A stretch of 64,000 nt of DNA from an uncultured Planctomycetota bacterium (GCA_903892515.1 CAITIS010000102.1:1-64000); one strand, 5' to 3'; positions 1 through 64,000 are shown, counted from the stretch's first letter. Made by a program: numbers and translations. The notes: a model not told the origin generated them from the letters alone.

Positions 1-12
1 ACGCCCACACCG

Positions 13-213
13 ATGCTCGCCGCGGATCAAGTCGCCGCCATCCTGAACTGTTCAACGCGCACGGTATATCGCTTGGTCGATTCGGGCCGCATGCCGCCAC
101 CCTGCCGGCTGGGTGGGCTGGTCCGCTGGAACGCCGCCGTCATCGAGGCGTGGATCGCCGCCGGATGCCCGGTCCCTGGCAAGCCGCAGGTAGGTCAGAT
201 TCAGCGGAATTGA
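13..213 (+). CDS. AlpA/excisionase-like helix-turn-helix DNA-binding protein (5' end may lie outside the window)
   Basis: MLAADQVAAILNCSTRTVYRLVDSGRMPPPCRLGGLVRW matches the MerR/AlpA-type HTH pattern; the frame is open upstream to base 1; sits just upstream of an integrase. Confidence 0.8.
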   Translation: MLAADQVAAILNCSTRTVYRLVDSGRMPPPCRLGGLVRWNAAVIEAWIAAGCPVPGKPQVGQIQRN

Positions 214-292
214 TAGCACTATTTCCCTTGGTCTGTGGCGGCGGTTGAGGCTCAGTGTGCCCACAAGCTTTAGCTGCTTGCAGAGGTGAACA

Positions 293-1756
293 ATGGCCAC
301 GATTTACCGCAAGGTGTACCCGGTCCCCATGCCCGAGGGGGCGGAGATCATTAACCGTCGCGGCCAGCGGCTGGCACGCTGGATCGACGGCAACGGCAAC
401 GTCAAGATCGCCCCACTTGCGGCAGACGGCAAGAAGATCATGCACAAGGCGGGCTGCTGGTATGCCCGCTATACCGACGCCGACGGCGCCGCCTGTCGCG
501 CTTCCACCGGCTGTCACGACGAACAGGCGGCGCGGAAGGTCTTGGCGGATTTGCTTGCCGAAGTGGACAAGATCCGCTCAGGTATCTTGACGCCCCAGGA
601 AAGTCAGGCGACGCGGCACGCGGCCCGGTCGATTGCCGAACACGTTGCGGACTATCTGGCCTTCCTGAAGGTCAAGATCATTCGAGGCCGCCGGCTCTCG
701 GAATCCCACCGCTACAACGTGGACAAGCAACTCAACCGGCTTATCAATGAGTGCGGCTTCAAGCGAATCGGTGACGTCACGCGGCAAACCGTCACGAAAT
801 GGCTGAGCGATGAGACTGACCGGTCGGACAAAGCGCCCAGAACCGTCCTGAAATATCGCATGACGCTGATGGCCTTCTGCAAGTGGGCCCTGAGAGAAGG
901 ACGTATCGTCTCTAACCCGCTGGTGGCGTTGCCGGGCGTGGCGGTAGATGAAGACCGCCGGAAGCGTAGGCCTCTCGCCATTGACGAGATCGTCGCTGTC
1001 CTGGAAGTAGCTAGGATGCGTCCGCTGCGTGACGCCCTGCTGATTCGCCGGGGAGCCCGCAAGGGCCAGGAAATCGCCCACGTGAGCCATACCGAGCGCA
1101 ATCGGTTGGCTCAGCTCGGCCGGGAGCGGGCATTGATCTACAAGACGCTCATCTATACCGGCCTGCGCAAGAACGAACTGGCCAGCCTGACCCTGGCCGA
1201 CGTGCATCTCGACTGCGAGCGCCCGTTCCTGGCACTGGCCGCCAGAAATGCCAAGAGCGGCAAGGGCGCGAGCATTCCCTTGCGAGCCGACTTGGTGCAA
1301 GAACTCCGCGAGCACCTGGAAGAAAAGCTGACGCGGCGCCGCGGGGAGATGTTCAAGAATGGCCGGACTGAAATGCCGCTGGCACTGCCGGGCGGCATGA
1401 CGCTTTTCAACGTGCCGCAGGGCCTGGTGCGGATTTTCGACCGCGACCTGGTGGCCGCCGGGCTCGCCCACGAGGTCGTAGACCCGCAGACCGGAAAGAA
1501 ACGGATCGACAAGACCGACGCCGATGGCCGAACCCTGGACGTTCACTGCCTGCGGCATACCTTCGCCACCTTGCTCAGCAAGGCCGGCGTGGTGCCGCGA
1601 ATGGCCCAGGAACTGATGCGTCACAGCGACATCCGGCTGACGATGAACGTGTACACCCACCTGCAACTGGTCGATACCGCCAGTGCGGTGGAATTGTTGC
1701 CGCGAATCGGACTGATGCAGCGCGAGGCTGACCACAACGTCGCCGCTGGGGCATAA
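293..1756 (+). CDS. Tyrosine recombinase / phage-type integrase
   Basis: Catalytic motifs TGLRKNELASLTLADV (Arg I), HCLRHTFATLLSKAG (HxxR), LMRHSDIRLTMNVYTHL (H...Y). Confidence 0.93.
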   Translation: MATIYRKVYPVPMPEGAEIINRRGQRLARWIDGNGNVKIAPLAADGKKIMHKAGCWYARYTDADGAACRASTGCHDEQAARKVLADLLAEVDKIRSGILTPQESQATRHAARSIAEHVADYLAFLKVKIIRGRRLSESHRYNVDKQLNRLINECGFKRIGDVTRQTVTKWLSDETDRSDKAPRTVLKYRMTLMAFCKWALREGRIVSNPLVALPGVAVDEDRRKRRPLAIDEIVAVLEVARMRPLRDALLIRRGARKGQEIAHVSHTERNRLAQLGRERALIYKTLIYTGLRKNELASLTLADVHLDCERPFLALAARNAKSGKGASIPLRADLVQELREHLEEKLTRRRGEMFKNGRTEMPLALPGGMTLFNVPQGLVRIFDRDLVAAGLAHEVVDPQTGKKRIDKTDADGRTLDVHCLRHTFATLLSKAGVVPRMAQELMRHSDIRLTMNVYTHLQLVDTASAVELLPRIGLMQREADHNVAAGA

Positions 1757-1866
1757 GCCCATGTGCTCTCGGGCAAACGCCCGTAAACAAACGCCCGTAC
1801 ACAGACCGTTGGGCTCAAGAAAATACTTTACATCTTTCGTTGGTTTAGGTATCAGGAAGCTATTCC

Positions 1867-4800
1867 ATGACTGCTGCCCAATCTGCCATCGACCAAACTT
1901 TAGAAGTCCTTGGCTACAAGGGCTCGGCGAACTTTCTGCTGCGCAATTCACCAGAGCTCGATTCAGCAGTTGATCTTGCCCACATTTTCCGAAAAGCTGT
2001 TGCTGATTGCAGTCTTCGCGGCGTCTACGTTCTTCGCCCTGACTCAAAGTCCGCAGAATCGATCACGCCTGTAGTTTATGTGTGCGAAGCAACGGACGAC
2101 GCCGCGGCAGAGGCGATACACAAGCGGGTGTGGAACCAAAATATTGTCCCGTTCGTGGTAGTGCACACACCACGTTGCGTCCGGCTCTACTCGGGCTTCA
2201 GATACAGCGAGCCGGCTCAATCTGACCCTAAGCGAGGGGTTCTTCGAACTGCTACAGCATTCAATGAAATTGCTGCTGCGATGGCTGGCTTGACGGCAGA
2301 AGCCATCGATACCGGCGTTATTTGGCGAGAATGGGCCGAGGCGGTTACCCCTGACACGCGCGTCGACTGGACGCTCCTGGATCATCTTCGTCGCTTGGAA
2401 GACATGCTGCGGAAGCAAGACCTTGACAGAGGCACATCGCATGCCTTGATCGGAAAATTCGTCTACCTGCGATATCTTCGCGACCGGGGCATCTTGTCTG
2501 ATCGAAAACTAGATCGCTGGAACATTGATCCAAAGGATCTCTTCAGCCGAAATGCTACCCTCGCAGCCTTCTGGGCGGCCAATGATCAGCTTGATGAGTG
2601 GCTGAATGGTGCGGTTTTCCCCCTTTCAACGCGGAAGGATGCGATCAAGTCGACGCACTTGAAGAAGGTGGCTGGCGTCTTTTTCGGTGATGACCCCGCG
2701 GGCCAACTCCATCTGGATTTTGGCGCGTATGATTTTTCGTGTATTCCGACCGAAACGTTATCTAGCATCTATGAACAATTCGTCCACGCTCCTGAGGATG
2801 ACGGGAAGTCCCTAGGAAAAGAGGCTGGAGCATTTTACACGCCCGTGCCGCTTGTTAACTTCGTACTGAACGAACTTGACCAGGCACGTTCCCTTCAAGA
2901 AGGGATGAAGGTGCTCGATCCGGCATGTGGCTCTGGCGCCTTTCTTGTTCAATGCTACCGCCGACTAATCGAGCGTAAGAAGCGAGCAGCAAGAAAAGCA
3001 CAGTTAACACTCCGTGAGCTCCGCGACTTGCTGACAGATCACATTTATGGCGTCGAGAAAGATGGGGATGCGTGCCAGGTCACCTCACTCAGTCTGGTGC
3101 TCACCTTGCTGGACTGCGTAGAACCGCCCGATCTTGAGAATAATCCCACATTCAAGCTGCCCAGCCTTGCGAACAAGAATGTCTTCGAAGCTGATTTCTT
3201 TGATCCAGATTCGACTTGGGCCAGAGCGGCCGCGCAGCTGCGATTTGACTGGGTTGTCGGTAATCCACCTTGGAAGGATCTAAAGCTGCGGACGGCGCCC
3301 GTCTCAGATCCGCACGCGTGGGCATGTATGCAGAAGAACGCCAAGAGCATGCCGGCGGGAGGCAACCAACTGGCGGAACTATTTGTCTGGAAGGTCATCG
3401 GCTGCATGTCATGCGGCGCCGTGGCGGGACTTGTCCTGCCGGCAATGACGTTGTTCAAGCACGAGTCTGCCGACTTTCGTCGGAAACTATTCCGTGAACA
3501 TTCGGTTTGGTGCATAGCAAATTTCGCCAATCTGGCATACGTTCTTTTCGGAGGTCGAGCAGAACGACCAGCCTCTGTCTTCTTCTTTCGTGAGACACCG
3601 CCCAAAGAGGACTCGCGCATTTTGACCTACGCTCCTTTGATTGTGAATCAAGAAGCCAACCGACCAATGCCGGGCAGGAAGACAACAACATGGAACATTG
3701 TGGTTGACTCATCGGATATTAGAGAACTCCGGGCGCAGGAAGCAGCTGAGGGCGGCATGCTTCTGTGGAAGCTGGCCATGTGGGGTTCGCATCGCGATGG
3801 AGCGTTGCTTGCCAGAGTTGGATCTCGATTCAGTAGCTTGCTCGCCTTTGGCGCAAAGCATGGCATCGTGGCACGTCAAGGACCGGAGTTGCGGGAAACT
3901 GGAGTCAAAGGCACAGAATTCGTCCCTGAATTGGCAAACCAGAAACTGGTCCGATTGCGTGAATTGCGAAACTCAGGTCGCCTGTTCTGGTTACCTGAAG
4001 ACGCCATAGGGCACATCAGTCCACGCAAGGCGTACCTTCGACTGCGAGGTGGAAAAGCAGGGCTGGACGTATGCCGACCACCTCATATTATTGTCGATGC
4101 CGCTCGCCGCTTCGCCATCTATACCGACGACTTCGTTGTAGTTCCTCCGAGACAGATAGGCATTGCTGGTCCCAAGGAGAAGAGCGACATTCTGCGGGCG
4201 CTGTCGCTATATCTTAATTCAGATTTCGCGCTTTACTATCAGTTCTTCTTCTCTCCCGCCTGGGGAATCGATACAAGCGTCGCAACCCTGGACGCCCTTC
4301 AGAATTTGCCCGTACCAGTGGAGCATCTCGATTCAAAAGAGTTGGCGAAGTGGGTTGCGATGCAGAAGCGATTGGAGATCCCGCAGCCGCTCGATGCCCT
4401 CAGCGAACAAGGGCAAAGAGCCGCTTTGCCAGAAGAACTGGACACCCTGAACGGCTGGGTATACTCGCTGCTTGGGCTTCACCCTTCCGAACAAATACTC
4501 GTGCAGGATTTCGTTCGCAATAAACTGCAGGCCCTCAAAGGCAAAGTCACAGCTGACAGCCTCCGCATCCCGGCTCAAGGTGAGATGGATGCATACCTGA
4601 AGACACTCAAGAAAGAGTTAGACAATTTTGTTGAGATCGTGGCCAAACGGTACCACCGCGTTCAGGCTGTTGTGGCAGAGCACAGTTCTATGATTTGCAT
4701 CGACCTTGTGGGCAGACGCGAAGCTGCTACCCAGTCAATTGTTACTGCCGATAGCCTCACAGCTGCCGCACTGACTGATGCCATGCGGCGTCTTCGGCGC

Positions 4801-4977
4801 CAGCATAGTCAATGGCTGTATTTTGACCGGTCACTGAAGATTTGCGAGGGCTCACGGACTTACCTGTTCAAGCCCAACCAACGAATGCACTGGACGCGTA
4901 CTCAAGCTCTGCTTGATGCTGATGATTTGATCGCAGACACCTTAGGAAACGAGGATAGTCCTTGCGTGCAGCAGTAA
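1867..4977 (+). CDS. N6-adenine DNA methyltransferase, Eco57I/type IIG-like large methylase
   Basis: GAFYTPVPLVNFVLNELD, VLDPACGSGAFLVQCYRRLIE (motif I), FDWVVGNPPWKDL (NPPW motif IV); 1036 aa. Confidence 0.9.
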   Translation: MTAAQSAIDQTLEVLGYKGSANFLLRNSPELDSAVDLAHIFRKAVADCSLRGVYVLRPDSKSAESITPVVYVCEATDDAAAEAIHKRVWNQNIVPFVVVHTPRCVRLYSGFRYSEPAQSDPKRGVLRTATAFNEIAAAMAGLTAEAIDTGVIWREWAEAVTPDTRVDWTLLDHLRRLEDMLRKQDLDRGTSHALIGKFVYLRYLRDRGILSDRKLDRWNIDPKDLFSRNATLAAFWAANDQLDEWLNGAVFPLSTRKDAIKSTHLKKVAGVFFGDDPAGQLHLDFGAYDFSCIPTETLSSIYEQFVHAPEDDGKSLGKEAGAFYTPVPLVNFVLNELDQARSLQEGMKVLDPACGSGAFLVQCYRRLIERKKRAARKAQLTLRELRDLLTDHIYGVEKDGDACQVTSLSLVLTLLDCVEPPDLENNPTFKLPSLANKNVFEADFFDPDSTWARAAAQLRFDWVVGNPPWKDLKLRTAPVSDPHAWACMQKNAKSMPAGGNQLAELFVWKVIGCMSCGAVAGLVLPAMTLFKHESADFRRKLFREHSVWCIANFANLAYVLFGGRAERPASVFFFRETPPKEDSRILTYAPLIVNQEANRPMPGRKTTTWNIVVDSSDIRELRAQEAAEGGMLLWKLAMWGSHRDGALLARVGSRFSSLLAFGAKHGIVARQGPELRETGVKGTEFVPELANQKLVRLRELRNSGRLFWLPEDAIGHISPRKAYLRLRGGKAGLDVCRPPHIIVDAARRFAIYTDDFVVVPPRQIGIAGPKEKSDILRALSLYLNSDFALYYQFFFSPAWGIDTSVATLDALQNLPVPVEHLDSKELAKWVAMQKRLEIPQPLDALSEQGQRAALPEELDTLNGWVYSLLGLHPSEQILVQDFVRNKLQALKGKVTADSLRIPAQGEMDAYLKTLKKELDNFVEIVAKRYHRVQAVVAEHSSMICIDLVGRREAATQSIVTADSLTAAALTDAMRRLRRQHSQWLYFDRSLKICEGSRTYLFKPNQRMHWTRTQALLDADDLIADTLGNEDSPCVQQ

Positions 4978-5612
4978 GGAAACGCGGGCAGTCGAACAAT
5001 CGTGATTTCTATCTGGCGTGCCTGCGCCGCCACGCTCACGAACTGCTTCGGATGGGCTACGCCCGCCTCTGTCCAAATGACCTTGCCCTCAGCGAAGAGA
5101 CCGAGATTACAGGCGAGTTGGTCCGGGCCATGCACGATGCCGTGCAAGCCGATTCTGCTCCATCATGGGTCGTTCACTATGCCTTGCCAAAAGATGACCC
5201 GCCCTTGAACACACCGTCGCGTCTCGGAAAGGCTCGTTACCGTATCGATATCGAATTCGAGCGAGTGCAACGAGGAGCCAGGCCCCTGTTTCGATTTGAG
5301 GCGAAAAGACTTGGAGAGAGGCGTCCTGCGTCGATCTACCTCGGCAAGGACGGTTTGGGATGTTTCTTGAGTGGCCGTTACCCTACGACGAATTGCCAGG
5401 CGGGCATGATAGGCTACGTTCAATCAGATGACGAGGCGACCTGGGCTTCGAAGATTTCGGAATGCATGTCAAAGGACCGAGGTGCCTATCGAGTCCAAAA
5501 GCTCGGCGAATGGAGAAGAATTCGCATTATTCATGGCCTTAAGTACACATATCAGACAAGCCATGCCACGCCGGCAATCACGATCTACCACGTTCTGTTG
5601 CGATTCTCATAA
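4962..5612 (+). CDS. Uncharacterised protein with PD-(D/E)XK-like signature; candidate nuclease partner of the methylase
   Basis: TTG start overlapping the methylase by 16 bp; YRIDIEFERVQRGARPLFRFEAKRLG fits D-x(n)-E-x-K; later GCFLSGRY...AGMIGYV. Confidence 0.6.
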   Translation: MRAAVRKRGQSNNRDFYLACLRRHAHELLRMGYARLCPNDLALSEETEITGELVRAMHDAVQADSAPSWVVHYALPKDDPPLNTPSRLGKARYRIDIEFERVQRGARPLFRFEAKRLGERRPASIYLGKDGLGCFLSGRYPTTNCQAGMIGYVQSDDEATWASKISECMSKDRGAYRVQKLGEWRRIRIIHGLKYTYQTSHATPAITIYHVLLRFS

Positions 5613-5634
5613 TAGGTGACGAGGTTTCAGCCCA

Positions 5635-5676
5635 GTGCCCGAATCAGTGCCGCCGGTGCCCGAATCGGTGCCGGAC
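5635..5676. repeat. Two imperfect direct copies of a 21-bp unit (GTGCCCGAATCRGTGCC...)
   Basis: gtgcccgaatcagtgccgccg followed by gtgcccgaatcggtgccggac. Confidence 0.7.
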
Positions 5677-5813
5677 AGCAGGCTGAAGTTGTCACTGATT
5701 GGCAAGCGTTGGCAAAACGGGGCGTCCGGCGTCGTCCGCGGCACCGCTTTCCAACGGCCCCAAGTCTTTGGCGCCCCAGGAGAATGGCCACCGTTGTCGC
5801 TTGATGTCAGTGC

Positions 5814-5830
5814 GTGACATGCTCTGTCAC
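5814..5830. repeat. Perfect 6-bp inverted repeat GTGACA-TGCTC-TGTCAC abutting the tRNA 3' end
   Basis: gtgacatgctctgtcac read directly. Confidence 0.75.
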
Positions 5831-5832
5831 AC

Positions 5833-5904
5833 AGCCAGCGGTGGGATTTGAACCCGCAACCCCCGCTTTACAAAAGCGGTGCTCTACCGTTGAGCTACGC
5901 TGGC
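5833..5904 (-). tRNA. tRNA-Thr (anticodon UGU)
   Basis: Reverse complement GCCAGCGTAGCTCAACGGTAGAGCACCGCTTTTGTAAAGCGGGGGTTGCGGGTTCAAATCCCACCGCTGGCT folds as a 72-nt cloverleaf; anticodon loop TTTGTAA; one C-A mismatch in the T stem; CCA not encoded. Confidence 0.95.
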
Positions 5905-6078
5905 GTAAGCGAGGCTGCCTCGGCGGTTGACCGGGCAGCCTCACGCATTCTACCTATTCTGATTGTTCCTGGCCAGCGACGCCTGCCACCGAACAAGGCC
6001 TGCGAGTCCACGACAGGCCCCGACTACACCAGTTCGGCGGCCGAAGCCCTCGGGCCAAGGCTTCCGACAAACACTCCG

Positions 6079-8277
6079 TCAGACCAAGCTCTTCTGGTGG
6101 TACTCGTAGAAGGCGGCGTAGTTCTTCTTGAGATAACCGCCGGCCATCACGCGCACGCCCTGCAGCACGCCGCCGACAACATGCGTCCCGGCGCGAGCCA
6201 GTTGATCGACCGAGCGACGCACCTCGCCGATATTGCTGACACCGGCTCGAATGACGAAGATCACGCCGTCAACCTGGGCGCTGAGCACGCGGGCATCGGT
6301 CACGACCATCACCGGCGAACCGTCAAAGATCACCTGGTCGTACTCGGCCATCATTTCCTGAACCATGTGACGGGCGAATTCCGAGCCCAGCAACTCGGCC
6401 GGATTGGGCGGCATGGGGCCAGCGGGCATGACCGACAGGTTGGGAATCTCGGTAGCGACTACCGCGTCCCGCCACCCGACCGCGCCGATGAGGGCCGAAG
6501 AGAATCCCTGCGACTCGATCGCCTGCGGGAACACCTTGGCAATGGCCGCCTGGCGGAAGTTGGCGTCCACAATCAGCACCTTCTTGCCGGCCTGGGCGAT
6601 GCAAGCCCCCAGGTTCGTCACGACCGTCGTTCGTCCATCCTCGGCCGAGGGGCTGGTGACCAGGAGGCTGCGTCGACTCTGCACCGGGCCGCTGAAGAAC
6701 AGATTGGTGCGGATGTGGCGGAAGGCTTCGGCCGCCGGGGAGAGCGGCGCCTCCAGCACCGCGCGGTAGATGTCCTTGAGTTCCTCGTCCAGGTCGTCGA
6801 TGTGCGGCACCATGCCCAGCAGTGGCATGTCCAACTTTCGCGTGATGTCACTGGGGTTCTTGACGGAGCTGTCCGTCAGTTCCACCAGGAAAGCCAAACC
6901 AAAGCCAAAGACCAAGCCCAGCACGATACCGACCGGAGCCATGATCTTCCACTGCGGCTGGGAACGTTCGCGCGGCTCAGTGGCATAAGCTCCGATGGAC
7001 ACAGGGCCCACCGAAGGGTCTTCTCCCGGCCTGGGCCTGTTGAGCACCAGCTTGCGGTCCATGAGCTTCTCGTCCAGCATGCTGATCTGCCGTTCTATAT
7101 CGGTGGCCTCGGTGCTCTTGGTGGTATACTTAGCAATCTGATTCTCCAGGTCGTGCGATTCGTCGTTCGTTTTCTTGAGCTGATCAGTCAAGTCCTGGCA
7201 TTGCTTGGTCAGCATCGACAACTGCGACTGCCTGATCTCGCTTTCCTTCTGGACCTGGGTCTGCACGATCTCCTTTCGGCGGTCCTTGATCTGGCCCTCC
7301 GTGGAATCGATGAGCGTCTGCAGATGCGTCACCGTCTTGTGACGATCGCCGTAACGGCGTTTCATCGTATCCAGCTGGGTTTCGTACTGGCCCTTCTGGA
7401 AGATCAATTGACGATATGTCTGGTCCAGATCGATCGCCTCGATGACGCGAGGGTTCTTCTCCTGCTCACCGTTCTGCAACTGCTCCTGAAACTGCTTGGC
7501 CGACATCTCGGCCATGGCTTGGTCGGACACTGCCTTGGAGAGATCCCTGTTGATTTCCTGTAGCTTGGAGACAACGACCGCCTGCTGGCTGCGCATGCCC
7601 TCGTTATCGCCGCCGACACGCAGGCCTCTCATATCCTCGCGTATGGCGGTCAACATCTTCGTGAGCCGGTCCTTCTCGGCCGTCAACTTGGCCACAGCGT
7701 CTTCGCGATCCCGTCGCGTCGGCTTGGCCGCAAACGTCACGAACGCATCAGCGACCGCATTGACTATGTCGGGCAACTCCTTCTTGTCCGAGCCCTTCAT
7801 GGACAGCTTGATGAAGGATGTCTCCGGCAAGGCCGCCACGTCCAAATCGCTGATGAATGTCTCGATCACCCTGTCGCGGTGGGTTCGATACCAAACCTTG
7901 TCCTGGACGCGCTTGTCATTGGCCGCTTCACGCAACACTTCCTCGTGCTTGACAAGCTGCGCCTGGCTCCGCTTGTAGCGTTCAATGACCTCCTTGCTGA
8001 TCATCGTGGACATGTCAGCGCTGAAGAAATTGTTCTGAGGCGGGCTGACGGCCAAGTAGGCTTCCGCGCGATACTGCGGCGCATACACCTGCCAGAGTGC
8101 GGTGCCGACCCCTACCAGGGCGCATGTCGAAAGGAACGTCAGGAGAATCAACCAGATCCGCTTGCGAACGATGCGAACCAGGTCGCGCGGAGCCAGCCCC
8201 GCGCCTGTCGGATGAACCCCAGGCCGCGCCGAACCTGGCAACCGTGGAGCCTGATCTTTCGTGATGGCCATTGTCAT
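6079..8277 (-). CDS. Wzz/BY-kinase-type polysaccharide biosynthesis protein (chain-length determinant plus ATPase domain)
   Basis: N-terminal Wzz-like TM region, coiled coil, C-terminal ATPase VTSPSAEDGRTTVVTNLG...VLIVDANFR and a Tyr-containing tail YLKKNYAAFYEYHQ. Confidence 0.9.
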   Translation of the reverse strand: MTMAITKDQAPRLPGSARPGVHPTGAGLAPRDLVRIVRKRIWLILLTFLSTCALVGVGTALWQVYAPQYRAEAYLAVSPPQNNFFSADMSTMISKEVIERYKRSQAQLVKHEEVLREAANDKRVQDKVWYRTHRDRVIETFISDLDVAALPETSFIKLSMKGSDKKELPDIVNAVADAFVTFAAKPTRRDREDAVAKLTAEKDRLTKMLTAIREDMRGLRVGGDNEGMRSQQAVVVSKLQEINRDLSKAVSDQAMAEMSAKQFQEQLQNGEQEKNPRVIEAIDLDQTYRQLIFQKGQYETQLDTMKRRYGDRHKTVTHLQTLIDSTEGQIKDRRKEIVQTQVQKESEIRQSQLSMLTKQCQDLTDQLKKTNDESHDLENQIAKYTTKSTEATDIERQISMLDEKLMDRKLVLNRPRPGEDPSVGPVSIGAYATEPRERSQPQWKIMAPVGIVLGLVFGFGLAFLVELTDSSVKNPSDITRKLDMPLLGMVPHIDDLDEELKDIYRAVLEAPLSPAAEAFRHIRTNLFFSGPVQSRRSLLVTSPSAEDGRTTVVTNLGACIAQAGKKVLIVDANFRQAAIAKVFPQAIESQGFSSALIGAVGWRDAVVATEIPNLSVMPAGPMPPNPAELLGSEFARHMVQEMMAEYDQVIFDGSPVMVVTDARVLSAQVDGVIFVIRAGVSNIGEVRRSVDQLARAGTHVVGGVLQGVRVMAGGYLKKNYAAFYEYHQKSLV

Positions 8278-8289
8278 AGCTGCTACTCC

Positions 8290-11200
8290 CTACTCCGAGC
8301 CGCCCAGATGCTCCATCGCCTGCTTGAGCTTCTGGTAGTTCGGGTCCTTCTCGTCTTTCTTAACCGTCTCCCAGCCCAGACGGTACTGCTCCAATGCTTC
8401 ATCCTTGCGGCCCTGCTTTTCCAGGGTCTGACCGAGGTAGTATCGGCTCGACGCCAACGGCTGAACCTTTAGGCCGTGGGTCAGCGCGTCCTCGGCTTCC
8501 TTATACTTCTCCAAGTTCAGCAGGATCATGCCGTACGTGTCCATGACGCTGGCGTTATTGGGTGCCAGCTTGGCGGCCTTTTCTGCTATCGGGAGCGCCT
8601 CGGCGTACTTGTGCATGTACTCGCCCAGGCAAAATGCCAGGTTGTTGTGCATAATGCCATCATTGGGTTCCATCTTGATGGCCAATTCGAACGTCTTGGT
8701 CGCATCTTCATACTGCCCGAGATTCTGATACGTCACGGCCAGCACGTTATAGAGGGTCAGCTTGTCCCTGCCATCGGGCGCTTTGGCCGCAGCAGCCGTA
8801 AGGGCCACCGCCGCTCCCTTGTTGTCGCCCGCCTCGCCCGTAAGCTGCCCAAGGTGCATCTGGATTCGCCAGCCATCCTTGCCCAGAGACTCCCATTTCT
8901 TCAGGTTGGCTATCACCGTGGGCTTGGGGTAGGCGCTTTCCATCTGGGCGACAACGAAGTCGATCTCAGGAATTGTCGCGGCCTTCAGGGCGGTTGTGAA
9001 AGCCTCCTCCGCCCCGGCCTGATCGCCCTTCTTGGCCAGTGACCGCCCGATCAACGCGTGGGCTTGCACCGCTACGTTCGGCGACGCCAACAGCGCTTGG
9101 CAGACCGGCAAGGCCTTGTCGTACTCGCCCGTCTCGATCAGCATCCTAGCCGCCATCAAATCTATGTCCGTCTGCTCCGGCCCAATGGCAACAGCTCGTG
9201 CGTCGCGCAGCGCAGCCAGCGCCTTGTCCACCTGCTTGCGCTGCAGCCACATCTGCGCTTCGAGCCTCGGGAAACCCGTCTCCTTGGGATACAGCCGCCG
9301 TGCCGCTGTCAGGAACTGGGCCGCCTGATCCCACTGCTGCTTCTGAATCATCAGTTGAGCCCGCGCCGTCCTGGCCGGCACAAAGTCGGGCGATTCCTCG
9401 TTAATCTTCTGCAACAGCAGATCCGCACTTTCCACGTCGCCGGTCAGGATATACAACTCGGCCAGGCGATATGGCACCTGTGGGTTCATCCGTGGCTGGG
9501 CGCGTCGAGCGGCCTCCAGGTCGGCAATCGCGGCCGTCGTGTCGCCGGTGGCCTGATTGGCTTCCGACCGGGCCAGCAGCGCCGCCACGGCTTGCGGGTT
9601 ATTCGCTAAGATGCCGTCCAGAACGTCGCGGGCTTTTCCGTAGTCCTTTTGGGCCATGTGCCAAGCCGCCCGTTCGCTCAGGACGTCCGCGTCATTGGGC
9701 TTGTCTTTGAGCATCGCGTCAATCATCTTCTGCGACTCATCGAACTGCTTGGCGCTGATCAGCAACTCCACTAACTGCATCTGCGCCGCCGCGGCGCCGT
9801 TCTTGTCCTTGACGCGCTGAATGTATTCCTTCTGGCACTTGACCGCCTCGGGCCAATTGCCCTGACGCTGATAGAACTGCGCCGCCGAAGCATAGGCCTC
9901 GCCGTTCTGATCGTATTGAAAGGACTTTTCGTACACGGTCTTGGCCTTGTCGACCTGCCCGGCGTGCTCCAGGAAGTCCGCCCAGTACACAAACCCAACC
10001 AGCTTGTTGTCGGAATCGTTGGCGAACTTGGCCATCAGCGACTGGGCGTCGCCATCGCGGCCGGTCTTGAGCAGGAAATTGGCGTACATCCGGCAGGCCG
10101 TCGCATCCTTTGGCGCCGACTCATACAACGTCTGGTAGATACGACCTGCGTCGGACGCCTGGTTGTTCCGTTCGTACAGCATGGCAAGCCGCATCAGGTT
10201 TTGTCCGTCGCGAGGCTGCGTCCGCGCCACTTGCTCACGCTGGCGCAGCGCCTTGGCCATATCGCCCTGCGACTCCACCAACTGCAGATACCGTTCCCGA
10301 ACCTGCGCGTTGCCGGGGAACATGCGGTACGCCTGCTCCATGTACTTGTTGTACTCTGACATCTGGCCAGTACGATCGGCGACATTGATCAGACCCTGGA
10401 TGGCGGCGACGTTCTTGGGATCCTGATCGTATGCAGCCGCGTAGGCTTCCTTGGCTTTGTCCAACTGGTTGTTGTTGAAATAGCATTCGCCCAGCAGGGC
10501 CTCCGCCTGACTGAACCGAGGCCGCTCCTGCAGAACCTCGTTGAGCACCTCAATGGCCTTGTCGTATTCTCGCCGATTGTGGTGAATGATCGCCTGGAAC
10601 CACTTGCCGTGACACTTGTCAAGGTTCTCCTTGGCAGCCTGGTCGACGTACTTCTGGGCCGTGTCCCAGTCGTTCTTGTCGATGGCGAACCCAAACAGGC
10701 GCATCACCGCCTCGGCATTGTCGGGCTGCTGCTTGATGACCTCGTTCAGATCCGCCAAGGCCTTCTCGCGGTCGCCGGCCGAACTGTAGATGTCCGCTCG
10801 CCGGATCATGCGTGCAATGGGATCCTTGATATTCTGATCCGCCAGCTTCAACTGGATCTCAAGCTGCTGGCTGGGATCGTCTCGAACGGTCAGGGCCATG
10901 TTCAGCCGCTCCAGAACGGCCGGATCGTCGGCCAGATCCCGTTTGGCCCGGTCCATCAAGGCCTGCACCTCAGCCGCCTCATTCCTCGCCCGCCGCCACA
11001 CGATCAGGTCCAGAATCACGCCCAGGTTGCGCGGTTGACGATCGTACAGATCGCTCGCCAGTCGCAACGCGGAATCGGAGTCTCCCTGGTTCCAGTATTC
11101 CTCAGCCTTCTTCAAAATGAGAACGGTGGCGAACTGGTCCAACTCGCGAATGTCATCGGGAACGCGAGTGATAGCGCCTCGCGCTATCTTCAGCGCCGCA

Positions 11201-12723
11201 GTCAGAGCGGCCACATCCTTCATTTCCGGATGCTTCTTGAGAACTTCCTCAGCGGCCGCCAGCGCCTCGTCGTACTGCTCCAATTCCGCGCACATCCGCG
11301 CCAGCGACATCATTCCGGCCGGGTCGTCCTTGGCGGTGGTCACCAGAGACTGGATGATCCGCTTGGCGTCGCCCGGCTGGCTCGTGCGCAGGTAGATGTT
11401 GACCAGGGCCTGGGCAGTCTTGCGGTCGCCCGTGCCTTCGTAGCCGCGGCGAAGAAGAGGCTCCGCATTGGTCAGATCGCCTTCGACCGCAAGCTTGCGC
11501 CCGCGGACGGAAGCCACCAGTGGATGCTCCGCGATCACGCCCGTCATCTCGTTCAGCGCGCTGTCCAACATGGCCGTGAGCTTGGGCTTATCCTGCTCGC
11601 TGGCCGTCGCTAACTGATCCAGCACGTAGTCGCACAGAACATAGTTCAGCCACACCAAGCCTTCCCGTTGCCGGCCCAGGGCCATGCCCTCAAGCTTCTG
11701 CTCGCCCGTCGTCTGCTGCCGCAGGGTATCCAGCCCCAGCTGAACCAGCGGCAATACCTTGTCGTATTCCTTCGTAAACATATACAGCGAGGCTAGCATC
11801 CGGTACGGACGATAGTCCACCGTCTTCTGGGCGATGGCGTTTCGGAGGACTTCGATGCTCTTGTCGACCTGATTCTGCCGCTGGTAAAAGATCGCCAAGG
11901 CCATGAAGACGTCCGCGTTGTCAGGATTCTTGGCCAGCGTATCCGTCAACAGGGCCAGCGCCTCTTCGGGCTTCTTGTTCTCGGCGACTTGGAGATACTC
12001 GGCATATGTGGTGCGAAGACGCACGGAATCCGGCACCGCCGCCATGGCCTGCTTGAGGGTCTCCGCCCCGTCAGCCTGGTTCTGACTCGAGAAATAGTAC
12101 CGGGCCAATCCCAGCCAATACTCGTCCTTGCCGGGTTCATCCTGCACAAGCTGCTTGAACTCCTCCAAGGCCTGATCACCGTACTCCGGCCGGGTCGCCA
12201 TCATTGCCATCTTGGCCGCGGCGATCTTGAAGCGAGTGGCGCTGTCCTTGGGGTCCATCCGCAGCAATTCGCTGGCTTCCTTGATGTAGCTTTCCCAGTC
12301 CTGGTTAGACATGGCGATCGCTTCGTAGATATCAGCCAGTTTGCGCTGCGCGTCCTGGCCGGCCTTGGTCCGTCCGCCCTGGTCGTAGCGCACCGCCTCG
12401 CGGTAGGATCGAATCGCGCTGAAAACAAGCTTTTGCTGGTCGGACTGGGCCAAGCCCTTTTCTTCCTTGCGACGCTCGAGCATCGCATCGGCCAAGGCCA
12501 GGTAGTGCGCCGGCTTGTGCCCGATTTCGGCGGCGGCCGACAGGTCAGCGGTAGCCGCGGCATAGGATTTTTCCTTCAGTTCCTTCTCCGCCTTGGCGGC
12601 GAGTTGGTCGGGATCCTTGGGTTGACGCATCGTCAGGACCGCTGCGACCGCCACCAGCAGCAGCCCAAGGATCGACACCAGAAGGATCACAAACCGCTTG
12701 TTAAGTTGTTTCTTTTTGGCCAT
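8290..12723 (-). CDS. Large TPR-repeat protein with N-terminal TM anchor (exosortase-system TPR protein)
   Basis: 1477 aa of repeated TPR motifs; N-terminal hydrophobic helix RFVILLVSILGLLLVAVAAVL; located in the exosortase operon. Confidence 0.9.
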   Translation of the reverse strand: MAKKKQLNKRFVILLVSILGLLLVAVAAVLTMRQPKDPDQLAAKAEKELKEKSYAAATADLSAAAEIGHKPAHYLALADAMLERRKEEKGLAQSDQQKLVFSAIRSYREAVRYDQGGRTKAGQDAQRKLADIYEAIAMSNQDWESYIKEASELLRMDPKDSATRFKIAAAKMAMMATRPEYGDQALEEFKQLVQDEPGKDEYWLGLARYYFSSQNQADGAETLKQAMAAVPDSVRLRTTYAEYLQVAENKKPEEALALLTDTLAKNPDNADVFMALAIFYQRQNQVDKSIEVLRNAIAQKTVDYRPYRMLASLYMFTKEYDKVLPLVQLGLDTLRQQTTGEQKLEGMALGRQREGLVWLNYVLCDYVLDQLATASEQDKPKLTAMLDSALNEMTGVIAEHPLVASVRGRKLAVEGDLTNAEPLLRRGYEGTGDRKTAQALVNIYLRTSQPGDAKRIIQSLVTTAKDDPAGMMSLARMCAELEQYDEALAAAEEVLKKHPEMKDVAALTAALKIARGAITRVPDDIRELDQFATVLILKKAEEYWNQGDSDSALRLASDLYDRQPRNLGVILDLIVWRRARNEAAEVQALMDRAKRDLADDPAVLERLNMALTVRDDPSQQLEIQLKLADQNIKDPIARMIRRADIYSSAGDREKALADLNEVIKQQPDNAEAVMRLFGFAIDKNDWDTAQKYVDQAAKENLDKCHGKWFQAIIHHNRREYDKAIEVLNEVLQERPRFSQAEALLGECYFNNNQLDKAKEAYAAAYDQDPKNVAAIQGLINVADRTGQMSEYNKYMEQAYRMFPGNAQVRERYLQLVESQGDMAKALRQREQVARTQPRDGQNLMRLAMLYERNNQASDAGRIYQTLYESAPKDATACRMYANFLLKTGRDGDAQSLMAKFANDSDNKLVGFVYWADFLEHAGQVDKAKTVYEKSFQYDQNGEAYASAAQFYQRQGNWPEAVKCQKEYIQRVKDKNGAAAAQMQLVELLISAKQFDESQKMIDAMLKDKPNDADVLSERAAWHMAQKDYGKARDVLDGILANNPQAVAALLARSEANQATGDTTAAIADLEAARRAQPRMNPQVPYRLAELYILTGDVESADLLLQKINEESPDFVPARTARAQLMIQKQQWDQAAQFLTAARRLYPKETGFPRLEAQMWLQRKQVDKALAALRDARAVAIGPEQTDIDLMAARMLIETGEYDKALPVCQALLASPNVAVQAHALIGRSLAKKGDQAGAEEAFTTALKAATIPEIDFVVAQMESAYPKPTVIANLKKWESLGKDGWRIQMHLGQLTGEAGDNKGAAVALTAAAAKAPDGRDKLTLYNVLAVTYQNLGQYEDATKTFELAIKMEPNDGIMHNNLAFCLGEYMHKYAEALPIAEKAAKLAPNNASVMDTYGMILLNLEKYKEAEDALTHGLKVQPLASSRYYLGQTLEKQGRKDEALEQYRLGWETVKKDEKDPNYQKLKQAMEHLGGSE

Positions 12724-12737
12724 GTTCTATCCGTTAC

Positions 12738-13559
12738 CTATTTGCCTTGGGCCGCCGCCCGCTCCACGTCCTGCCCGGTGGGCAGGTACGGCAGTACAAC
12801 GGGCAGCGCGCAGGAAAGGAACTTCTGACATATCTCATCGCCCGTCTTTTCCGGCAGATCCGGAACAGGCAAGGCAATCTCAATCTTGGCGAAGTAGCAA
12901 TACTTTACCCACGGCTTGCTCAGTGTAAGCCGCACCTTCTCCCAGGACTCGGTCGGCTCGCCATTCATGCTGAACACATGGTACTGGACAAACCGTCCCT
13001 TGTTGGTTCCGTACACAGTGCGATAGACGTTGATCTTGCTCCATGCCCGCTTCCACGCGGCCGGAATGGTTTCGCACATCACCGGCATGTTGCCGCATGC
13101 CCCATAGTCGATGCTACCGCCGGCCGCCATCGCGCACCGCTCGCCGACGTGCGGCACCGCGTCCTGCAGGCCGGTGTAGTACAATACGCTGAACTGGACG
13201 TATTGATTGGCCTTCTTGTCCAGGTACAGGCCCATGTAGTACCAGTTGTTCTTGTTCTTGGCCGTGCCCAGTTCTTCGAGCATGTCCTCGCGCACCGGCT
13301 TGTCGGACTGTTCGACTAATTCGTACGAACCAATCTTGGCCGGGAAATTCGTCACGTGATACTTCTTGTCCACCTTGACCGTGGCCGGAGGAACCACCGG
13401 CATCTTGATGAGGTAGAACTTCCACTTCTCCTGGGCCGTGTTCCAGCTAATGATCGCCGCCAGCAGCAGCACGGCGGCCACCAGGAAGTGCCGCTCAGTC
13501 AGAGCGGTCCAGTCGAACCGGGAAGTCGGGGGAGTTTGCAGGTTGGGCACATCGGACAT
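12738..13559 (-). CDS. Exosortase-associated EpsI-family protein
   Basis: One N-terminal TM, then IGSYELVEQ...VQFSVLYYTGLQDAVPHVGERCAMAAGGSI; directly downstream of exosortase. Confidence 0.82.
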   Translation of the reverse strand: MSDVPNLQTPPTSRFDWTALTERHFLVAAVLLLAAIISWNTAQEKWKFYLIKMPVVPPATVKVDKKYHVTNFPAKIGSYELVEQSDKPVREDMLEELGTAKNKNNWYYMGLYLDKKANQYVQFSVLYYTGLQDAVPHVGERCAMAAGGSIDYGACGNMPVMCETIPAAWKRAWSKINVYRTVYGTNKGRFVQYHVFSMNGEPTESWEKVRLTLSKPWVKYCYFAKIEIALPVPDLPEKTGDEICQKFLSCALPVVLPYLPTGQDVERAAAQGK

Positions 13560-13561
13560 CG

Positions 13562-14542
13562 CTACGGCTGTCCTTTCACTTGCGTGGAAGTCGGTGGATT
13601 CTCTTCCTCGACCTCAACCAGCGTCAGCTTGAGAACCCGCGCCAGCAGCCAAAGCATGAGCAGGGCCGGAATCAGCATCACCACGCCCGTGACGGCGTGC
13701 ATGAAGCCCTGGCCCATCTCGACCTTGTCGATGTAATACATCCAGGCCGTGATGGCCACGCGGAGAACATTGCAGAAGATGGCGATGGGAATGCCCGCGC
13801 CCACCAGGATCAGCCGCTGCCACATCGGCTTGTCGTCCAGGTAGGCCATGGCCACGCCCAAGGCCAGAAACGCCATCAGCAGGTGCATGCCACTGCAGGC
13901 CTCAGCCACCGTCAGTTCCTGCGCAATTCCGCTTTTGCTGATGAGGTGCAGGGCGCTGGCGTCATTGGTTATGTTCACGCCCGCCGCCCTGAGCATCAGC
14001 ATGGAGCCCCGCGCCGCGACGTTCTGCAGCGGCATGGCCATGCGGTTGTACATCAACTCGGGCAGCGGCACGGCAAAGATCAGAAACAGAATCGGCAGCC
14101 AGGTGATGCGAATGATCGACGGCCCGGCCAGGTACAGCACCAAACCGAAGAGCACGAGCAACACGCACAGTTGGCTGATCCAGTAGTTCTTGAGCGTGTA
14201 GATGCCCATGAACTCGCCCACCAGCCCCAGCAGGACCAGTGGCAAGCCGGCCCAGCAGATTTGACGCTTGGCTTGCTTGAGTTCCTCGCGCCGGCTGAAG
14301 AGGAGATACAGGCTGAACAACGGAATAATGAACCCGTGCGACCAGTTCGGGTCGGTGCCCCACACGTTCGCCATGGGCGCGACGAAGCGGTATTGCAGCA
14401 CCGCAAACAGTACGGCCAGCACGCCTGCTTTCAGCAGAGTTCCCAGAGGGAATGCCTGAAGGAACGGCACGGCGGGCTCGTCCTGCACGAGTTCTGCCAG
14501 GTTCTTGGCCGGTGGCATCGGGCTATATGACGAGTCGGTCAT
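13562..14542 (-). CDS. Exosortase (multi-TM transpeptidase-like)
   Basis: NWSHGFIIPLFSLYLLF, catalytic EACSGMHLLMAFLALG, CNVLRVAITAW, GFMHAVTG; multiple TM helices. Confidence 0.93.
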   Translation of the reverse strand: MTDSSYSPMPPAKNLAELVQDEPAVPFLQAFPLGTLLKAGVLAVLFAVLQYRFVAPMANVWGTDPNWSHGFIIPLFSLYLLFSRREELKQAKRQICWAGLPLVLLGLVGEFMGIYTLKNYWISQLCVLLVLFGLVLYLAGPSIIRITWLPILFLIFAVPLPELMYNRMAMPLQNVAARGSMLMLRAAGVNITNDASALHLISKSGIAQELTVAEACSGMHLLMAFLALGVAMAYLDDKPMWQRLILVGAGIPIAIFCNVLRVAITAWMYYIDKVEMGQGFMHAVTGVVMLIPALLMLWLLARVLKLTLVEVEEENPPTSTQVKGQP

Positions 14543-16230
14543 TGGATTCCAGGGAGAGTTCCTGTAAAGGTGTTGGACGGTGGATTGGCCGGCCAGCCAG
14601 GATAGTACGGACGGTCGCCTGCTCTGGGCCAGATGATCGGAATCTCAAACTCCTTGTCAGAGTAATTGCGGTCATACACAAAACCAAACCCGTAAGTCAG
14701 ACGGAATGCGTTTCTCCACACAGCCATGAATGGGGCAATCCAGTTACTTCCTACGGCCACCACGTCGTCTGGTTTGAGAAAAATGTCCGGCTCGCGCCCC
14801 TGGAAGATGGCGTTAAGGTCCAGCGGAATCATTTGTTCCTGATCGCGAGCCACGCGACGATACAGAATCGTGTTGGACGGCCAACTCAAGGGTCCAAGGT
14901 TGCCGGCGGCGGCCACCGCTTCCTTGACCGTGATGCGCTGCCCACGCAGGTCATACACGCCCGGGCGTGATACCTCGCCCATCACGTAAAAATACCCCAG
15001 TTCCAGCGTGGGCACCTGGATGATGTCCTGGTTGCGGATGATTACGTTCAGCCGGGCCTCGCCGGCCTTCAACTCGTTGAGGTTAATGGCGATGATGCGG
15101 ACCTGATCGGAATAGGTGTACTTCTTCCAGCCATACGGATCGTCCTCGCTGCCGGCAGGGCGCGAAGCGGCGACGCCGGCATCTTCATTCGCAGGGGCGC
15201 TTTGCGTGGCGCCGCCCTGCACGCTGACCCACCGGCCGCGAACGTACTGCCAGGCCGGATGGCTGATCTGGCCGGTCTCGGCACTGGCCGAGGTGCTGCC
15301 GAGCGAGGTTTCGCCCGATGCGGGCGTGGCATCGGCCACATCGCCGCCGGTGCTGCCAAGATAGATCGGTCGGGCGGGAGCCTTGCTTCCGGGCGTCCTG
15401 CGCGGATTGGCCGAGGCCCCCGGAATCAGGCGTTCGAGATCCTTGAGCTGCTCTTGGAGATTGGGCCCCTCCTGGCTCGCTGGCTGCTGGCCGGCGGGCT
15501 GGCTGGGCGAGGACTTGGCTGGAATCTTCGGCAGCGGCGGCAATTCCTCGCTGGAGGGCTTGCCCTGGACCTTGGCCGGCTGGCGTGACTGGTTACGGAT
15601 GACGTAGATCCACTCGATATTGGGCTGGCTGACGTCCCCGGCCATTGCGAGGGCTTCCAGCAGCGTAAACTCCGTGCGGCTGATGCCGTACGTGCTGGGA
15701 CGGTTGACCGCGCCCAAGATGCTGAAGATGTTCTGTCGCGCATCGGCGACCAGCACCGTAACGGTGGCGTCGCGCAAGATGTCCGGCTCGTACGCCTTCT
15801 TGATCGCGTCGGCCAGTTGCTCCTGCGTCAGCCCGCTGGCCTTGACCCGCTGCTCCAGCAGGGGCATCTCGATATAGCCGCTCTGGCTGACGCGCCGTTC
15901 CAGGAGCGCCTCCTGTTGCTCAATGTACAGGTCCATTACGGTGATTCGCAGGACGTCTGATGGGCCGATGACATAGTCCTGGTCGCTGTACTGGAGATCC
16001 TCCGCCCGAGGCAGTTGCGAACCGGGAATGCGTTCGGACGTCTGATCGGCAGAACCGAAGCGGTCCCAAATCGGGCTGACCGGGCTCTGTCCATCCTTGG
16101 GATGCTTGACGACCTGCGAAGGGTCAAACCATGTGTCTGGAGGGAGTGCCTCGCCGCACCCGCCGCAGACGACCAGGCACAGGGTCGCCCCGACCAAAAC
16201 CGAGAGAGAGAGGAGACTGCGTAGTTTCAC
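14539..16230 (-). CDS. Wza-like polysaccharide export lipoprotein with SLBB domains
   Basis: Lipobox LVVCGGCGEALPPD; YVIGPSDVLRITVMDLYIEQ; GYFYVMGEVSRPGVYDLRGQRITVKEAVAAAGNLG; 4-bp ATGA overlap with exosortase. Confidence 0.92.
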   Translation of the reverse strand: MKLRSLLSLSVLVGATLCLVVCGGCGEALPPDTWFDPSQVVKHPKDGQSPVSPIWDRFGSADQTSERIPGSQLPRAEDLQYSDQDYVIGPSDVLRITVMDLYIEQQEALLERRVSQSGYIEMPLLEQRVKASGLTQEQLADAIKKAYEPDILRDATVTVLVADARQNIFSILGAVNRPSTYGISRTEFTLLEALAMAGDVSQPNIEWIYVIRNQSRQPAKVQGKPSSEELPPLPKIPAKSSPSQPAGQQPASQEGPNLQEQLKDLERLIPGASANPRRTPGSKAPARPIYLGSTGGDVADATPASGETSLGSTSASAETGQISHPAWQYVRGRWVSVQGGATQSAPANEDAGVAASRPAGSEDDPYGWKKYTYSDQVRIIAINLNELKAGEARLNVIIRNQDIIQVPTLELGYFYVMGEVSRPGVYDLRGQRITVKEAVAAAGNLGPLSWPSNTILYRRVARDQEQMIPLDLNAIFQGREPDIFLKPDDVVAVGSNWIAPFMAVWRNAFRLTYGFGFVYDRNYSDKEFEIPIIWPRAGDRPYYPGWPANPPSNTFTGTLPGIQ

Positions 16231-16435
16231 CGTTAGCCCTCTTGTTCCACGTTTCTAGTTCCTGCCCATACTCCAGCACAAGCTGAGCCGCCGACCAACA
16301 GCAGGCCGGGGCCGCCCCGAGTCGAGTATGTTAACACGGAGCCACAATCCATTGCCAAGGAAAGTACCCATCCCTTCCGGTACCGTTTTCAGGGCTCTGC
16401 GTACTGATATCGGCAGCCTAGGAGATGGCCTTAAT

Positions 16436-18289
16436 CTAATCTCCTACAGAGAGTTGGCGAAGACCGGCCGGCACGACCGCCTCGACGGATTCGCTTCCCG
16501 ATCGCTGAGCGATCACAAAAAGCAGCGACCCGTCGGCCAGGCGAACGTAATTCCGAATCGATAGCCCGTCGCAGTTGATTCCCGCCTCAGGCCCCGGCCA
16601 GCGCAGCAGTCGAACCACGCAGTCCGCGCCACCGGCCTTGCCTTCCAGCGTGAATCTAACCAGCCCGGACGCCCCGTCCAGCACATAGCATCCCTCTGAG
16701 GCGTCGAACGCTCCTTTTGTAGATGGGGCGGCCGCCGCTTCGCCTGCGGGGCTCAGCACCCGCAGCGCCGGCGGATCCATGTACGCTTCCCCTACTATTC
16801 CCCCGGGGCTTCCCGCAGGTTCGGTCAAAAATGAACAAGTTTTTGTTGCGCCGCCCGAGGGCGCGAAGAGCCGCCCCGCCGACCGCTGACGGTCCGACCA
16901 GGCCGCTTCGTCGGGCAACGCCAGCCGCAGGGCTGGGATCCGCTCAGCCCCAGGCAGATCGACACGCATGTGCGTCACCCACCGGCCATCCCAATAGAAG
17001 GTGTACTCCCAGCGAACGCGCCGGCAGGTACTCAGCCGCCATTCGCCCGCAAAGGAAGGAAAGAACCACGTGCTAGCCAAGCGCAGGCGAATCGCATTGT
17101 GCTCTATCACCTCGACCGCCCCGACGCGCGAAGACTGGCTGTTCTGGCTGTTCGTGGCATGGGCGTCTCGCCCATGAGTGTCTTGGGCGTCTCGCCCAAG
17201 GCTGGTTATTAGCGATGGCAAGACACTGGCCGCGCCGGGCGTGTCACTCATGGTTGGGACGGCGGTGTTACACACGGGCGAGACGCCCGTGCCACACCCG
17301 AGCATTGTCAGATCCTCCAAATTCTCCGCCGGCGCGGTGTCGGCCTGGGGCGCGGCGAAATGGTTCACATCGTCCGCCAAGGCCAACGCGGCCCGATCTG
17401 CCCCCAGCCGCCAGAGCCCGTCGCGACCCTGCGTCAGACGCAAGGGATCCGCCCTGCCAGGCAGCGTGAGTTCGTAATCCAGCCCGCTGGCGATCAGCCG
17501 CATGCCCTCGGGCAAGGGCGATATCTCGTGACGATTGTCGATCAGTTGAATGTCATCCAGCACGATCGTGTCACCTGCTGGATGCGACGCTGGCTCACTG
17601 GCAGGCGCACTGGCCGGTTGGCTGGCTGATTCGGCGCTTGGCTCGCAGACCGATTCGGCAGCCGGCTCTGAGGTCGCCTCGCTCGCTTCGGCAGAAGCCG
17701 AAGATGCCGACGGCGAAGAAACGCTCACCCGCTCGCCAAAGCCAAACTGAAGCGCGCGGATATCCTGCACATCCAATGCCCCCTGCCCTCTGAGAAACCC
17801 CAGATCGATCTGCACATCCGTCCAGCCACTCTCTAAGGGCAACTCGCCTGACCGCCACTGGCGCTGCCGATCCTCCAGCGTTACGTGGAAGTCCCCCCGC
17901 CGCTGCACGCTGTACACCGCAACGGACAATAGCGGATAGGTCGAGAAGTCCCTTGGAGCAGGCAATCGGTACGAGAGTTCAGACCCTTTGGGCAGGATCG
18001 CCTGCAATGCCCCTTGCCCCGAGCGCGTCACGTTGGAAACGAGTTGGACCTCCGAGCCTTCGCCGGCACCGTCGATGGAAAAGAAATCTCGTGGCCTGGA
18101 AGTCGGCTGGGTGCGTGAGTTTACCGGCTCGAAATCGACCAGCACCGTTCGCCGGCTGGGGACGAACTCCCCAGCCGGAGGCTGACGCGAGAGTGAACCG
18201 CGCGCGGGCATGGTCGCATCCGGCGGCTCGGCCGCACAACCGGCCAAGGCCAGGCAGGCCACAATGATTATCCAGCGTGTTGATCGCAT
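16436..18289 (-). CDS. Uncharacterised lipoprotein, possible carbohydrate-binding module, carrying an in-frame repeat insertion
   Basis: Internal Met start MRSTRWIIIVACLALAGCAAEPP (lipobox); low-complexity Ser/Ala/Pro linker; GCGTGVSPV...HGRDAHAT segment. Confidence 0.7.
   Translation of the reverse strand: MRSTRWIIIVACLALAGCAAEPPDATMPARGSLSRQPPAGEFVPSRRTVLVDFEPVNSRTQPTSRPRDFFSIDGAGEGSEVQLVSNVTRSGQGALQAILPKGSELSYRLPAPRDFSTYPLLSVAVYSVQRRGDFHVTLEDRQRQWRSGELPLESGWTDVQIDLGFLRGQGALDVQDIRALQFGFGERVSVSSPSASSASAEASEATSEPAAESVCEPSAESASQPASAPASEPASHPAGDTIVLDDIQLIDNRHEISPLPEGMRLIASGLDYELTLPGRADPLRLTQGRDGLWRLGADRAALALADDVNHFAAPQADTAPAENLEDLTMLGCGTGVSPVCNTAVPTMSDTPGAASVLPSLITSLGRDAQDTHGRDAHATNSQNSQSSRVGAVEVIEHNAIRLRLASTWFFPSFAGEWRLSTCRRVRWEYTFYWDGRWVTHMRVDLPGAERIPALRLALPDEAAWSDRQRSAGRLFAPSGGATKTCSFLTEPAGSPGGIVGEAYMDPPALRVLSPAGEAAAAPSTKGAFDASEGCYVLDGASGLVRFTLEGKAGGADCVVRLLRWPGPEAGINCDGLSIRNYVRLADGSLLFVIAQRSGSESVEAVVPAGLRQLSVGD
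17158..17302. repeat. Cluster of GGGCGTCTCGCCC-type hairpins inserted within the lipoprotein ORF
   Basis: catgggcgtctcgcccatg, ttgggcgtctcgcccaa, cacgggcgagacgcccgtg. Confidence 0.85.
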
Positions 18290-18439
18290 GGCAGCACCCG
18301 TGCTCCGTGAGGGCGGCTTCGTGAGAGCACCCCGCCGCGGGGTTCTTGATTCTAACAAATACACACAGGAAACGATGCGATTGATTGGATAGCGGGCCAG
18401 AGGGCAGCCCTATAATCCTACAGGACATAGGAGAAACCG

Positions 18440-18769
18440 ATGACGCAGTTGATTGAACGTTCCTGTCAGAAGATTCCCTCCGATCAGGAGCCGCTGGAAA
18501 GCGACCGGATCGACGAACTGGCCGCACAGGTGCCCGACTGGGAAGTCGAAGACGACGAGCGAATCTGGCGGACCTTTGAGTTTGAGAACTTCGCACAGGC
18601 CCTGGCGTTCGTCAATCGCGTGGGCGAACTGGCGGAGCACCAGCACCATCACCCGGACATCTCGCTGAGTTGGGGCATGGCCCGCGTGGAACTCTCCACC
18701 CACAGCATCGGCGGGCTGAGCGAAAACGATTTCATCGTGGCGGCCAAGATCGACCAACTGCCGCGATAG
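18440..18769 (+). CDS. 4a-hydroxytetrahydrobiopterin dehydratase (pterin-4a-carbinolamine dehydratase)
   Basis: FVNRVGELAEHQHHHPDISLSWGMARVELSTHSIGGLSENDFIVAAKID. Confidence 0.95.
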   Translation: MTQLIERSCQKIPSDQEPLESDRIDELAAQVPDWEVEDDERIWRTFEFENFAQALAFVNRVGELAEHQHHHPDISLSWGMARVELSTHSIGGLSENDFIVAAKIDQLPR

Positions 18770-18896
18770 GCACTCTCTGCCGCAAAACGCGGGATGGGCC
18801 TGCGCGCCGAATGTTGCGACCGGTGGCCGGGGTGTGTGACTAGTATCCCTGGTAGGACGTGTTTTGCCGCAGACTGTGGTCAAGCTGTGTATCAGG

Positions 18897-19063
18897 CCCC
18901 GGCTTTAGCCGGGGTAGAGCGGGTTCCCCCGGTGTTTTGCCAGCCCGTTTCAACGGGCTTACCGTCTTGCGGCTTGAGCCATTGCCTCAAGGCACGGCTT
19001 CAAGCCCGGTGAACCGGGCTGATTGTGACTGTTAGCCGCCTGGCACCCCGGCTGAAGCCGGGG
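18897..19063. repeat. Cluster of four 18-nt hairpins (CCCCGGCTTTAGCCGGGG, AGCCCGTTTCAACGGGCT, AGCCCGGTGAACCGGGCT, CCCCGGCTGAAGCCGGGG)
   Basis: Four self-complementary motifs at 18897, 18942, 19003, 19046. Confidence 0.85.
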
Positions 19064-19210
19064 CCTGTTACACAACAAATCCGGGTGCCCAGAAAGCGCA
19101 GTCAGACACCGTTTAACCCATACCCACGAAAGCTTGCCGGCCCCTCTGTCACAGGCGTAGAATCCTCCTTCAAGCAGGAACGGTAAGCGTTTCCAAGGAG
19201 AGTCTTCGCC

Positions 19211-20332
19211 ATGTCCATAAGCCTCCTGACCGGTTTTGACGGCGCCAGTCCACGCGACGACGTGGGCGTGCGCCAGGTGGCCGAAGGCCGCTTCGTCGTC
19301 TATCCCAACTACCGGCGCGTTGAGGGCATCAGCGAGGAGTGCATCGCCGGCGCGGGGGCGCGGCTCTCCGTCCGAATCCGCAACGATGGGCCCTCTGCCG
19401 CACCGGTGACCGTTGTGGCCGACTGGCAAACCGAGTCGTGCCTGGAATATCGCGACCTGGGCTTCGTTCGCCTCCCCGACGAGGATTGGCGGCAGATCCC
19501 CGGCCAGCGGGACAAGACGACCATCTGCTACAACCTGCTCGTCCCGCCCGGCGTGACGGCGTTGGCCCTGTACCCCGAGTACAACGTCGAGCAGTGCCGC
19601 CGTTTCGTCGAGCATCTGGGCGAGCGGGGCGCACGCCTGGCCGTGCCGGGGCACAGTGCCGAAGGCCGCGATATCTGGCTTGTGCATGTGCCGGCCTCCC
19701 GCAGCGGCTGTCCGTCGCTGATGGTCCAGGCCCGCGACCACGCCTACGAGTCGGCCGGCTCGTATTGCATCGAAGGGATTATCGATTTCCTGCTGTCGGA
19801 CTGCCCCTCCGCACAATGCTTGCGGGAACGGTTCGAGGTGTATTGCCTGCCGATGGCCAACCCCGACGGCGTGCATAACGGCATGAGCCGGCTGACGGCA
19901 GAGCGCGGGGCCAACCTCAACCGGCTCGTCACCGAGTGCGATTTGGCCCATGACGCGGTGCGGGCCGCGATCGATCACGTCAGGCCGCAGGTGTACCTGA
20001 ACATTCACAACTGGCAAGTCAAGGACGTCGACGGCCTGCTGGTCAACGCTTCGGCCGTTGGGCCGGCCATCCTGCAACACATCGCCGCCGACACCGAACA
20101 CGGCAAGCGATGGCTGGTGGAAAGCGCCGAGGACTGGCTCAAGGCCAATGGCCTGACCGCCCTGCGCGAGCAGGATAAGTCCTGGAAGAACTACGTCGAG
20201 GAACGCTTCGGCGGCGTGGGCGTGACGGTGGAGTTCCCCTGGCCCGGTCTGACGCCCGCGGACATGCGTGCCAAGGGCGCGCTGTTCCTCCAAGCTTATG
20301 CCCAGGCCGCAATCGATCTGGGAGTTGTCTGA
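19211..20332 (+). CDS. M14-family zinc carboxypeptidase-like protein
   Basis: ARDHAYESAGSYCIEGIIDF (HxxE), YLNIHNWQ, VGVTVEFPW. Confidence 0.8.
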   Translation: MSISLLTGFDGASPRDDVGVRQVAEGRFVVYPNYRRVEGISEECIAGAGARLSVRIRNDGPSAAPVTVVADWQTESCLEYRDLGFVRLPDEDWRQIPGQRDKTTICYNLLVPPGVTALALYPEYNVEQCRRFVEHLGERGARLAVPGHSAEGRDIWLVHVPASRSGCPSLMVQARDHAYESAGSYCIEGIIDFLLSDCPSAQCLRERFEVYCLPMANPDGVHNGMSRLTAERGANLNRLVTECDLAHDAVRAAIDHVRPQVYLNIHNWQVKDVDGLLVNASAVGPAILQHIAADTEHGKRWLVESAEDWLKANGLTALREQDKSWKNYVEERFGGVGVTVEFPWPGLTPADMRAKGALFLQAYAQAAIDLGVV

Positions 20333-20395
20333 GAATCACCCGATCCGCCGGCGGCACTGGCGCATGATCGCCAAAGGATCAAGGAAGGACCACGG

Positions 20396-22555
20396 ATGTC
20401 CGAACACACTGTCGATTGGAAAGCTGTCATCAAGCCGCTGGCCGTGCTGAGCAATGGCCGGCGCGTGCAACTGCCCTTCCGCGTGGAGTGCGACCGCGTC
20501 GACTCAGCCACGATCTATCGCGTCGCGGTGGCCCTTCCGCCTGGTTCACGCGGGCTGACGCTGGCGCGGGTGCGGCTGCTGGAAGCGGACCTGCGCGTGC
20601 CAGACCTGGCGATCTACAAGGAGAGCTACTACATGCCCGGCGAGCAGCGCGGGTTCTTCCGCCTGCACGCAGGGCGTCCGCACGACGTGCCGCGTTGGTG
20701 GGGAGCCAGCCGCGGCGATCCGATGGCGGCGCTGAGCCATCCCTTTACCGTCCTGAATCTCCCGCGGCGCAAGCGGCTGATCGGCTTTGCCAGCGAGGAC
20801 CGCTTCGAGAGCTATGTCGTGCTGGACACCTCTGGCCGGAGCATCGCCCTGAGCACCTGGTGCGAGTTGGAGGGCCGCAAGCTCGCGCCGGGGCAGTGGC
20901 TGGAGTTGGAACAGCTCTTCGCCATCGACGCCACGCGGTTCAATGACACCGTCGATGCGTACGCCCGTTATGTGGCCAAGCGCAGCCACGCCCGCGTCCC
21001 AAGCCGAACAGTCACCGGCTGGAGCGACTGGCAGTATTGGCGTGAAGAGAAATGCGAAGCGGACCTGCGCCGCAGCCTGCCGGTGCTGGCGGATCTGCGC
21101 CGCCGTGGCCTGGGCGCCGAGCACGTCATCCTCGACGGCGGCTGGTGTGACTTCGCATCCGAGTGGCTTGCCCCCTGCTCAAAGTACCCATCGGGCATGA
21201 AGAAGCTGTCCGCCCTCGTGCGCCGCAACGGGCTCAAACTCGGGCTGTGGCTGGCGCCTTTTATCACCAACGTCAACACGCAGGTCGCGCGGCGGCACCG
21301 GCAGTGGATGGTGCTCCAGGCTGACAATAGCCGCCCGCTGAAGAGGACGGCCTCTAATGTTGGCCCATGCTACACGCTGGACTACACCGTGCCGGCCGCA
21401 TTGGAATGGCTGCGGAAGATCGTCCGCACATTCGTGCGTGACTACCGCATCGGCTATCTCAAGCTCGACGGCCCCTGCCTGGCGCACTATGCCGGCGGCA
21501 GGTTCCACGATCCCAGCCAGACGCGGATTCAGCAGATTCGAGCGGCCCTGGAGGTCATCCGCCAGGAGTGCGGTCAGGACGTGATCGTCGAGGGCGAGGG
21601 CATCTACCTGCCGTCGGTGGGACTGGTGGACACGCAGCGCACCACGCAGGACAATCACCCATTCTGGTACTTCCCGCACACCGGCCAGCCGTCGCTCCAG
21701 GTCAACCTCCGCAACGACCTGCTGGGCGGGTACATGCACAACGTGTACTGGCACAACCACCGCGAGAACGTCATCATTCGCGACTTTCTCTCGCCCTTCC
21801 ACGCCTGGAGACAGCAGAGCCCCGAGCTCAAAGACACCATGCTGACGGACAATGAAATCCGCTGCTACCTCTCTGCCGCCACGCTCGTGGGCGGGGCCAT
21901 GCTGGTGACCGAGCCGATGGAGGAGTTGGCCCGCGGCGACCGCATGGACTTGCTGCACCGCTTCCTGCCGCACGTCGAGGGCGGGCGGGCCCAGGTGCTC
22001 GACGCCTTCGCCCACGACGGCGACCCCACGTGGTATGGCCGGCGGATCGAGACGCCGTTCGAGATATACCACGTGCTCGGGGCCTTCAACTGGGGCGATC
22101 TGTACGCCGATCGCGAACTCTCGCTGCGGGATTACCTCGGGGCGGGAAAGTGGCACGTCTTTGATTACTGGGCCCAGCGATACCTTGGCCAGATGCGCGA
22201 CCGCTTGAGCCTGCCCAACGTGCCGGCCCACGGCTGCCGCATAGTGGCCGTGAGACCCGCGCTAAACCGGCCTCAGGTGGTGGGCAGTAATCTGCATATC
22301 TTGCAGGGCGCGGTCGAGTTCGACGATGTGCAATATCAAGACAACGTGCTGAGTATCCGCGTCGGGCACCCGGTCCAGCGCGAGGCACAGATTCACATCC
22401 GCTATGGCCGGACGCATGAGCTGGTCTCGGTCGAAACCAACGCCCGCAGCCACCTCATCGATGCCCGAATTCCCGGCCTGCTGACGATTCACTTCGACGG
22501 CCGGCGGCACACGCAGATCGACATCCGCTGGCGCGCGGCCCAGCGGCGGCGGTGA
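20396..22555 (+). CDS. GH36/clan GH-D-like glycoside hydrolase (alpha-galactosidase-like)
   Basis: VILDGGWCDFASEW, YPSGMKKLSALVRRNGLKLGLWLAPF, YRIGYLKLDGPCLAH. Confidence 0.82.
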   Translation: MSEHTVDWKAVIKPLAVLSNGRRVQLPFRVECDRVDSATIYRVAVALPPGSRGLTLARVRLLEADLRVPDLAIYKESYYMPGEQRGFFRLHAGRPHDVPRWWGASRGDPMAALSHPFTVLNLPRRKRLIGFASEDRFESYVVLDTSGRSIALSTWCELEGRKLAPGQWLELEQLFAIDATRFNDTVDAYARYVAKRSHARVPSRTVTGWSDWQYWREEKCEADLRRSLPVLADLRRRGLGAEHVILDGGWCDFASEWLAPCSKYPSGMKKLSALVRRNGLKLGLWLAPFITNVNTQVARRHRQWMVLQADNSRPLKRTASNVGPCYTLDYTVPAALEWLRKIVRTFVRDYRIGYLKLDGPCLAHYAGGRFHDPSQTRIQQIRAALEVIRQECGQDVIVEGEGIYLPSVGLVDTQRTTQDNHPFWYFPHTGQPSLQVNLRNDLLGGYMHNVYWHNHRENVIIRDFLSPFHAWRQQSPELKDTMLTDNEIRCYLSAATLVGGAMLVTEPMEELARGDRMDLLHRFLPHVEGGRAQVLDAFAHDGDPTWYGRRIETPFEIYHVLGAFNWGDLYADRELSLRDYLGAGKWHVFDYWAQRYLGQMRDRLSLPNVPAHGCRIVAVRPALNRPQVVGSNLHILQGAVEFDDVQYQDNVLSIRVGHPVQREAQIHIRYGRTHELVSVETNARSHLIDARIPGLLTIHFDGRRHTQIDIRWRAAQRRR

Positions 22556-22577
22556 GTGTGAGTTTCTGGCTCCCTTA

Positions 22578-22678
22578 GCACAGCCGCCCTCGGCTGTGGC
22601 TTTTGCGGCCATATCGATGTCTTCTCGCGCGGCTTCACGCCCGAGGGCGGGCGTACCACGGTTATGAAACTGGTTCTA
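22578..22678. repeat. Dispersed ~101-bp repeat, copy A
   Basis: About 7 mismatches over 101 bp relative to 57481-57581. Confidence 0.92.
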
Positions 22679-22859
22679 GGAACTCCAACTAAGAACTTCC
22701 GCACGCCTCTTCCCAAAATCAGCTTTCGATGTACAATCATATCTAACAGTCGGCCAGTCACTGGGGCGGCCCGTCAATGGAAACTGATTCACCTTCGCAG
22801 GCTCTCGGCCGTCGTTGCGGCCTGGCCGGAAGTGGATCGACACAAAGGGAGTGTCAGGT

Positions 22860-25475
22860 ATGTCTTCCAAGTCGCACGCAACTCGGGGTTGTCGCCGCTC
22901 GCATCGTATGCCCACATCAAGCAAGCGCCCGCTCCGTCCCGCCTGGTCGCGCACAACCTTCGAGCCGCTGGAAGCCCGCTGCCTGCTCAATGCCGTCACG
23001 TTTGCCTCCACAGAGCCGCGGGTTGATTATTTCACGGGGTCGGCTCCCTTTTGCGTGACGGCCGCGGACTTCAACGGCGATGGGAAGATCGACTTGGCCG
23101 TGGCTAACCGAGAGAGCAGCACCGTCAGTGTGCTTCTCGGCGACGGCAAGGGCGGCTTTGGCGCGACGAAGGACTTCGTTACGGGCTCATGGCCCACATC
23201 CGTGACGGCGGCGGACTTCAACGGCGATGGGAAGATCGACTTAGCTGTTGGCAATTCTCACGGCAGCACTGTCAGCGTGTTGATGGGTGATGGCAGGGGC
23301 GGCTTTGGCGCCAAGACAGACTTCGACACTGGCGGCCCCTCCTCCGTGACGGCCGCAGACTTCAACAGCGATGGGAAGATCGATCTGGCCACAGCCAACG
23401 AGGGCAACAACACCGTCAGCGTGCTGCTGGGCAATGGCAGCGGCGGCTTTGGCGCCAAAACGGACTTTGCTACGGGCCAATCGCCCAGGTCTGTGACGAC
23501 CGCGGACTTTAACGGTGACGGCAAGCTCGACTTGGGCGTGGCCAACTACGGCGGCAACGTCAGTGTGCTCCTGGGCAATGGCAGCGGTGGCTTTGGGGCC
23601 AAGACTGACTTCGCCGCCGGATCATGGCCTTGGTCCGTTACGGCCGCAGACTTCAACGGCGACGGCAAGACAGACCTGGCCGTAGCCAACTATGGCGGGA
23701 ACGTCAGTGTGCTCCCAGGCAACGGTACTGGCAGCTTTGGGCCCAAGACTGACTTCGCCACCGGCTTATCGCCCATCTCCGTAACGGCTTCGGACTTCAA
23801 CGGCGATGGCAAGATCGACTTGGCCACATGCAACTACAACAGTAATACCGTCAGTGTGCTTCTAGGCGACGGGAGTGGCGGCTTTGGCGCCACGATGGAC
23901 TTCGCTTCGGGCTCATGGCCCACATCCGTGACGGCAGCGGACTTCAACGGCGATGGGAAGATCGATCTGGCCGTAGCCAACGAAGGTGGCGATACTGTCG
24001 GCGTGCTTCTGGGCAATGGCAGTGGCGGTTTTGGGGCCAAGACGGACTTTGCCACGGGCGAGTACCCGTATTCAGTGGCGGCTGCGGACTTCAACGGCGA
24101 TGGGAAGATCGATCTGGCCGTGGCCAACGAAGGGAGCAACACCGTCAGCGTACTTCTGGGCAACGGCGGTGGCGGTTTTGGCGCCAAGGCAGACTTTACC
24201 ACGGGCTCATGGCCCTATTCCGTAACGGCGGCGGATTTCAACGGCGACGGCAAGACTGATCTGGCCACGGCCAACCGGGTCAGCAACACCGTCAGCGTAC
24301 TTCTGGGCAATGGCAACGGAGGCTTTGGAGCCAAGACGGACTTTGTCACGGGCTCATGGCCCTATTCCGTAACGGCGGCGGACTTCAATGGCGACGGCAA
24401 GATTGATCTGGCCGTGGCCAACGAGGGCAGCAACACCGTCAGTGTGCTGCTGGGCAATGGCAGCGGCGGCTTTGGGGCCAAGACTGACTTTGCCACGAGC
24501 AAGTTTCCGTCTTCCGTAGCGGCAGCGGACTTCAACAGCGATGGGAAAATCGATCTGGCCACAGCCAACGAGGGCGACGACACCGTCAGCGTGCTGCTGG
24601 GCAATGGCAGCGGCGGCTTTGAGGCCGCGGGGGACTTCGCCACGGGCTCAATGCCCGATTTCGTGATGGCTGCCGACTTCAACGGCGATGGGAAGATGGA
24701 CTTGGCTTTGGGCAATGTGGGGAGCAATGCTACTCTCAGCGTGCTTCTGGGCAACGGCATGGGCGGCTTTGGACCCAAGACGGATTTTGGCTGGGGCTAC
24801 TTGTCCTCTTCCGTCACGGCGGGGGACTTTAACGGCGACGGAAAGACTGATCTCGCCGTGGCCAACTCCGGGCTTAACATCGTCAGTGTGCTGCTGGGCG
24901 ACGGCCACGGCGGTTTTGGCTCCAGGAAGGACTTCGCCACGGGCTCATATCCCTTGTCCGTGGTGTCTGGTGATTTCAATGGTGACGGCAGGTCTGACTT
25001 GGCGACAGCCAACTCTCATGGAGACAGTCTAACGGTTCTGCTGAACACGACCCCGTGGCCCGGCGACGCCAATGGCGATGGGGTGGTCAACTTCAAAGAC
25101 TACGTCGTTCTGGAAGGCAACTTCGGCAAGACCGGCATGGGCTTTGCCCAGGGCGATTTCAATGGCGATGGCGTGGTCACTTTCAGGGACTACATCATCC
25201 TGGAGGCGAACTTTGGCAAGGGGAGCGTGGTGCAGTCGCCAGCGCCGGCATCGCTGTCGGCGGCCTTCAGCGCCGCGCCGGCTGCTTCAGTAGATGCACG
25301 CCTGCAAACTCCGCCGACGTGGTACCTGGACGGTCAGGGATTTGTCGGGCCCATTGCTCCGGCGGGCTTGCAGCAGCGGGCTCACGCGACGGGGAATTGG
25401 GGGCTGCTCAAAGGCTTTGGCAAGGTTGATGCCTCGGTCATCGATGATCTGCTGGGTAAGGGCAGGTTGATCTAG
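22860..25475 (+). CDS. LEPRxLL-type secreted FG-GAP/VCBS-repeat protein with C-terminal dockerin type I
   Basis: TTFEPLEARCLLNA; about 13 repeats of SVTAADFNGDGKIDLAVAN...TVSVLLGNGSGGFGAKTDFATG; GDANGDGVVNFKDYVVLEGNFG / GDFNGDGVVTFRDYIILEANFG dockerin pair. Confidence 0.9.
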   Translation: MSSKSHATRGCRRSHRMPTSSKRPLRPAWSRTTFEPLEARCLLNAVTFASTEPRVDYFTGSAPFCVTAADFNGDGKIDLAVANRESSTVSVLLGDGKGGFGATKDFVTGSWPTSVTAADFNGDGKIDLAVGNSHGSTVSVLMGDGRGGFGAKTDFDTGGPSSVTAADFNSDGKIDLATANEGNNTVSVLLGNGSGGFGAKTDFATGQSPRSVTTADFNGDGKLDLGVANYGGNVSVLLGNGSGGFGAKTDFAAGSWPWSVTAADFNGDGKTDLAVANYGGNVSVLPGNGTGSFGPKTDFATGLSPISVTASDFNGDGKIDLATCNYNSNTVSVLLGDGSGGFGATMDFASGSWPTSVTAADFNGDGKIDLAVANEGGDTVGVLLGNGSGGFGAKTDFATGEYPYSVAAADFNGDGKIDLAVANEGSNTVSVLLGNGGGGFGAKADFTTGSWPYSVTAADFNGDGKTDLATANRVSNTVSVLLGNGNGGFGAKTDFVTGSWPYSVTAADFNGDGKIDLAVANEGSNTVSVLLGNGSGGFGAKTDFATSKFPSSVAAADFNSDGKIDLATANEGDDTVSVLLGNGSGGFEAAGDFATGSMPDFVMAADFNGDGKMDLALGNVGSNATLSVLLGNGMGGFGPKTDFGWGYLSSSVTAGDFNGDGKTDLAVANSGLNIVSVLLGDGHGGFGSRKDFATGSYPLSVVSGDFNGDGRSDLATANSHGDSLTVLLNTTPWPGDANGDGVVNFKDYVVLEGNFGKTGMGFAQGDFNGDGVVTFRDYIILEANFGKGSVVQSPAPASLSAAFSAAPAASVDARLQTPPTWYLDGQGFVGPIAPAGLQQRAHATGNWGLLKGFGKVDASVIDDLLGKGRLI
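23056..25030. repeat. Tandem near-identical ~147-bp coding repeats (FG-GAP units)
   Basis: gcggacttcaacggcgatgggaagatcgacttggcc recurs roughly every 147 bp. Confidence 0.85.
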
Positions 25476-25480
25476 GCCCG

Positions 25481-25517
25481 CGTGGTTGCTTCGCTTCGCT
25501 GCGCAAACCACGGCACC
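25481..25517. repeat. CGTGGTT...AACCACGGCACC dispersed hairpin repeat, copy 1
   Basis: Same sequence as 29696-29732 with one base difference. Confidence 0.85.
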
Positions 25518-25617
25518 AAAGCTATCGCGCGGGCGAGACGCCCGCGACACGTAAAGGCTTCGACGCCCCCGCTGGAACGGCCTGCTGGATGGCCCGCCGG
25601 GACGGCCTGCTGGCCTG

Positions 25618-25923
25618 TCACATGTCCGCCAGCACCTGCCGCACTTGCTGGGAGGACAGGCCTGCGACGTGGAATTCCTTGCGCGGGTTCGTCGGGCCTG
25701 AGGCCAGCGTGACTTGGCGGGATGCTACGTTCAGGGCCTTGGCGAGGATGGCGGCGATGGCCTGGTTGGCCTTGCCCTTTTCGGCCGGGGCTGAGGTGGC
25801 GACCTTGAGGCACTCGCCCAGCACGCCCGCCACGCGGTCGCGCGAGCTGCCCGGAACGGCCTTGACGGAGATGACCGCCCCGCCCGCCACATCGCGAATC
25901 GCCACCGTTTCGATGCCCTTCAT
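25618..25923 (-). CDS. DUF167 (YggU-like) family protein
   Basis: VISVKAVPGSSRDRVAG...LKVATSAPAEKGKANQAIAAILAKAL. Confidence 0.9.
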   Translation of the reverse strand: MKGIETVAIRDVAGGAVISVKAVPGSSRDRVAGVLGECLKVATSAPAEKGKANQAIAAILAKALNVASRQVTLASGPTNPRKEFHVAGLSSQQVRQVLADM

Positions 25924-25938
25924 GGCTATTCTCTGTCT

Positions 25939-26047
25939 GGGTGCCATAGGCTGACACGACTTCGCGTCTTCTTGCGGAGGCGGGTCTGCCTATGCGGACG
26001 TCCTGCATAGGTAGAGCCGCAAAAGCGCGGCTCAACCTATGGCACCC
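25939..26047. repeat. REP-like GGTGCCATAGG/CCTATGGCACC inverted-repeat element
   Basis: gggtgccatagg ... gcataggtagagccgcaaaagcgcggctcaacctatggcaccc. Confidence 0.85.
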
Positions 26048-26185
26048 GTGAAACGTCCTGTGGCACCCTTGGAACGTCCAACCTATGGCACCCTGGCGTG
26101 GCCGCTGGACTCCGCGGCCACGGCACCCAGCGGCCACGGCACCCCGGCTGGGCTCCGCCGGCCACGGCATCGGGCACCCGCCCTC

Positions 26186-26755
26186 CTACTTCAGCATGCC
26201 CTGCCGCTTGGCGTACTCGAAGATCCCGCCGGCCTCGATGATCGGCGTGACGTCGCCCAGCGGCTGGAGCGGGAAGCTCTTGCCTGTCCGCAGGTTCTTG
26301 ATGGTAGCCTTGGCCACGTCCAGCTCGGCCTCGTCGCCGGTGTCAAACTCCCCCACCAGCCGCTCGGCCGTCTCCAGCGGAATGATGTACGCGCCGTTGA
26401 TCGTGTTGCGATAGAAGATTCGCGCGTACGACTGGGCCACCACGGCCTTGACGCCTGCCTCGGCCAGGGCCAGCGGGGCGTGCTCGCGGCTGGAACCGCA
26501 GCCAAAATTCTTGCCCGCAATCACCAGCACGTACGGGCTGGTGAACGCATGGGCCGCCACGAAGGGAATCTTGCCCTTGGGCAGCCCCGACTCGTCGATG
26601 GGCATGCCGGACATGGCATACTTGCCGAAGAACTTCCGCTCCTCGGGCGTCGAAGGGTCATAGGACAGGTACTTGGCCGGGATAATCTGGTCAGTGTCGA
26701 TATTGTCGCCGGCGACGAAAACCTTGCCGCAAATCATTTTTTCCATGGCATTCAT
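26186..26755 (-). CDS. leuD: 3-isopropylmalate dehydratase small subunit
   Basis: GDNIDTDQIIPAKYL, GKNFGCGSSREHAPLAL, AQSYARIFYRNTINGAYIIPLE; start Met approximate. Confidence 0.93.
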   Translation of the reverse strand: MNAMEKMICGKVFVAGDNIDTDQIIPAKYLSYDPSTPEERKFFGKYAMSGMPIDESGLPKGKIPFVAAHAFTSPYVLVIAGKNFGCGSSREHAPLALAEAGVKAVVAQSYARIFYRNTINGAYIIPLETAERLVGEFDTGDEAELDVAKATIKNLRTGKSFPLQPLGDVTPIIEAGGIFEYAKRQGMLK

Positions 26756-26953
26756 CCTCAAAGTCGTTCGACGCGGCATTGTAGTGCAGGCCGGGGGAAA
26801 ACCGAAGCGGCAAAATGACATGACTCGGCGCGAGCGATCTTTGGCCCAGCGTTGGCGTTGACAGTTCGCGCTGGCGCGGAGAGGACGGCGCCAACGATGC
26901 GAACTCCCACGTTTCCAATCCCATCGGCTCACAATCACTAGCGCCGTAACAGC

Positions 26954-26981
26954 TTGCAGAATTCGGGATTCGTGATATACT
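26954..26981 (+). promoter_or_regulatory. Sigma70-like promoter candidate (TTGCAG, 16 bp, TATACT)
   Basis: cttgcagaattcgggattcgtgatatactagcg. Confidence 0.5.
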
Positions 26982-27109
26982 AGCGTTACGATTCGTCTGA
27001 CGCGTCTCTCATCTGAGTGAAGACGAGATCGGTCCGGTGAGCGATGTCTTCACCGTGGCCGGCCACGCTGTTGAGTTGGTCGCCCAGGCGGGCAACCTGA
27101 GGAGAGCCT

Positions 27110-29587
27110 ATGTCGTCCACGTCTAGGTCCAGACGCCGTCGTTGCACGAACGTCTCTTCGTCCAGCATGATGGAAACCCTTGAACCGCGGCTGTTGCTTT
27201 CGGGGCTGCCGGCGTTCGTGAACACTGGCATTGGCGGCGGCGGGGCCATGTTCCAGGTCACCGTCTCGCCCTACGATCAGAACTACGTCCAACTGGCCTG
27301 CGACATGAGCGGCGACTACCGCACGCTCGACGGCGGGGCCTCGTGGGAGCTTGCCCCCTTCAAACAGATAGGCTCCTCCTACAACGTGCGGCCGGCCTTT
27401 TCTTTGACCAAGACGTATTGGGCCGACTCGTACCAGAACCTGTTTTACGTCAGTTCGGACAAGGGCGCGACGTGGATCAACATGTCGACGAGCGCCTCTG
27501 GCACGATCCAGTACATCGGCGCCATCAGCGGCAGCCCCGACAAGGTCTTCCTGGGCACCAGCACCGGGCTGTGGCAGAGCCTCAATGGCGGCACGACGTG
27601 GACCCAGGTCGCCACGGGCAGCTGCACCGGCATCACGACCGTGGGCTCCAACTACATCTATGCCGTGCTGGGGACCACGCTCAAGCAGAGCAGTGACGGC
27701 GGCGCGACGTGGAACACGCTTACCGTCACCGGCGCCGGCACGCACGCGCTCAAGCGCGTGGCAGCCGCGCAGAGCGGCTCCAATCAGCCATACGTGTTCG
27801 TCATCGGCGACCAGGTGGGCGTTATCCGCTCCACCGACGGCGGGGCGACCTGGGGCACTGTCCAGGGCTGGAACAACCAGGGCGAGATACTGATTTCCCC
27901 GGGCCAGACGCAGAAGGTCTGGACCTGCCAGACCAAACAGAGCTACGACTCCGTCTGGGTCTCTGGCAACGGCGGCACGAGTTGGACGAGCACCTTCAAC
28001 TTTTCCACCAACGTGACCAAGTCCTGGGTGCAGCCCGTGCTGCACTGGGGCTACGTGATCGACGACGGCGGCCTGGGCGTGGGCACGGACCCGAACACGG
28101 CCTATATCGTCACGCAGGAGGCAGTCTACAAGACCACCAATGGCGGGACGAGCTGGGTCCAGGACATCGACACCAACGTCGGCGGGAGCGTCTACAAGTC
28201 CATCGGCCTGGAAGTCTCCGCCTGCTATAACTATCAGTGGGATCCGAATAATCACAGTAATCAGTTCGCCAGCTTCGGCGATTTCGGGCTGATTCGCAGC
28301 AGCGACGGTGGGAGCACGTGGCAGTGGTCAGAGAGCGGCAACCCCTGGCCAAACAGTACGTATGCAGTCGTGTTTGATCCCAGCGTCCCCAACAAGATTT
28401 ATGCGGCCGCCAGCAGCGCGCACCAGATCCCGACGTGGATCGACATCAACGACGTCGGCAGCCTTGGCGGCGGCGTGATTGTCAGCACCAACGACGGCGC
28501 CAACTGGAGCAAGCTGGGCACGGGACTGCCGAATGAGGCATGCACGGGCTTGGTGCTCGACCCGACCTCGCCGCCCTCGGCGCGCGTGCTGTACGCCAGC
28601 ATGTATAACAGCGGCGTGTGGAAGTCCAGTGACGGCGGGGCCACGTGGGTCGCCAAGCCCGGCGTCGGCTTCTCCGACAACCACCACGCCGCGCGGCTCT
28701 ACCGCGACGGGGCCACGGGCTACCTGTACTGTGTGGTGACGGCCTTCCGCGTCAACAACACCTTCACCAAGGGCGGGCTGTTCCGCTCCACTAATGGTGG
28801 CGATACATGGACGGATCTGACTAATCGGCAGTTCGCCTGGCCGACGGACGTGGCGGTGGTGGATTCCAACACGATGTATCTCAGTGCGGCCACCGGCGGC
28901 GGTTATGCCCAAGGCGGCGCCTGGAAGACCACCAACGGCGGGGCAACGTGGACGCGCGTCCTGTCGGAGTCGCTGATCTCTACCTACCATGCACCGACGT
29001 TCACACAGTCCATGACCGTGGCTGTGTACCCTGACAACCCGAACATCGTCTATTGCGGCACGGACCTCCAAGGGCTGTGGGTGAGCCAGGACGCCGGCAT
29101 GACCTGGGCACCGTTCACCAACCTGCAGTTCGGCTCCATAAGCAAGATCGCCTTCGACCCCACCGATCACACCCAGATGTACCTGTGCAGCGGCGGCGCG
29201 GGCATCTTCCACGGTTACTACTTGCCGGCCCTGCCAGGCGACGCCAACGCCGACGGCAACGTCAACTTCAGAGATTACATCGTCCTGGAAGGCAACTTCG
29301 GCAAGACGGGCGTGAGCTTCGCCGGCGGAGATTTCAACGGCGACAACGTAGTCAATTTCAAGGACTACATCATTCTGGAATCCAACTTCGGCACGACCAT
29401 CTATTCTGCGCCGTCGGTCGCTCCGTCCCTTGCCCCGCTGTCGGCGAGCGTCAGCACGACGGTTGTGTCGGCGTCGGTGGAGCAGGCTCGCCAGTTCCTG
29501 CTGCCGATTGCGGGCACGTCGTCCCTGAAATTCGCCAACAAGTTGGCACTGTTTCACCTGGGCAGGCCGCTCGACAAGTCGCTGTAA
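27110..29587 (+). CDS. LEPRxLL-type secreted BNR/sialidase-like (GH74-like propeller) protein with C-terminal dockerin
   Basis: METLEPRLLLSG; repeated SSDGGATW/STDGGATWG Asp-box motifs; CDMSGDYRTLDGGASW; GDANADGNVNFRDYIVLEGNFG / GDFNGDNVVNFKDYIILESNFG. Confidence 0.88.
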   Translation: MSSTSRSRRRRCTNVSSSSMMETLEPRLLLSGLPAFVNTGIGGGGAMFQVTVSPYDQNYVQLACDMSGDYRTLDGGASWELAPFKQIGSSYNVRPAFSLTKTYWADSYQNLFYVSSDKGATWINMSTSASGTIQYIGAISGSPDKVFLGTSTGLWQSLNGGTTWTQVATGSCTGITTVGSNYIYAVLGTTLKQSSDGGATWNTLTVTGAGTHALKRVAAAQSGSNQPYVFVIGDQVGVIRSTDGGATWGTVQGWNNQGEILISPGQTQKVWTCQTKQSYDSVWVSGNGGTSWTSTFNFSTNVTKSWVQPVLHWGYVIDDGGLGVGTDPNTAYIVTQEAVYKTTNGGTSWVQDIDTNVGGSVYKSIGLEVSACYNYQWDPNNHSNQFASFGDFGLIRSSDGGSTWQWSESGNPWPNSTYAVVFDPSVPNKIYAAASSAHQIPTWIDINDVGSLGGGVIVSTNDGANWSKLGTGLPNEACTGLVLDPTSPPSARVLYASMYNSGVWKSSDGGATWVAKPGVGFSDNHHAARLYRDGATGYLYCVVTAFRVNNTFTKGGLFRSTNGGDTWTDLTNRQFAWPTDVAVVDSNTMYLSAATGGGYAQGGAWKTTNGGATWTRVLSESLISTYHAPTFTQSMTVAVYPDNPNIVYCGTDLQGLWVSQDAGMTWAPFTNLQFGSISKIAFDPTDHTQMYLCSGGAGIFHGYYLPALPGDANADGNVNFRDYIVLEGNFGKTGVSFAGGDFNGDNVVNFKDYIILESNFGTTIYSAPSVAPSLAPLSASVSTTVVSASVEQARQFLLPIAGTSSLKFANKLALFHLGRPLDKSL

Positions 29588-29695
29588 TCGATCGGAGAGC
29601 CGGCATGTTCGCGCGGCTTGTCTGCCGGCAAGGCCTGCGGACCTCAGGTAGGTCGGGCAGAAGCCCGACGACTTGTGCCCACAGGTGACGTCGGG

Positions 29696-29732
29696 CGTGG
29701 TTGCTCCGCTTCGCTGCGCAAACCACGGCACC
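29696..29732. repeat. CGTGGTT...AACCACGGCACC dispersed hairpin repeat, copy 2
   Basis: cgtggttgctccgcttcgctgcgcaaaccacggcacc. Confidence 0.85.
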
Positions 29733-29999
29733 CTGACGCGCGGGTCCCGCCAACTCGCTCGGTGCAACATGGTCACGCCAACAACGCCAACAAACGCCAG
29801 CAGCCTGACCATGCCAGCCTCCCGAATCGGTTCTCTACGCACCAGGCCATATTCTCTACCCTATGCCCCACGACCTATGCCATACGACCTGCCGTAACAC
29901 CCGCACTTTGCACCGCGCTGGCGGACATTCGCGCTGGCGGCCTCTTGCCAGGAAGCCCCGGCTGCGATACAGTGCTCCTTTCCAAAATTGAGGTCCCTG

Positions 30000-31247
<1,248 letters not shown>

Positions 31248-31248
31248 G

Positions 31249-31276
31249 GTCGTAGGTCGTAGGTCATAGGTCGTAG
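31249..31276. repeat. Heptanucleotide array (AGGTCGT)n
   Basis: aggtcgt aggtcgt aggtcat aggtcgt. Confidence 0.9.
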
Positions 31277-31399
31277 TCGTTATGCGGCTGTCTGCGCCTG
31301 CTTTGCAGGGCAAGGCGAAGGGAGTCAGGATTGCGAGCTTCTGGCTACGTGCTGCGTGGTGCGAAGCGTACGTCCGGCCGTTGTGTTGCCGTTGTTCCC

Positions 31400-31432
31400 T
31401 ACGACCTATGACCTACGACCTACGACCTGATT
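31400..31432. repeat. Heptanucleotide array (CTACGAC)n, inverse complement of the 31249 array
   Basis: ctacgac ctatgac ctacgac ctacgac. Confidence 0.9.
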
Positions 31433-31435
31433 TCT

Positions 31436-32464
31436 ATGCGAAGCATCTACCGCATCCTGGACGCCAACTTTAACCGCAGCCGCGAGGCCTTGCGGGTGGT
31501 CGAGGATTTCGCCCGCTTCCTGCTCGATGACGCCGCCCTGGCCGGCATCGCCAAGGATCTCCGCAGCGACTTGGCGCAGGTGCTGCAAGCCCTGCCCGCT
31601 GACGAACTGCTGGCGGATCGCGACACCCCCGGCGACGTCGGCACGGAATTGACCAGCCCTGTCGAGGCCGCGCGATCCGACGCCCCTGCCGTCGCCACGG
31701 CCGCGTGCAAGCGGCTCTCCGAAGCCCTGCGCACGCTGGAAGAATATGCCAAGATCGTCGCGCCCGCCCAAGCCCCCCGCCTGGAGAGAATGCGCTACGC
31801 CAGCTACACGCTGGAGCAGCGACTCGCCCATCGCATCGCTGTCGGCGACCGCTTCGCCCGCGTGAAGCTCTATGTCCTGCTGACCAGCCGGCTATGTCGG
31901 CAGGACGTGCTTGCGACGGCATCGGCCGTGCTGGAGGGCGGGGCCGAGTGCATACAGCTTCGTGAAAAAGACATGCCCCACGGCCAGTTGCTTGGGTTGG
32001 CGGGCAAGCTGCGCGAGTTGACGCAGCGGCGCGGTGCACTGTTCATCCTGAACGACCGGGCAGACATTGCGGCCCTGGTCGGCGCCGATGGCGTGCATGT
32101 GGGACAGGACGATCTGCCCATATCGGCCGCTCGCAAACTGCTGCCGCTGGCGGGGCTGGTGGGCCAATCCACGCACAACGTCGGTCAGGCTCACGCAGCT
32201 GTGGCGGCTGGAGCCGATTACATCGGCGTCGGGCCGATGTTCGCCACGCAAACCAAGGACGCCGGGCCGCTGGCGGGGCTGGAGTACATGCGGCAGGTCG
32301 CCAGCGAGATCGCCCTGCCCCACGTGGCCATCGGCGGCATCTCGGCCGAGAACGTCAAGGACGTCATCGCCGCTGGCGCCAAGGCGGTGGCCGTTTGCTC
32401 CTCTGTCATCTCCGACGCCGACCCCGCCCGCGCCGCCGCTGCCATCCGACGCCAGATTCCCTGA
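31436..32464 (+). CDS. thiE: Thiamine-phosphate synthase with N-terminal extension domain
   Basis: IQLREKDMPHGQLL, LFILNDRADIAALVGADGVHVGQDDLP, GQSTHNVGQAHAAVAAGADYIGVGPMFATQTKDAG. Confidence 0.93.
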   Translation: MRSIYRILDANFNRSREALRVVEDFARFLLDDAALAGIAKDLRSDLAQVLQALPADELLADRDTPGDVGTELTSPVEAARSDAPAVATAACKRLSEALRTLEEYAKIVAPAQAPRLERMRYASYTLEQRLAHRIAVGDRFARVKLYVLLTSRLCRQDVLATASAVLEGGAECIQLREKDMPHGQLLGLAGKLRELTQRRGALFILNDRADIAALVGADGVHVGQDDLPISAARKLLPLAGLVGQSTHNVGQAHAAVAAGADYIGVGPMFATQTKDAGPLAGLEYMRQVASEIALPHVAIGGISAENVKDVIAAGAKAVAVCSSVISDADPARAAAAIRRQIP

Positions 32465-32762
32465 AGCACCTGTCGCCGGTCGGAAGCGAGAGATGAGGCC
32501 CATGCGTTAGGGAATGTGTGCCCATAGGTCAGACGATGGGTGCCATAGGTTGGGCCGCGCTGTTGCGGCACTACCTATGCGGGACGTCGAACATGGCCAG
32601 CGTCGCCTCGCCGCCGGCTCAGCGACTCAGGCCATGACGCCCGGGTCAGCCCCATACAGAACCTTTAACAGCCGAGGGCGGCTGTGCCACGGGGACGCCA
32701 CGCGGGCGCCATACGGATGTCACACGAATGTCACGCCCTTGACTTTCCTCGCGTCTTGCCGC

Positions 32763-35663
32763 ATGAATTACCGCATGAAACCGAATCCAAATGATTTTCG
32801 CGTTCGGGCCGAGCAGATTCGCAACCTCGATATCGCCATTCCCGTCGGAAGCATCGGCGGGTACGGCCCCAACGGCGAGGTGATCTATCTTCGTCAGCCC
32901 GCCGCCGCACCGGCCGTGCTGATCGACACCCGCGACAACGTCAAGGCCACCTTCGCCGCCAACGGCTCGGTCGCCTTCGTCGTCACCCGCCCCGAGGGCT
33001 GGGAAATCCCCGTGCTCAGCGGCAGCTTCGACATCTTCGAGAAGCGTGAGATGGGCACGCTGTCGGGCAACGTCTGGCTGGACCTGACCGACCGGAGCGG
33101 CAAGGGCAAGGGCCTCAGCCGGATCGTCTCGCTGGTCAATCCCTCGCTCGAGGTCAACCTGCCGGCCAAGTCGCGTAAGATCGTCAAACTCGAACGGCCG
33201 GTACGTGAGATCTTCTATTGCGCCGACGTTGACGCCGGCGAGGGCGTCGCTTTCACCTCGGTGCTGCGGATGTCGCTGGTCGTCACGCCGGCCGGTCCTG
33301 CCATCCTGCGGCAAGTGTACCTGCGCAACACCGGCAGAAAGGCCATCACCGGCAACCTGTGGGGATTCTTTAATCTCCACGGCACGCAGAAACGCGTCTA
33401 CGATAAGGAAATCTGGTACGACATGGGCCTGCCGCTCTCGCCGGCTGAGACCGTTAGCTCCTGCACCGTGCCGTACACCGACATCGTCCAGGTCAAGCGC
33501 GTCAGTTCCGCCGTCACGCCGGGCTTCAAGCCGGTGGCCGCCACGTGCAGCTACCTGTCCTTCGTGGGCGACAGCGGGCAATTCTCGCTGCTGCCTGAGG
33601 CGGTCAAACGCGGCGAGCTGAGCGAGGCCAAGAAGTACGGCGGCTTCAACCGCTTCACGGCCCCGACCATCGCGGCCAACCAGTTCAGCGTGAACCTGCC
33701 GGCGGGAAAGAGCGCCTGCCTGGAGCAGTCGCTGCTGTACGTGGCCAACGAGGCTATCGTCGGGAAGTTCCGCACCGATTCCAGTGCGCCCAAGCCCGGT
33801 TTTGTCGCGGCCAAGGCTCGCTACCTCCAGGCCGCCAAGCAGCTCACCCGCCGCACGCCGGACGTGGCCGCCATCGCGGCCGTCAAGCCCGCCAGCGAGG
33901 AAGGCATCGCCCGCTACTTCCACGTGGAATTGCCCACGCAGCAGGGCGAGGCGGAATTCATCAACTCCGTCTGGGCGAGCATGCCCGACATGTATGGGCG
34001 AAATTACGGCGGCAAGATCGCCGACGGCGTCGAGCTGCCCTTCCGCGACCGCTGCCAGGACCTCCGGCCAGTGATCGCGCTGTTCCCTGGCCGGGTGCGC
34101 GAGGACTTGGTTCATGCCGCCGGCTTCATGTACCAGACGAGCGAAACGCCCATCTCCACCAAGAAGCGGTTGACGCTGCTGGAAAAACTCCACGGCTGCT
34201 ACCCGCGGCAGATCGCCAGCCTGTGGCTGGACCGGCGTGGGGCGATCTTCAACGATAATCGCCCCTTCGCCGATAGCGCCATCTGGCTCGTCGAGACCAT
34301 CATCCGCTACGTCCGCGAGACCGGCGACGTGTCCATCCTGCTCGAAGAAGCCACCACGGTCGAGTTCGCCGACGTGGCCAATCCCATCAGCATCCGCGGC
34401 GGCAAGAAGCGGCAGACCATCATCGAGGCCATGCTGCAAATCCTGGCCATGTACGAGCGGCTGTGTACGGATTCGCCGTATGGCATGGTGCAGATCCTGT
34501 ACGGCGACTGGGCCGACCCGGTGGACCTGTTCGGCACTGACCGCATCGGCGATGCCACGCGGCGCGGCTATGGCCGGGGCGTAAGCGTCCGGCTGTCGGC
34601 GCACGTGTTCGTCGTGGCGCTGCAGGCGATCGACGCGCTGGGCATTCCGGCCGTGGCCGAGACCGTCGCTGGCGCCCTGCCGCTGGATGAGGCCGTCGAG
34701 GCCCTGAAGGCTTTCGCCAACCGGCTGCGCAGTTCGACGATCAAGTATGCGTGGGAAGATGCCCGCGGCAAGAAGGCCGGCGCGGGCTTCATCGACTCGA
34801 TTCACGAACTCAAGAAGGACGGCAAGGCGCCGAAGCTGGCCAAGGGCGAGATCGGCTACACGCTGGGCTCGATGAACCCCAAGCGCGAGTTCGACGGCGT
34901 GCCGCGCCGCGTGCTGACCACGATGGCGTACGGCCTGCGGATGCTCACGGCTGAGCGCGAGTACTTGAAGCCCCTGCCCGACCGCCAGGCCAAGATCAAG
35001 GCCCTGCTGAAGACCGTCGACGAACTGGCGTATCAGAAGGACGTGGGCCTGAAGCTCTACACCACCGCCCTGGCCAACAGCACGACCACGCTGCGGTACG
35101 TCGGCAGGATGGGCCTGCTGCCCACCGGCTGTGCGGAAAACGGCGAATACCATCACGCCCAGTCGTTCATGCACCGCTTCCGGCTGGACGTGCCGGGCCA
35201 GGCCGACCGGACGTGGAGCCAGTTCCGCGAGATTCTCTCCGTCACGCGCGATGGAAAACTCATGGGCCCCTTTGACAGCCTGACCAACTCCTACGCCAGC
35301 GACCCCAGCGACCCGTACTTCGGCGCGGGCATGATCTTCGGCCTGTCGGGCACGGCCGACCTGGCGATCGAGACGGCCGAAAAGATCGTGGGCATCGACC
35401 TGGACCTGGTCGACGAGCGGCGCGCCAACCTGCGAATCACGCCCACGCTGCCCAAGCACTTCGAGCAGACACTGTCCTTCCAGCGCGTGATTCATCAGTG
35501 CGTTTCCAAGGGCAAGTACCGCGAGATTCCGCTGCACGTGAACATCCGCAAGGCCGGCCGCGGCGAGACCGCCGGCGTCAGCATCAATGGCCGAGCGGCG
35601 GCGAAGGCCGAAATCGCGAACGTGTCGGGCTTCAAGAAGATCGATGTGGAGATTCGGATGTAG
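32763..35663 (+). CDS. GH94-like/cellobiose-phosphorylase-type glycoside enzyme
   Basis: LPFRDRCQDLRPVIALFPG, VQILYGDWADPVDLFG, large beta-sandwich-like N-terminus; internal Met start chosen. Confidence 0.75.
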   Translation: MNYRMKPNPNDFRVRAEQIRNLDIAIPVGSIGGYGPNGEVIYLRQPAAAPAVLIDTRDNVKATFAANGSVAFVVTRPEGWEIPVLSGSFDIFEKREMGTLSGNVWLDLTDRSGKGKGLSRIVSLVNPSLEVNLPAKSRKIVKLERPVREIFYCADVDAGEGVAFTSVLRMSLVVTPAGPAILRQVYLRNTGRKAITGNLWGFFNLHGTQKRVYDKEIWYDMGLPLSPAETVSSCTVPYTDIVQVKRVSSAVTPGFKPVAATCSYLSFVGDSGQFSLLPEAVKRGELSEAKKYGGFNRFTAPTIAANQFSVNLPAGKSACLEQSLLYVANEAIVGKFRTDSSAPKPGFVAAKARYLQAAKQLTRRTPDVAAIAAVKPASEEGIARYFHVELPTQQGEAEFINSVWASMPDMYGRNYGGKIADGVELPFRDRCQDLRPVIALFPGRVREDLVHAAGFMYQTSETPISTKKRLTLLEKLHGCYPRQIASLWLDRRGAIFNDNRPFADSAIWLVETIIRYVRETGDVSILLEEATTVEFADVANPISIRGGKKRQTIIEAMLQILAMYERLCTDSPYGMVQILYGDWADPVDLFGTDRIGDATRRGYGRGVSVRLSAHVFVVALQAIDALGIPAVAETVAGALPLDEAVEALKAFANRLRSSTIKYAWEDARGKKAGAGFIDSIHELKKDGKAPKLAKGEIGYTLGSMNPKREFDGVPRRVLTTMAYGLRMLTAEREYLKPLPDRQAKIKALLKTVDELAYQKDVGLKLYTTALANSTTTLRYVGRMGLLPTGCAENGEYHHAQSFMHRFRLDVPGQADRTWSQFREILSVTRDGKLMGPFDSLTNSYASDPSDPYFGAGMIFGLSGTADLAIETAEKIVGIDLDLVDERRANLRITPTLPKHFEQTLSFQRVIHQCVSKGKYREIPLHVNIRKAGRGETAGVSINGRAAAKAEIANVSGFKKIDVEIRM

Positions 35664-35680
35664 GAACAGTTCCGAGTGGT

Positions 35681-35727
35681 TAGTTCCTAGTTCCTAGTTC
35701 CTAGTTCCTAGTTCCTAGTTCTTAGTT
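35681..35727. repeat. Heptanucleotide array (TAGTTCC)n
   Basis: Five perfect TAGTTCC units plus TAGTTCT TAGTT. Confidence 0.95.
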
Positions 35728-35740
35728 AAACAGCTACAAG

Positions 35741-35772
35741 CGCGGCGAGTCTCCGGACTCGCCGCGTGCTTT
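35741..35772 (+). terminator. Rho-independent terminator downstream of the GH94-like gene
   Basis: CGCGGCGAGTC-TCCG-GACTCGCCGCG followed by TGCTTTTC. Confidence 0.75.
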
Positions 35773-35884
35773 TCGTAAACAGTTGGGACTCGCGGATACG
35801 CTCGGCCCACCCTACAGGATCGCTCGGACAGCACGCCGTCCGCAGAACCCCTCGCGGAGCTCGCGAACCTGCGGACCCTACAAC

Positions 35885-37564
35885 TCACGCGTAGCTGTGC
35901 AGTCCGCTCAGCAGGTAGTTAACGCCGAACCAGGTGAAGGCCATGACCGCACAGCCAATGACCGCCAGCAAGGCCGTCCAAACGCCGCGATTGTCCCGTG
36001 GCAGCACGTATCTAATATGCACGATGAGCAAATAGACCAGGAAAGTTTCCAAGCCCCAGGTTTCCTTGGGATCCCAGCCCCACCACCGGCCCCAGGCGTG
36101 GTCGCCCCAGAACGCCCCCAGGGCCACGCCCACGCCCACCAGCCAGCAGCCAAGCTGGATCAGAATCAAATTCGAGCGGTCCAGGTCCGCCAGCAGCGAT
36201 GCTTCGCGTGCCAGCGCCGCATCGTCCGGGCCACCGGCCAAATCCGCGCCTGCCGATAGCACGCCCTCGCTGCCTTCCTGCTTGCTCACCGCCACGATCA
36301 GGTACGCGATCGAGATCACCAGCGACATGCCGATGACCGCATAGCCGATCATCAACGTAGCCACGTGCCAGGCCAGGATCGGCGTGTTCAGGATGCCGTG
36401 CGGGGCCTCGATCTGCCACCCGACGGCCGTCTGGTTGAAATAGGCCGTCAGCAGCCCCACGCAGGAGAAGATCGACGCCGCCAGCGCGAAGAACCAGCGC
36501 CGCAGCAGAATCTCCAGCACCGTCGCAGCCAGGCAGGACAACACCGCCGCCGTCAGGATCGACTCGTACTGGTTCGTCATCGGCGGCAGGTGCCAGCCCC
36601 GCCCGCTGAGGATCCACCGAATCACAAACCCCGCCAGCAGAAACGCGCTGACCAGCAGGAAGATGACAAACCCGCCCACGCCCCAGCCCTTGCTGCGCAG
36701 CGATACCGCCACCAGCAGCACAATCGTCGCCAGCGCGAAGCCAATCCACGCCAGCGAGAAGCCGGCGACGCGGTTATGGAAGAGTTCCAGCGAACGCTGC
36801 CAGGCCGGCAGCCCCGCCTTCTCGGCCCGAGCGGTCAGATCGATTGCCAGCGACTTCAGCATAGCGTTGGCCTTGTCAGCGTCACGGGCCCGCCAGGCCT
36901 GGCGAAGGTCATCGAATCGCTGCGACAGTTCCGGCTCGGCCTCGCGCAATTCATGGGCGTTGAGGTAGACATCGCCCGACCGCGGCGCCACCAGCCCGAC
37001 CGAGCCGATCTTGACGAAGTCGTCCACGCTCTCCCAGAACCGCCCCAGCGCCGAACGCAGTTTCAGATCATCTTGCAGGGTTATCAGGGCCTGGATATCC
37101 CGGCCAAGCCGGTCCATCCTCAACTCGTTCATCCGCACGCGCCGCTCCCGCACCAGGGCCTGAACGGATTCCTCCGCCATCAGCCCCTCGGGCGGCAAGT
37201 GGCCGGTGGCCCGCAGCATCGTGGCCGTCTCGATGCCCAGCACCGGTAGCAGGCGGTCGCGCAGGACACCCGAGTGCACATCGATTATCGGCTTGTTGAG
37301 GTACGCCCCGGCGTTGAAGTACATCTCCAGGAAGCAAAAGGCCGAGCCGGTGTTGTCGATGCTGCTCTTGCCGTAAAAGCCCGCCACCATGCCGCGAGCG
37401 ACGCTGTCGAGGATCTTCACCCTCCCGGCTTGTTGGGCGGGCAAGAGTTCCCACGCCCGCGCGTCCACCTTGGCGGCGAAGTCGCGCGTGGCCTGGTCGA
37501 AGACCTGGGCCGACGCCAAGCCCCCAAGCAGCGCCAGCATCAAAGTAATCAGTACCGACTTCAT
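35885..37564 (-). CDS. ccsA: Cytochrome c biogenesis protein, CcsA type, with N-terminal extra-cytoplasmic extension
   Basis: WGDHAWGRWWGWDPKETWGLETFLVYLLIVHIRY; signal peptide MKSVLITLMLALLGGLASAQ. Confidence 0.92.
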   Translation of the reverse strand: MKSVLITLMLALLGGLASAQVFDQATRDFAAKVDARAWELLPAQQAGRVKILDSVARGMVAGFYGKSSIDNTGSAFCFLEMYFNAGAYLNKPIIDVHSGVLRDRLLPVLGIETATMLRATGHLPPEGLMAEESVQALVRERRVRMNELRMDRLGRDIQALITLQDDLKLRSALGRFWESVDDFVKIGSVGLVAPRSGDVYLNAHELREAEPELSQRFDDLRQAWRARDADKANAMLKSLAIDLTARAEKAGLPAWQRSLELFHNRVAGFSLAWIGFALATIVLLVAVSLRSKGWGVGGFVIFLLVSAFLLAGFVIRWILSGRGWHLPPMTNQYESILTAAVLSCLAATVLEILLRRWFFALAASIFSCVGLLTAYFNQTAVGWQIEAPHGILNTPILAWHVATLMIGYAVIGMSLVISIAYLIVAVSKQEGSEGVLSAGADLAGGPDDAALAREASLLADLDRSNLILIQLGCWLVGVGVALGAFWGDHAWGRWWGWDPKETWGLETFLVYLLIVHIRYVLPRDNRGVWTALLAVIGCAVMAFTWFGVNYLLSGLHSYA

Positions 37565-39090
37565 GGCGTGCTCCTCCGCCCCCGCCGCAGCAGGATGGGC
37601 TTGACATAAAACCCGTACGGGATGCCGATGCAGATCAGGCCCATGCCCGTCCACACCGCCCAGATGCCGCTCTCGCCGCCGCCCAGCAGCACGATGGTCA
37701 GCGGGCGATTCGGATCGCCCAGCCACGTGCCCTGGTACAGCCGGTACTCGCCCAGCCGGACGGGCTTATTCAGGCGGCACTGCATGCTCGACAGCACCCC
37801 GCCGGAGTCGCCCAGCACGTTGATGTCGCAGATGTAGTCCTTGGGAATGCCCGAGCCGGGATACGTTTCGTATTGAGCCCGCGTGATCTGAATCGGGTGC
37901 GGCAGCTTGCGGTATTCCTGGGACACTTGCAGGAACAGCCAGCGCCCGCCGCCCAGCGGCAGAGCGGCCAAATCGGGATCGGCCGGGTCGGTCTTGTGCA
38001 GGATCGTGTCGTACGAGACCCACTGCCGCTGATGCCACTCTCCAATGCCGATCTCGACCTCAGCGGCTGGACGCGCCTTCTCCAGCGGCACGGGATGAAT
38101 CGCCGTCTTGCGCCACGCCCGCGAATAGAACTGCCCCACCGACAGCACGAGCTTCCGCCCGGCCACCGTCAACTCAATGTCCTTGCTGACCGCCAGCGGA
38201 ACTTCGTCCTTCTTGCCGTCGGCGTGGATGACGATCACCTGCCCCGGCGCTTCAGCCTTGCCCGTGAGGAAGATCACCTCGGCCCCCGCCGACGTGGCGG
38301 CCGCGAGCATCTCAGGCGAAACGCCCGCCGGCTCGTAGCGGACCGTGTAACCATTGCCCTGCATGACGCGGGCGAAAATATACGCCGGCGCCAGCACTTC
38401 CTGCAGCGGCTGCGCCTGGGCGTCGATGATTGTCACGCCCACGCCGGGGCTTTCCACCGGGCCGTCGTCCTGCCACTGATAGTCCGTCATGGCGGCCTGG
38501 ACAAATTGGCGGGCCTCAACGCTGACGCCCGTCGGCAGCTTGGGCACGACGCCCGACACGCTGGTGACGCCGCCGTTCTTGTCAAAGGTCGATTGCTGCA
38601 ACTCCGGCTGAGGCGCTAGCGGCACGCCGCGTAACTCGCCTTGGCCATCCTGAGTCACCTGCGCGTACAAGGCCGTGGTGTAGTCGAGATAGAGCTTGTC
38701 GGTGGGCTCAAAGGCCATCTCCGCCGATGGCCGCTGGTTGGCAACCAGGCCGTGGGCGGGATGCGCCATGAACCACACCGACCCGCACGCCAGCAGCAGC
38801 GTGCCGGCGTGAGCCAGCCACGCCCCTAGCCGCGCCGCCCGCAGCGGCAGCCGCAGCAGCGTCGAAAGGGTCATGTTGAGAATCAGCAGCCCCAGAATCG
38901 CCTTGAGCGGCCAGATGGTATAAGGCCAAGTCGGCGCGTTACCCGGCAGGACCGAGAACGCAGCCAAGTAAACAAAGAGGATGACCAGCAGCGTCAGCCC
39001 CAGCGGCAGGCCGGAGATAACGCCCACTAGGCCGCGGGACCTGAGCGACGCATCGAGGCTGCGATCTTGGGTAACCTTCGGTTTGTTCAC
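37561..39090 (-). CDS. resB: ResB-like cytochrome c biogenesis protein (Ccs1)
   Basis: Four hydrophobic segments; MQCRLNKPVRLGEYRLYQGTWLGDPNRPLTIVLLG; 4-bp overlap with ccsA. Confidence 0.85.
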   Translation of the reverse strand: MNKPKVTQDRSLDASLRSRGLVGVISGLPLGLTLLVILFVYLAAFSVLPGNAPTWPYTIWPLKAILGLLILNMTLSTLLRLPLRAARLGAWLAHAGTLLLACGSVWFMAHPAHGLVANQRPSAEMAFEPTDKLYLDYTTALYAQVTQDGQGELRGVPLAPQPELQQSTFDKNGGVTSVSGVVPKLPTGVSVEARQFVQAAMTDYQWQDDGPVESPGVGVTIIDAQAQPLQEVLAPAYIFARVMQGNGYTVRYEPAGVSPEMLAAATSAGAEVIFLTGKAEAPGQVIVIHADGKKDEVPLAVSKDIELTVAGRKLVLSVGQFYSRAWRKTAIHPVPLEKARPAAEVEIGIGEWHQRQWVSYDTILHKTDPADPDLAALPLGGGRWLFLQVSQEYRKLPHPIQITRAQYETYPGSGIPKDYICDINVLGDSGGVLSSMQCRLNKPVRLGEYRLYQGTWLGDPNRPLTIVLLGGGESGIWAVWTGMGLICIGIPYGFYVKPILLRRGRRSTP

Positions 39091-39233
39091 GCGTTATGAA
39101 GTCCTTTCGTGTCTCCTCACAATAGGCGGCGCACCGGGGTGTTTCAAGGGCGATAAGAAGGGTGGCATGGCCATCCGCCTGTCGTTTAAGGCGGTGACCA
39201 TGCTAGGCTCGCCTGCACAGCCTGACGATACTG

Positions 39234-39320
39234 GCAACGAAACAGAACCGTTGGGAACGATTCGGAACCGCTGGGAACCAAACGGAACGAAACGGAACCA
39301 TTTGGAACGTTTCGGCACGT
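39234..39320. repeat. 10-bp-periodic GGAACNNNNN array
   Basis: ggaacgattc ggaaccgctg ggaaccaaac ggaacgaaac ggaaccattt ggaacgtttc ggcacg. Confidence 0.9.
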
Positions 39321-40056
39321 AGGTCCAGTCGCTGATCGTGCTGCCCGCCAAACCCTTGTGCACCCAGCGACGCTTTGACGCCGCGTTGCGAGCGATGAGC
39401 ACACCCCATGCGCACATCCGCGCAGCCTTCCGCACGGCGGGTGCCATGGCCAGGCTGTCGTCTTAGTCTGGCCATGCATGGACGCATTGCATGGCCAGCC
39501 CTGAACGGCGGACTGACCATGGCACCCTTCCCGGCCGCTCTTCACTTGTGAAGCGTTCTCCCCCCAGCCGCCCTGTGGCTGGAGGTTCATCTATAGAAGG
39601 GGCGATGAACCTCGCGGCGCGCACGCGGCCATTCACCCCAGCCGATTCTCCCTGGCCGGCCGGCACTTCCGATGTGATGGATACCTCGCCCTCCAGAGGC
39701 GCGAGCGCGCGCGAGGCCATTGGATGGCAATGCGCATCGTGACCTGGGCGGCATGGTCATCCGCCTGTCGTGTAAGGCGGTGACCATGCTCGGGCTCTCA
39801 GCATGGTCATCCCAAACGACGGGACTGACCATGCCACCCGACTGAAAGGGCGGCATATTCGTTCTCCCGACCTTTCAGGGCTACGCGTATGGGCGATCTA
39901 CCCAGGGCGGCGCTTCGCTCTGCCCTGGGCTGGACTCTCTGAGCCTTTCAGGCTCTCGCACTCGTTTATCTTAGCACCGGGCGAGACGGCCAGCGGTGAC
40001 CATGCCACTGCCCGGTGCGTATTCGTTCTGTGTTCTGTTGTGTTCTCTTTCAAATC

Positions 40057-40088
40057 GAAATACGAAAATCGCAAATCGAAAATCAAAC
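40057..40088. repeat. Heptad-period A-rich array (AAATCGA-like)
   Basis: aaatcga aatacga aaatcgc aaatcga aaatcaa. Confidence 0.75.
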
Positions 40089-40125
40089 AAGAAGGCCCCG
40101 CCAGAGGTTCGCTCTGGCGGGGCCT
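40080..40125 (-). terminator. Rho-independent terminator of the OmpA-like gene
   Basis: Minus strand AGGCCCCGCCAGAG...CTCTGGCGGGGCCT then TCTTGTTTGATT. Confidence 0.8.
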
Positions 40126-40156
40126 GGTACTCGTTCGCACGGTTACATCGCTGAGA

Positions 40157-41098
40157 CTACTCTTCGGCCGGGGCCTCGGGGGCTGCCACCGGAGCAGCTG
40201 CGGCGGGCTTGATGGCCTTGGCGGGCTTGGCGGCCGGGGCGGCGGAAGCATCGCCCTCTTCAGCGGCCGAGTTCGTGCCCATCTCGTCGGTCGTCAGGAG
40301 CCGGTCCTGCGGCAGGATCCAGATCTCGACGCGGCGGTTGGCCACGTTGCCCTTGTTGCCGGCGGCGTTGGGAGCAATCGGGTGGTACTTGCTGAAGCCC
40401 AGCGCGCCCATCCGGTTCTGGCTGATGCCGTCGGTGAACAGGGCCTGGATCACCGCCAGCGAACGGTGGACCGACAGGCCCCAGTTGGTCCTGTGCTCAG
40501 CCTTGCTGGTTTCCTTCTTCAGCGGCATGTCGTCGGTGTGGCCGGCGATGTACAGGCTGAACGCCTGGGCGTCAGCTGAGTTCATCACGTTGGCCAGTTC
40601 CTTCAACGCCGCCAAAGCAGCCGGCTTAATCACCGTCGAACCCGGATCAAAGGTCATGTCCGCCTTGACCCGCAACATGCCCTTGGTCGCGTCAAACTCG
40701 AAAAGATCGGGATACTTGGCTGCCAAGGCGGCAAGCGTGTCGGTCAGGCCCTTGGGCAGCGCCGGCAACGCCATCGGCATGGCCTGAGCGCCACGATCCT
40801 TCAGCAGCGCCTTGAGCTTGTTCAGCTCAGCCGTCAGCAGATCGTTCTCGTGCTGCAGGTTGGCAATGATCTTGTCCTTGGCGGCCAGTTCGGCCTGGCG
40901 AGCGGCCAGTTCCTTCTTGAGACCGTCATTTTCCTGGCGCAGCGCCAGCAACTCAGCCTGGGCCTTCTGCAACTCTTCCATGGCCCGACGGCTGCCATTG
41001 GCCGCGTTCTGGAAATCTGCTTCCGAGCGACACCCGACCACCGTGACCGAAAGCAGCCCCACCAGGACCACCGCGGCCAACTTCCATTTGCTACCCAT
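40157..41098 (-). CDS. OmpA/MotB-family peptidoglycan-associated lipoprotein with coiled coil
   Basis: Lipobox LLSVTVVGC; LYIAGHTDDMPLKKE...NWGLSVHRSLAVIQAL...MGALGFSKYHPIAPN...NRRVEIWILP. Confidence 0.92.
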   Translation of the reverse strand: MGSKWKLAAVVLVGLLSVTVVGCRSEADFQNAANGSRRAMEELQKAQAELLALRQENDGLKKELAARQAELAAKDKIIANLQHENDLLTAELNKLKALLKDRGAQAMPMALPALPKGLTDTLAALAAKYPDLFEFDATKGMLRVKADMTFDPGSTVIKPAALAALKELANVMNSADAQAFSLYIAGHTDDMPLKKETSKAEHRTNWGLSVHRSLAVIQALFTDGISQNRMGALGFSKYHPIAPNAAGNKGNVANRRVEIWILPQDRLLTTDEMGTNSAAEEGDASAAPAAKPAKAIKPAAAAPVAAPEAPAEE

Positions 41099-41285
41099 GT
41101 CGAATCCTTTCTTCTGCCAGACGTGTTTTATTAGCACCCTAAGGGCACAGTATTCTCAACAAACGACTGCTTTACCGCAGAGAACGCCGAGATCGCAAAG
41201 AAAATACAACTGCCCAACCACATGGTTAAGCCGTCTCGTTTTCTCTCTGCGTCCTTTGCGGCCTCTGCGGTGAGTTCCGAATTCG

Positions 41286-42206
41286 TTACTTTTGTGTCAA
41301 GGCGGCAGAGCGAGTCGCCGCCGAACGACCGGTCACGTACCCGATCACCGCCAACAGGATCGCCACCACGGCCACCGCGGCCAGCACGATCGGCAAGTTC
41401 TCCTGCAGCGCCGCCACATAGCTCGGCAGCACGTCGGGGCTGATCAGCAGCGGAACGGCCACCGCCGCCAACACCAGCATAATGATGCAACAGGCGATGG
41501 CAAGCCCCGAGAAAAGTCCCGCCATGGGGTCGAAGGCATGAACGACTGCCGGCTCGACGGCCGGGGCGGAGGCCGAAACGTTCTCTTCGCTGAGGATCTG
41601 CTCGTCGGCCACGGCCTCGGCCATGCCCGTGCCGCTGACAACGGCTGTGCCGCTGCCGGTGGCGCTGGCGCCGGCGGCGCTTTCGACGTTGATATCTTCC
41701 AGCACCGCGCCCAGCGAGGTGTCGTCAGGCTCGCGCGTCAGGTCCAGCAGGCCGCTGCCGCTGCCGACTTCAGCCGACAGGCCATCTTCCACCGACGGGG
41801 ACATCATGGTCTTGGCCATGGGGTCGGCGGCTTCAATTTCCAGGTCGGCCTCGTCAAAAACGCTCACGCCGCCCTGGCTGGTCGGCACGGTGTCTTCCTT
41901 GGTGGGAACCGTGCCCAAGCCGCTGTCCTCGGACAGGGCGATGGCGTCATGGGCGGCCGTGCTGTCTGCCGGGGAGAGGATGATCTCGCCGCTGTCGCCG
42001 GAAGCCGGCATTGCCGGCGGAGGCGCCGAGGCGACCATCGGCTCGTTGGCGGCCAAGGCCTCGACCTCCTCGGCCTTGAACATCTTGCGCGGACCGTCGG
42101 CAAAGACGCGCAGCTTGCCGTCGGCCACGAGCTTGGCGATCTGAGCGGCGGCCAGGCCCAGCTTCTGCGAGGCCTCCTGCTCGGAATAGTACATCTTCTT
42201 GCCCAT
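41286..42206 (-). CDS. Membrane-anchored HTH (MerR/excisionase-type) protein
   Basis: N-terminus YYSEQEASQKLGLAAAQIAKLVADGKLRVFADGPRKMFKAEEVEAL; acidic linker; two C-terminal TM segments. Confidence 0.78.
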   Translation of the reverse strand: MGKKMYYSEQEASQKLGLAAAQIAKLVADGKLRVFADGPRKMFKAEEVEALAANEPMVASAPPPAMPASGDSGEIILSPADSTAAHDAIALSEDSGLGTVPTKEDTVPTSQGGVSVFDEADLEIEAADPMAKTMMSPSVEDGLSAEVGSGSGLLDLTREPDDTSLGAVLEDINVESAAGASATGSGTAVVSGTGMAEAVADEQILSEENVSASAPAVEPAVVHAFDPMAGLFSGLAIACCIIMLVLAAVAVPLLISPDVLPSYVAALQENLPIVLAAVAVVAILLAVIGYVTGRSAATRSAALTQK

Positions 42207-42224
42207 GAAAACTCCTTGCGTCGG

Positions 42225-42626
42225 CTAGGGCTGACTGGCCGGCGTCACGTCTTTCACCCGCCGTGCGTTGCGGACCAAATCGTTGATCTCCGACAGCGGC
42301 GGCTCGGTGTTGTATTCGTCCAGTTGCCGGTCGAACAGGAAGGCCCGGGCGGACATCAACCGGAGCTTCCGGTCGCTGGGGAAGTACTGGTACACGCAGA
42401 TTGTACCGCTCTGCGCGTCGATCAGATACAGCCCATAATTGTCCTTGGTGAGTTGCCCGGCGATGGCGGTGACCGGCCCGTTGGCCGAACTGGCCGAGGC
42501 CGCCGATTGCGCCGAGGCCAAGCCGGCCGGACTGACCAACTGCCAGGCCAGCAGCGCCACGACCGCCCCCAGCGTTGCCACTATGACATACGCCGTGGCC
42601 CGGGAAACGTTGCCGGATGAACCCAT
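42225..42626 (-). CDS. Uncharacterised single-TM protein
   Basis: AYVIVATLGAVVALLAWQLVSP TM; YLIDAQSGTICVYQYFPSDRKLRLMSARAFLFDRQLDEYN. Confidence 0.65.
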   Translation of the reverse strand: MGSSGNVSRATAYVIVATLGAVVALLAWQLVSPAGLASAQSAASASSANGPVTAIAGQLTKDNYGLYLIDAQSGTICVYQYFPSDRKLRLMSARAFLFDRQLDEYNTEPPLSEINDLVRNARRVKDVTPASQP

Positions 42627-42751
42627 CTAAGGAATGCTCCTGCAAACGGGCCTTGCCGCCGCCCCTGCGACAGAACGGAAGCCTGGCCCAGCAATCGCGT
42701 CGATTATAGAAAGCGGCCAGAAAGCTGCAATAGAAAACAGCGGGAGTGAAA

Positions 42752-42793
42752 AGTTGGGAGTTGGGAGTTGGGAGTTGGGAGTTGGGAGTTGGG
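42752..42793. repeat. Heptanucleotide array (AGTTGGG)6
   Basis: Six consecutive AGTTGGG units. Confidence 0.95.
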
Positions 42794-42805
42794 AGGGAGA
42801 TCCGG

Positions 42806-42926
42806 GTGGGTGGCATGGTCACTGCTGTTGGGGTGAGTGTTCAGACTCACCATGTGGAGGGCATGTTCGCCAGGGCAAGTGGCGGGTCCAAACATGGTCA
42901 CGCGAACAGCGTGACCATGCCACCCA
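42806..42926. repeat. MITE-like inverted-repeat element, GGGTGGCATGGTCA family, diverged copy
   Basis: gggtggcatggtcactgctgtt ... aacatggtcacgcgaacagcgtgaccatgccaccc. Confidence 0.75.
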
Positions 42927-43082
42927 ACGCCGACCGCCCGCCGCATAGGTAGAGCCGCTAGAAAACGCGGCTCAACCTGTGGCACCCTGGAGCCTGGTGG
43001 CACCCTGGACTTTGACTTCGTCTTCCGATTCCCAAATCCCAAATCCCGTCTTTCCGTCTTTTCCCGATTCCCGGCTCCGCCA

Positions 43083-45947
43083 CTACTTCCCGCTCGTCAG
43101 GCTCTCGATGGCCTCCACGGCCTGTGCCTTCATCGCGTCGGCGTCGAACCATTCCGGCGTCTGGCACTGGTTGACCTTGAGCTTGGTGACGGCATCTTCC
43201 AGCAGCGCCTTGGCCTTCTCGCGGGCGGCCGGTTCGCCAGAACCCTTCTCGATCAGGTTCCACAGCATCTGGTAGAGGTAGAAATCTTCGGCGCCCTCGC
43301 GGCAGCGCTCGAACGCCACGGCAGGGTAGATCGCGTTTCGGCCGTAGAAGATCATCATTTCATCATTGGTCCAGCCGTCGAGGTCGAAGAACTGATAGCC
43401 GTACATGTCGTTGAGGTGCCACTGCCACCGGGCCTTGACGCCCTTGCGATACTCGCTCCACTGGTACAAGCCGAAGGAGTAGCGGCTGAGGCCCTGGTTG
43501 TATATATGGACTTCCTTGCCGAGCTTGGCCGCCTCGGCGAGGACCGACTCGTCATGCACGTTCAGCGTGCTGGCGTCGAGGGTCTCAAAATACCGCTGAT
43601 GCCAGTACAGCATGTCGTCCTTGCTTTCGGGCCGGGTGTTAAAGCTGACGCTGTAGGCGCCGTCGGTCCGCAGGGTCTTGGGGAAGGCCTTGGAGACCTT
43701 GCTCATCAAGGTCATGAACTCCAGCTCAGGCTCGGCATCGGCGCGGTGGCGGGTCTCGTCGCACAGCACGACGTAGATCAGCGGCCAGCCGACTTTGCGG
43801 GCGTGCTCGTCCACGGACTTCCAAGCCCGCATGAGCACCTCTTCGTAGCTCAGGCCGGTCTTCTCGGCCCAACCCTTGCCGGTCTTGCCGATCTGGTAGC
43901 CGTCGTTGATGCCCTTCAGGTTGGCGCCGCTGTAGCTGTCGACCGCGCGGGTGAAGCCGTACTCTTGCGCCAGCGTGACAAAGGCGTCCATGTCGGCAAA
44001 GTCGATCTCCGGCTTGCCGTCCTTGAAACCCTTGAGGTAGAAATTCGCCCCGCCCCCCAGCGCGTTCATGCCGTGCTGCTGGAGCAGGCGCATCGACTTG
44101 TCGATGAGAGCCGGCCAGCGATCTTTGGGCACGATCGGCGGCGGATTCATGCCGTAATAGCCCATCAGGAAGTCCGTCTGCCGGTCGAGCTTCACGGCGT
44201 GTACCGACAGCTTCAGCGGCACGCGCAGCAGATCCTTGCCCGACGCGTCGGCCAACACGAGCGTCCAACTCGCCTCGCCCGTCTTGGCGTTCTCGCCGAC
44301 GTGGCAGGTGACGACGATTTCACGCGTCACGTCCTTGGGCAGGTTCACGCTCGACTGTGGCCGCAACGAATGCGGCATGACATGGTAGGAGATCGCCCCG
44401 GCCGAACGCATCATCCCGTACCACACCACGCCGACCTGCGCGTCGATGTCAGGCACCGAGCCTTCCAGGCGGATCTGGCACGTGCCCAGATCCTTCGTGG
44501 GCCGAATGGCCAGGCAAAGCGGCTCGTACTCGCCCTGCACCGCCAGACGCGAAACCGTCACGGCCTCTGGCTCAGGCGACTTGGCCGGCGGCGTGGAAGC
44601 GGGCTTGATGTCATCTTCGATTCGCGTCGGCCAGGCCACCATGCCAAGCTTCTGCCAGGCCTCCGAAACCTCGAATTTCGCGGCAGGCTTGTCCAGGCAC
44701 AAAGCCATCCTGCGGAACTCATCCGCCACTGCGTCCATCTGCTCCTTGACCCAATTGGCGGCCTGGGCGTCATCAGCCTTGTAGATTGCGATGGTGGAGA
44801 TGCGCGACCCGAGGATGCCGGTGGCGGAAAACGCCAGCGTCAGGTGGTCCTTGTCGACGGTGGCGTCAAAGACAACCGGATGGGCAAGCTCACTGGCCAT
44901 GTACGTGTCCCACACGTCGCCCAGCGGCTCGACATTCTCGAAGCGATACAGCGCGTGGAGCGGCCCGTCGGGACGATCTTCCTGCCATGCCACTTGGCCC
45001 AGCGCCTGAATGACGCGGTGTGTGGCCTGGGCCTGCTCGCCGCCCCAAAAGCCGGAGTTCTCGTAGATGACCATGACCTTGTACTTGCCCGCGGCCAGGT
45101 CCACGCGGAAGGGCGCAAAGCTACCGTCCACGTCATCGCGAATCAGCGCCGGTCCGAAGGTCGTGTCATGGGCGGCGGCCTCGGGCACTTCGGCGATAAA
45201 GCCGTACCCAACCTTGGCGTCGTAGCGGGTCTTGGGCGACACGCCGGTCCATCCCAGTTCTACGGCTTGGCTGGCCGGGCCAAGGTCGAAGGCCCAGACG
45301 CCCTTGGGCGGAGCGGCCTTGATGAGTCGGAGGTTGTCGATGACGAGCTTGCCTTTGACGCCCTTGTCGCCAAAGCCGAAGTACACCTTGACGATGCTGT
45401 CGGCGTCGATGTCGCGGGCAATGTCGCGGTTGCGGTGGCCCGACTCGCCGCGGAACATGCCGTGGACGGGGATGGTCCAGGTGGTCTTGCCCGGGGCGAA
45501 CACGGCCGATCCGTTGTAGCGATTCCAATAATCGGGCTTGGCCTGCCAGGCCTTGTCGGAAACGCCCACCGTGGCGGGCACGGGCGCATCGCCTGAGTTG
45601 AAGACGTCCAATTGCAGCGCGTCGTAGGCCGACCAATCCTCCAGAGGCTTGACCAGATGAATGAAGGTCGGTCCCTCCTCTGGGTTCCACGTGACCTCCA
45701 GGGCCTTTTGGCCATGCCCAGCGTCCTGGTCGGTCAGCGCGACCGATCCTGATCCCTGGATTAACAGGGCCTTCACATCGGCGTCGGTCTCAAAATCGTT
45801 CAGGATCAGCGTCTTGGCCTGCGGCTCGGAGGTGGCCGTGGTCTGCGCTTGCGCCGACGAGCCTGCGGCCTGCCAGATGACTATCCCCGTGACAAAAACA
45901 GCGAGCCCCAGCCCGATTCGAGAAACGCCACGACGTGAACCCAGCAT
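43083..45947 (-). CDS. Secreted DUF4091-like / glycoside-hydrolase-like protein
   Basis: Signal peptide; carbohydrate-binding-like N-terminus; IYNQGLSRYSFGLYQWSEYRKGVKARWQWHLN...YPAVAFERCREGAEDFYLYQMLWNLIEKG. Confidence 0.75.
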   Translation of the reverse strand: MLGSRRGVSRIGLGLAVFVTGIVIWQAAGSSAQAQTTATSEPQAKTLILNDFETDADVKALLIQGSGSVALTDQDAGHGQKALEVTWNPEEGPTFIHLVKPLEDWSAYDALQLDVFNSGDAPVPATVGVSDKAWQAKPDYWNRYNGSAVFAPGKTTWTIPVHGMFRGESGHRNRDIARDIDADSIVKVYFGFGDKGVKGKLVIDNLRLIKAAPPKGVWAFDLGPASQAVELGWTGVSPKTRYDAKVGYGFIAEVPEAAAHDTTFGPALIRDDVDGSFAPFRVDLAAGKYKVMVIYENSGFWGGEQAQATHRVIQALGQVAWQEDRPDGPLHALYRFENVEPLGDVWDTYMASELAHPVVFDATVDKDHLTLAFSATGILGSRISTIAIYKADDAQAANWVKEQMDAVADEFRRMALCLDKPAAKFEVSEAWQKLGMVAWPTRIEDDIKPASTPPAKSPEPEAVTVSRLAVQGEYEPLCLAIRPTKDLGTCQIRLEGSVPDIDAQVGVVWYGMMRSAGAISYHVMPHSLRPQSSVNLPKDVTREIVVTCHVGENAKTGEASWTLVLADASGKDLLRVPLKLSVHAVKLDRQTDFLMGYYGMNPPPIVPKDRWPALIDKSMRLLQQHGMNALGGGANFYLKGFKDGKPEIDFADMDAFVTLAQEYGFTRAVDSYSGANLKGINDGYQIGKTGKGWAEKTGLSYEEVLMRAWKSVDEHARKVGWPLIYVVLCDETRHRADAEPELEFMTLMSKVSKAFPKTLRTDGAYSVSFNTRPESKDDMLYWHQRYFETLDASTLNVHDESVLAEAAKLGKEVHIYNQGLSRYSFGLYQWSEYRKGVKARWQWHLNDMYGYQFFDLDGWTNDEMMIFYGRNAIYPAVAFERCREGAEDFYLYQMLWNLIEKGSGEPAAREKAKALLEDAVTKLKVNQCQTPEWFDADAMKAQAVEAIESLTSGK

Positions 45948-46146
45948 AGAAGTTCTCCTTGAACGCTCGGCGTTCGGCATACGGCAGTCCAGTAGAAATC
46001 AGTGCCAACAGACGCAGACGTACCACGAACGCCCTCGGGTGTCGAGTCCCCGATGGCAAATTCGGGCCGCCGCCCACCACATTCCACGTCGGGAATCACC
46101 GGAATGGGAAAAGCTGACAAGCTTGATTGGGCCGGACCGTTAAGGT

Positions 46147-46291
46147 GGGTGGCATGGTCAGGCTGTTCGCGTGACCATGTTCGGACTCGATACCGCGCCA
46201 TGACCACACTTTCATTGGCCCAATCATGTTTGCCCGTTGTGGGTCGAGAAAGTTCTAACATGGTCACGCGAACAGCCTGACCATGCCACCC
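46147..46291. mobile_element. MITE-like element with perfect 34-bp terminal inverted repeats
   Basis: 46147-46180 gggtggcatggtcaggctgttcgcgtgaccatgt is the exact reverse complement of 46258-46291. Confidence 0.8.
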
Positions 46292-46328
46292 GATTCCCGC
46301 TTCCCGCTTCCCGATTCCCGATTCCCGC
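46292..46328. repeat. Heptanucleotide array (GATTCCC/GCTTCCC)n
   Basis: gattccc gcttccc gcttccc gattccc gattccc. Confidence 0.9.
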
Positions 46329-46375
46329 CCCCGTCCTCATTGCATGCCCGGGCCTGCGCTGTTCTAATACCGCCC

Positions 46376-46927
46376 ATGCTCGGACACGTACGCAGAACAT
46401 CCCGGGCCGACGTGGGCATGTCCATTGCCTTCGTGGGCGTGGCCTATCTGGTGTGGGCGCTGACCATTGGCGTGATTCGCCACAGCATCAACAAGCTGCC
46501 GCCGGCCTTGTTTGCCGGGGCGTCAGATCTCTCGGCCGTCGTCACCAGCTTCCGGGCCGCCGCCGTCAACGGGGCCTTGATCTGGGACGTCTGCGGCGTG
46601 ACCTGGCTGCTGATCTCGCTGGTGCTGGTCGTCGGGGCTGCCCGGCAGCGTTGGAGCGTCTCGTGGGCGTGGTTTTCCGTGCTGCTGCAAGCTCTGGCGT
46701 GCGTGCTGCTGGGACTGTGGGGCGTACTGGGCATGCTGACGCTGCGCGGCGTGGCGTCGTCGATGCCATCGGCCGCTCCCAGCGCGGGCTGGACGACCTT
46801 CTCTATCGCCTTCGCTATCGCCCTGCTGCTGTGGGCCACTGTGCTGGTGTGGCTGCTGAGCGAGCGTGCCCGGCTGCGGCGCGGTCCAAGCCTTCGCGAC
46901 GGCCTGCGTACCCACGTCGGATCATAG
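46376..46927 (+). CDS. Uncharacterised multi-TM membrane protein
   Basis: Several hydrophobic helices; overlaps convergently with the 46815 gene. Confidence 0.55.
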   Translation: MLGHVRRTSRADVGMSIAFVGVAYLVWALTIGVIRHSINKLPPALFAGASDLSAVVTSFRAAAVNGALIWDVCGVTWLLISLVLVVGAARQRWSVSWAWFSVLLQALACVLLGLWGVLGMLTLRGVASSMPSAAPSAGWTTFSIAFAIALLLWATVLVWLLSERARLRRGPSLRDGLRTHVGS

Positions 46928-48515
46928 CCTCGGCGTCCCGCTCCCGCGCCATGGCCGAAAGCTTCATTCGCCGCTCCACGCGCCCCGCCCATAACACCAG
47001 GCCAAATGCCAGCCACGTCGTGATGCTGCCCAGCGTGTCGTAGAACATGTCGCCGTAATCGAATTGCCGCGTGGACAGCTTTTCCTGCGCCACTTCGCCC
47101 AGCGACAGCGCCCCCGCCGCCACGACCATCGGCAGCAGACTGCTCCACCACCGCCGGCACCGGCCCTGCCAGATGAACACGCCGCAGGCCACCACGCCCG
47201 CCAGGTAATGCGCGATGCGGTCATCGAGCATGCAGCCGCAGAGCGGGTCTTCCAGCAGCCGCTTGGCCAGCCCCAGCACCAGCAGCACCAGGCCAAAGAT
47301 CATCGCCACGGGCCAGCCATTGATGGTCTTCTGCTCATGGCCCATCATGTGCGGCAGCAGGCCTAGCGCAAACCCGGCGATCATTACCGATGAAGGCAGC
47401 GCCAGCCCGCCCTCCGAGAGCAGCGTCAAGCCCGCCAACATCGACGCCCCCAGCCACAGAACGGTTCGCGCCTGCTCCTGGCCGCCAGAGCCCCGACCCG
47501 CCAGCAGGCTGCGAATCATGCAGAACGCCATGCCCAGAATTACGCTGGCCAGGCCGATGATGCCGGCGCTCCGGCCGATCATAACCCAGCCGGCTGAGTG
47601 CGAATTGCCCATCGCCCCGGTGCTCTGCCACCCGCCGAGCAAGCTGAAGTGTTCTCGCATCGTCGGCCAGGACACCAGCGCCGCGCCCGTGGCCGCAGCA
47701 CCCAGAATCAGCACCGCCAAGACGGCCTTGGATCCCCGCCGGCCGGGTAATACCAGGGCCGCCATCAGCGACGCGCCCACGCACGCCCCGGCCAAGACCC
47801 AACTGCCGCCGCTGGCCGACGTCTGCGCTAACAGCCAGACGCCCAGGCTCACCGGCAGCACGAACAGCGCGGGGCGGAGTTTGCGAATCACGGCATCGAG
47901 CCGCGTGGGATAGGCGTGGCCCTCGCCGAAAGCGGCCGAACGAAACGGCATCTGCGACAGGATCATCAGCAGGCAGGAAAGACTCGACAGCACCAGCGCC
48001 GGCGGAATCCCCTCCGACCCCGTCATCCTGATACGGAGCAGACCGCCCAGCATCGCGATGGTCGCGACCGCCAGCACCAGCCAGCGCAGGCCGGGAACAC
48101 GCGGCAGCACATCCTGCACCAGCAGCACCACCAGCGCCAGTAGCGCCAGGCGGATAACCAGGGCGCCGTCGGCATCGCCGATCAGGTCCAGCCGCTGGGC
48201 ATGCTGATGCACGTTGGCGGTAAAGAGGTGCGCCAGGTAAATGGCGATGGGCACGAACAGGAAGATGTACAGGTGATGTCGCGGCACGTCGACGTTGCCG
48301 GCGGCGCTGCGCCACAGCAGCCACAGCCCCCATACCACCGCCGCGGCGATCGTCACGGCGATCCAGCCCGCATCCCCCGCCGCGTTCGCGCAGGCCGAAG
48401 CGCAGGCCAGCATCGTCACCAGCGCCAGCAGGGTCAGCCGCTGCACGACCAGTTGGGTCCACGAATGGCCAAACTGATCGAGGCTGCTGACCGTACTAGA
48501 TTCAGTCGTATTCAT
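46815..48515 (-). CDS. Polytopic membrane protein with C-terminal VanZ-like region
   Basis: About 14 hydrophobic segments; DDRIAHYLAGVVACGVFIWQ...GEVAQEKLSTRQFDYGDMFYDTLGS. Confidence 0.7.
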   Translation of the reverse strand: MNTTESSTVSSLDQFGHSWTQLVVQRLTLLALVTMLACASACANAAGDAGWIAVTIAAAVVWGLWLLWRSAAGNVDVPRHHLYIFLFVPIAIYLAHLFTANVHQHAQRLDLIGDADGALVIRLALLALVVLLVQDVLPRVPGLRWLVLAVATIAMLGGLLRIRMTGSEGIPPALVLSSLSCLLMILSQMPFRSAAFGEGHAYPTRLDAVIRKLRPALFVLPVSLGVWLLAQTSASGGSWVLAGACVGASLMAALVLPGRRGSKAVLAVLILGAAATGAALVSWPTMREHFSLLGGWQSTGAMGNSHSAGWVMIGRSAGIIGLASVILGMAFCMIRSLLAGRGSGGQEQARTVLWLGASMLAGLTLLSEGGLALPSSVMIAGFALGLLPHMMGHEQKTINGWPVAMIFGLVLLVLGLAKRLLEDPLCGCMLDDRIAHYLAGVVACGVFIWQGRCRRWWSSLLPMVVAAGALSLGEVAQEKLSTRQFDYGDMFYDTLGSITTWLAFGLVLWAGRVERRMKLSAMARERDAEAMIRRGYAGRREGLDRAAAGHARSAATPAQWPTAAGR

Positions 48516-48581
48516 AGCTTATACATCGTAGGCTCAGAAGGCCGATAAGGTTGATATCGGCCTGTGGCGCGAGCGAATGAA

Positions 48582-50264
48582 ATGACAAAAACCGTCTCAC
48601 GTGTTCTGGCATGCTTGGTGCTCTGCGCCGCTCCGGCCTGGGGGGCGCATGGACTGGGCCCGCAGGACCTCCTGGTCGTCGTCAACGCCAAGGCCAAAGG
48701 CTCAGAGGCGTTAGGCAAATATTACTGCCTGGCCCGCGACGTGCTGCCAGAGCAGATGCTCGTGCTCAACTGCGATCCTGCCGCCATCTGCTCGCGCGCG
48801 GAGTACGACCAGAACATCGCCGGGCCGATCCGGCAATTCATCATCGAGCACGACCTCAAGGACCGCGTCAAGTGCATCCTGCTTATGTGGGGCGTGCCCG
48901 TCCGCGTGCTGGGCACCGAAATGACCAGCGAGCAAAAGCAGGCCCAGGCCGCCTGGCGAGTGCAGGCCAATCGCCTGGCCGGTAAGCTCGCCTGTGACGG
49001 GCAGCTGCTCCAGAATGTCCTGATCGCCTTCCCCGCCCCCAAGGCCAACACGCTCAACATCTCCGACCTCTTTGACGCCAAAATCCGAGTCAGCGACGAG
49101 CCGCCCAACGGTGCCTCTGCCATCACGGACTTTAGCGCCCTGCTCAACAAGAAGCTGGCCGCGCTGGCCGGGGTGAGCGATGAGGGCAAGAAAGAGATCG
49201 CCCGCCGGCAACTGGCGGCCTTGCGACTGGACGTCAACGGACTCAACGCCTTCGTGGCGGACTGGCCCAAGGATGATCTGCGAGTTGGCGTGACACCGGC
49301 GGACATGCGCATCAAGGCCCAGGCCCTGCAAAAACAATTCGACGAATTGCCGGTCTCGGGCGAGACACCCGAGATCATCCGCGAAAAGGCGCAGTTGTCT
49401 GAGTCGCTCAACGGCGCTGCCGCCGCCTGGACCATGTGCACCGCCCGCGTCAACAACCTGGACACCAGCGACGAGGACGCCAGCGTCGACAGCGAACTGT
49501 CGCTGATCTGGCAGGAGCCGTACAACCTTCACAATCAGGTGCCCAACGCTTTGAACTGGCGGGTTCAGGGCTCGCCCACGAAACCGGCCGACATGCCCAG
49601 TTCGCCGATGGTCATGTGCTGCCGACTCGACGGGCCCGCCCCCTCCGACGCCCTGCGGATAATCAAGGATTCGATCTGGGCCGAGCAAAACGGCCTGAAG
49701 GGCAAGCTGTACATTGACGCCGGCGGCAAGTACCCCATCTATGACGAAAAGGTTATGAAGCCCTTCTGTGAAACTATCAAAAAGCAGACCAAGATCCCCG
49801 TGGTCTACGATAGTTCCCCCGAACTGTTCGCGCCGGGCTCCTGCCCCGACGCCGCCCTGTACGTCGGCTGGTACAGCCTGCAGCATTACATTCCATCGCT
49901 GACGCTCAATCGCGGCGCCGTCGGCTGGCACGTCGCCAGCTTGGAGGCCGTGCACCTGCGCACCCTCGCCAGCAACGAGTGGTGCCCCAATCTTATCAGG
50001 AACGGAATCGCCGCCACGCTGGGCGCTGTCGGCGAGCCATACCTGTACGCCTTCCCCACCCCCGCGGAGTTCTACGGCCTGCTGTTGACCGGCGATTACA
50101 CCGTGGCCGAGTGCTACTGGCGAACGATCCCCTGGACAAGTTGGCGGCTTACCTTGATCGCCGATCCTCTGTATAATCCGTACCGTCTGCACCCCGAACT
50201 GTCGATCCATCGTCTCCCGGCAGTCATGGCGGGGCAGGAAAAACTGGAAGCGATAGACAGATGA
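48582..50264 (+). CDS. TIGR03790-like family protein
   Basis: LLVVVNAKAKGSEALGKYYCLARDVLPEQMLVL...GPIRQFIIEHDLKDRVKCILLMWGVPVRV; ...WRLTLIADPLYNPY. Confidence 0.8.
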   Translation: MTKTVSRVLACLVLCAAPAWGAHGLGPQDLLVVVNAKAKGSEALGKYYCLARDVLPEQMLVLNCDPAAICSRAEYDQNIAGPIRQFIIEHDLKDRVKCILLMWGVPVRVLGTEMTSEQKQAQAAWRVQANRLAGKLACDGQLLQNVLIAFPAPKANTLNISDLFDAKIRVSDEPPNGASAITDFSALLNKKLAALAGVSDEGKKEIARRQLAALRLDVNGLNAFVADWPKDDLRVGVTPADMRIKAQALQKQFDELPVSGETPEIIREKAQLSESLNGAAAAWTMCTARVNNLDTSDEDASVDSELSLIWQEPYNLHNQVPNALNWRVQGSPTKPADMPSSPMVMCCRLDGPAPSDALRIIKDSIWAEQNGLKGKLYIDAGGKYPIYDEKVMKPFCETIKKQTKIPVVYDSSPELFAPGSCPDAALYVGWYSLQHYIPSLTLNRGAVGWHVASLEAVHLRTLASNEWCPNLIRNGIAATLGAVGEPYLYAFPTPAEFYGLLLTGDYTVAECYWRTIPWTSWRLTLIADPLYNPYRLHPELSIHRLPAVMAGQEKLEAIDR

Positions 50265-51331
50265 GCGGATCAAGGACGATTGAACTTTCCGTACCTGGCC
50301 GAGTGTGCCTGCTGGGCGAGCACGCCGACTGGGCGGGGCAATTCGGCAAGCACCCCGGGTACTGCCTGGTGATCGGCACCGACCAGGGCATCTTCGCCAC
50401 GGCCGAGCCCGCCGACGACCTGATCATGCAGACGCAATTGCCAATGGCCGACGGCACGCCCTCGGGCCGGCACCGCCGCATGAGCTGCCAGTGGACCGCC
50501 GGAGCCCTGCTGGAGGCCGCCACCGATAGCACCGAATTCTTCCGCCACTGCGCCGGCGTGGCCCACGAAGTCCTGACACGCTACAAGACCGGCGGCATCC
50601 GCCTGATCATTCACCGCATGGACCTGCCGCTCAAAAAAGGCGTGTCCTCCTCGGCCGCCGTCTGCATCGGCATGGCCAAGGCCTTTGACGCCGTCTACAA
50701 CCTCAACCTCTTCCCGCACGAATTGATGGACCTGGCCTACCTGGGCGAGCGGCTCACCGGCGCCCAGTGCGGACGCATGGACCAGGCCTGCATCTTCGGC
50801 AAGACTCCCGTGCTGCTGAGTTTCAGCGGCACCGACGATTGCCGCATCGAGCCGCTCTTCCCGCAACGGCGGATCGAGATGTTCATCGTCGATCTGGCCG
50901 GGGAAAAGGACACGGTGAAGATCCTGGCCGACTTGCAGTCAGGCTTCGCCGCCAGTACGACGCTGCAGGAAGCCCTGGGGCCCGACAATGAGCAGTTCGT
51001 TCGGCGTGGCTGCCGGGCGCTGGTGGCCGGCGACGCCCGGCAACTGGGCCAGATCATGACGCAAAGCCAGGCCAACTTCGATCACAAGGTCGCCCCGCAT
51101 TGCCCCGGTGAGCTGGCCAGCCCGCGGCTGCACGAACTGCTGGCGTTCAAGGAACTCGAGCCGCACATTCACGGCGGCAAGGGCGTCGGCAGCCAGGGCG
51201 ACGGCACGGCCCAGTTCGTGGCCCGCTCCGAACAGGACCGCGATGAGGCCATGGCCAAGATCACCGCAGCCTTCCCCGACATGCGCTGCTTCCCGCTGAC
51301 CATCACCCCGGCAGCGAATCTGCGACAGTAA
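50261..51331 (+). CDS. GHMP-family sugar kinase (galactokinase-like)
   Basis: VPGRVCLLGEHADWAGQ; LPLKKGVSSSAAVCIGMAKAFD; ATGA overlap with the upstream gene. Confidence 0.85.
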   Translation: MSGSRTIELSVPGRVCLLGEHADWAGQFGKHPGYCLVIGTDQGIFATAEPADDLIMQTQLPMADGTPSGRHRRMSCQWTAGALLEAATDSTEFFRHCAGVAHEVLTRYKTGGIRLIIHRMDLPLKKGVSSSAAVCIGMAKAFDAVYNLNLFPHELMDLAYLGERLTGAQCGRMDQACIFGKTPVLLSFSGTDDCRIEPLFPQRRIEMFIVDLAGEKDTVKILADLQSGFAASTTLQEALGPDNEQFVRRGCRALVAGDARQLGQIMTQSQANFDHKVAPHCPGELASPRLHELLAFKELEPHIHGGKGVGSQGDGTAQFVARSEQDRDEAMAKITAAFPDMRCFPLTITPAANLRQ

Positions 51332-51341
51332 AACGCGCCAA

Positions 51342-51564
51342 GGGTGCCATAGGTTGAGCCGCGCCGTCTTCCCCAGGGTGCCATAGGTTGAGCCGCGCCG
51401 TCCAGCGGCTCTACCTATGCTCAAGACGCAATACCCCAGACCAAAGCCATTGTCGGCCCGGAAGCGGGTGCCATAGGTTGACCCGCGCCGTCTTCCTCAG
51501 GGTGCCATAGGTTGAGCCGCGCCGTCCAGCGGCTCTACCTATGCTCAAGACGCAATACCCCAGA
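51342..51564. repeat. Two direct copies (124-bp period) of REP-like GGTGCCATAGGTTGAGCCGCG...GGCTCTACCTATGC element
   Basis: 51342-51440 and 51466-51564 near identical. Confidence 0.9.
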
Positions 51565-51602
51565 GCACACCCATTGTTCGCTCAGACGAGCACCGAGAGT
51601 GC

Positions 51603-52178
51603 CTACGCCCGTTGAATCGAGGGAAACGTGTCTCTATCGACGGCAAGCGGAACGTCAGCGTCCCCTTGCCACGCGTTCCAACTCGACCACCGCCACTCCT
51701 CTGGTGACTGGGCAAGTCCGCGTCTCACCGGGTTGCGATGAATGTATTGCACCTTCTCCCATAGTTCCTGCGCAGACCATATATTCCTGTCGTAACCTCC
51801 GCCAGGAAGCCAGAACCGATACTCGACCCTGCCACTGGGCTGAACATCGCGCACCGTCGCTAATGACTCTGCCTGATACGCGCGCAGCCAGGCCATGGCC
51901 CTGCGTGAAGTGGACAGTTTGATGCTCTGCAGAATCGATCCGACACGTGACTCATCCTGCGGAAGAATCAAGATATGCGCGTGTTCGGGCATGACGACGT
52001 AGGCCCACAGGGAGAAACCATATTGCCGGCGGGCCCTGTCGATCGCCTCGACAAACCACTGGCGAGTACGGTCGCGCGAAAGCAGCGGCTTTTTGCCCCA
52101 GCACGAGCAGGTTATGTAGTGAGCATGCCCGGGTATGTCATGGTGCTTGAGTCTGCGCCTGTGCAGGTCGCCTGCCAT
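51603..52178 (-). CDS. REP-associated tyrosine transposase (RAYT, IS200/Y1-like)
   Basis: GHAHYITCSCWGKKPLL; VVMPEHAHILILP (HxH); RAYQAESL (Tyr); YIHRNPVRRGLAQSPEEWRWSSW. Confidence 0.92.
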   Translation of the reverse strand: MAGDLHRRRLKHHDIPGHAHYITCSCWGKKPLLSRDRTRQWFVEAIDRARRQYGFSLWAYVVMPEHAHILILPQDESRVGSILQSIKLSTSRRAMAWLRAYQAESLATVRDVQPSGRVEYRFWLPGGGYDRNIWSAQELWEKVQYIHRNPVRRGLAQSPEEWRWSSWNAWQGDADVPLAVDRDTFPSIQRA

Positions 52179-52233
52179 GCCATAGAGAATAGCCGGCGAA
52201 GGATGAAGGTACAATCTCGCGTGGCTGGCCGGG

Positions 52234-52322
52234 CATAGGTAGAGCCGCTGAACGGCGCGGCTCAACCTATGGCACCCATCTGCTGGCACCTATTTGCTGG
52301 CACCTATTTGCCGGCGTCCATT
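52234..52322. repeat. REP-like hairpin followed by 14-bp tandem GCTGGCACCTATTT
   Basis: gcataggtagagccgctgaacggcgcggctcaacctatggcaccc then gctggcacctattt x2 and a variant. Confidence 0.88.
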
Positions 52323-52333
52323 TGTGCGATCGA

Positions 52334-52759
52334 TCACATCTGAAGCGTCTGGTAGTTCTCGTCCTTCTCTTCCATCAGCAAGGCTTCGTTGAGAACTACC
52401 TTGATGAGCCGGTAGTCGGGGCTGCGCGAGGAGGAAAAGTACTCCTTCAGGATCGGATGCTCCTGCCAGAGTTGCTCCTTGATGGCCGGGTCGTCGACCA
52501 GTTGGGCCGCGCCGGCCAGCCGCAGGTGCCGCCCTTCGTCGTCCATGTAGCACAACTCGACGTGCGGGTTGGTGGCAATCTGCGTCATCTTGGAACTCTT
52601 GGCGCCCGCTGCCATCCACAGCACGTTGCCGTCGATCATGAGCGGTTCCATGGGCCGAATCCGAGGCTTGTTGTCCTCGACGGTAGCCAGCATCGCCACC
52701 TCGCACCGCTCCTGGAATTGCCGAATCACGTCCTGGGCCAGCAAAGTCTCTTTCATCAC
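52334..52759 (-). CDS. Pyridoxamine 5'-phosphate oxidase-like FMN-binding protein
   Basis: EVAMLATVEDNKPRIRPMEPLMIDGNVLWMAAGAKSSKMTQIATNPHVELCYMDDE. Confidence 0.88.
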   Translation of the reverse strand: MMKETLLAQDVIRQFQERCEVAMLATVEDNKPRIRPMEPLMIDGNVLWMAAGAKSSKMTQIATNPHVELCYMDDEGRHLRLAGAAQLVDDPAIKEQLWQEHPILKEYFSSSRSPDYRLIKVVLNEALLMEEKDENYQTLQM

Positions 52760-52828
52760 TGCCGCACTCCTTTTCTCTAGGGGTCTAAGCCATCCTAGCG
52801 CGGCCGCCGCGAACTTTCTTGGCCGAAG

Positions 52829-52858
52829 GTCGGAGGCCAGAGGTCGGAGGCCGGAGGA
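52829..52858. repeat. Heptanucleotide array (AGGTCGG/AGGCCGG)n
   Basis: aggtcgg aggccag aggtcgg aggccgg. Confidence 0.9.
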
Positions 52859-52943
52859 AGAACATGACGATCATGTTTGTAGGCGAAGATTGAGTCCATC
52901 TGACTAGTGAGCTTCTCAGCAACGCTTCCCCGGGGCAATTATA

Positions 52944-53627
52944 TCATGGCGATTTCGCGTCCGCGGCAGCGCACGCGGCATGAAACTCGGCAGAGGTGGA
53001 GGTGGGCCCGACAAGCTTCTCGTGCATGCTGAGGAAGACCCACCGCACCCATCCGCCTTCGGGGTTGGCGGGATCAACGCTTCGGCGATCCTCGCTGGCG
53101 CCCGGCGGGCTCGTGCAGTCACGAAGCAGGATGACCCGGTAATTCCTCAGGCGCGCACCGAGGCATGTCTGGTACACGCAGCACTCGAGGTAGAAGCCCA
53201 CAACCAAGATTGTGTCGATGCCCCATGTTCTGAGGTAGTAATCGACGTGGCTGCCTTGGAACGCATCTTGGTGCACCTTTGGCAGAATCGCCTCGCCGGC
53301 CATCGGGGCGATCTCCGGGCCGTACTCCGGGATCGTGGGCTGCCAATCATCCGCCCGCAGCGTCGGTTCCACCAGCGTGCGAACCACGTCCATTGGCCCA
53401 CCGGTGCCGTATCCGGACTGGAACAAGTAGACAGGGCGAATTCCGATGCGGCGCGCCATCTGAAGAACCGGCGCAATGCAGTCGCGCTTGACCGGGCCGA
53501 AACAGCCGGGCATCTGGTCGCCATTGCAGTCAACAAGCAGAAGCGCCGTTCGGGACGGCTCGCAAGCGAAAGTGACAGCGGTAGGAGCTTGGTAACATCG
53601 TACCGGGAGATGAATCGTCTGGGCCAT
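52944..53627 (-). CDS. Isochorismatase-like cysteine hydrolase
   Basis: ALLLVDCNGDQM; DTILVVGFYLECCVYQTCLGARLRNYRVILLRDCTSPP. Confidence 0.87.
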   Translation of the reverse strand: MAQTIHLPVRCYQAPTAVTFACEPSRTALLLVDCNGDQMPGCFGPVKRDCIAPVLQMARRIGIRPVYLFQSGYGTGGPMDVVRTLVEPTLRADDWQPTIPEYGPEIAPMAGEAILPKVHQDAFQGSHVDYYLRTWGIDTILVVGFYLECCVYQTCLGARLRNYRVILLRDCTSPPGASEDRRSVDPANPEGGWVRWVFLSMHEKLVGPTSTSAEFHAACAAADAKSP

Positions 53628-53784
53628 GTCTGGTCTCCGTGCCATTCAATGTCCCCTCTCGCCTAAGTGATGACGCTGATATTACTCAAGGGGAAAGGAT
53701 TTGACAATGTCCGACAATACAACCGGCAAGGCCGTCCTCGCCTTGGATGATTCGATGTTGAACGTGATCCGAACCCGCCGCTCC

Positions 53785-53845
53785 TCCGGCCTCAAACCTC
53801 CGGCCTCCGACCTCTGGCCTCTGGCCTCTGGCCTCCGACCTCGTC
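53785..53845. repeat. Heptanucleotide array (CCTCCGG/CCTCTGG)n abutting the dnaB stop codon
   Basis: cctccgg cctcaaa cctccgg cctccga cctctgg cctctgg cctctgg cctccga. Confidence 0.9.
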
Positions 53846-55327
53846 CTAATACCCATGCACCTGTTCGGAAGCGCAATTCTCGAAGCGGACGCACTCGGCC
53901 AGGAAGGTCAGGCTCACCGTGTCCGTGGGGCCGTTACGCTGCTTGGCCACGATGGCTTCGGTGAGGTTCGTGGGGCAGTAGTCGCTCTCGCCCTTGTGGT
54001 AGTAGTCTTCGCGGTGGAGCAGAATCACCACGTCGGCGTCCTGCTCGATGGCGCCCGACTCGCGCAAGTCGCTCATGCGCGGACGGTGGCCTTCGCGGTC
54101 CTCGGGGCCTCGATTCAACTGGCTCAGCACGGCCACCGGGATGTTCAACTCGCGCGACAAGGCCTTGATGCCTCGGCTGATTTCCGAGATCTGCTGCTGG
54201 CGGCTCTCCACTCGCCCCACCGTGGACATGAGCTGCAAGTAGTCAACGAAGATGCACTTGATGCCGTGGCTGGCCACCATGCGGCGAGCCTTGGCCCGCA
54301 GTTGCAGGATGTTCAGCTCGGCCGAGTCGTCGATGAAAAGCGGGGCCTTTTCCAGGTCGCCCGCCGCCATGTGGAGCTGCGTCCAATCTTCGGGCGTGAT
54401 CGCCCCGCGCCGCAGCTTGGTGGCGCTGTAGCGGGCCCGCGAGCACAGGAATCGCTGGGCCAATTGCTCCTTGGACATTTCCAGCGAGAAGATCAGCACC
54501 GGGGCTTTATCTTCGACGGACATGTACTCGGCGATGTTCAGCGCAAAGGCCGTCTTGCCCATCGAAGGCCGGGCGGCGATGACGATCATTTCGCTCTTCT
54601 GGAAGCCGGCCATGAGTTCATCGAGCTTGAAGTAGCCACTGGGCTGGCCGGTGAGGGAACCGTCGCGGTTGGTCAGCATCTCGAAGGTCTGCTGCAACAG
54701 CACCTGGATGCTGCTGGCGGCGTCGCCGACGCGGCGGTTGGAGATGTCAAAGATGGCAGTCTCGGCCCGGTCGATGATCTGCTCGGCCTCTTCCTGGCTG
54801 TCGTAGGCGTCCTGGGCGATGGTCTGGTTGGCCGAGATCAGGCTGCGGAGCAGCGACTTGTCGCGAACCAGTTTCGTGTAGTATTCGATGTTGGCGGTGC
54901 TGGGCACGCCCTCGACCAGGGCGACGAGGTATTCATCGCCGCCGATTCGGTCGAGCAGCTTGGCCCGCTCCAGTTCTTCCTTGAGCGTGACCAGGTCGAT
55001 GGGCTTGTGGGCCGAGTGCATGCCAAGGATCGCCTGGAAGACGATGCGGTGGCTGGGGCGGAAGAAGTCTTCTTCCCGGAGGAGCTGCACGACCACGTCG
55101 ATGGCGGCCGGGTCTAAGGCCATGGAGCCCAGCACGCACACCTCGGCGTCGATGGAGTGCGGCAGGATCTTGCCGACGATCTGGTCAAGCCTCGTAGCCG
55201 GCGGCGCGGATTCTGCGGGCATCGTTCGCGGCGATGCGTCGCGGCGAGCATCGGCCAAGGGCGCCGCCTCGCTTCTGCCGTCGCTGGAATAATTGCCCTC
55301 GCCCGCCAATTCGTGACTCCGCTGCAT
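53846..55327 (-). CDS. dnaB: Replicative DNA helicase DnaB
   Basis: LPHSIDAEVCVLGSMALDP; MIVIAARPSMGKTAFALNIAEYM; LSRELNIPVAVLSQLNRGPEDREGHRPRMSDLRESGAIEQDADVVILLHR. Confidence 0.96.
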   Translation of the reverse strand: MQRSHELAGEGNYSSDGRSEAAPLADARRDASPRTMPAESAPPATRLDQIVGKILPHSIDAEVCVLGSMALDPAAIDVVVQLLREEDFFRPSHRIVFQAILGMHSAHKPIDLVTLKEELERAKLLDRIGGDEYLVALVEGVPSTANIEYYTKLVRDKSLLRSLISANQTIAQDAYDSQEEAEQIIDRAETAIFDISNRRVGDAASSIQVLLQQTFEMLTNRDGSLTGQPSGYFKLDELMAGFQKSEMIVIAARPSMGKTAFALNIAEYMSVEDKAPVLIFSLEMSKEQLAQRFLCSRARYSATKLRRGAITPEDWTQLHMAAGDLEKAPLFIDDSAELNILQLRAKARRMVASHGIKCIFVDYLQLMSTVGRVESRQQQISEISRGIKALSRELNIPVAVLSQLNRGPEDREGHRPRMSDLRESGAIEQDADVVILLHREDYYHKGESDYCPTNLTEAIVAKQRNGPTDTVSLTFLAECVRFENCASEQVHGY

Positions 55328-55416
55328 TATGCAAGTGCGGATTATAGCCACATCGAGCGGCCGGGAAAACAGAAACTGAGCAGAAGCTGCGTTGTCGGGT
55401 TCAAACAGCCCTGGCG

Positions 55417-55465
55417 GTGGCACAGGCTTTCCAGCCTGTGCAGCACAGCCTAAAAGGCTGTGCCA
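55417..55465. repeat. Twin hairpin repeat CACAGGCTTTCCAGCCTGTG / GCACAGCCTAAAAGGCTGTGC
   Basis: Read directly. Confidence 0.88.
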
Positions 55466-55472
55466 CGAATGC

Positions 55473-56507
55473 CTACCCGGCCGTGACGTTGGAATCTGAC
55501 GTGTACTGGCCCAACGAAACCCGCTTGACCGTCAGCCCGGGCGGAGCCAAGCCAAAGGGCAGGGTCTTTAAGCCCAATTCGTCGGCCTTGGCGATGAGTT
55601 CGGCGCGCCGATCAGGCTGGCAGCAGACCAGGAGATGGCCTCCGCCGCCTGCGCCGGTGACCTTGCCGCCCATCATGCCGTGGCGCTGAAGAATCGCATA
55701 CGCCTCGTCGATGCGGCTATTGCTGATCCGGCCACAGAACTGTTTCTTTTGCCGCCAGAGTTCGTCAAGCAATTGGCCGACTGCCGGCAGGTCGCCCTGC
55801 CCGACTGCCCCGGCCATGTCATGCACATGCGCCTTGGAGGCGAGCATGGCCCGCAAGGCTGTGCCGCCCAGGCTCACGCGCCGGCTCTGCTGGCGGATGA
55901 TTTCGCCGGAGTCTCCCTTGCGCTGCCCCAGCCACAGCAGCAGCAGGCCTTGCTCCAGCCGGCGAAGGACCGCGGGCGAGGTATCCAGCGGCTGCACGCT
56001 GACCGAGGGCGAAGCCTCGTAACAATTGACGCCGCCATACGCGGCAGCGAAATGATCCTGCCAGCCGCAATCGTTGCCCAGCACGTCGCCTTCGATGCGA
56101 TAGGCGATTTCAGCCAGTTGGTGCGGGCTGCGCGGCGCGTTGGAAAACTCGTTCATCGCCCCGGCCACGGCCAGGCACATCGCGCCGGAGCCGCCCAAGC
56201 CGCTGCGTTGCTCAACGGCCGAGATCATCTCCAGGTCAAAGCCGCGACTGGTCTTCCAGAGCAGCTTGGCCAAGGCCCCGGCCAGTTCCAGCCAGGCCGG
56301 CGGAGGGGCAAAGGTCGCCCCGTAAGCGGTCCGGGCCAGCAGGTGGACCTCATCGTCGGCCCGCAGGCGCAGGATTGCCTGCTGAAAATGGTTGATGGCG
56401 GCGTTAACGACCAAGCCGCCGTAAGTGCTGCTGAAGGGCTCAACGTCCGTGCCCCCTCCGGCAAAACTGACCCGCAGTGGCGCCTGACTGACTGCCTGAA
56501 CTGTCAA
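55473..56507 (-). CDS. GHMP sugar kinase (HddA-like heptose kinase family)
   Basis: APLRVSFAGGGTDVEPFSSTYGGLVVNAAI; EQRSGLGGSGAMCLAVAGAMNEF; GKVTGAGGGGHLLVCCQPD; TTG start overlapping the upstream TGA. Confidence 0.87.
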   Translation of the reverse strand: MTVQAVSQAPLRVSFAGGGTDVEPFSSTYGGLVVNAAINHFQQAILRLRADDEVHLLARTAYGATFAPPPAWLELAGALAKLLWKTSRGFDLEMISAVEQRSGLGGSGAMCLAVAGAMNEFSNAPRSPHQLAEIAYRIEGDVLGNDCGWQDHFAAAYGGVNCYEASPSVSVQPLDTSPAVLRRLEQGLLLLWLGQRKGDSGEIIRQQSRRVSLGGTALRAMLASKAHVHDMAGAVGQGDLPAVGQLLDELWRQKKQFCGRISNSRIDEAYAILQRHGMMGGKVTGAGGGGHLLVCCQPDRRAELIAKADELGLKTLPFGLAPPGLTVKRVSLGQYTSDSNVTAG

Positions 56508-57238
56508 ACGTCCACCTCCGAAGCCAGTACCGAGCGCACCTGGCGCTGGAAGGCATCCAGCGACTCGAAGGTGCCGATGTCCGTGAAATGTCCCGTCGAA
56601 GGATACGCCCCGATCCGGCCAAGCATCTGCGGGAAGACGTCGCGTTCCATCGAAAATTTCTCGCCCAGTCGGCGATCTTGCAGCAGCGCCTTTTCCACGA
56701 CGTAGCAGCCGGCGTTTATCCAGCCGCTGCCGCATTGGGCGGTCTTCTCCACAAAGTGCGTCACGCGGGCGTCGCGATATCGCACCTGGCCGTAGCGGGC
56801 CCCGTCGGCCTGGTACGACAGCGCCATGGTGGCCGGCAGATCGGCATGCACGTGCTGCTGGAGCATCGCCCGCCAGTTCAGCGGCATGAAAGTGTCGCCA
56901 TTGAGGACGATGGCGCGCGGCCCCATGTGCTCGAAGGCGTTCAGTACCGCCCCGCCGGTGCCCAGTGGCTCCTCTTCGACGGCGTAGTCGATCCGCCAGC
57001 CAAAGAGCGAGCCGTCGCCGAAGTAGTCGCGGATCGACTCCCAGCGGTAGCTCACGGCCAGGACGAAATGGTCAAAGCCTTCCTTGGCCAGCCGGCTCAT
57101 CAGCAGATGCAGGAACGGCCGGCCCGATACGGGCAGCATGGGCTTGGGGAAATTCTCGGTCAGCGGGCGCAACCGCATGCCCAGTCCGCCGGCAAGAATG
57201 CAGACGGGAACGGATTCTTCCAACCGCCGGATCATCAT
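56504..57238 (-). CDS. NDP-sugar nucleotidyltransferase (HddC-like)
   Basis: VPVCILAGGLGMRLRPLTENFPKPMLPVSGRPFLHLLM; EEEPLGTGGAVLNAF; VLNGDTF. Confidence 0.9.
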   Translation of the reverse strand: MMIRRLEESVPVCILAGGLGMRLRPLTENFPKPMLPVSGRPFLHLLMSRLAKEGFDHFVLAVSYRWESIRDYFGDGSLFGWRIDYAVEEEPLGTGGAVLNAFEHMGPRAIVLNGDTFMPLNWRAMLQQHVHADLPATMALSYQADGARYGQVRYRDARVTHFVEKTAQCGSGWINAGCYVVEKALLQDRRLGEKFSMERDVFPQMLGRIGAYPSTGHFTDIGTFESLDAFQRQVRSVLASEVDV

Positions 57239-57450
57239 AGTAGGCGCCTCCCGCGCCGTAAGAGCAGAATCTATTACGATAGAATCGGCCTGGCAATATG
57301 AATTCCTTGAGAGAGGGCACAAAAAGTCAATCTCGCCGCCGATGTCACCGAGGGCGCAAAGGCTGGAAAGACAAAAGTGCCTCGACGCAGAGGCGCAGAG
57401 AGACAGAGAAGAGGATCGGAAAGCAAAAGCGCCGCCCGCCGTATTCTCTC

Positions 57451-57581
57451 GAACCGGTTTCATAACCGGTTTGACCCGTGGCACAGCCGCCCTCGGCTGT
57501 GGGTGTTGCGGCCAGGTCGATGTCTTCTCGCGCGGTTTCACGCCCGAGGGCGGGCGTACCACGGTTATGAAATCGGTTCTA
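57451..57581. mobile_element. MITE-like element, copy B, with ~17-bp terminal inverted repeats
   Basis: gaaccggtttcataacc ... ggttatgaaatcggttc; inner 101 bp matches 22578-22678. Confidence 0.82.
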
Positions 57582-57605
57582 AGCTTTTCTCCGATCCTGC
57601 GAATC

Positions 57606-58328
57606 TCAGTGTCGCGAGTGTTGTTGCCGGCTCTTCTCGCCGGTCGAGTCGATCTGAGAGCAGGCTCTCCTTAGTCGCCAGGCCAGGTACCGCCGCTCAT
57701 CTCGCCAGGCCAGGTATGCCAACTCATCCTGCTGCTGCAATTCGCGGTTGAGCACATGGGTTTTCTCGGCCAGCAGATGCTCGAACAGAACATTCTCGAC
57801 GTAGACGAGCCGATCGGCCCCCAGTTCACGCAAGCACAGGAATATGTCCAGCAAGTGCGTGTCGATGTAGTCGTGCCGCAACTCGTCCGGGCAGATGCCG
57901 CCCAGCAATTCGCACGTCCGCCGCGGCAGGAATGGGAACGTGGGCAGATTCGCGCCCTGCACGCCGTCGTTGCCGTAGGCCAGGCACACGCCATCGCGGA
58001 ATCGGCCGGCGGCTCCCAGCAGCAGATGGTCCCAGCCGGGCGTGCGGCAGATGATGTCATCGTTGAACAGCAGCACATGTTCGCCGTGGCTGCGGGTGAA
58101 AAGCTCGTTGGTCAGCCGGCCCATTCGCATCGCCGGTCCCACGTGCCGAATAACGCGGGCGTCCGGCAGGGGCATTTCGCGGCTGGGCACGTCGTCATCG
58201 TCGACGTACAGCAGCACCTCGATGCTGTCTGCATCGGCCGCGGTCGAGAACACGCCTTCCAGCGTTTGCCTGAGCAGTTCGCACCGCCCCCGCGTCGGCA
58301 GCAGCAGCGAAATGGCCAGACGGCTCAT
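57606..58328 (-). CDS. GT2-like glycosyltransferase
   Basis: ISLLLPTRGRCELLRQTLEGVFSTAADADSIEVLLYVDDDD; LLFNDDIICRTPGWD. Confidence 0.82.
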   Translation of the reverse strand: MSRLAISLLLPTRGRCELLRQTLEGVFSTAADADSIEVLLYVDDDDVPSREMPLPDARVIRHVGPAMRMGRLTNELFTRSHGEHVLLFNDDIICRTPGWDHLLLGAAGRFRDGVCLAYGNDGVQGANLPTFPFLPRRTCELLGGICPDELRHDYIDTHLLDIFLCLRELGADRLVYVENVLFEHLLAEKTHVLNRELQQQDELAYLAWRDERRYLAWRLRRACSQIDSTGEKSRQQHSRH

Positions 58329-59260
58329 GGCGCGGCCTCAAGCCCGTGGCGGCAGTACCAGTCATACGCGAGCTTGAGCCCCTGCGCCAGCGGCACCTCG
58401 GGCTTCCAACCCAGCTTGCGCATCGGCCCGCTGTCGAGCAGGCGGCGCGGCATGCCGTCAGGGCGGGACGCGTCGCAGCGGATTTGCCCGCGATACCCGA
58501 CGGCCTCGGCCATCCGCTGGGCCAGTTCGAGCATGCTGACCTCTTCGCCCGAGCCGATGTGAATGATCTCATCGCTGGGCAAACTCTCGGCATCCATCAG
58601 TTGGAGCATGGCCCGGGCCACGTCGGTCGAGTAGATGAACTCGCGCCGCGGCTGGCCGCTGCCCCAGATGACGAATTCAGCGTCGGACCGCTCCTTCGCG
58701 CGGTGCATCCGCGCCATCATCGAGCCGACCACGTGCCCCTCGTCGCTGAAGCGGTCGCCCGGCCCATAGCAGGTGGCCGGCACAACGGTGAGAAATTCCA
58801 GTTCGTGCTGGCGTCGCAGCGACTGTGCCAACATGCAGCCAGCCAACTTGGCGGTGGCAAAGGGCAGGCTCGATTCCTCCGGCGGCCCAGACCACAGCGC
58901 CGCCGGCGTAATTGGCTGGGGGCACTGCTTGGGGTACATGCAGGCGCTGGCGGGAAAGATCAACCGCCGCGTGCCGTACAAGGCCGCTGAGAGCATGACG
59001 TTGGTTGCGATAAGCACGTTTTCGGAGAAGAACTCAACGGGCTTGGTGCTGTTGGCCTTGATGCCGCCGACCCGCCCGGCCAGCAGGTACACCCGCTCGG
59101 GCCGGTGGGCGCGGAAGAACTCCTCCACCGCCTGCTGGTCGGTCAGGTGCAGTTCCGTTCGCGAGGCGGTCAGAGGCGTTTCGCCCCGCCGCACTAGCAG
59201 GTCCATGACCGCGCTGCCGATCAGTCCGGTATGGCCCGCGACGTAGGTAAGGCTGCTCAT
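58325..59260 (-). CDS. GDP-L-fucose synthase-like NAD-dependent epimerase/reductase
   Basis: YVAGHTGLIGSAV; VYLLAGRVGGIKANSTKPVEFFSENVLIATNV; ASACMYPKQCPQPI; LPFATAKLAG. Confidence 0.88.
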   Translation of the reverse strand: MSSLTYVAGHTGLIGSAVMDLLVRRGETPLTASRTELHLTDQQAVEEFFRAHRPERVYLLAGRVGGIKANSTKPVEFFSENVLIATNVMLSAALYGTRRLIFPASACMYPKQCPQPITPAALWSGPPEESSLPFATAKLAGCMLAQSLRRQHELEFLTVVPATCYGPGDRFSDEGHVVGSMMARMHRAKERSDAEFVIWGSGQPRREFIYSTDVARAMLQLMDAESLPSDEIIHIGSGEEVSMLELAQRMAEAVGYRGQIRCDASRPDGMPRRLLDSGPMRKLGWKPEVPLAQGLKLAYDWYCRHGLEAAP

Positions 59261-60454
59261 CTACGCCCGCTCCTTCATGAAGGTCGCCAGCACATCGCGG
59301 AAGTAGTCGATGTGCTCTGGCTCGATCTCCTGGTGCACACCGACATGGAAGCCCTTATCGCCGACATACTCGGCCTCGGAGAACTCGCCCCAGCGATGGC
59401 CCAGGTAGGCAAAGCCCGCGCACTGCGTCGGCATGGACGCGAACAGGTTCCGGGTATCTACGCCCTTGCTCACCAAGTGCAGCACGAGGTCGTCGCGCGT
59501 GAAGGGCGCATCGGCCCCCACCAGCACAGGCAAGGCGTGCGGGCCGAGGAATTCGTGCGGCTCCTCGCGGAACGTCTGGAGCAGCGGCCCAAAGCTGGTC
59601 ACCACGTCCATCATCGCCAACAGGTTGGCGTGCCGCTTGGTGACGATGGCATCGTAAATTTCCAGGCTGCCCAGCCCCACGGCCGCCTCCAACTCGTTCA
59701 TCTTGGCGGAAAAGCCCACGCGTTCGAAAACAAAGCGGATGTCGGTGCCGTGCTCGAAGCGCCGCCGGCACTCGCCCGAGCCGGTGTTAACCACGCAGAC
59801 GTCACACTTGCACGCCCGGCCATGGCTGCGGAGCGAACGAAGCACCCCGGCCAACTCCGCGTCGTTGGTCGTGACGATGCCGCCTTCGATGCTCGTGATG
59901 ATGTGCGCCACGTACAGGGAAAAGGCCGCCAGGTCGCCGATGGCGCCGACATTCCGGCCCTTGTACTTGGCGCCGTGCGCCTCGGCGGCGTCTTCGATCA
60001 CCGCCAGTTCGTGCCGCCGCGCGATGGCCATAATAGCGTCCATGTCGGCGGGCTTGCCCATCAGGTGCACCGGCAGGATCGCCCGCGTGCGCGGCGTGAT
60101 GGCCCGCTCGATCCGGGATGGGTCGATGTTAAGCGTCTCGCGGCGAACGTCCACGAAGACGGGCGTAAAGCCCGCCTGCAGCACCGCGTTGCCCGTGGCC
60201 ACAAAGGACAATGCCGGCAGAATCACTTCATCGCCACGCTGCGCGCCGCGTTCGTACAGGCACGCCAAAGCCAGCACCACCGCGTCGGTTCCGCTGGAGA
60301 CCGCCACGGCCTCGCTGGCGCCGACCAACTCGGCAAAGCGTTGCTCAAATCGCCGCACCAACTGGCCGCTGGAGACGCGCCCGCTCTCCAGGGCTTCCAT
60401 CGCCAACTGCTTGGCCAGCGGCGTGATCGTTATGGCGCCGAAAGGAATCTTCAT
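59261..60454 (-). CDS. DegT/DnrJ/EryC1-fold PLP enzyme, ColD/E1/RfbH-like 3-dehydratase type
   Basis: EAVAVSSGTDAVVLAL; VIEDAAEAHGAKYKGRNVG; AFSLYVAHIITSIEGGIV with His at the usual PLP-Lys position; VGFSAKMNELEAAVGLGSLE. Confidence 0.85.
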   Translation of the reverse strand: MKIPFGAITITPLAKQLAMEALESGRVSSGQLVRRFEQRFAELVGASEAVAVSSGTDAVVLALACLYERGAQRGDEVILPALSFVATGNAVLQAGFTPVFVDVRRETLNIDPSRIERAITPRTRAILPVHLMGKPADMDAIMAIARRHELAVIEDAAEAHGAKYKGRNVGAIGDLAAFSLYVAHIITSIEGGIVTTNDAELAGVLRSLRSHGRACKCDVCVVNTGSGECRRRFEHGTDIRFVFERVGFSAKMNELEAAVGLGSLEIYDAIVTKRHANLLAMMDVVTSFGPLLQTFREEPHEFLGPHALPVLVGADAPFTRDDLVLHLVSKGVDTRNLFASMPTQCAGFAYLGHRWGEFSEAEYVGDKGFHVGVHQEIEPEHIDYFRDVLATFMKERA

Positions 60455-61947
60455 CGAATCTCCGTGCTCTCTGCATGTCGCCGGCGGATGTTCACCGCCA
60501 GCATCTGTTGAATATGTCGTTTCGCTTCGGGGCCGAATTGCCGCTCGATGCGTTCCTGGTAAGACCGGTCGGCGAAGAACTTCACGAACGCCCGGTCGCG
60601 GAAGTTCAGCACCTGCTGGGCCGAAAGGTGCTTTGTCGGCAGCGGCAGCGTTTCATACCCAAGCTGCGAATAGCCCGCCCAGGCCTCGGGCAACGCCCAG
60701 TGCTCCTTGATCGCCTGCTCGTACAGCCGCGAGCCGGGATACGCCATCGCGCAATAGAAATTCGCAAACTCGAAGTCGTGAACCATTGCGGCCTGGAGTG
60801 TCGCGGCCATCGTGTGATAGTCGTCCTCCGGCAGGCCGAAGATGTAATTGGCGATGATGTAAATGCCCGCCTGCCGCGTCAAGGCGATGGCCCGCTCGAC
60901 CGTCTCGTCCTCGAATCGCTTGGACGCCTCCAACCGAACCGACGCCACGGCCGACTCGAAGCCGTACGCCAGCCAGTTCACGCCGGCCTGCTTAAGCTTG
61001 TCCAGCAGGTCGGGCGCCACCGTGTCGACACGGGCGTACGCCCAGATATTCAGCCCGTAGTTGCGTTCGATCAGCCCCTGGCAGATCGCCCGCACGCGCT
61101 CGGGCTTAAGCACGAACAGTTCGTCGGCGATCTTGATGTTCGTCACGCCGTACCGGCTGACCAGCAGGTCGATTTCGGCCAGCACCGACGCCACGCCGCG
61201 GTAGCGAATGCCGCTGCCGCCAAAGGGGGCGTTGATGCAGCAGAAGGAGCAATTGAACGGGCAGCCGAAGGACGTGTAGATGGCGGCGTACGGGCTGCGC
61301 CGGTCGAGGCGGTCAAAGCAGTGCCAGTTGTGGGCGCGATATCCGGCCATCGGCAGCAGGTCCCACGCCCCACCGTCCAAGTCGGCGTCCAGATCCTTCA
61401 GCAGCGGCGCCGGCGGCGTGTGCGTCACCTGGCCGTCGCGGCGAAACCACAGCCCGGCCACCTTTTCAAGTTCCTGCCCGCCGGCCTGGAGGCACGCCAG
61501 CAGCGCGTCCAGCGTGCGGAAGCCTTCGCCTTGAATGGCGAAATCGCAGGGTTCCTCGGTCAGCGTTCGCTCGGGCAGGGCCGAAACATGCACGCCGCCC
61601 AGCGCCAGCGGCAGCGCCGGCAGCGAGTCCTTGATCTGCTGGGCGATGAGCCTGACGACGGGCATCTTCTGCGTCGAGGCCGAGGGATTGGCCCCGTAAG
61701 CGAAGATCACCGCCAGGATCGGCGAAGCCTCTCCGACGCGCTGGGCCACCTGCGACGCAGTCAGCGCCTCGGCGTCAGCGTCGATGATCTCGACGGCCCA
61801 GGACTTCTGCTGCAAGTACCGCCCAACCAGCGCCAACCACAATGGCGGCTCGATCGCGGCCAGGTCATTGGAGAGATCCTGGTACGCCTCGGAGCGACCG
61901 CCGGGGTTTATCAACACAATGTCGCAGTGACTCTTCATCGTCTCCAC
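60451..61947 (-). CDS. B12-binding-domain radical SAM protein
   Basis: N-terminal B12-binding-like domain (IVLINPGG...LALGGVHVSALPE); FGCPFNCSFCCINAPFGG (CxxxCxxC). Confidence 0.92.
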   Translation of the reverse strand: METMKSHCDIVLINPGGRSEAYQDLSNDLAAIEPPLWLALVGRYLQQKSWAVEIIDADAEALTASQVAQRVGEASPILAVIFAYGANPSASTQKMPVVRLIAQQIKDSLPALPLALGGVHVSALPERTLTEEPCDFAIQGEGFRTLDALLACLQAGGQELEKVAGLWFRRDGQVTHTPPAPLLKDLDADLDGGAWDLLPMAGYRAHNWHCFDRLDRRSPYAAIYTSFGCPFNCSFCCINAPFGGSGIRYRGVASVLAEIDLLVSRYGVTNIKIADELFVLKPERVRAICQGLIERNYGLNIWAYARVDTVAPDLLDKLKQAGVNWLAYGFESAVASVRLEASKRFEDETVERAIALTRQAGIYIIANYIFGLPEDDYHTMAATLQAAMVHDFEFANFYCAMAYPGSRLYEQAIKEHWALPEAWAGYSQLGYETLPLPTKHLSAQQVLNFRDRAFVKFFADRSYQERIERQFGPEAKRHIQQMLAVNIRRRHAESTEIR

Positions 61948-63425
61948 AGCCGCCTGAGCCGGTCAGGCCCGACGCCACGCTTGAGCAAGCCTTCGGCCAG
62001 GTTCTCTTGGCGTGACAACAGCAGCACGCCGCCCGCAGCCTGCCAATCGCTGGGCAGTATATCATCAAGCCGCCACGGGCGCACGAAGCGAACCTCGATG
62101 CCCACGTCGCGCATCAGCGTCCGGACGATCCGCTCATGTGTGGAGTCGCAGACGAAAATCACGGGCGAGCGGCCTTCCAAGTAGGCCGTGCAGAGCAGGT
62201 GCCATGTGCGCCGCGCGAGGTACTTCTGTCGGCTCAGCCGTCGGCGGAAGGATCGGCGGCGCTGCGGATCGGACGGGGCCTGGCCTGCCATCCGCTCCCC
62301 CACGGCCAGCCGGTACAACCGCGGCAGCAGGAGCAGCTTCGTGGATCGCCGCAATAATGGCGCTGTACGCGGCGAATCGATGGATCCGGCCGGCAACCCC
62401 GGTTTGCCTGGCAGTCCCGGTGCGCTTGGCAGTCCGGGCTTGCCAGGCACGATGCGTCTGACCCGCTGGGCTGCCCGCAGCGCTTCGATGTTCCAACCGG
62501 CCACGCGAAGCGGGTCGATCAAGGCGGCGCAAATCCCGTCGGTGTCAGAAGAGTCCAGCTCACCCCGCCGCAAAAGTTCGATAGCCCGGTTTTCGACCAT
62601 TGGCCTGACCCTGCCGGTGCGCCTGGCCTCCAGCGCCAATAGCGACATGTGCCTGCCGTCGTCGGGGCCGGCGAAGTTCTCCGCGCCTGCCTGCCCGGGG
62701 TGCCACACGTGATACAGGAACTCGCTCTCGTGCCACCGCTCCGTCTTGCCGTCGTTGGCGAGCCGAAACGTCAGCTCGTACGGCCCGCAGATATGCCCGA
62801 TGTAGTCGTCGTGCTCATCCGCCCCGCCGATGGCCAGCAGATCCTGCCGCCTTGCCGACAAGCACGCCCCATAATTCAGGCTGTGAATGGGATCGCGCTT
62901 GTCGAGCAAGCCTTGGGTGGTCGAGCCGGCCCAGTTGATCGCCCCTTCGCCGGTGACCTCGTCGAAGTCAGGATAGTTGAAGGGATAGAAGCGCCGGCTG
63001 TTGTTGCGGACCTCGTCGTGATGCAGCGCCAGCCGGTCGTTCGCGGCAAAGGCGTCGATGATCGAGCGGACGAAACTGGGCTTGAAGAAGGCGTCGCTGT
63101 CCATGATCGTGACGATCTGGCCACGGGCCAGCGCGACGCCCACGTTGTACATGAGGTGCTTGTGGTAATAGACCTCCGGCGGCATCTCCAGCACGACGTG
63201 GGCGTCCACCTGCGGCCCCCGGCCGGGGCGCCTCTGCGAGCCGTCCAGCAGTTCCTTGGCCCGCCGCGACCAATACTCCACCCAGATGACCTCGTACTGC
63301 TCGCGCGGCACGTCCTGGCGGTCGAAATAATCCAGTATGTGGAAGCTGTCCCGGCAGGACCAGTCCAACAAAAGGAAACTGACCTGGGGCTGCGAACTCA
63401 GTGGCCGACGAAACACAATCTGCAT
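61935..63425 (-). CDS. Glycosyltransferase (GT2-like) with C-terminal extension and a short collagen-like GPP/GLP stretch
   Basis: VSFLLLDWSCRDSFHILDYF...VIWVEYWSRRAKEL; IVTIMDSDAFFKPSFVRSI; PGKPGLPSAPGLPGKPGLPAG. Confidence 0.8.
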   Translation of the reverse strand: MQIVFRRPLSSQPQVSFLLLDWSCRDSFHILDYFDRQDVPREQYEVIWVEYWSRRAKELLDGSQRRPGRGPQVDAHVVLEMPPEVYYHKHLMYNVGVALARGQIVTIMDSDAFFKPSFVRSIIDAFAANDRLALHHDEVRNNSRRFYPFNYPDFDEVTGEGAINWAGSTTQGLLDKRDPIHSLNYGACLSARRQDLLAIGGADEHDDYIGHICGPYELTFRLANDGKTERWHESEFLYHVWHPGQAGAENFAGPDDGRHMSLLALEARRTGRVRPMVENRAIELLRRGELDSSDTDGICAALIDPLRVAGWNIEALRAAQRVRRIVPGKPGLPSAPGLPGKPGLPAGSIDSPRTAPLLRRSTKLLLLPRLYRLAVGERMAGQAPSDPQRRRSFRRRLSRQKYLARRTWHLLCTAYLEGRSPVIFVCDSTHERIVRTLMRDVGIEVRFVRPWRLDDILPSDWQAAGGVLLLSRQENLAEGLLKRGVGPDRLRRLWRR

Positions 63426-63488
63426 AAATGCAATCTAGGGATTTTGGGCCGGGAAACAAGCACGCACCGGAAGAAGGCCGAAGGAAAG

Positions 63489-63551
63489 GTTGGAGGTTGG
63501 AGGTCGGAGGCCGGAGGTCGGAGGCCGGAGGTCGGAGGCCGGAGGTCGAAT
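63489..63551. repeat. Heptanucleotide array (GGTCGGA/GGCCGGA)n
   Basis: ggttgga ggttgga ggtcgga ggccgga ggtcgga ggccgga ggtcgga ggccgga. Confidence 0.93.
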
Positions 63552-63596
63552 GGGTGCCATAGGTTGAGCCGCGTCGTTTGCGGCTCTACCTATGCC
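63551..63596. repeat. REP-like GGTGCCATAGGTTGAGCCGCG...CGGCTCTACCTATGC hairpin
   Basis: gggtgccataggttgagccgcgtcgtttgcggctctacctatgcc. Confidence 0.88.
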
Positions 63597-63629
63597 AGAC
63601 CGAACCGCAAGGCAGCAGGTTTCCCGAGT

Positions 63630-63657
63630 CTTCCCGACTCCCGACTCCCGACTCCCG
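63630..63657. repeat. Heptanucleotide array (ACTCCCG)n
   Basis: cttcccg actcccg actcccg actcccg. Confidence 0.88.
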
Positions 63658-63661
63658 TCTT

Positions 63662-64000
63662 TCACCACGCATCCGTGCGGAACGGTTCAGCCGGCAGAGC
63701 GGCACCATTGACCAGGTTGCACTGCGGCGCAGCCGACCAGGCGTACCGCACCGCCACGGGCGCCGGCACGTCAGGACTGCTCAGCACCACACCCTGACCG
63801 TCGATCCGCGCCATGGCAGACACGAACCGCCGATCCTCGCCCGCCAGCGCGAAGGCCAGCGGCTTCTTGCCGTCGCGCGTGGCCAAGCCCTTGGCGTGAT
63901 CCAGCGCGACTCGCACTTTGCCCTTGGCCACCACAAAGCTCGCAAACACCGGCCCGCGCCACTCGATGGGTTTGCCATACGTCTTGGCCAGCGCCTGCAC
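63662..64000 (-). CDS. C-terminal part of an uncharacterised protein (truncated by the window)
   Basis: Open to the window edge; ends VRYAWSAAPQCNLVNGAALPAEPFRTDAW. Confidence 0.65.
   Translation of the reverse strand: MQALAKTYGKPIEWRGPVFASFVVAKGKVRVALDHAKGLATRDGKKPLAFALAGEDRRFVSAMARIDGQGVVLSSPDVPAPVAVRYAWSAAPQCNLVNGAALPAEPFRTDAW

What the first reader, a model, noticed from the sequence alone, without database searches (positions are those of the whole stretch)
1867..5612. Two-gene methylase plus small PD-(D/E)XK-like module: candidate restriction or other anti-phage system
Seen: a 1036-aa N6-adenine methylase (DPACGSG, NPPW) overlaps by 16 bp, via a TTG start, a 216-aa ORF containing YRIDIEF-x11-FRFEAKRLG, which fits the D...ExK nuclease core. 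Established: Eco57I/type IIG enzymes normally carry nuclease and methylase in one chain. Inference: the small protein is a detached nuclease, making a compact translationally coupled defence pair. The methylase gene also looks visibly less GC-rich than the flanks, as expected for recent acquisition.
Basis: partly seen in the sequence, partly recalled or inferred. Interest (0 to 1): 0.72.

Follow-up and report, generated by a model that had tools for sequence, protein, structure and literature searches.

The report
Two-gene restriction system with separate nuclease
A DNA-methylating protein whose built-in cutting domain appears to have lost its active site is almost always followed by a small separate gene that looks like a DNA-cutting enzyme, so bacteria seem to have split a well-known one-protein restriction enzyme into two partners that share one targeting part.

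Summary
A 1036-aa N6-adenine methylase (M, 1867-4977) overlaps by 16 bp a 216-aa ORF (S, 4962-5612) carrying D96...E113-A-K115. Homologues show the pair is a real module: of 63 distinct, decidable M homologues, 54 have S directly downstream and no D/ExK site in their own N-terminus, 8 have the site in cis and no S, none has both, one has neither. In 50 aligned S proteins E46, D96, E113, K115 and Y126 never vary. M is type IIG-like along its length, but its N-terminal nuclease-like domain lacks the catalytic residues. A natural mosaic (L027/L030) has an exchanged M target-recognition region with S 90% identical, suggesting S takes its targeting from M. I conclude: a split type IIG-like restriction-modification system, R + (M-S fusion), here as cargo of an integrative element in tRNA-Thr. 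It is not a simple detachment: M keeps the dead domain, and S is not detectably the same nuclease. PADLOC files M alone as type IIG and has no model for S. Cleavage, protection and anti-phage action are inferred; S's fold was not confirmed by structure search.

The parts
1867..4977 (+). M: N6-adenine methylase, type IIG-like architecture (1036 aa)
   Evidence: Pfam N6_Mtase 4e-18, MmeI_Mtase, Eco57I; PADLOC REase_MTase_IIG 5e-55; Foldseek best BpuSI type IIG 1e-17
1867..2346 (+). M aa 1-160: nuclease-like N-domain without D/ExK (pseudo-nuclease)
   Evidence: AF2 alpha-beta-beta-alpha-beta-beta at aa 38-109; homologous to the cis nuclease domain, P=2.4e-6 over its second half; no conserved D/ExK
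2917..2937 (+). MTase motif I DPACGSG (aa 351-357)
   Evidence: sequence; D351, G355, S356, G357 invariant in 21 homologues
3262..3273 (+). MTase motif IV NPPW (aa 466-469)
   Evidence: sequence; invariant in 21 homologues
3664..4356 (+). M aa ~600-830: putative target-recognition region
   Evidence: least conserved M region (mean pairwise identity 0.228); overlaps the segment exchanged between L027 and L030; position follows type IIG layout (inference)
4962..5612 (+). S: small partner, putative PD-(D/E)XK nuclease (216 aa)
   Evidence: E46, D96, E113, K115, Y126 invariant in 50/50; AF2 pLDDT 86; no Pfam/NCBIfam/PADLOC family
5247..5249 (+). S D96 codon (putative catalytic)
   Evidence: invariant
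5298..5306 (+). S E113-A114-K115 codons (ExK)
   Evidence: E and K invariant
4962..4977 (+). 16-bp overlap of M stop and S start (TTG); GAGGA at 4951-4955
   Evidence: sequence; close coupling conserved in homologues
293..1756 (+). tyrosine integrase of the carrying element
   Evidence: Pfam Phage_integrase 6.6e-17
13..213 (+). small helix-turn-helix (AlpA/excisionase-like) ORF before the integrase
   Evidence: reading of the sequence only
5833..5904 (-). tRNA-Thr(TGT), probable integration target
   Evidence: ARAGORN
5828..5874 (.). 47-bp putative att core: exact copy at G000 contig C59:886-932 beside another integrase remnant
5635..5670 (+). two GTGCCCGAATCRGTG repeats; the only other exact copy in the genome is C59:996-1010, beside the second att copy

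Best explanation
The pair is a split type IIG-like restriction-modification system. M recognises a DNA sequence through its C-terminal target-recognition region and methylates an adenine there. Its N-terminal nuclease domain has lost its active site and probably survives as a docking or structural platform. S is a PD-(D/E)XK endonuclease with little or no specificity of its own; it docks on M (perhaps on the pseudo-nuclease or connector domain) and cuts unmethylated target DNA, for example phage DNA. Starting S inside the end of M ties its supply to M. Shown: conserved pairing, mutually exclusive cis and trans active sites, one trans clade, invariant D/ExK, a recognition-region exchange with nearly unchanged S. 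Inferred: docking, cleavage, protection, defence.
For: Pairing and exclusivity: 54 trans, 8 cis, 0 both, 1 neither of 63; the M-driven searches alone give 36, 8, 0, 1. Trans Ms form one clade (support 0.957) with the S-less M inside it. S catalytic residues invariant in 50/50; PD-(D/E)XK-like order helix 46-62, D96 strand, ExK strand, helix, strand 146-153, helix; the best profile match of S to the in-chain nuclease falls on D...ExK, though weakly (P=0.028). M resembles BpuSI and DrdV over almost its full length. Natural mosaic L027/L030: M flanks mostly 90-100% identical, aa ~620-736 only 30-40%, S 90%. On an Agrobacterium plasmid (L012) M has lost all catalytic motifs by internal deletion while S is full length with D...EAK, so S alone is tolerated. 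R-M-like upstream partners in some loci: LexA-, MerR- or XRE-like regulators, or a second methylase. Defence neighbours: DISARM-like genes (L025), type III methylase and MkoA (L031), type IIG (L034).
Against: No significant structural match for S (best E 0.41; nucleotidyltransferases as well as restriction enzymes in the weak list). S has no Pfam family (one of 15 members touches PDDEXK_9 at E=0.36). The recognition-region exchange is one clear pair. The L012 cell could hold a compensating methylase. Nothing was measured; no recognition site is known.
Confidence: 0.72

Rival explanations
1. Ordinary two-protein type II system: S is an autonomous restriction enzyme with its own sequence recognition, M is its cognate methylase, and M's N-domain is only a relic.
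For: Separate R and M genes are the commonest type II layout; 216 aa is enough for an orthodox restriction enzyme (own knowledge); S diverges about as fast as M's recognition region (mean identity 0.232 and 0.228).
Against: L027/L030 exchanged M's recognition region while S stayed 90% identical; S is intact on a plasmid whose M has lost its catalytic centre; the tie to loss of the in-chain site points to functional replacement.
Confidence: 0.15
2. S is a modification-dependent or signal-dependent nuclease: M marks host DNA and S acts on something other than unmethylated M sites, as in BREX- or MADS-like methylation-guided defence.
For: M's next structural neighbours include BrxX/PglX and there are weak MADS2/PglX profile hits; methylation-guided systems without simple restriction exist.
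Against: Only two genes are conserved; no BREX or MADS partners at the window or as a constant neighbour.
Confidence: 0.08
3. S is not a nuclease (regulator or structural subunit of the methylase, or a nucleotidyltransferase-like fold).
For: The weak Foldseek list includes many nucleotidyltransferases; no family hit.
Against: E46/D96/E113/K115 invariance fits a nuclease; the GS...DxD nucleotidyltransferase signature is absent (position 98 varies); S appears exactly where the in-chain nuclease site is missing.
Confidence: 0.05

Closest known systems
Type IIG restriction-modification enzymes (BpuSI, DrdV, MmeI/Eco57I kind; PADLOC REase_MTase_IIG PDLC03603, PDLC03623)
   Same: M has the same methylase family and overall layout and matches two PADLOC type IIG models; structure closest to BpuSI.
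   Different: By definition cleavage and methylation lie in one chain (PMC4081073); here the in-chain active site is gone and the putative nuclease is a second gene that PADLOC does not model. Tested single-chain relatives match another model, PDLC03604.
HVO_A0006 / HVO_A0237 of Haloferax volcanii, a hypothesised split type IIG (PMC4389544)
   Same: A separate small PD-(D/E)XK protein proposed to complete a methylase lacking its nuclease.
   Different: There the nuclease piece is a fragment of the type IIG N-terminus encoded apart from the methylase on the same plasmid, beside transposition genes; here the genes are coupled, conserved over several phyla, M keeps a dead N-domain, and S is not recognisably that nuclease.
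Type IIB/IIG BcgI-like (RM + S subunits)
   Same: The R, M and specificity modules are distributed over two polypeptides.
   Different: BcgI joins R with M and separates specificity; here M is joined to specificity and R is separate (own knowledge and PMC4081073).
Type I restriction-modification
   Same: Separate nuclease subunit working with a methylase-specificity core (as inferred here).
   Different: No translocase: S is 216 aa without a helicase domain; no separate HsdS.
BREX PglX/BrxX and DISARM DrmMI methylases
   Same: Related large adenine methylases; similar fold.
   Different: No other BREX or DISARM genes beside the window pair; pairing with S is specific to this clade.

Membership tests
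Type IIG restriction-modification enzyme | gamma-class N6-adenine methylase with motifs I and IV | tested here: met
   Pfam and motif conservation
Type IIG restriction-modification enzyme | DNA-cleavage domain active in the same chain | tested here: not met
   no D/ExK site in the N-domain of M or of the other trans homologues
Type IIG restriction-modification enzyme | Cleavage stimulated by or requiring AdoMet, at a fixed distance from the site | not testable with these tools
   needs biochemistry
PD-(D/E)XK nuclease superfamily (S) | Invariant D and (D/E)xK, with acidic residue in helix 1 | tested here: met
   E46, D96, E113, K115 invariant in 50/50
[quoted passage not shown]
   AF2 model has a compatible order of elements, first strand only two residues; no significant Foldseek match
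Type I restriction-modification | HsdR translocase/helicase subunit and separate HsdS | tested here: not met
   S is 216 aa, no such Pfam domain; no conserved third gene
BREX | PglZ, BrxC and BrxL-type partners | tested here: not met
   no such gene was identified beside the window pair (neighbours after the tRNA judged by reading only); no constant partner other than S in homologous loci
Nucleotidyltransferase fold (rival for S) | GS...DxD motif | tested here: not met
   residue 98 is not conserved and no conserved GS precedes D96

The most novel reading that the evidence does not exclude
A distinct restriction-modification subtype, R + (M-S): a specificity-free PD-(D/E)XK nuclease subunit targeted by a type IIG-derived methylase whose own nuclease is dead, so that changing M's recognition region alone re-targets both methylation and cleavage. 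It arose once and spread through Planctomycetota, Alphaproteobacteria and other phyla.
Probability: 0.55. Interest if true: 0.62.

Novelty: new variant of a known kind. Interest (0 to 1): 0.55.

Why it matters
PADLOC labels this methylase clade type IIG, which implies one self-sufficient enzyme. If the nuclease is a separate gene, those labels mislead: the partner is missed and methylases look like complete restriction enzymes. A modular R + (M-S) system would also show how in-chain nucleases are replaced in evolution, and re-targeting by M alone could make it an adaptable tool enzyme.

Tried and rejected
Viral contigs: no S relative; phage records: no M relative, so the pair is not known from phages. 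An eight-sequence alignment was too diverse for a DNA-pattern scan; a five-sequence one worked. Solved structures by sequence: S none of note, M only type I/II methylases in the catalytic core. Rejected: S as a fission product of M's own N-domain (M keeps that domain; profile match of S to the in-chain nuclease only P=0.028). Rejected: a conserved three-gene system (upstream genes vary: LexA-, MerR-, XRE-like, second methylases, or none). Mirror-tree correlations of S with the parts of M did not separate the parts (0.55-0.63). The weak S match on G000 contig C29 lies in an aminotransferase-like ORF and was taken as chance. Literature searches found no description of this pair, but the library lacks most subscription journals and REBASE was not available.

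Full report
What is there. The window begins at base 1 of a contig (G000:C102). It opens with a small helix-turn-helix ORF and a tyrosine integrase (293-1756), followed by the methylase M (1867-4977) and the small gene S (4962-5612), then a tRNA-Thr(TGT) on the minus strand (5833-5904).

M by sequence. Pfam gives N6_Mtase (4e-18), MmeI_Mtase and Eco57I. PADLOC's best models are two type IIG profiles, PDLC03603 (5e-55) and PDLC03623 (nearly full length). Curated cut-offs for Alw26I-type, BREX PglX and MADS2 families are far from reached. S has no family in Pfam, NCBIfam, PADLOC or PHROGs, nor do 14 diverse relatives have one in Pfam, PADLOC or PHROGs.

The pair is conserved. S relatives were found in 8 of the other related genomes searched, in 22 loci of the GTDB collection (Planctomycetota, Binatota, Kiritimatiellae, Thermoanaerobaculia, Fimbriimonadales and Alphaproteobacteria by record title) and on alphaproteobacterial plasmids. 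Nearly every S with enough contig before it has an M directly upstream, usually with a 4-bp ATGA-type overlap.

The converse test is the strongest result. Starting from M (profile A4) in 296 genomes of the phylum and 398 of the class, and fetching flanks, I asked two things: is S downstream, and does M's own N-terminus hold a PD-type D...ExK site? Of 63 distinct decidable Ms, 54 have S and no in-chain site, 8 have an in-chain site (for example VDYGLKI...IFVEAK) and no S, 0 have both, 1 (L098) has neither (Fisher p=2e-9, which ignores relatedness). M-driven loci alone give 36/8/0/1. In a tree of the connector-methylase region the trans Ms form one clade (0.957) that contains L098, and the cis Ms lie outside it. 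So this looks like one evolutionary change, not 54 independent ones. The weakest trans M scores E=3e-56 and the strongest cis 3e-45, so the two groups do not overlap in score.

M keeps a dead nuclease-like domain. The AF2 model of M (pLDDT 84) shows helix 38-48, strands 50-56 and 67-74, helix 78-91, strands 96-100 and 105-109. Profile comparison of the trans N-domain with the cis nuclease domain matches their second halves (probability 89%, P=2.4e-6), aligning HRLVWNQDVVPFVIVHTP with the stretch just after the cis ExK. The positions of D and ExK are not conserved in the trans group. Foldseek places M nearest BpuSI (type IIG), CamA, BrxX and DrdV.

S as a nuclease. In 50 aligned S proteins (mean pairwise identity 23%) E46, D96, E113, K115 and Y126 are invariant, and H210 is in 49 of 49 with a residue there. 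The AF2 model (pLDDT 86, pTM 0.85) places E46 at the start of a helix, D96 at the start of a strand and E113/K115 in the next, as in the PD-(D/E)XK fold. However, Foldseek against the PDB found nothing significant: the weak list mixes restriction enzymes (PaqCI, EcoT38I, BamHI, FokI, SwaI) with nucleotidyltransferases. The best profile match of S to the cis nuclease falls on D...ExK (RRVDIRID...FRFECKRL with RVDWAFRIDG...FFLEAK) but at P=0.028. The superfamily assignment is therefore likely, not proven.

Who carries the specificity? Two loci from different genomes, L027 and L030, have Ms mostly 90-100% identical at both ends but only 30-40% identical over aa ~620-736, in the target-recognition part, and S 90% identical with the differences scattered. 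If S recognised the site itself it should have changed too. On Agrobacterium plasmid pA (L012) M has lost residues ~314-755 (numbering of L011 M), catalytic motifs included, while S and the upstream regulator are intact; S alone is therefore tolerated, as expected of a subunit that needs M. Each point has an escape (a single pair; a methylase elsewhere in the cell).

Company. Directly upstream of M lie, in different loci, LexA-like (L017, L024), MerR-like (L011, L012, L013, L035) or XRE (L065) regulators, a Dam-like methylase (L034, L036) or a type III-like methylase (L060), judged by reading the sequences. Elsewhere DISARM-like DrmMI and HKD/Snf2 genes (L025), a type III methylase and Mokosh MkoA (L031) and a type IIG enzyme (L034) are near. 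None of these is constant; the core is M+S.

The carrying element. GC of M and S (0.54-0.55; GC3 0.57-0.59) differs from the integrase (0.63; GC3 0.79) and the host region (0.634), so the pair looks foreign even to its integrase. The 3' part of the tRNA-Thr (47 bp, 5828-5874) recurs exactly on contig C59 (886-932) beside the end of another integrase. The repeat GTGCCCGAATCRGTG occurs exactly only three times in the genome: twice next to S (5635, 5656) and once just beyond the C59 copy. I read these as the two attachment sites of one element, or of tandem ones, with M-S as cargo between integrase and attachment site; the middle is not assembled, so this is inference.

Relation to the known. Type IIG enzymes are defined by cleavage and methylation in one chain (PMC4081073). 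M fails that defining feature, so the pair is not a type IIG member although it probably works like one. The nearest precedent is the suggestion that HVO_A0006 supplies the nuclease missing from HVO_A0237 in Haloferax (PMC4389544), an isolated case of apparent fragments. PADLOC's two matching models show that this methylase clade is already catalogued as type IIG, without its partner: tested trans Ms hit PDLC03603 and PDLC03623, tested cis Ms hit PDLC03604. Novel is thus the partner gene, the dead in-chain site and the consistent R + (M-S) layout, not the methylase family.

Limits. No activity was measured. Host names come from record titles of mostly metagenome-assembled genomes. REBASE was not available. 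The cis sample is small (8).

Noticed in passing
window 5828-5874; L117 (G000:C59) 886-932: Exact 47-bp duplication of the tRNA-Thr 3' half next to a second, truncated integrase on contig C59, suggesting one or more integrative elements at tRNA-Thr(TGT).
   Followed up: partly
window 5635-5649, 5656-5670; L117 996-1010: GTGCCCGAATCRGTG repeats found exactly only at the two element ends in the 4.9-Mb genome; possible integrase arm sites.
   Followed up: partly
L012 4993-7435: Plasmid pA of Agrobacterium sp. CGMCC 11546: M internally deleted (no catalytic motifs) but S and MerR-like regulator intact.
   Followed up: yes
L098 444-3545: M of the trans clade with neither S nor an in-chain ExK: possible orphan methylase.
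   Followed up: partly
L024 3983-4615; L029 2219-2995: S is split into two ORFs (M intact in L024): disrupted nuclease or assembly error.
   Followed up: no
L017 4966-5616; L024 304-945: LexA-like repressor overlapping or abutting M: the system may be under SOS-like control.
   Followed up: no
L031 9863-17630: M-S directly followed by a type III methylase and a Mokosh MkoA-like protein.
   Followed up: no
window 6079-12723 (minus strand): Large exopolysaccharide chain-length/kinase-like ORF (732 aa) and a 1477-aa TPR-like protein beside the tRNA; presumably host genes (by reading only).
   Followed up: no
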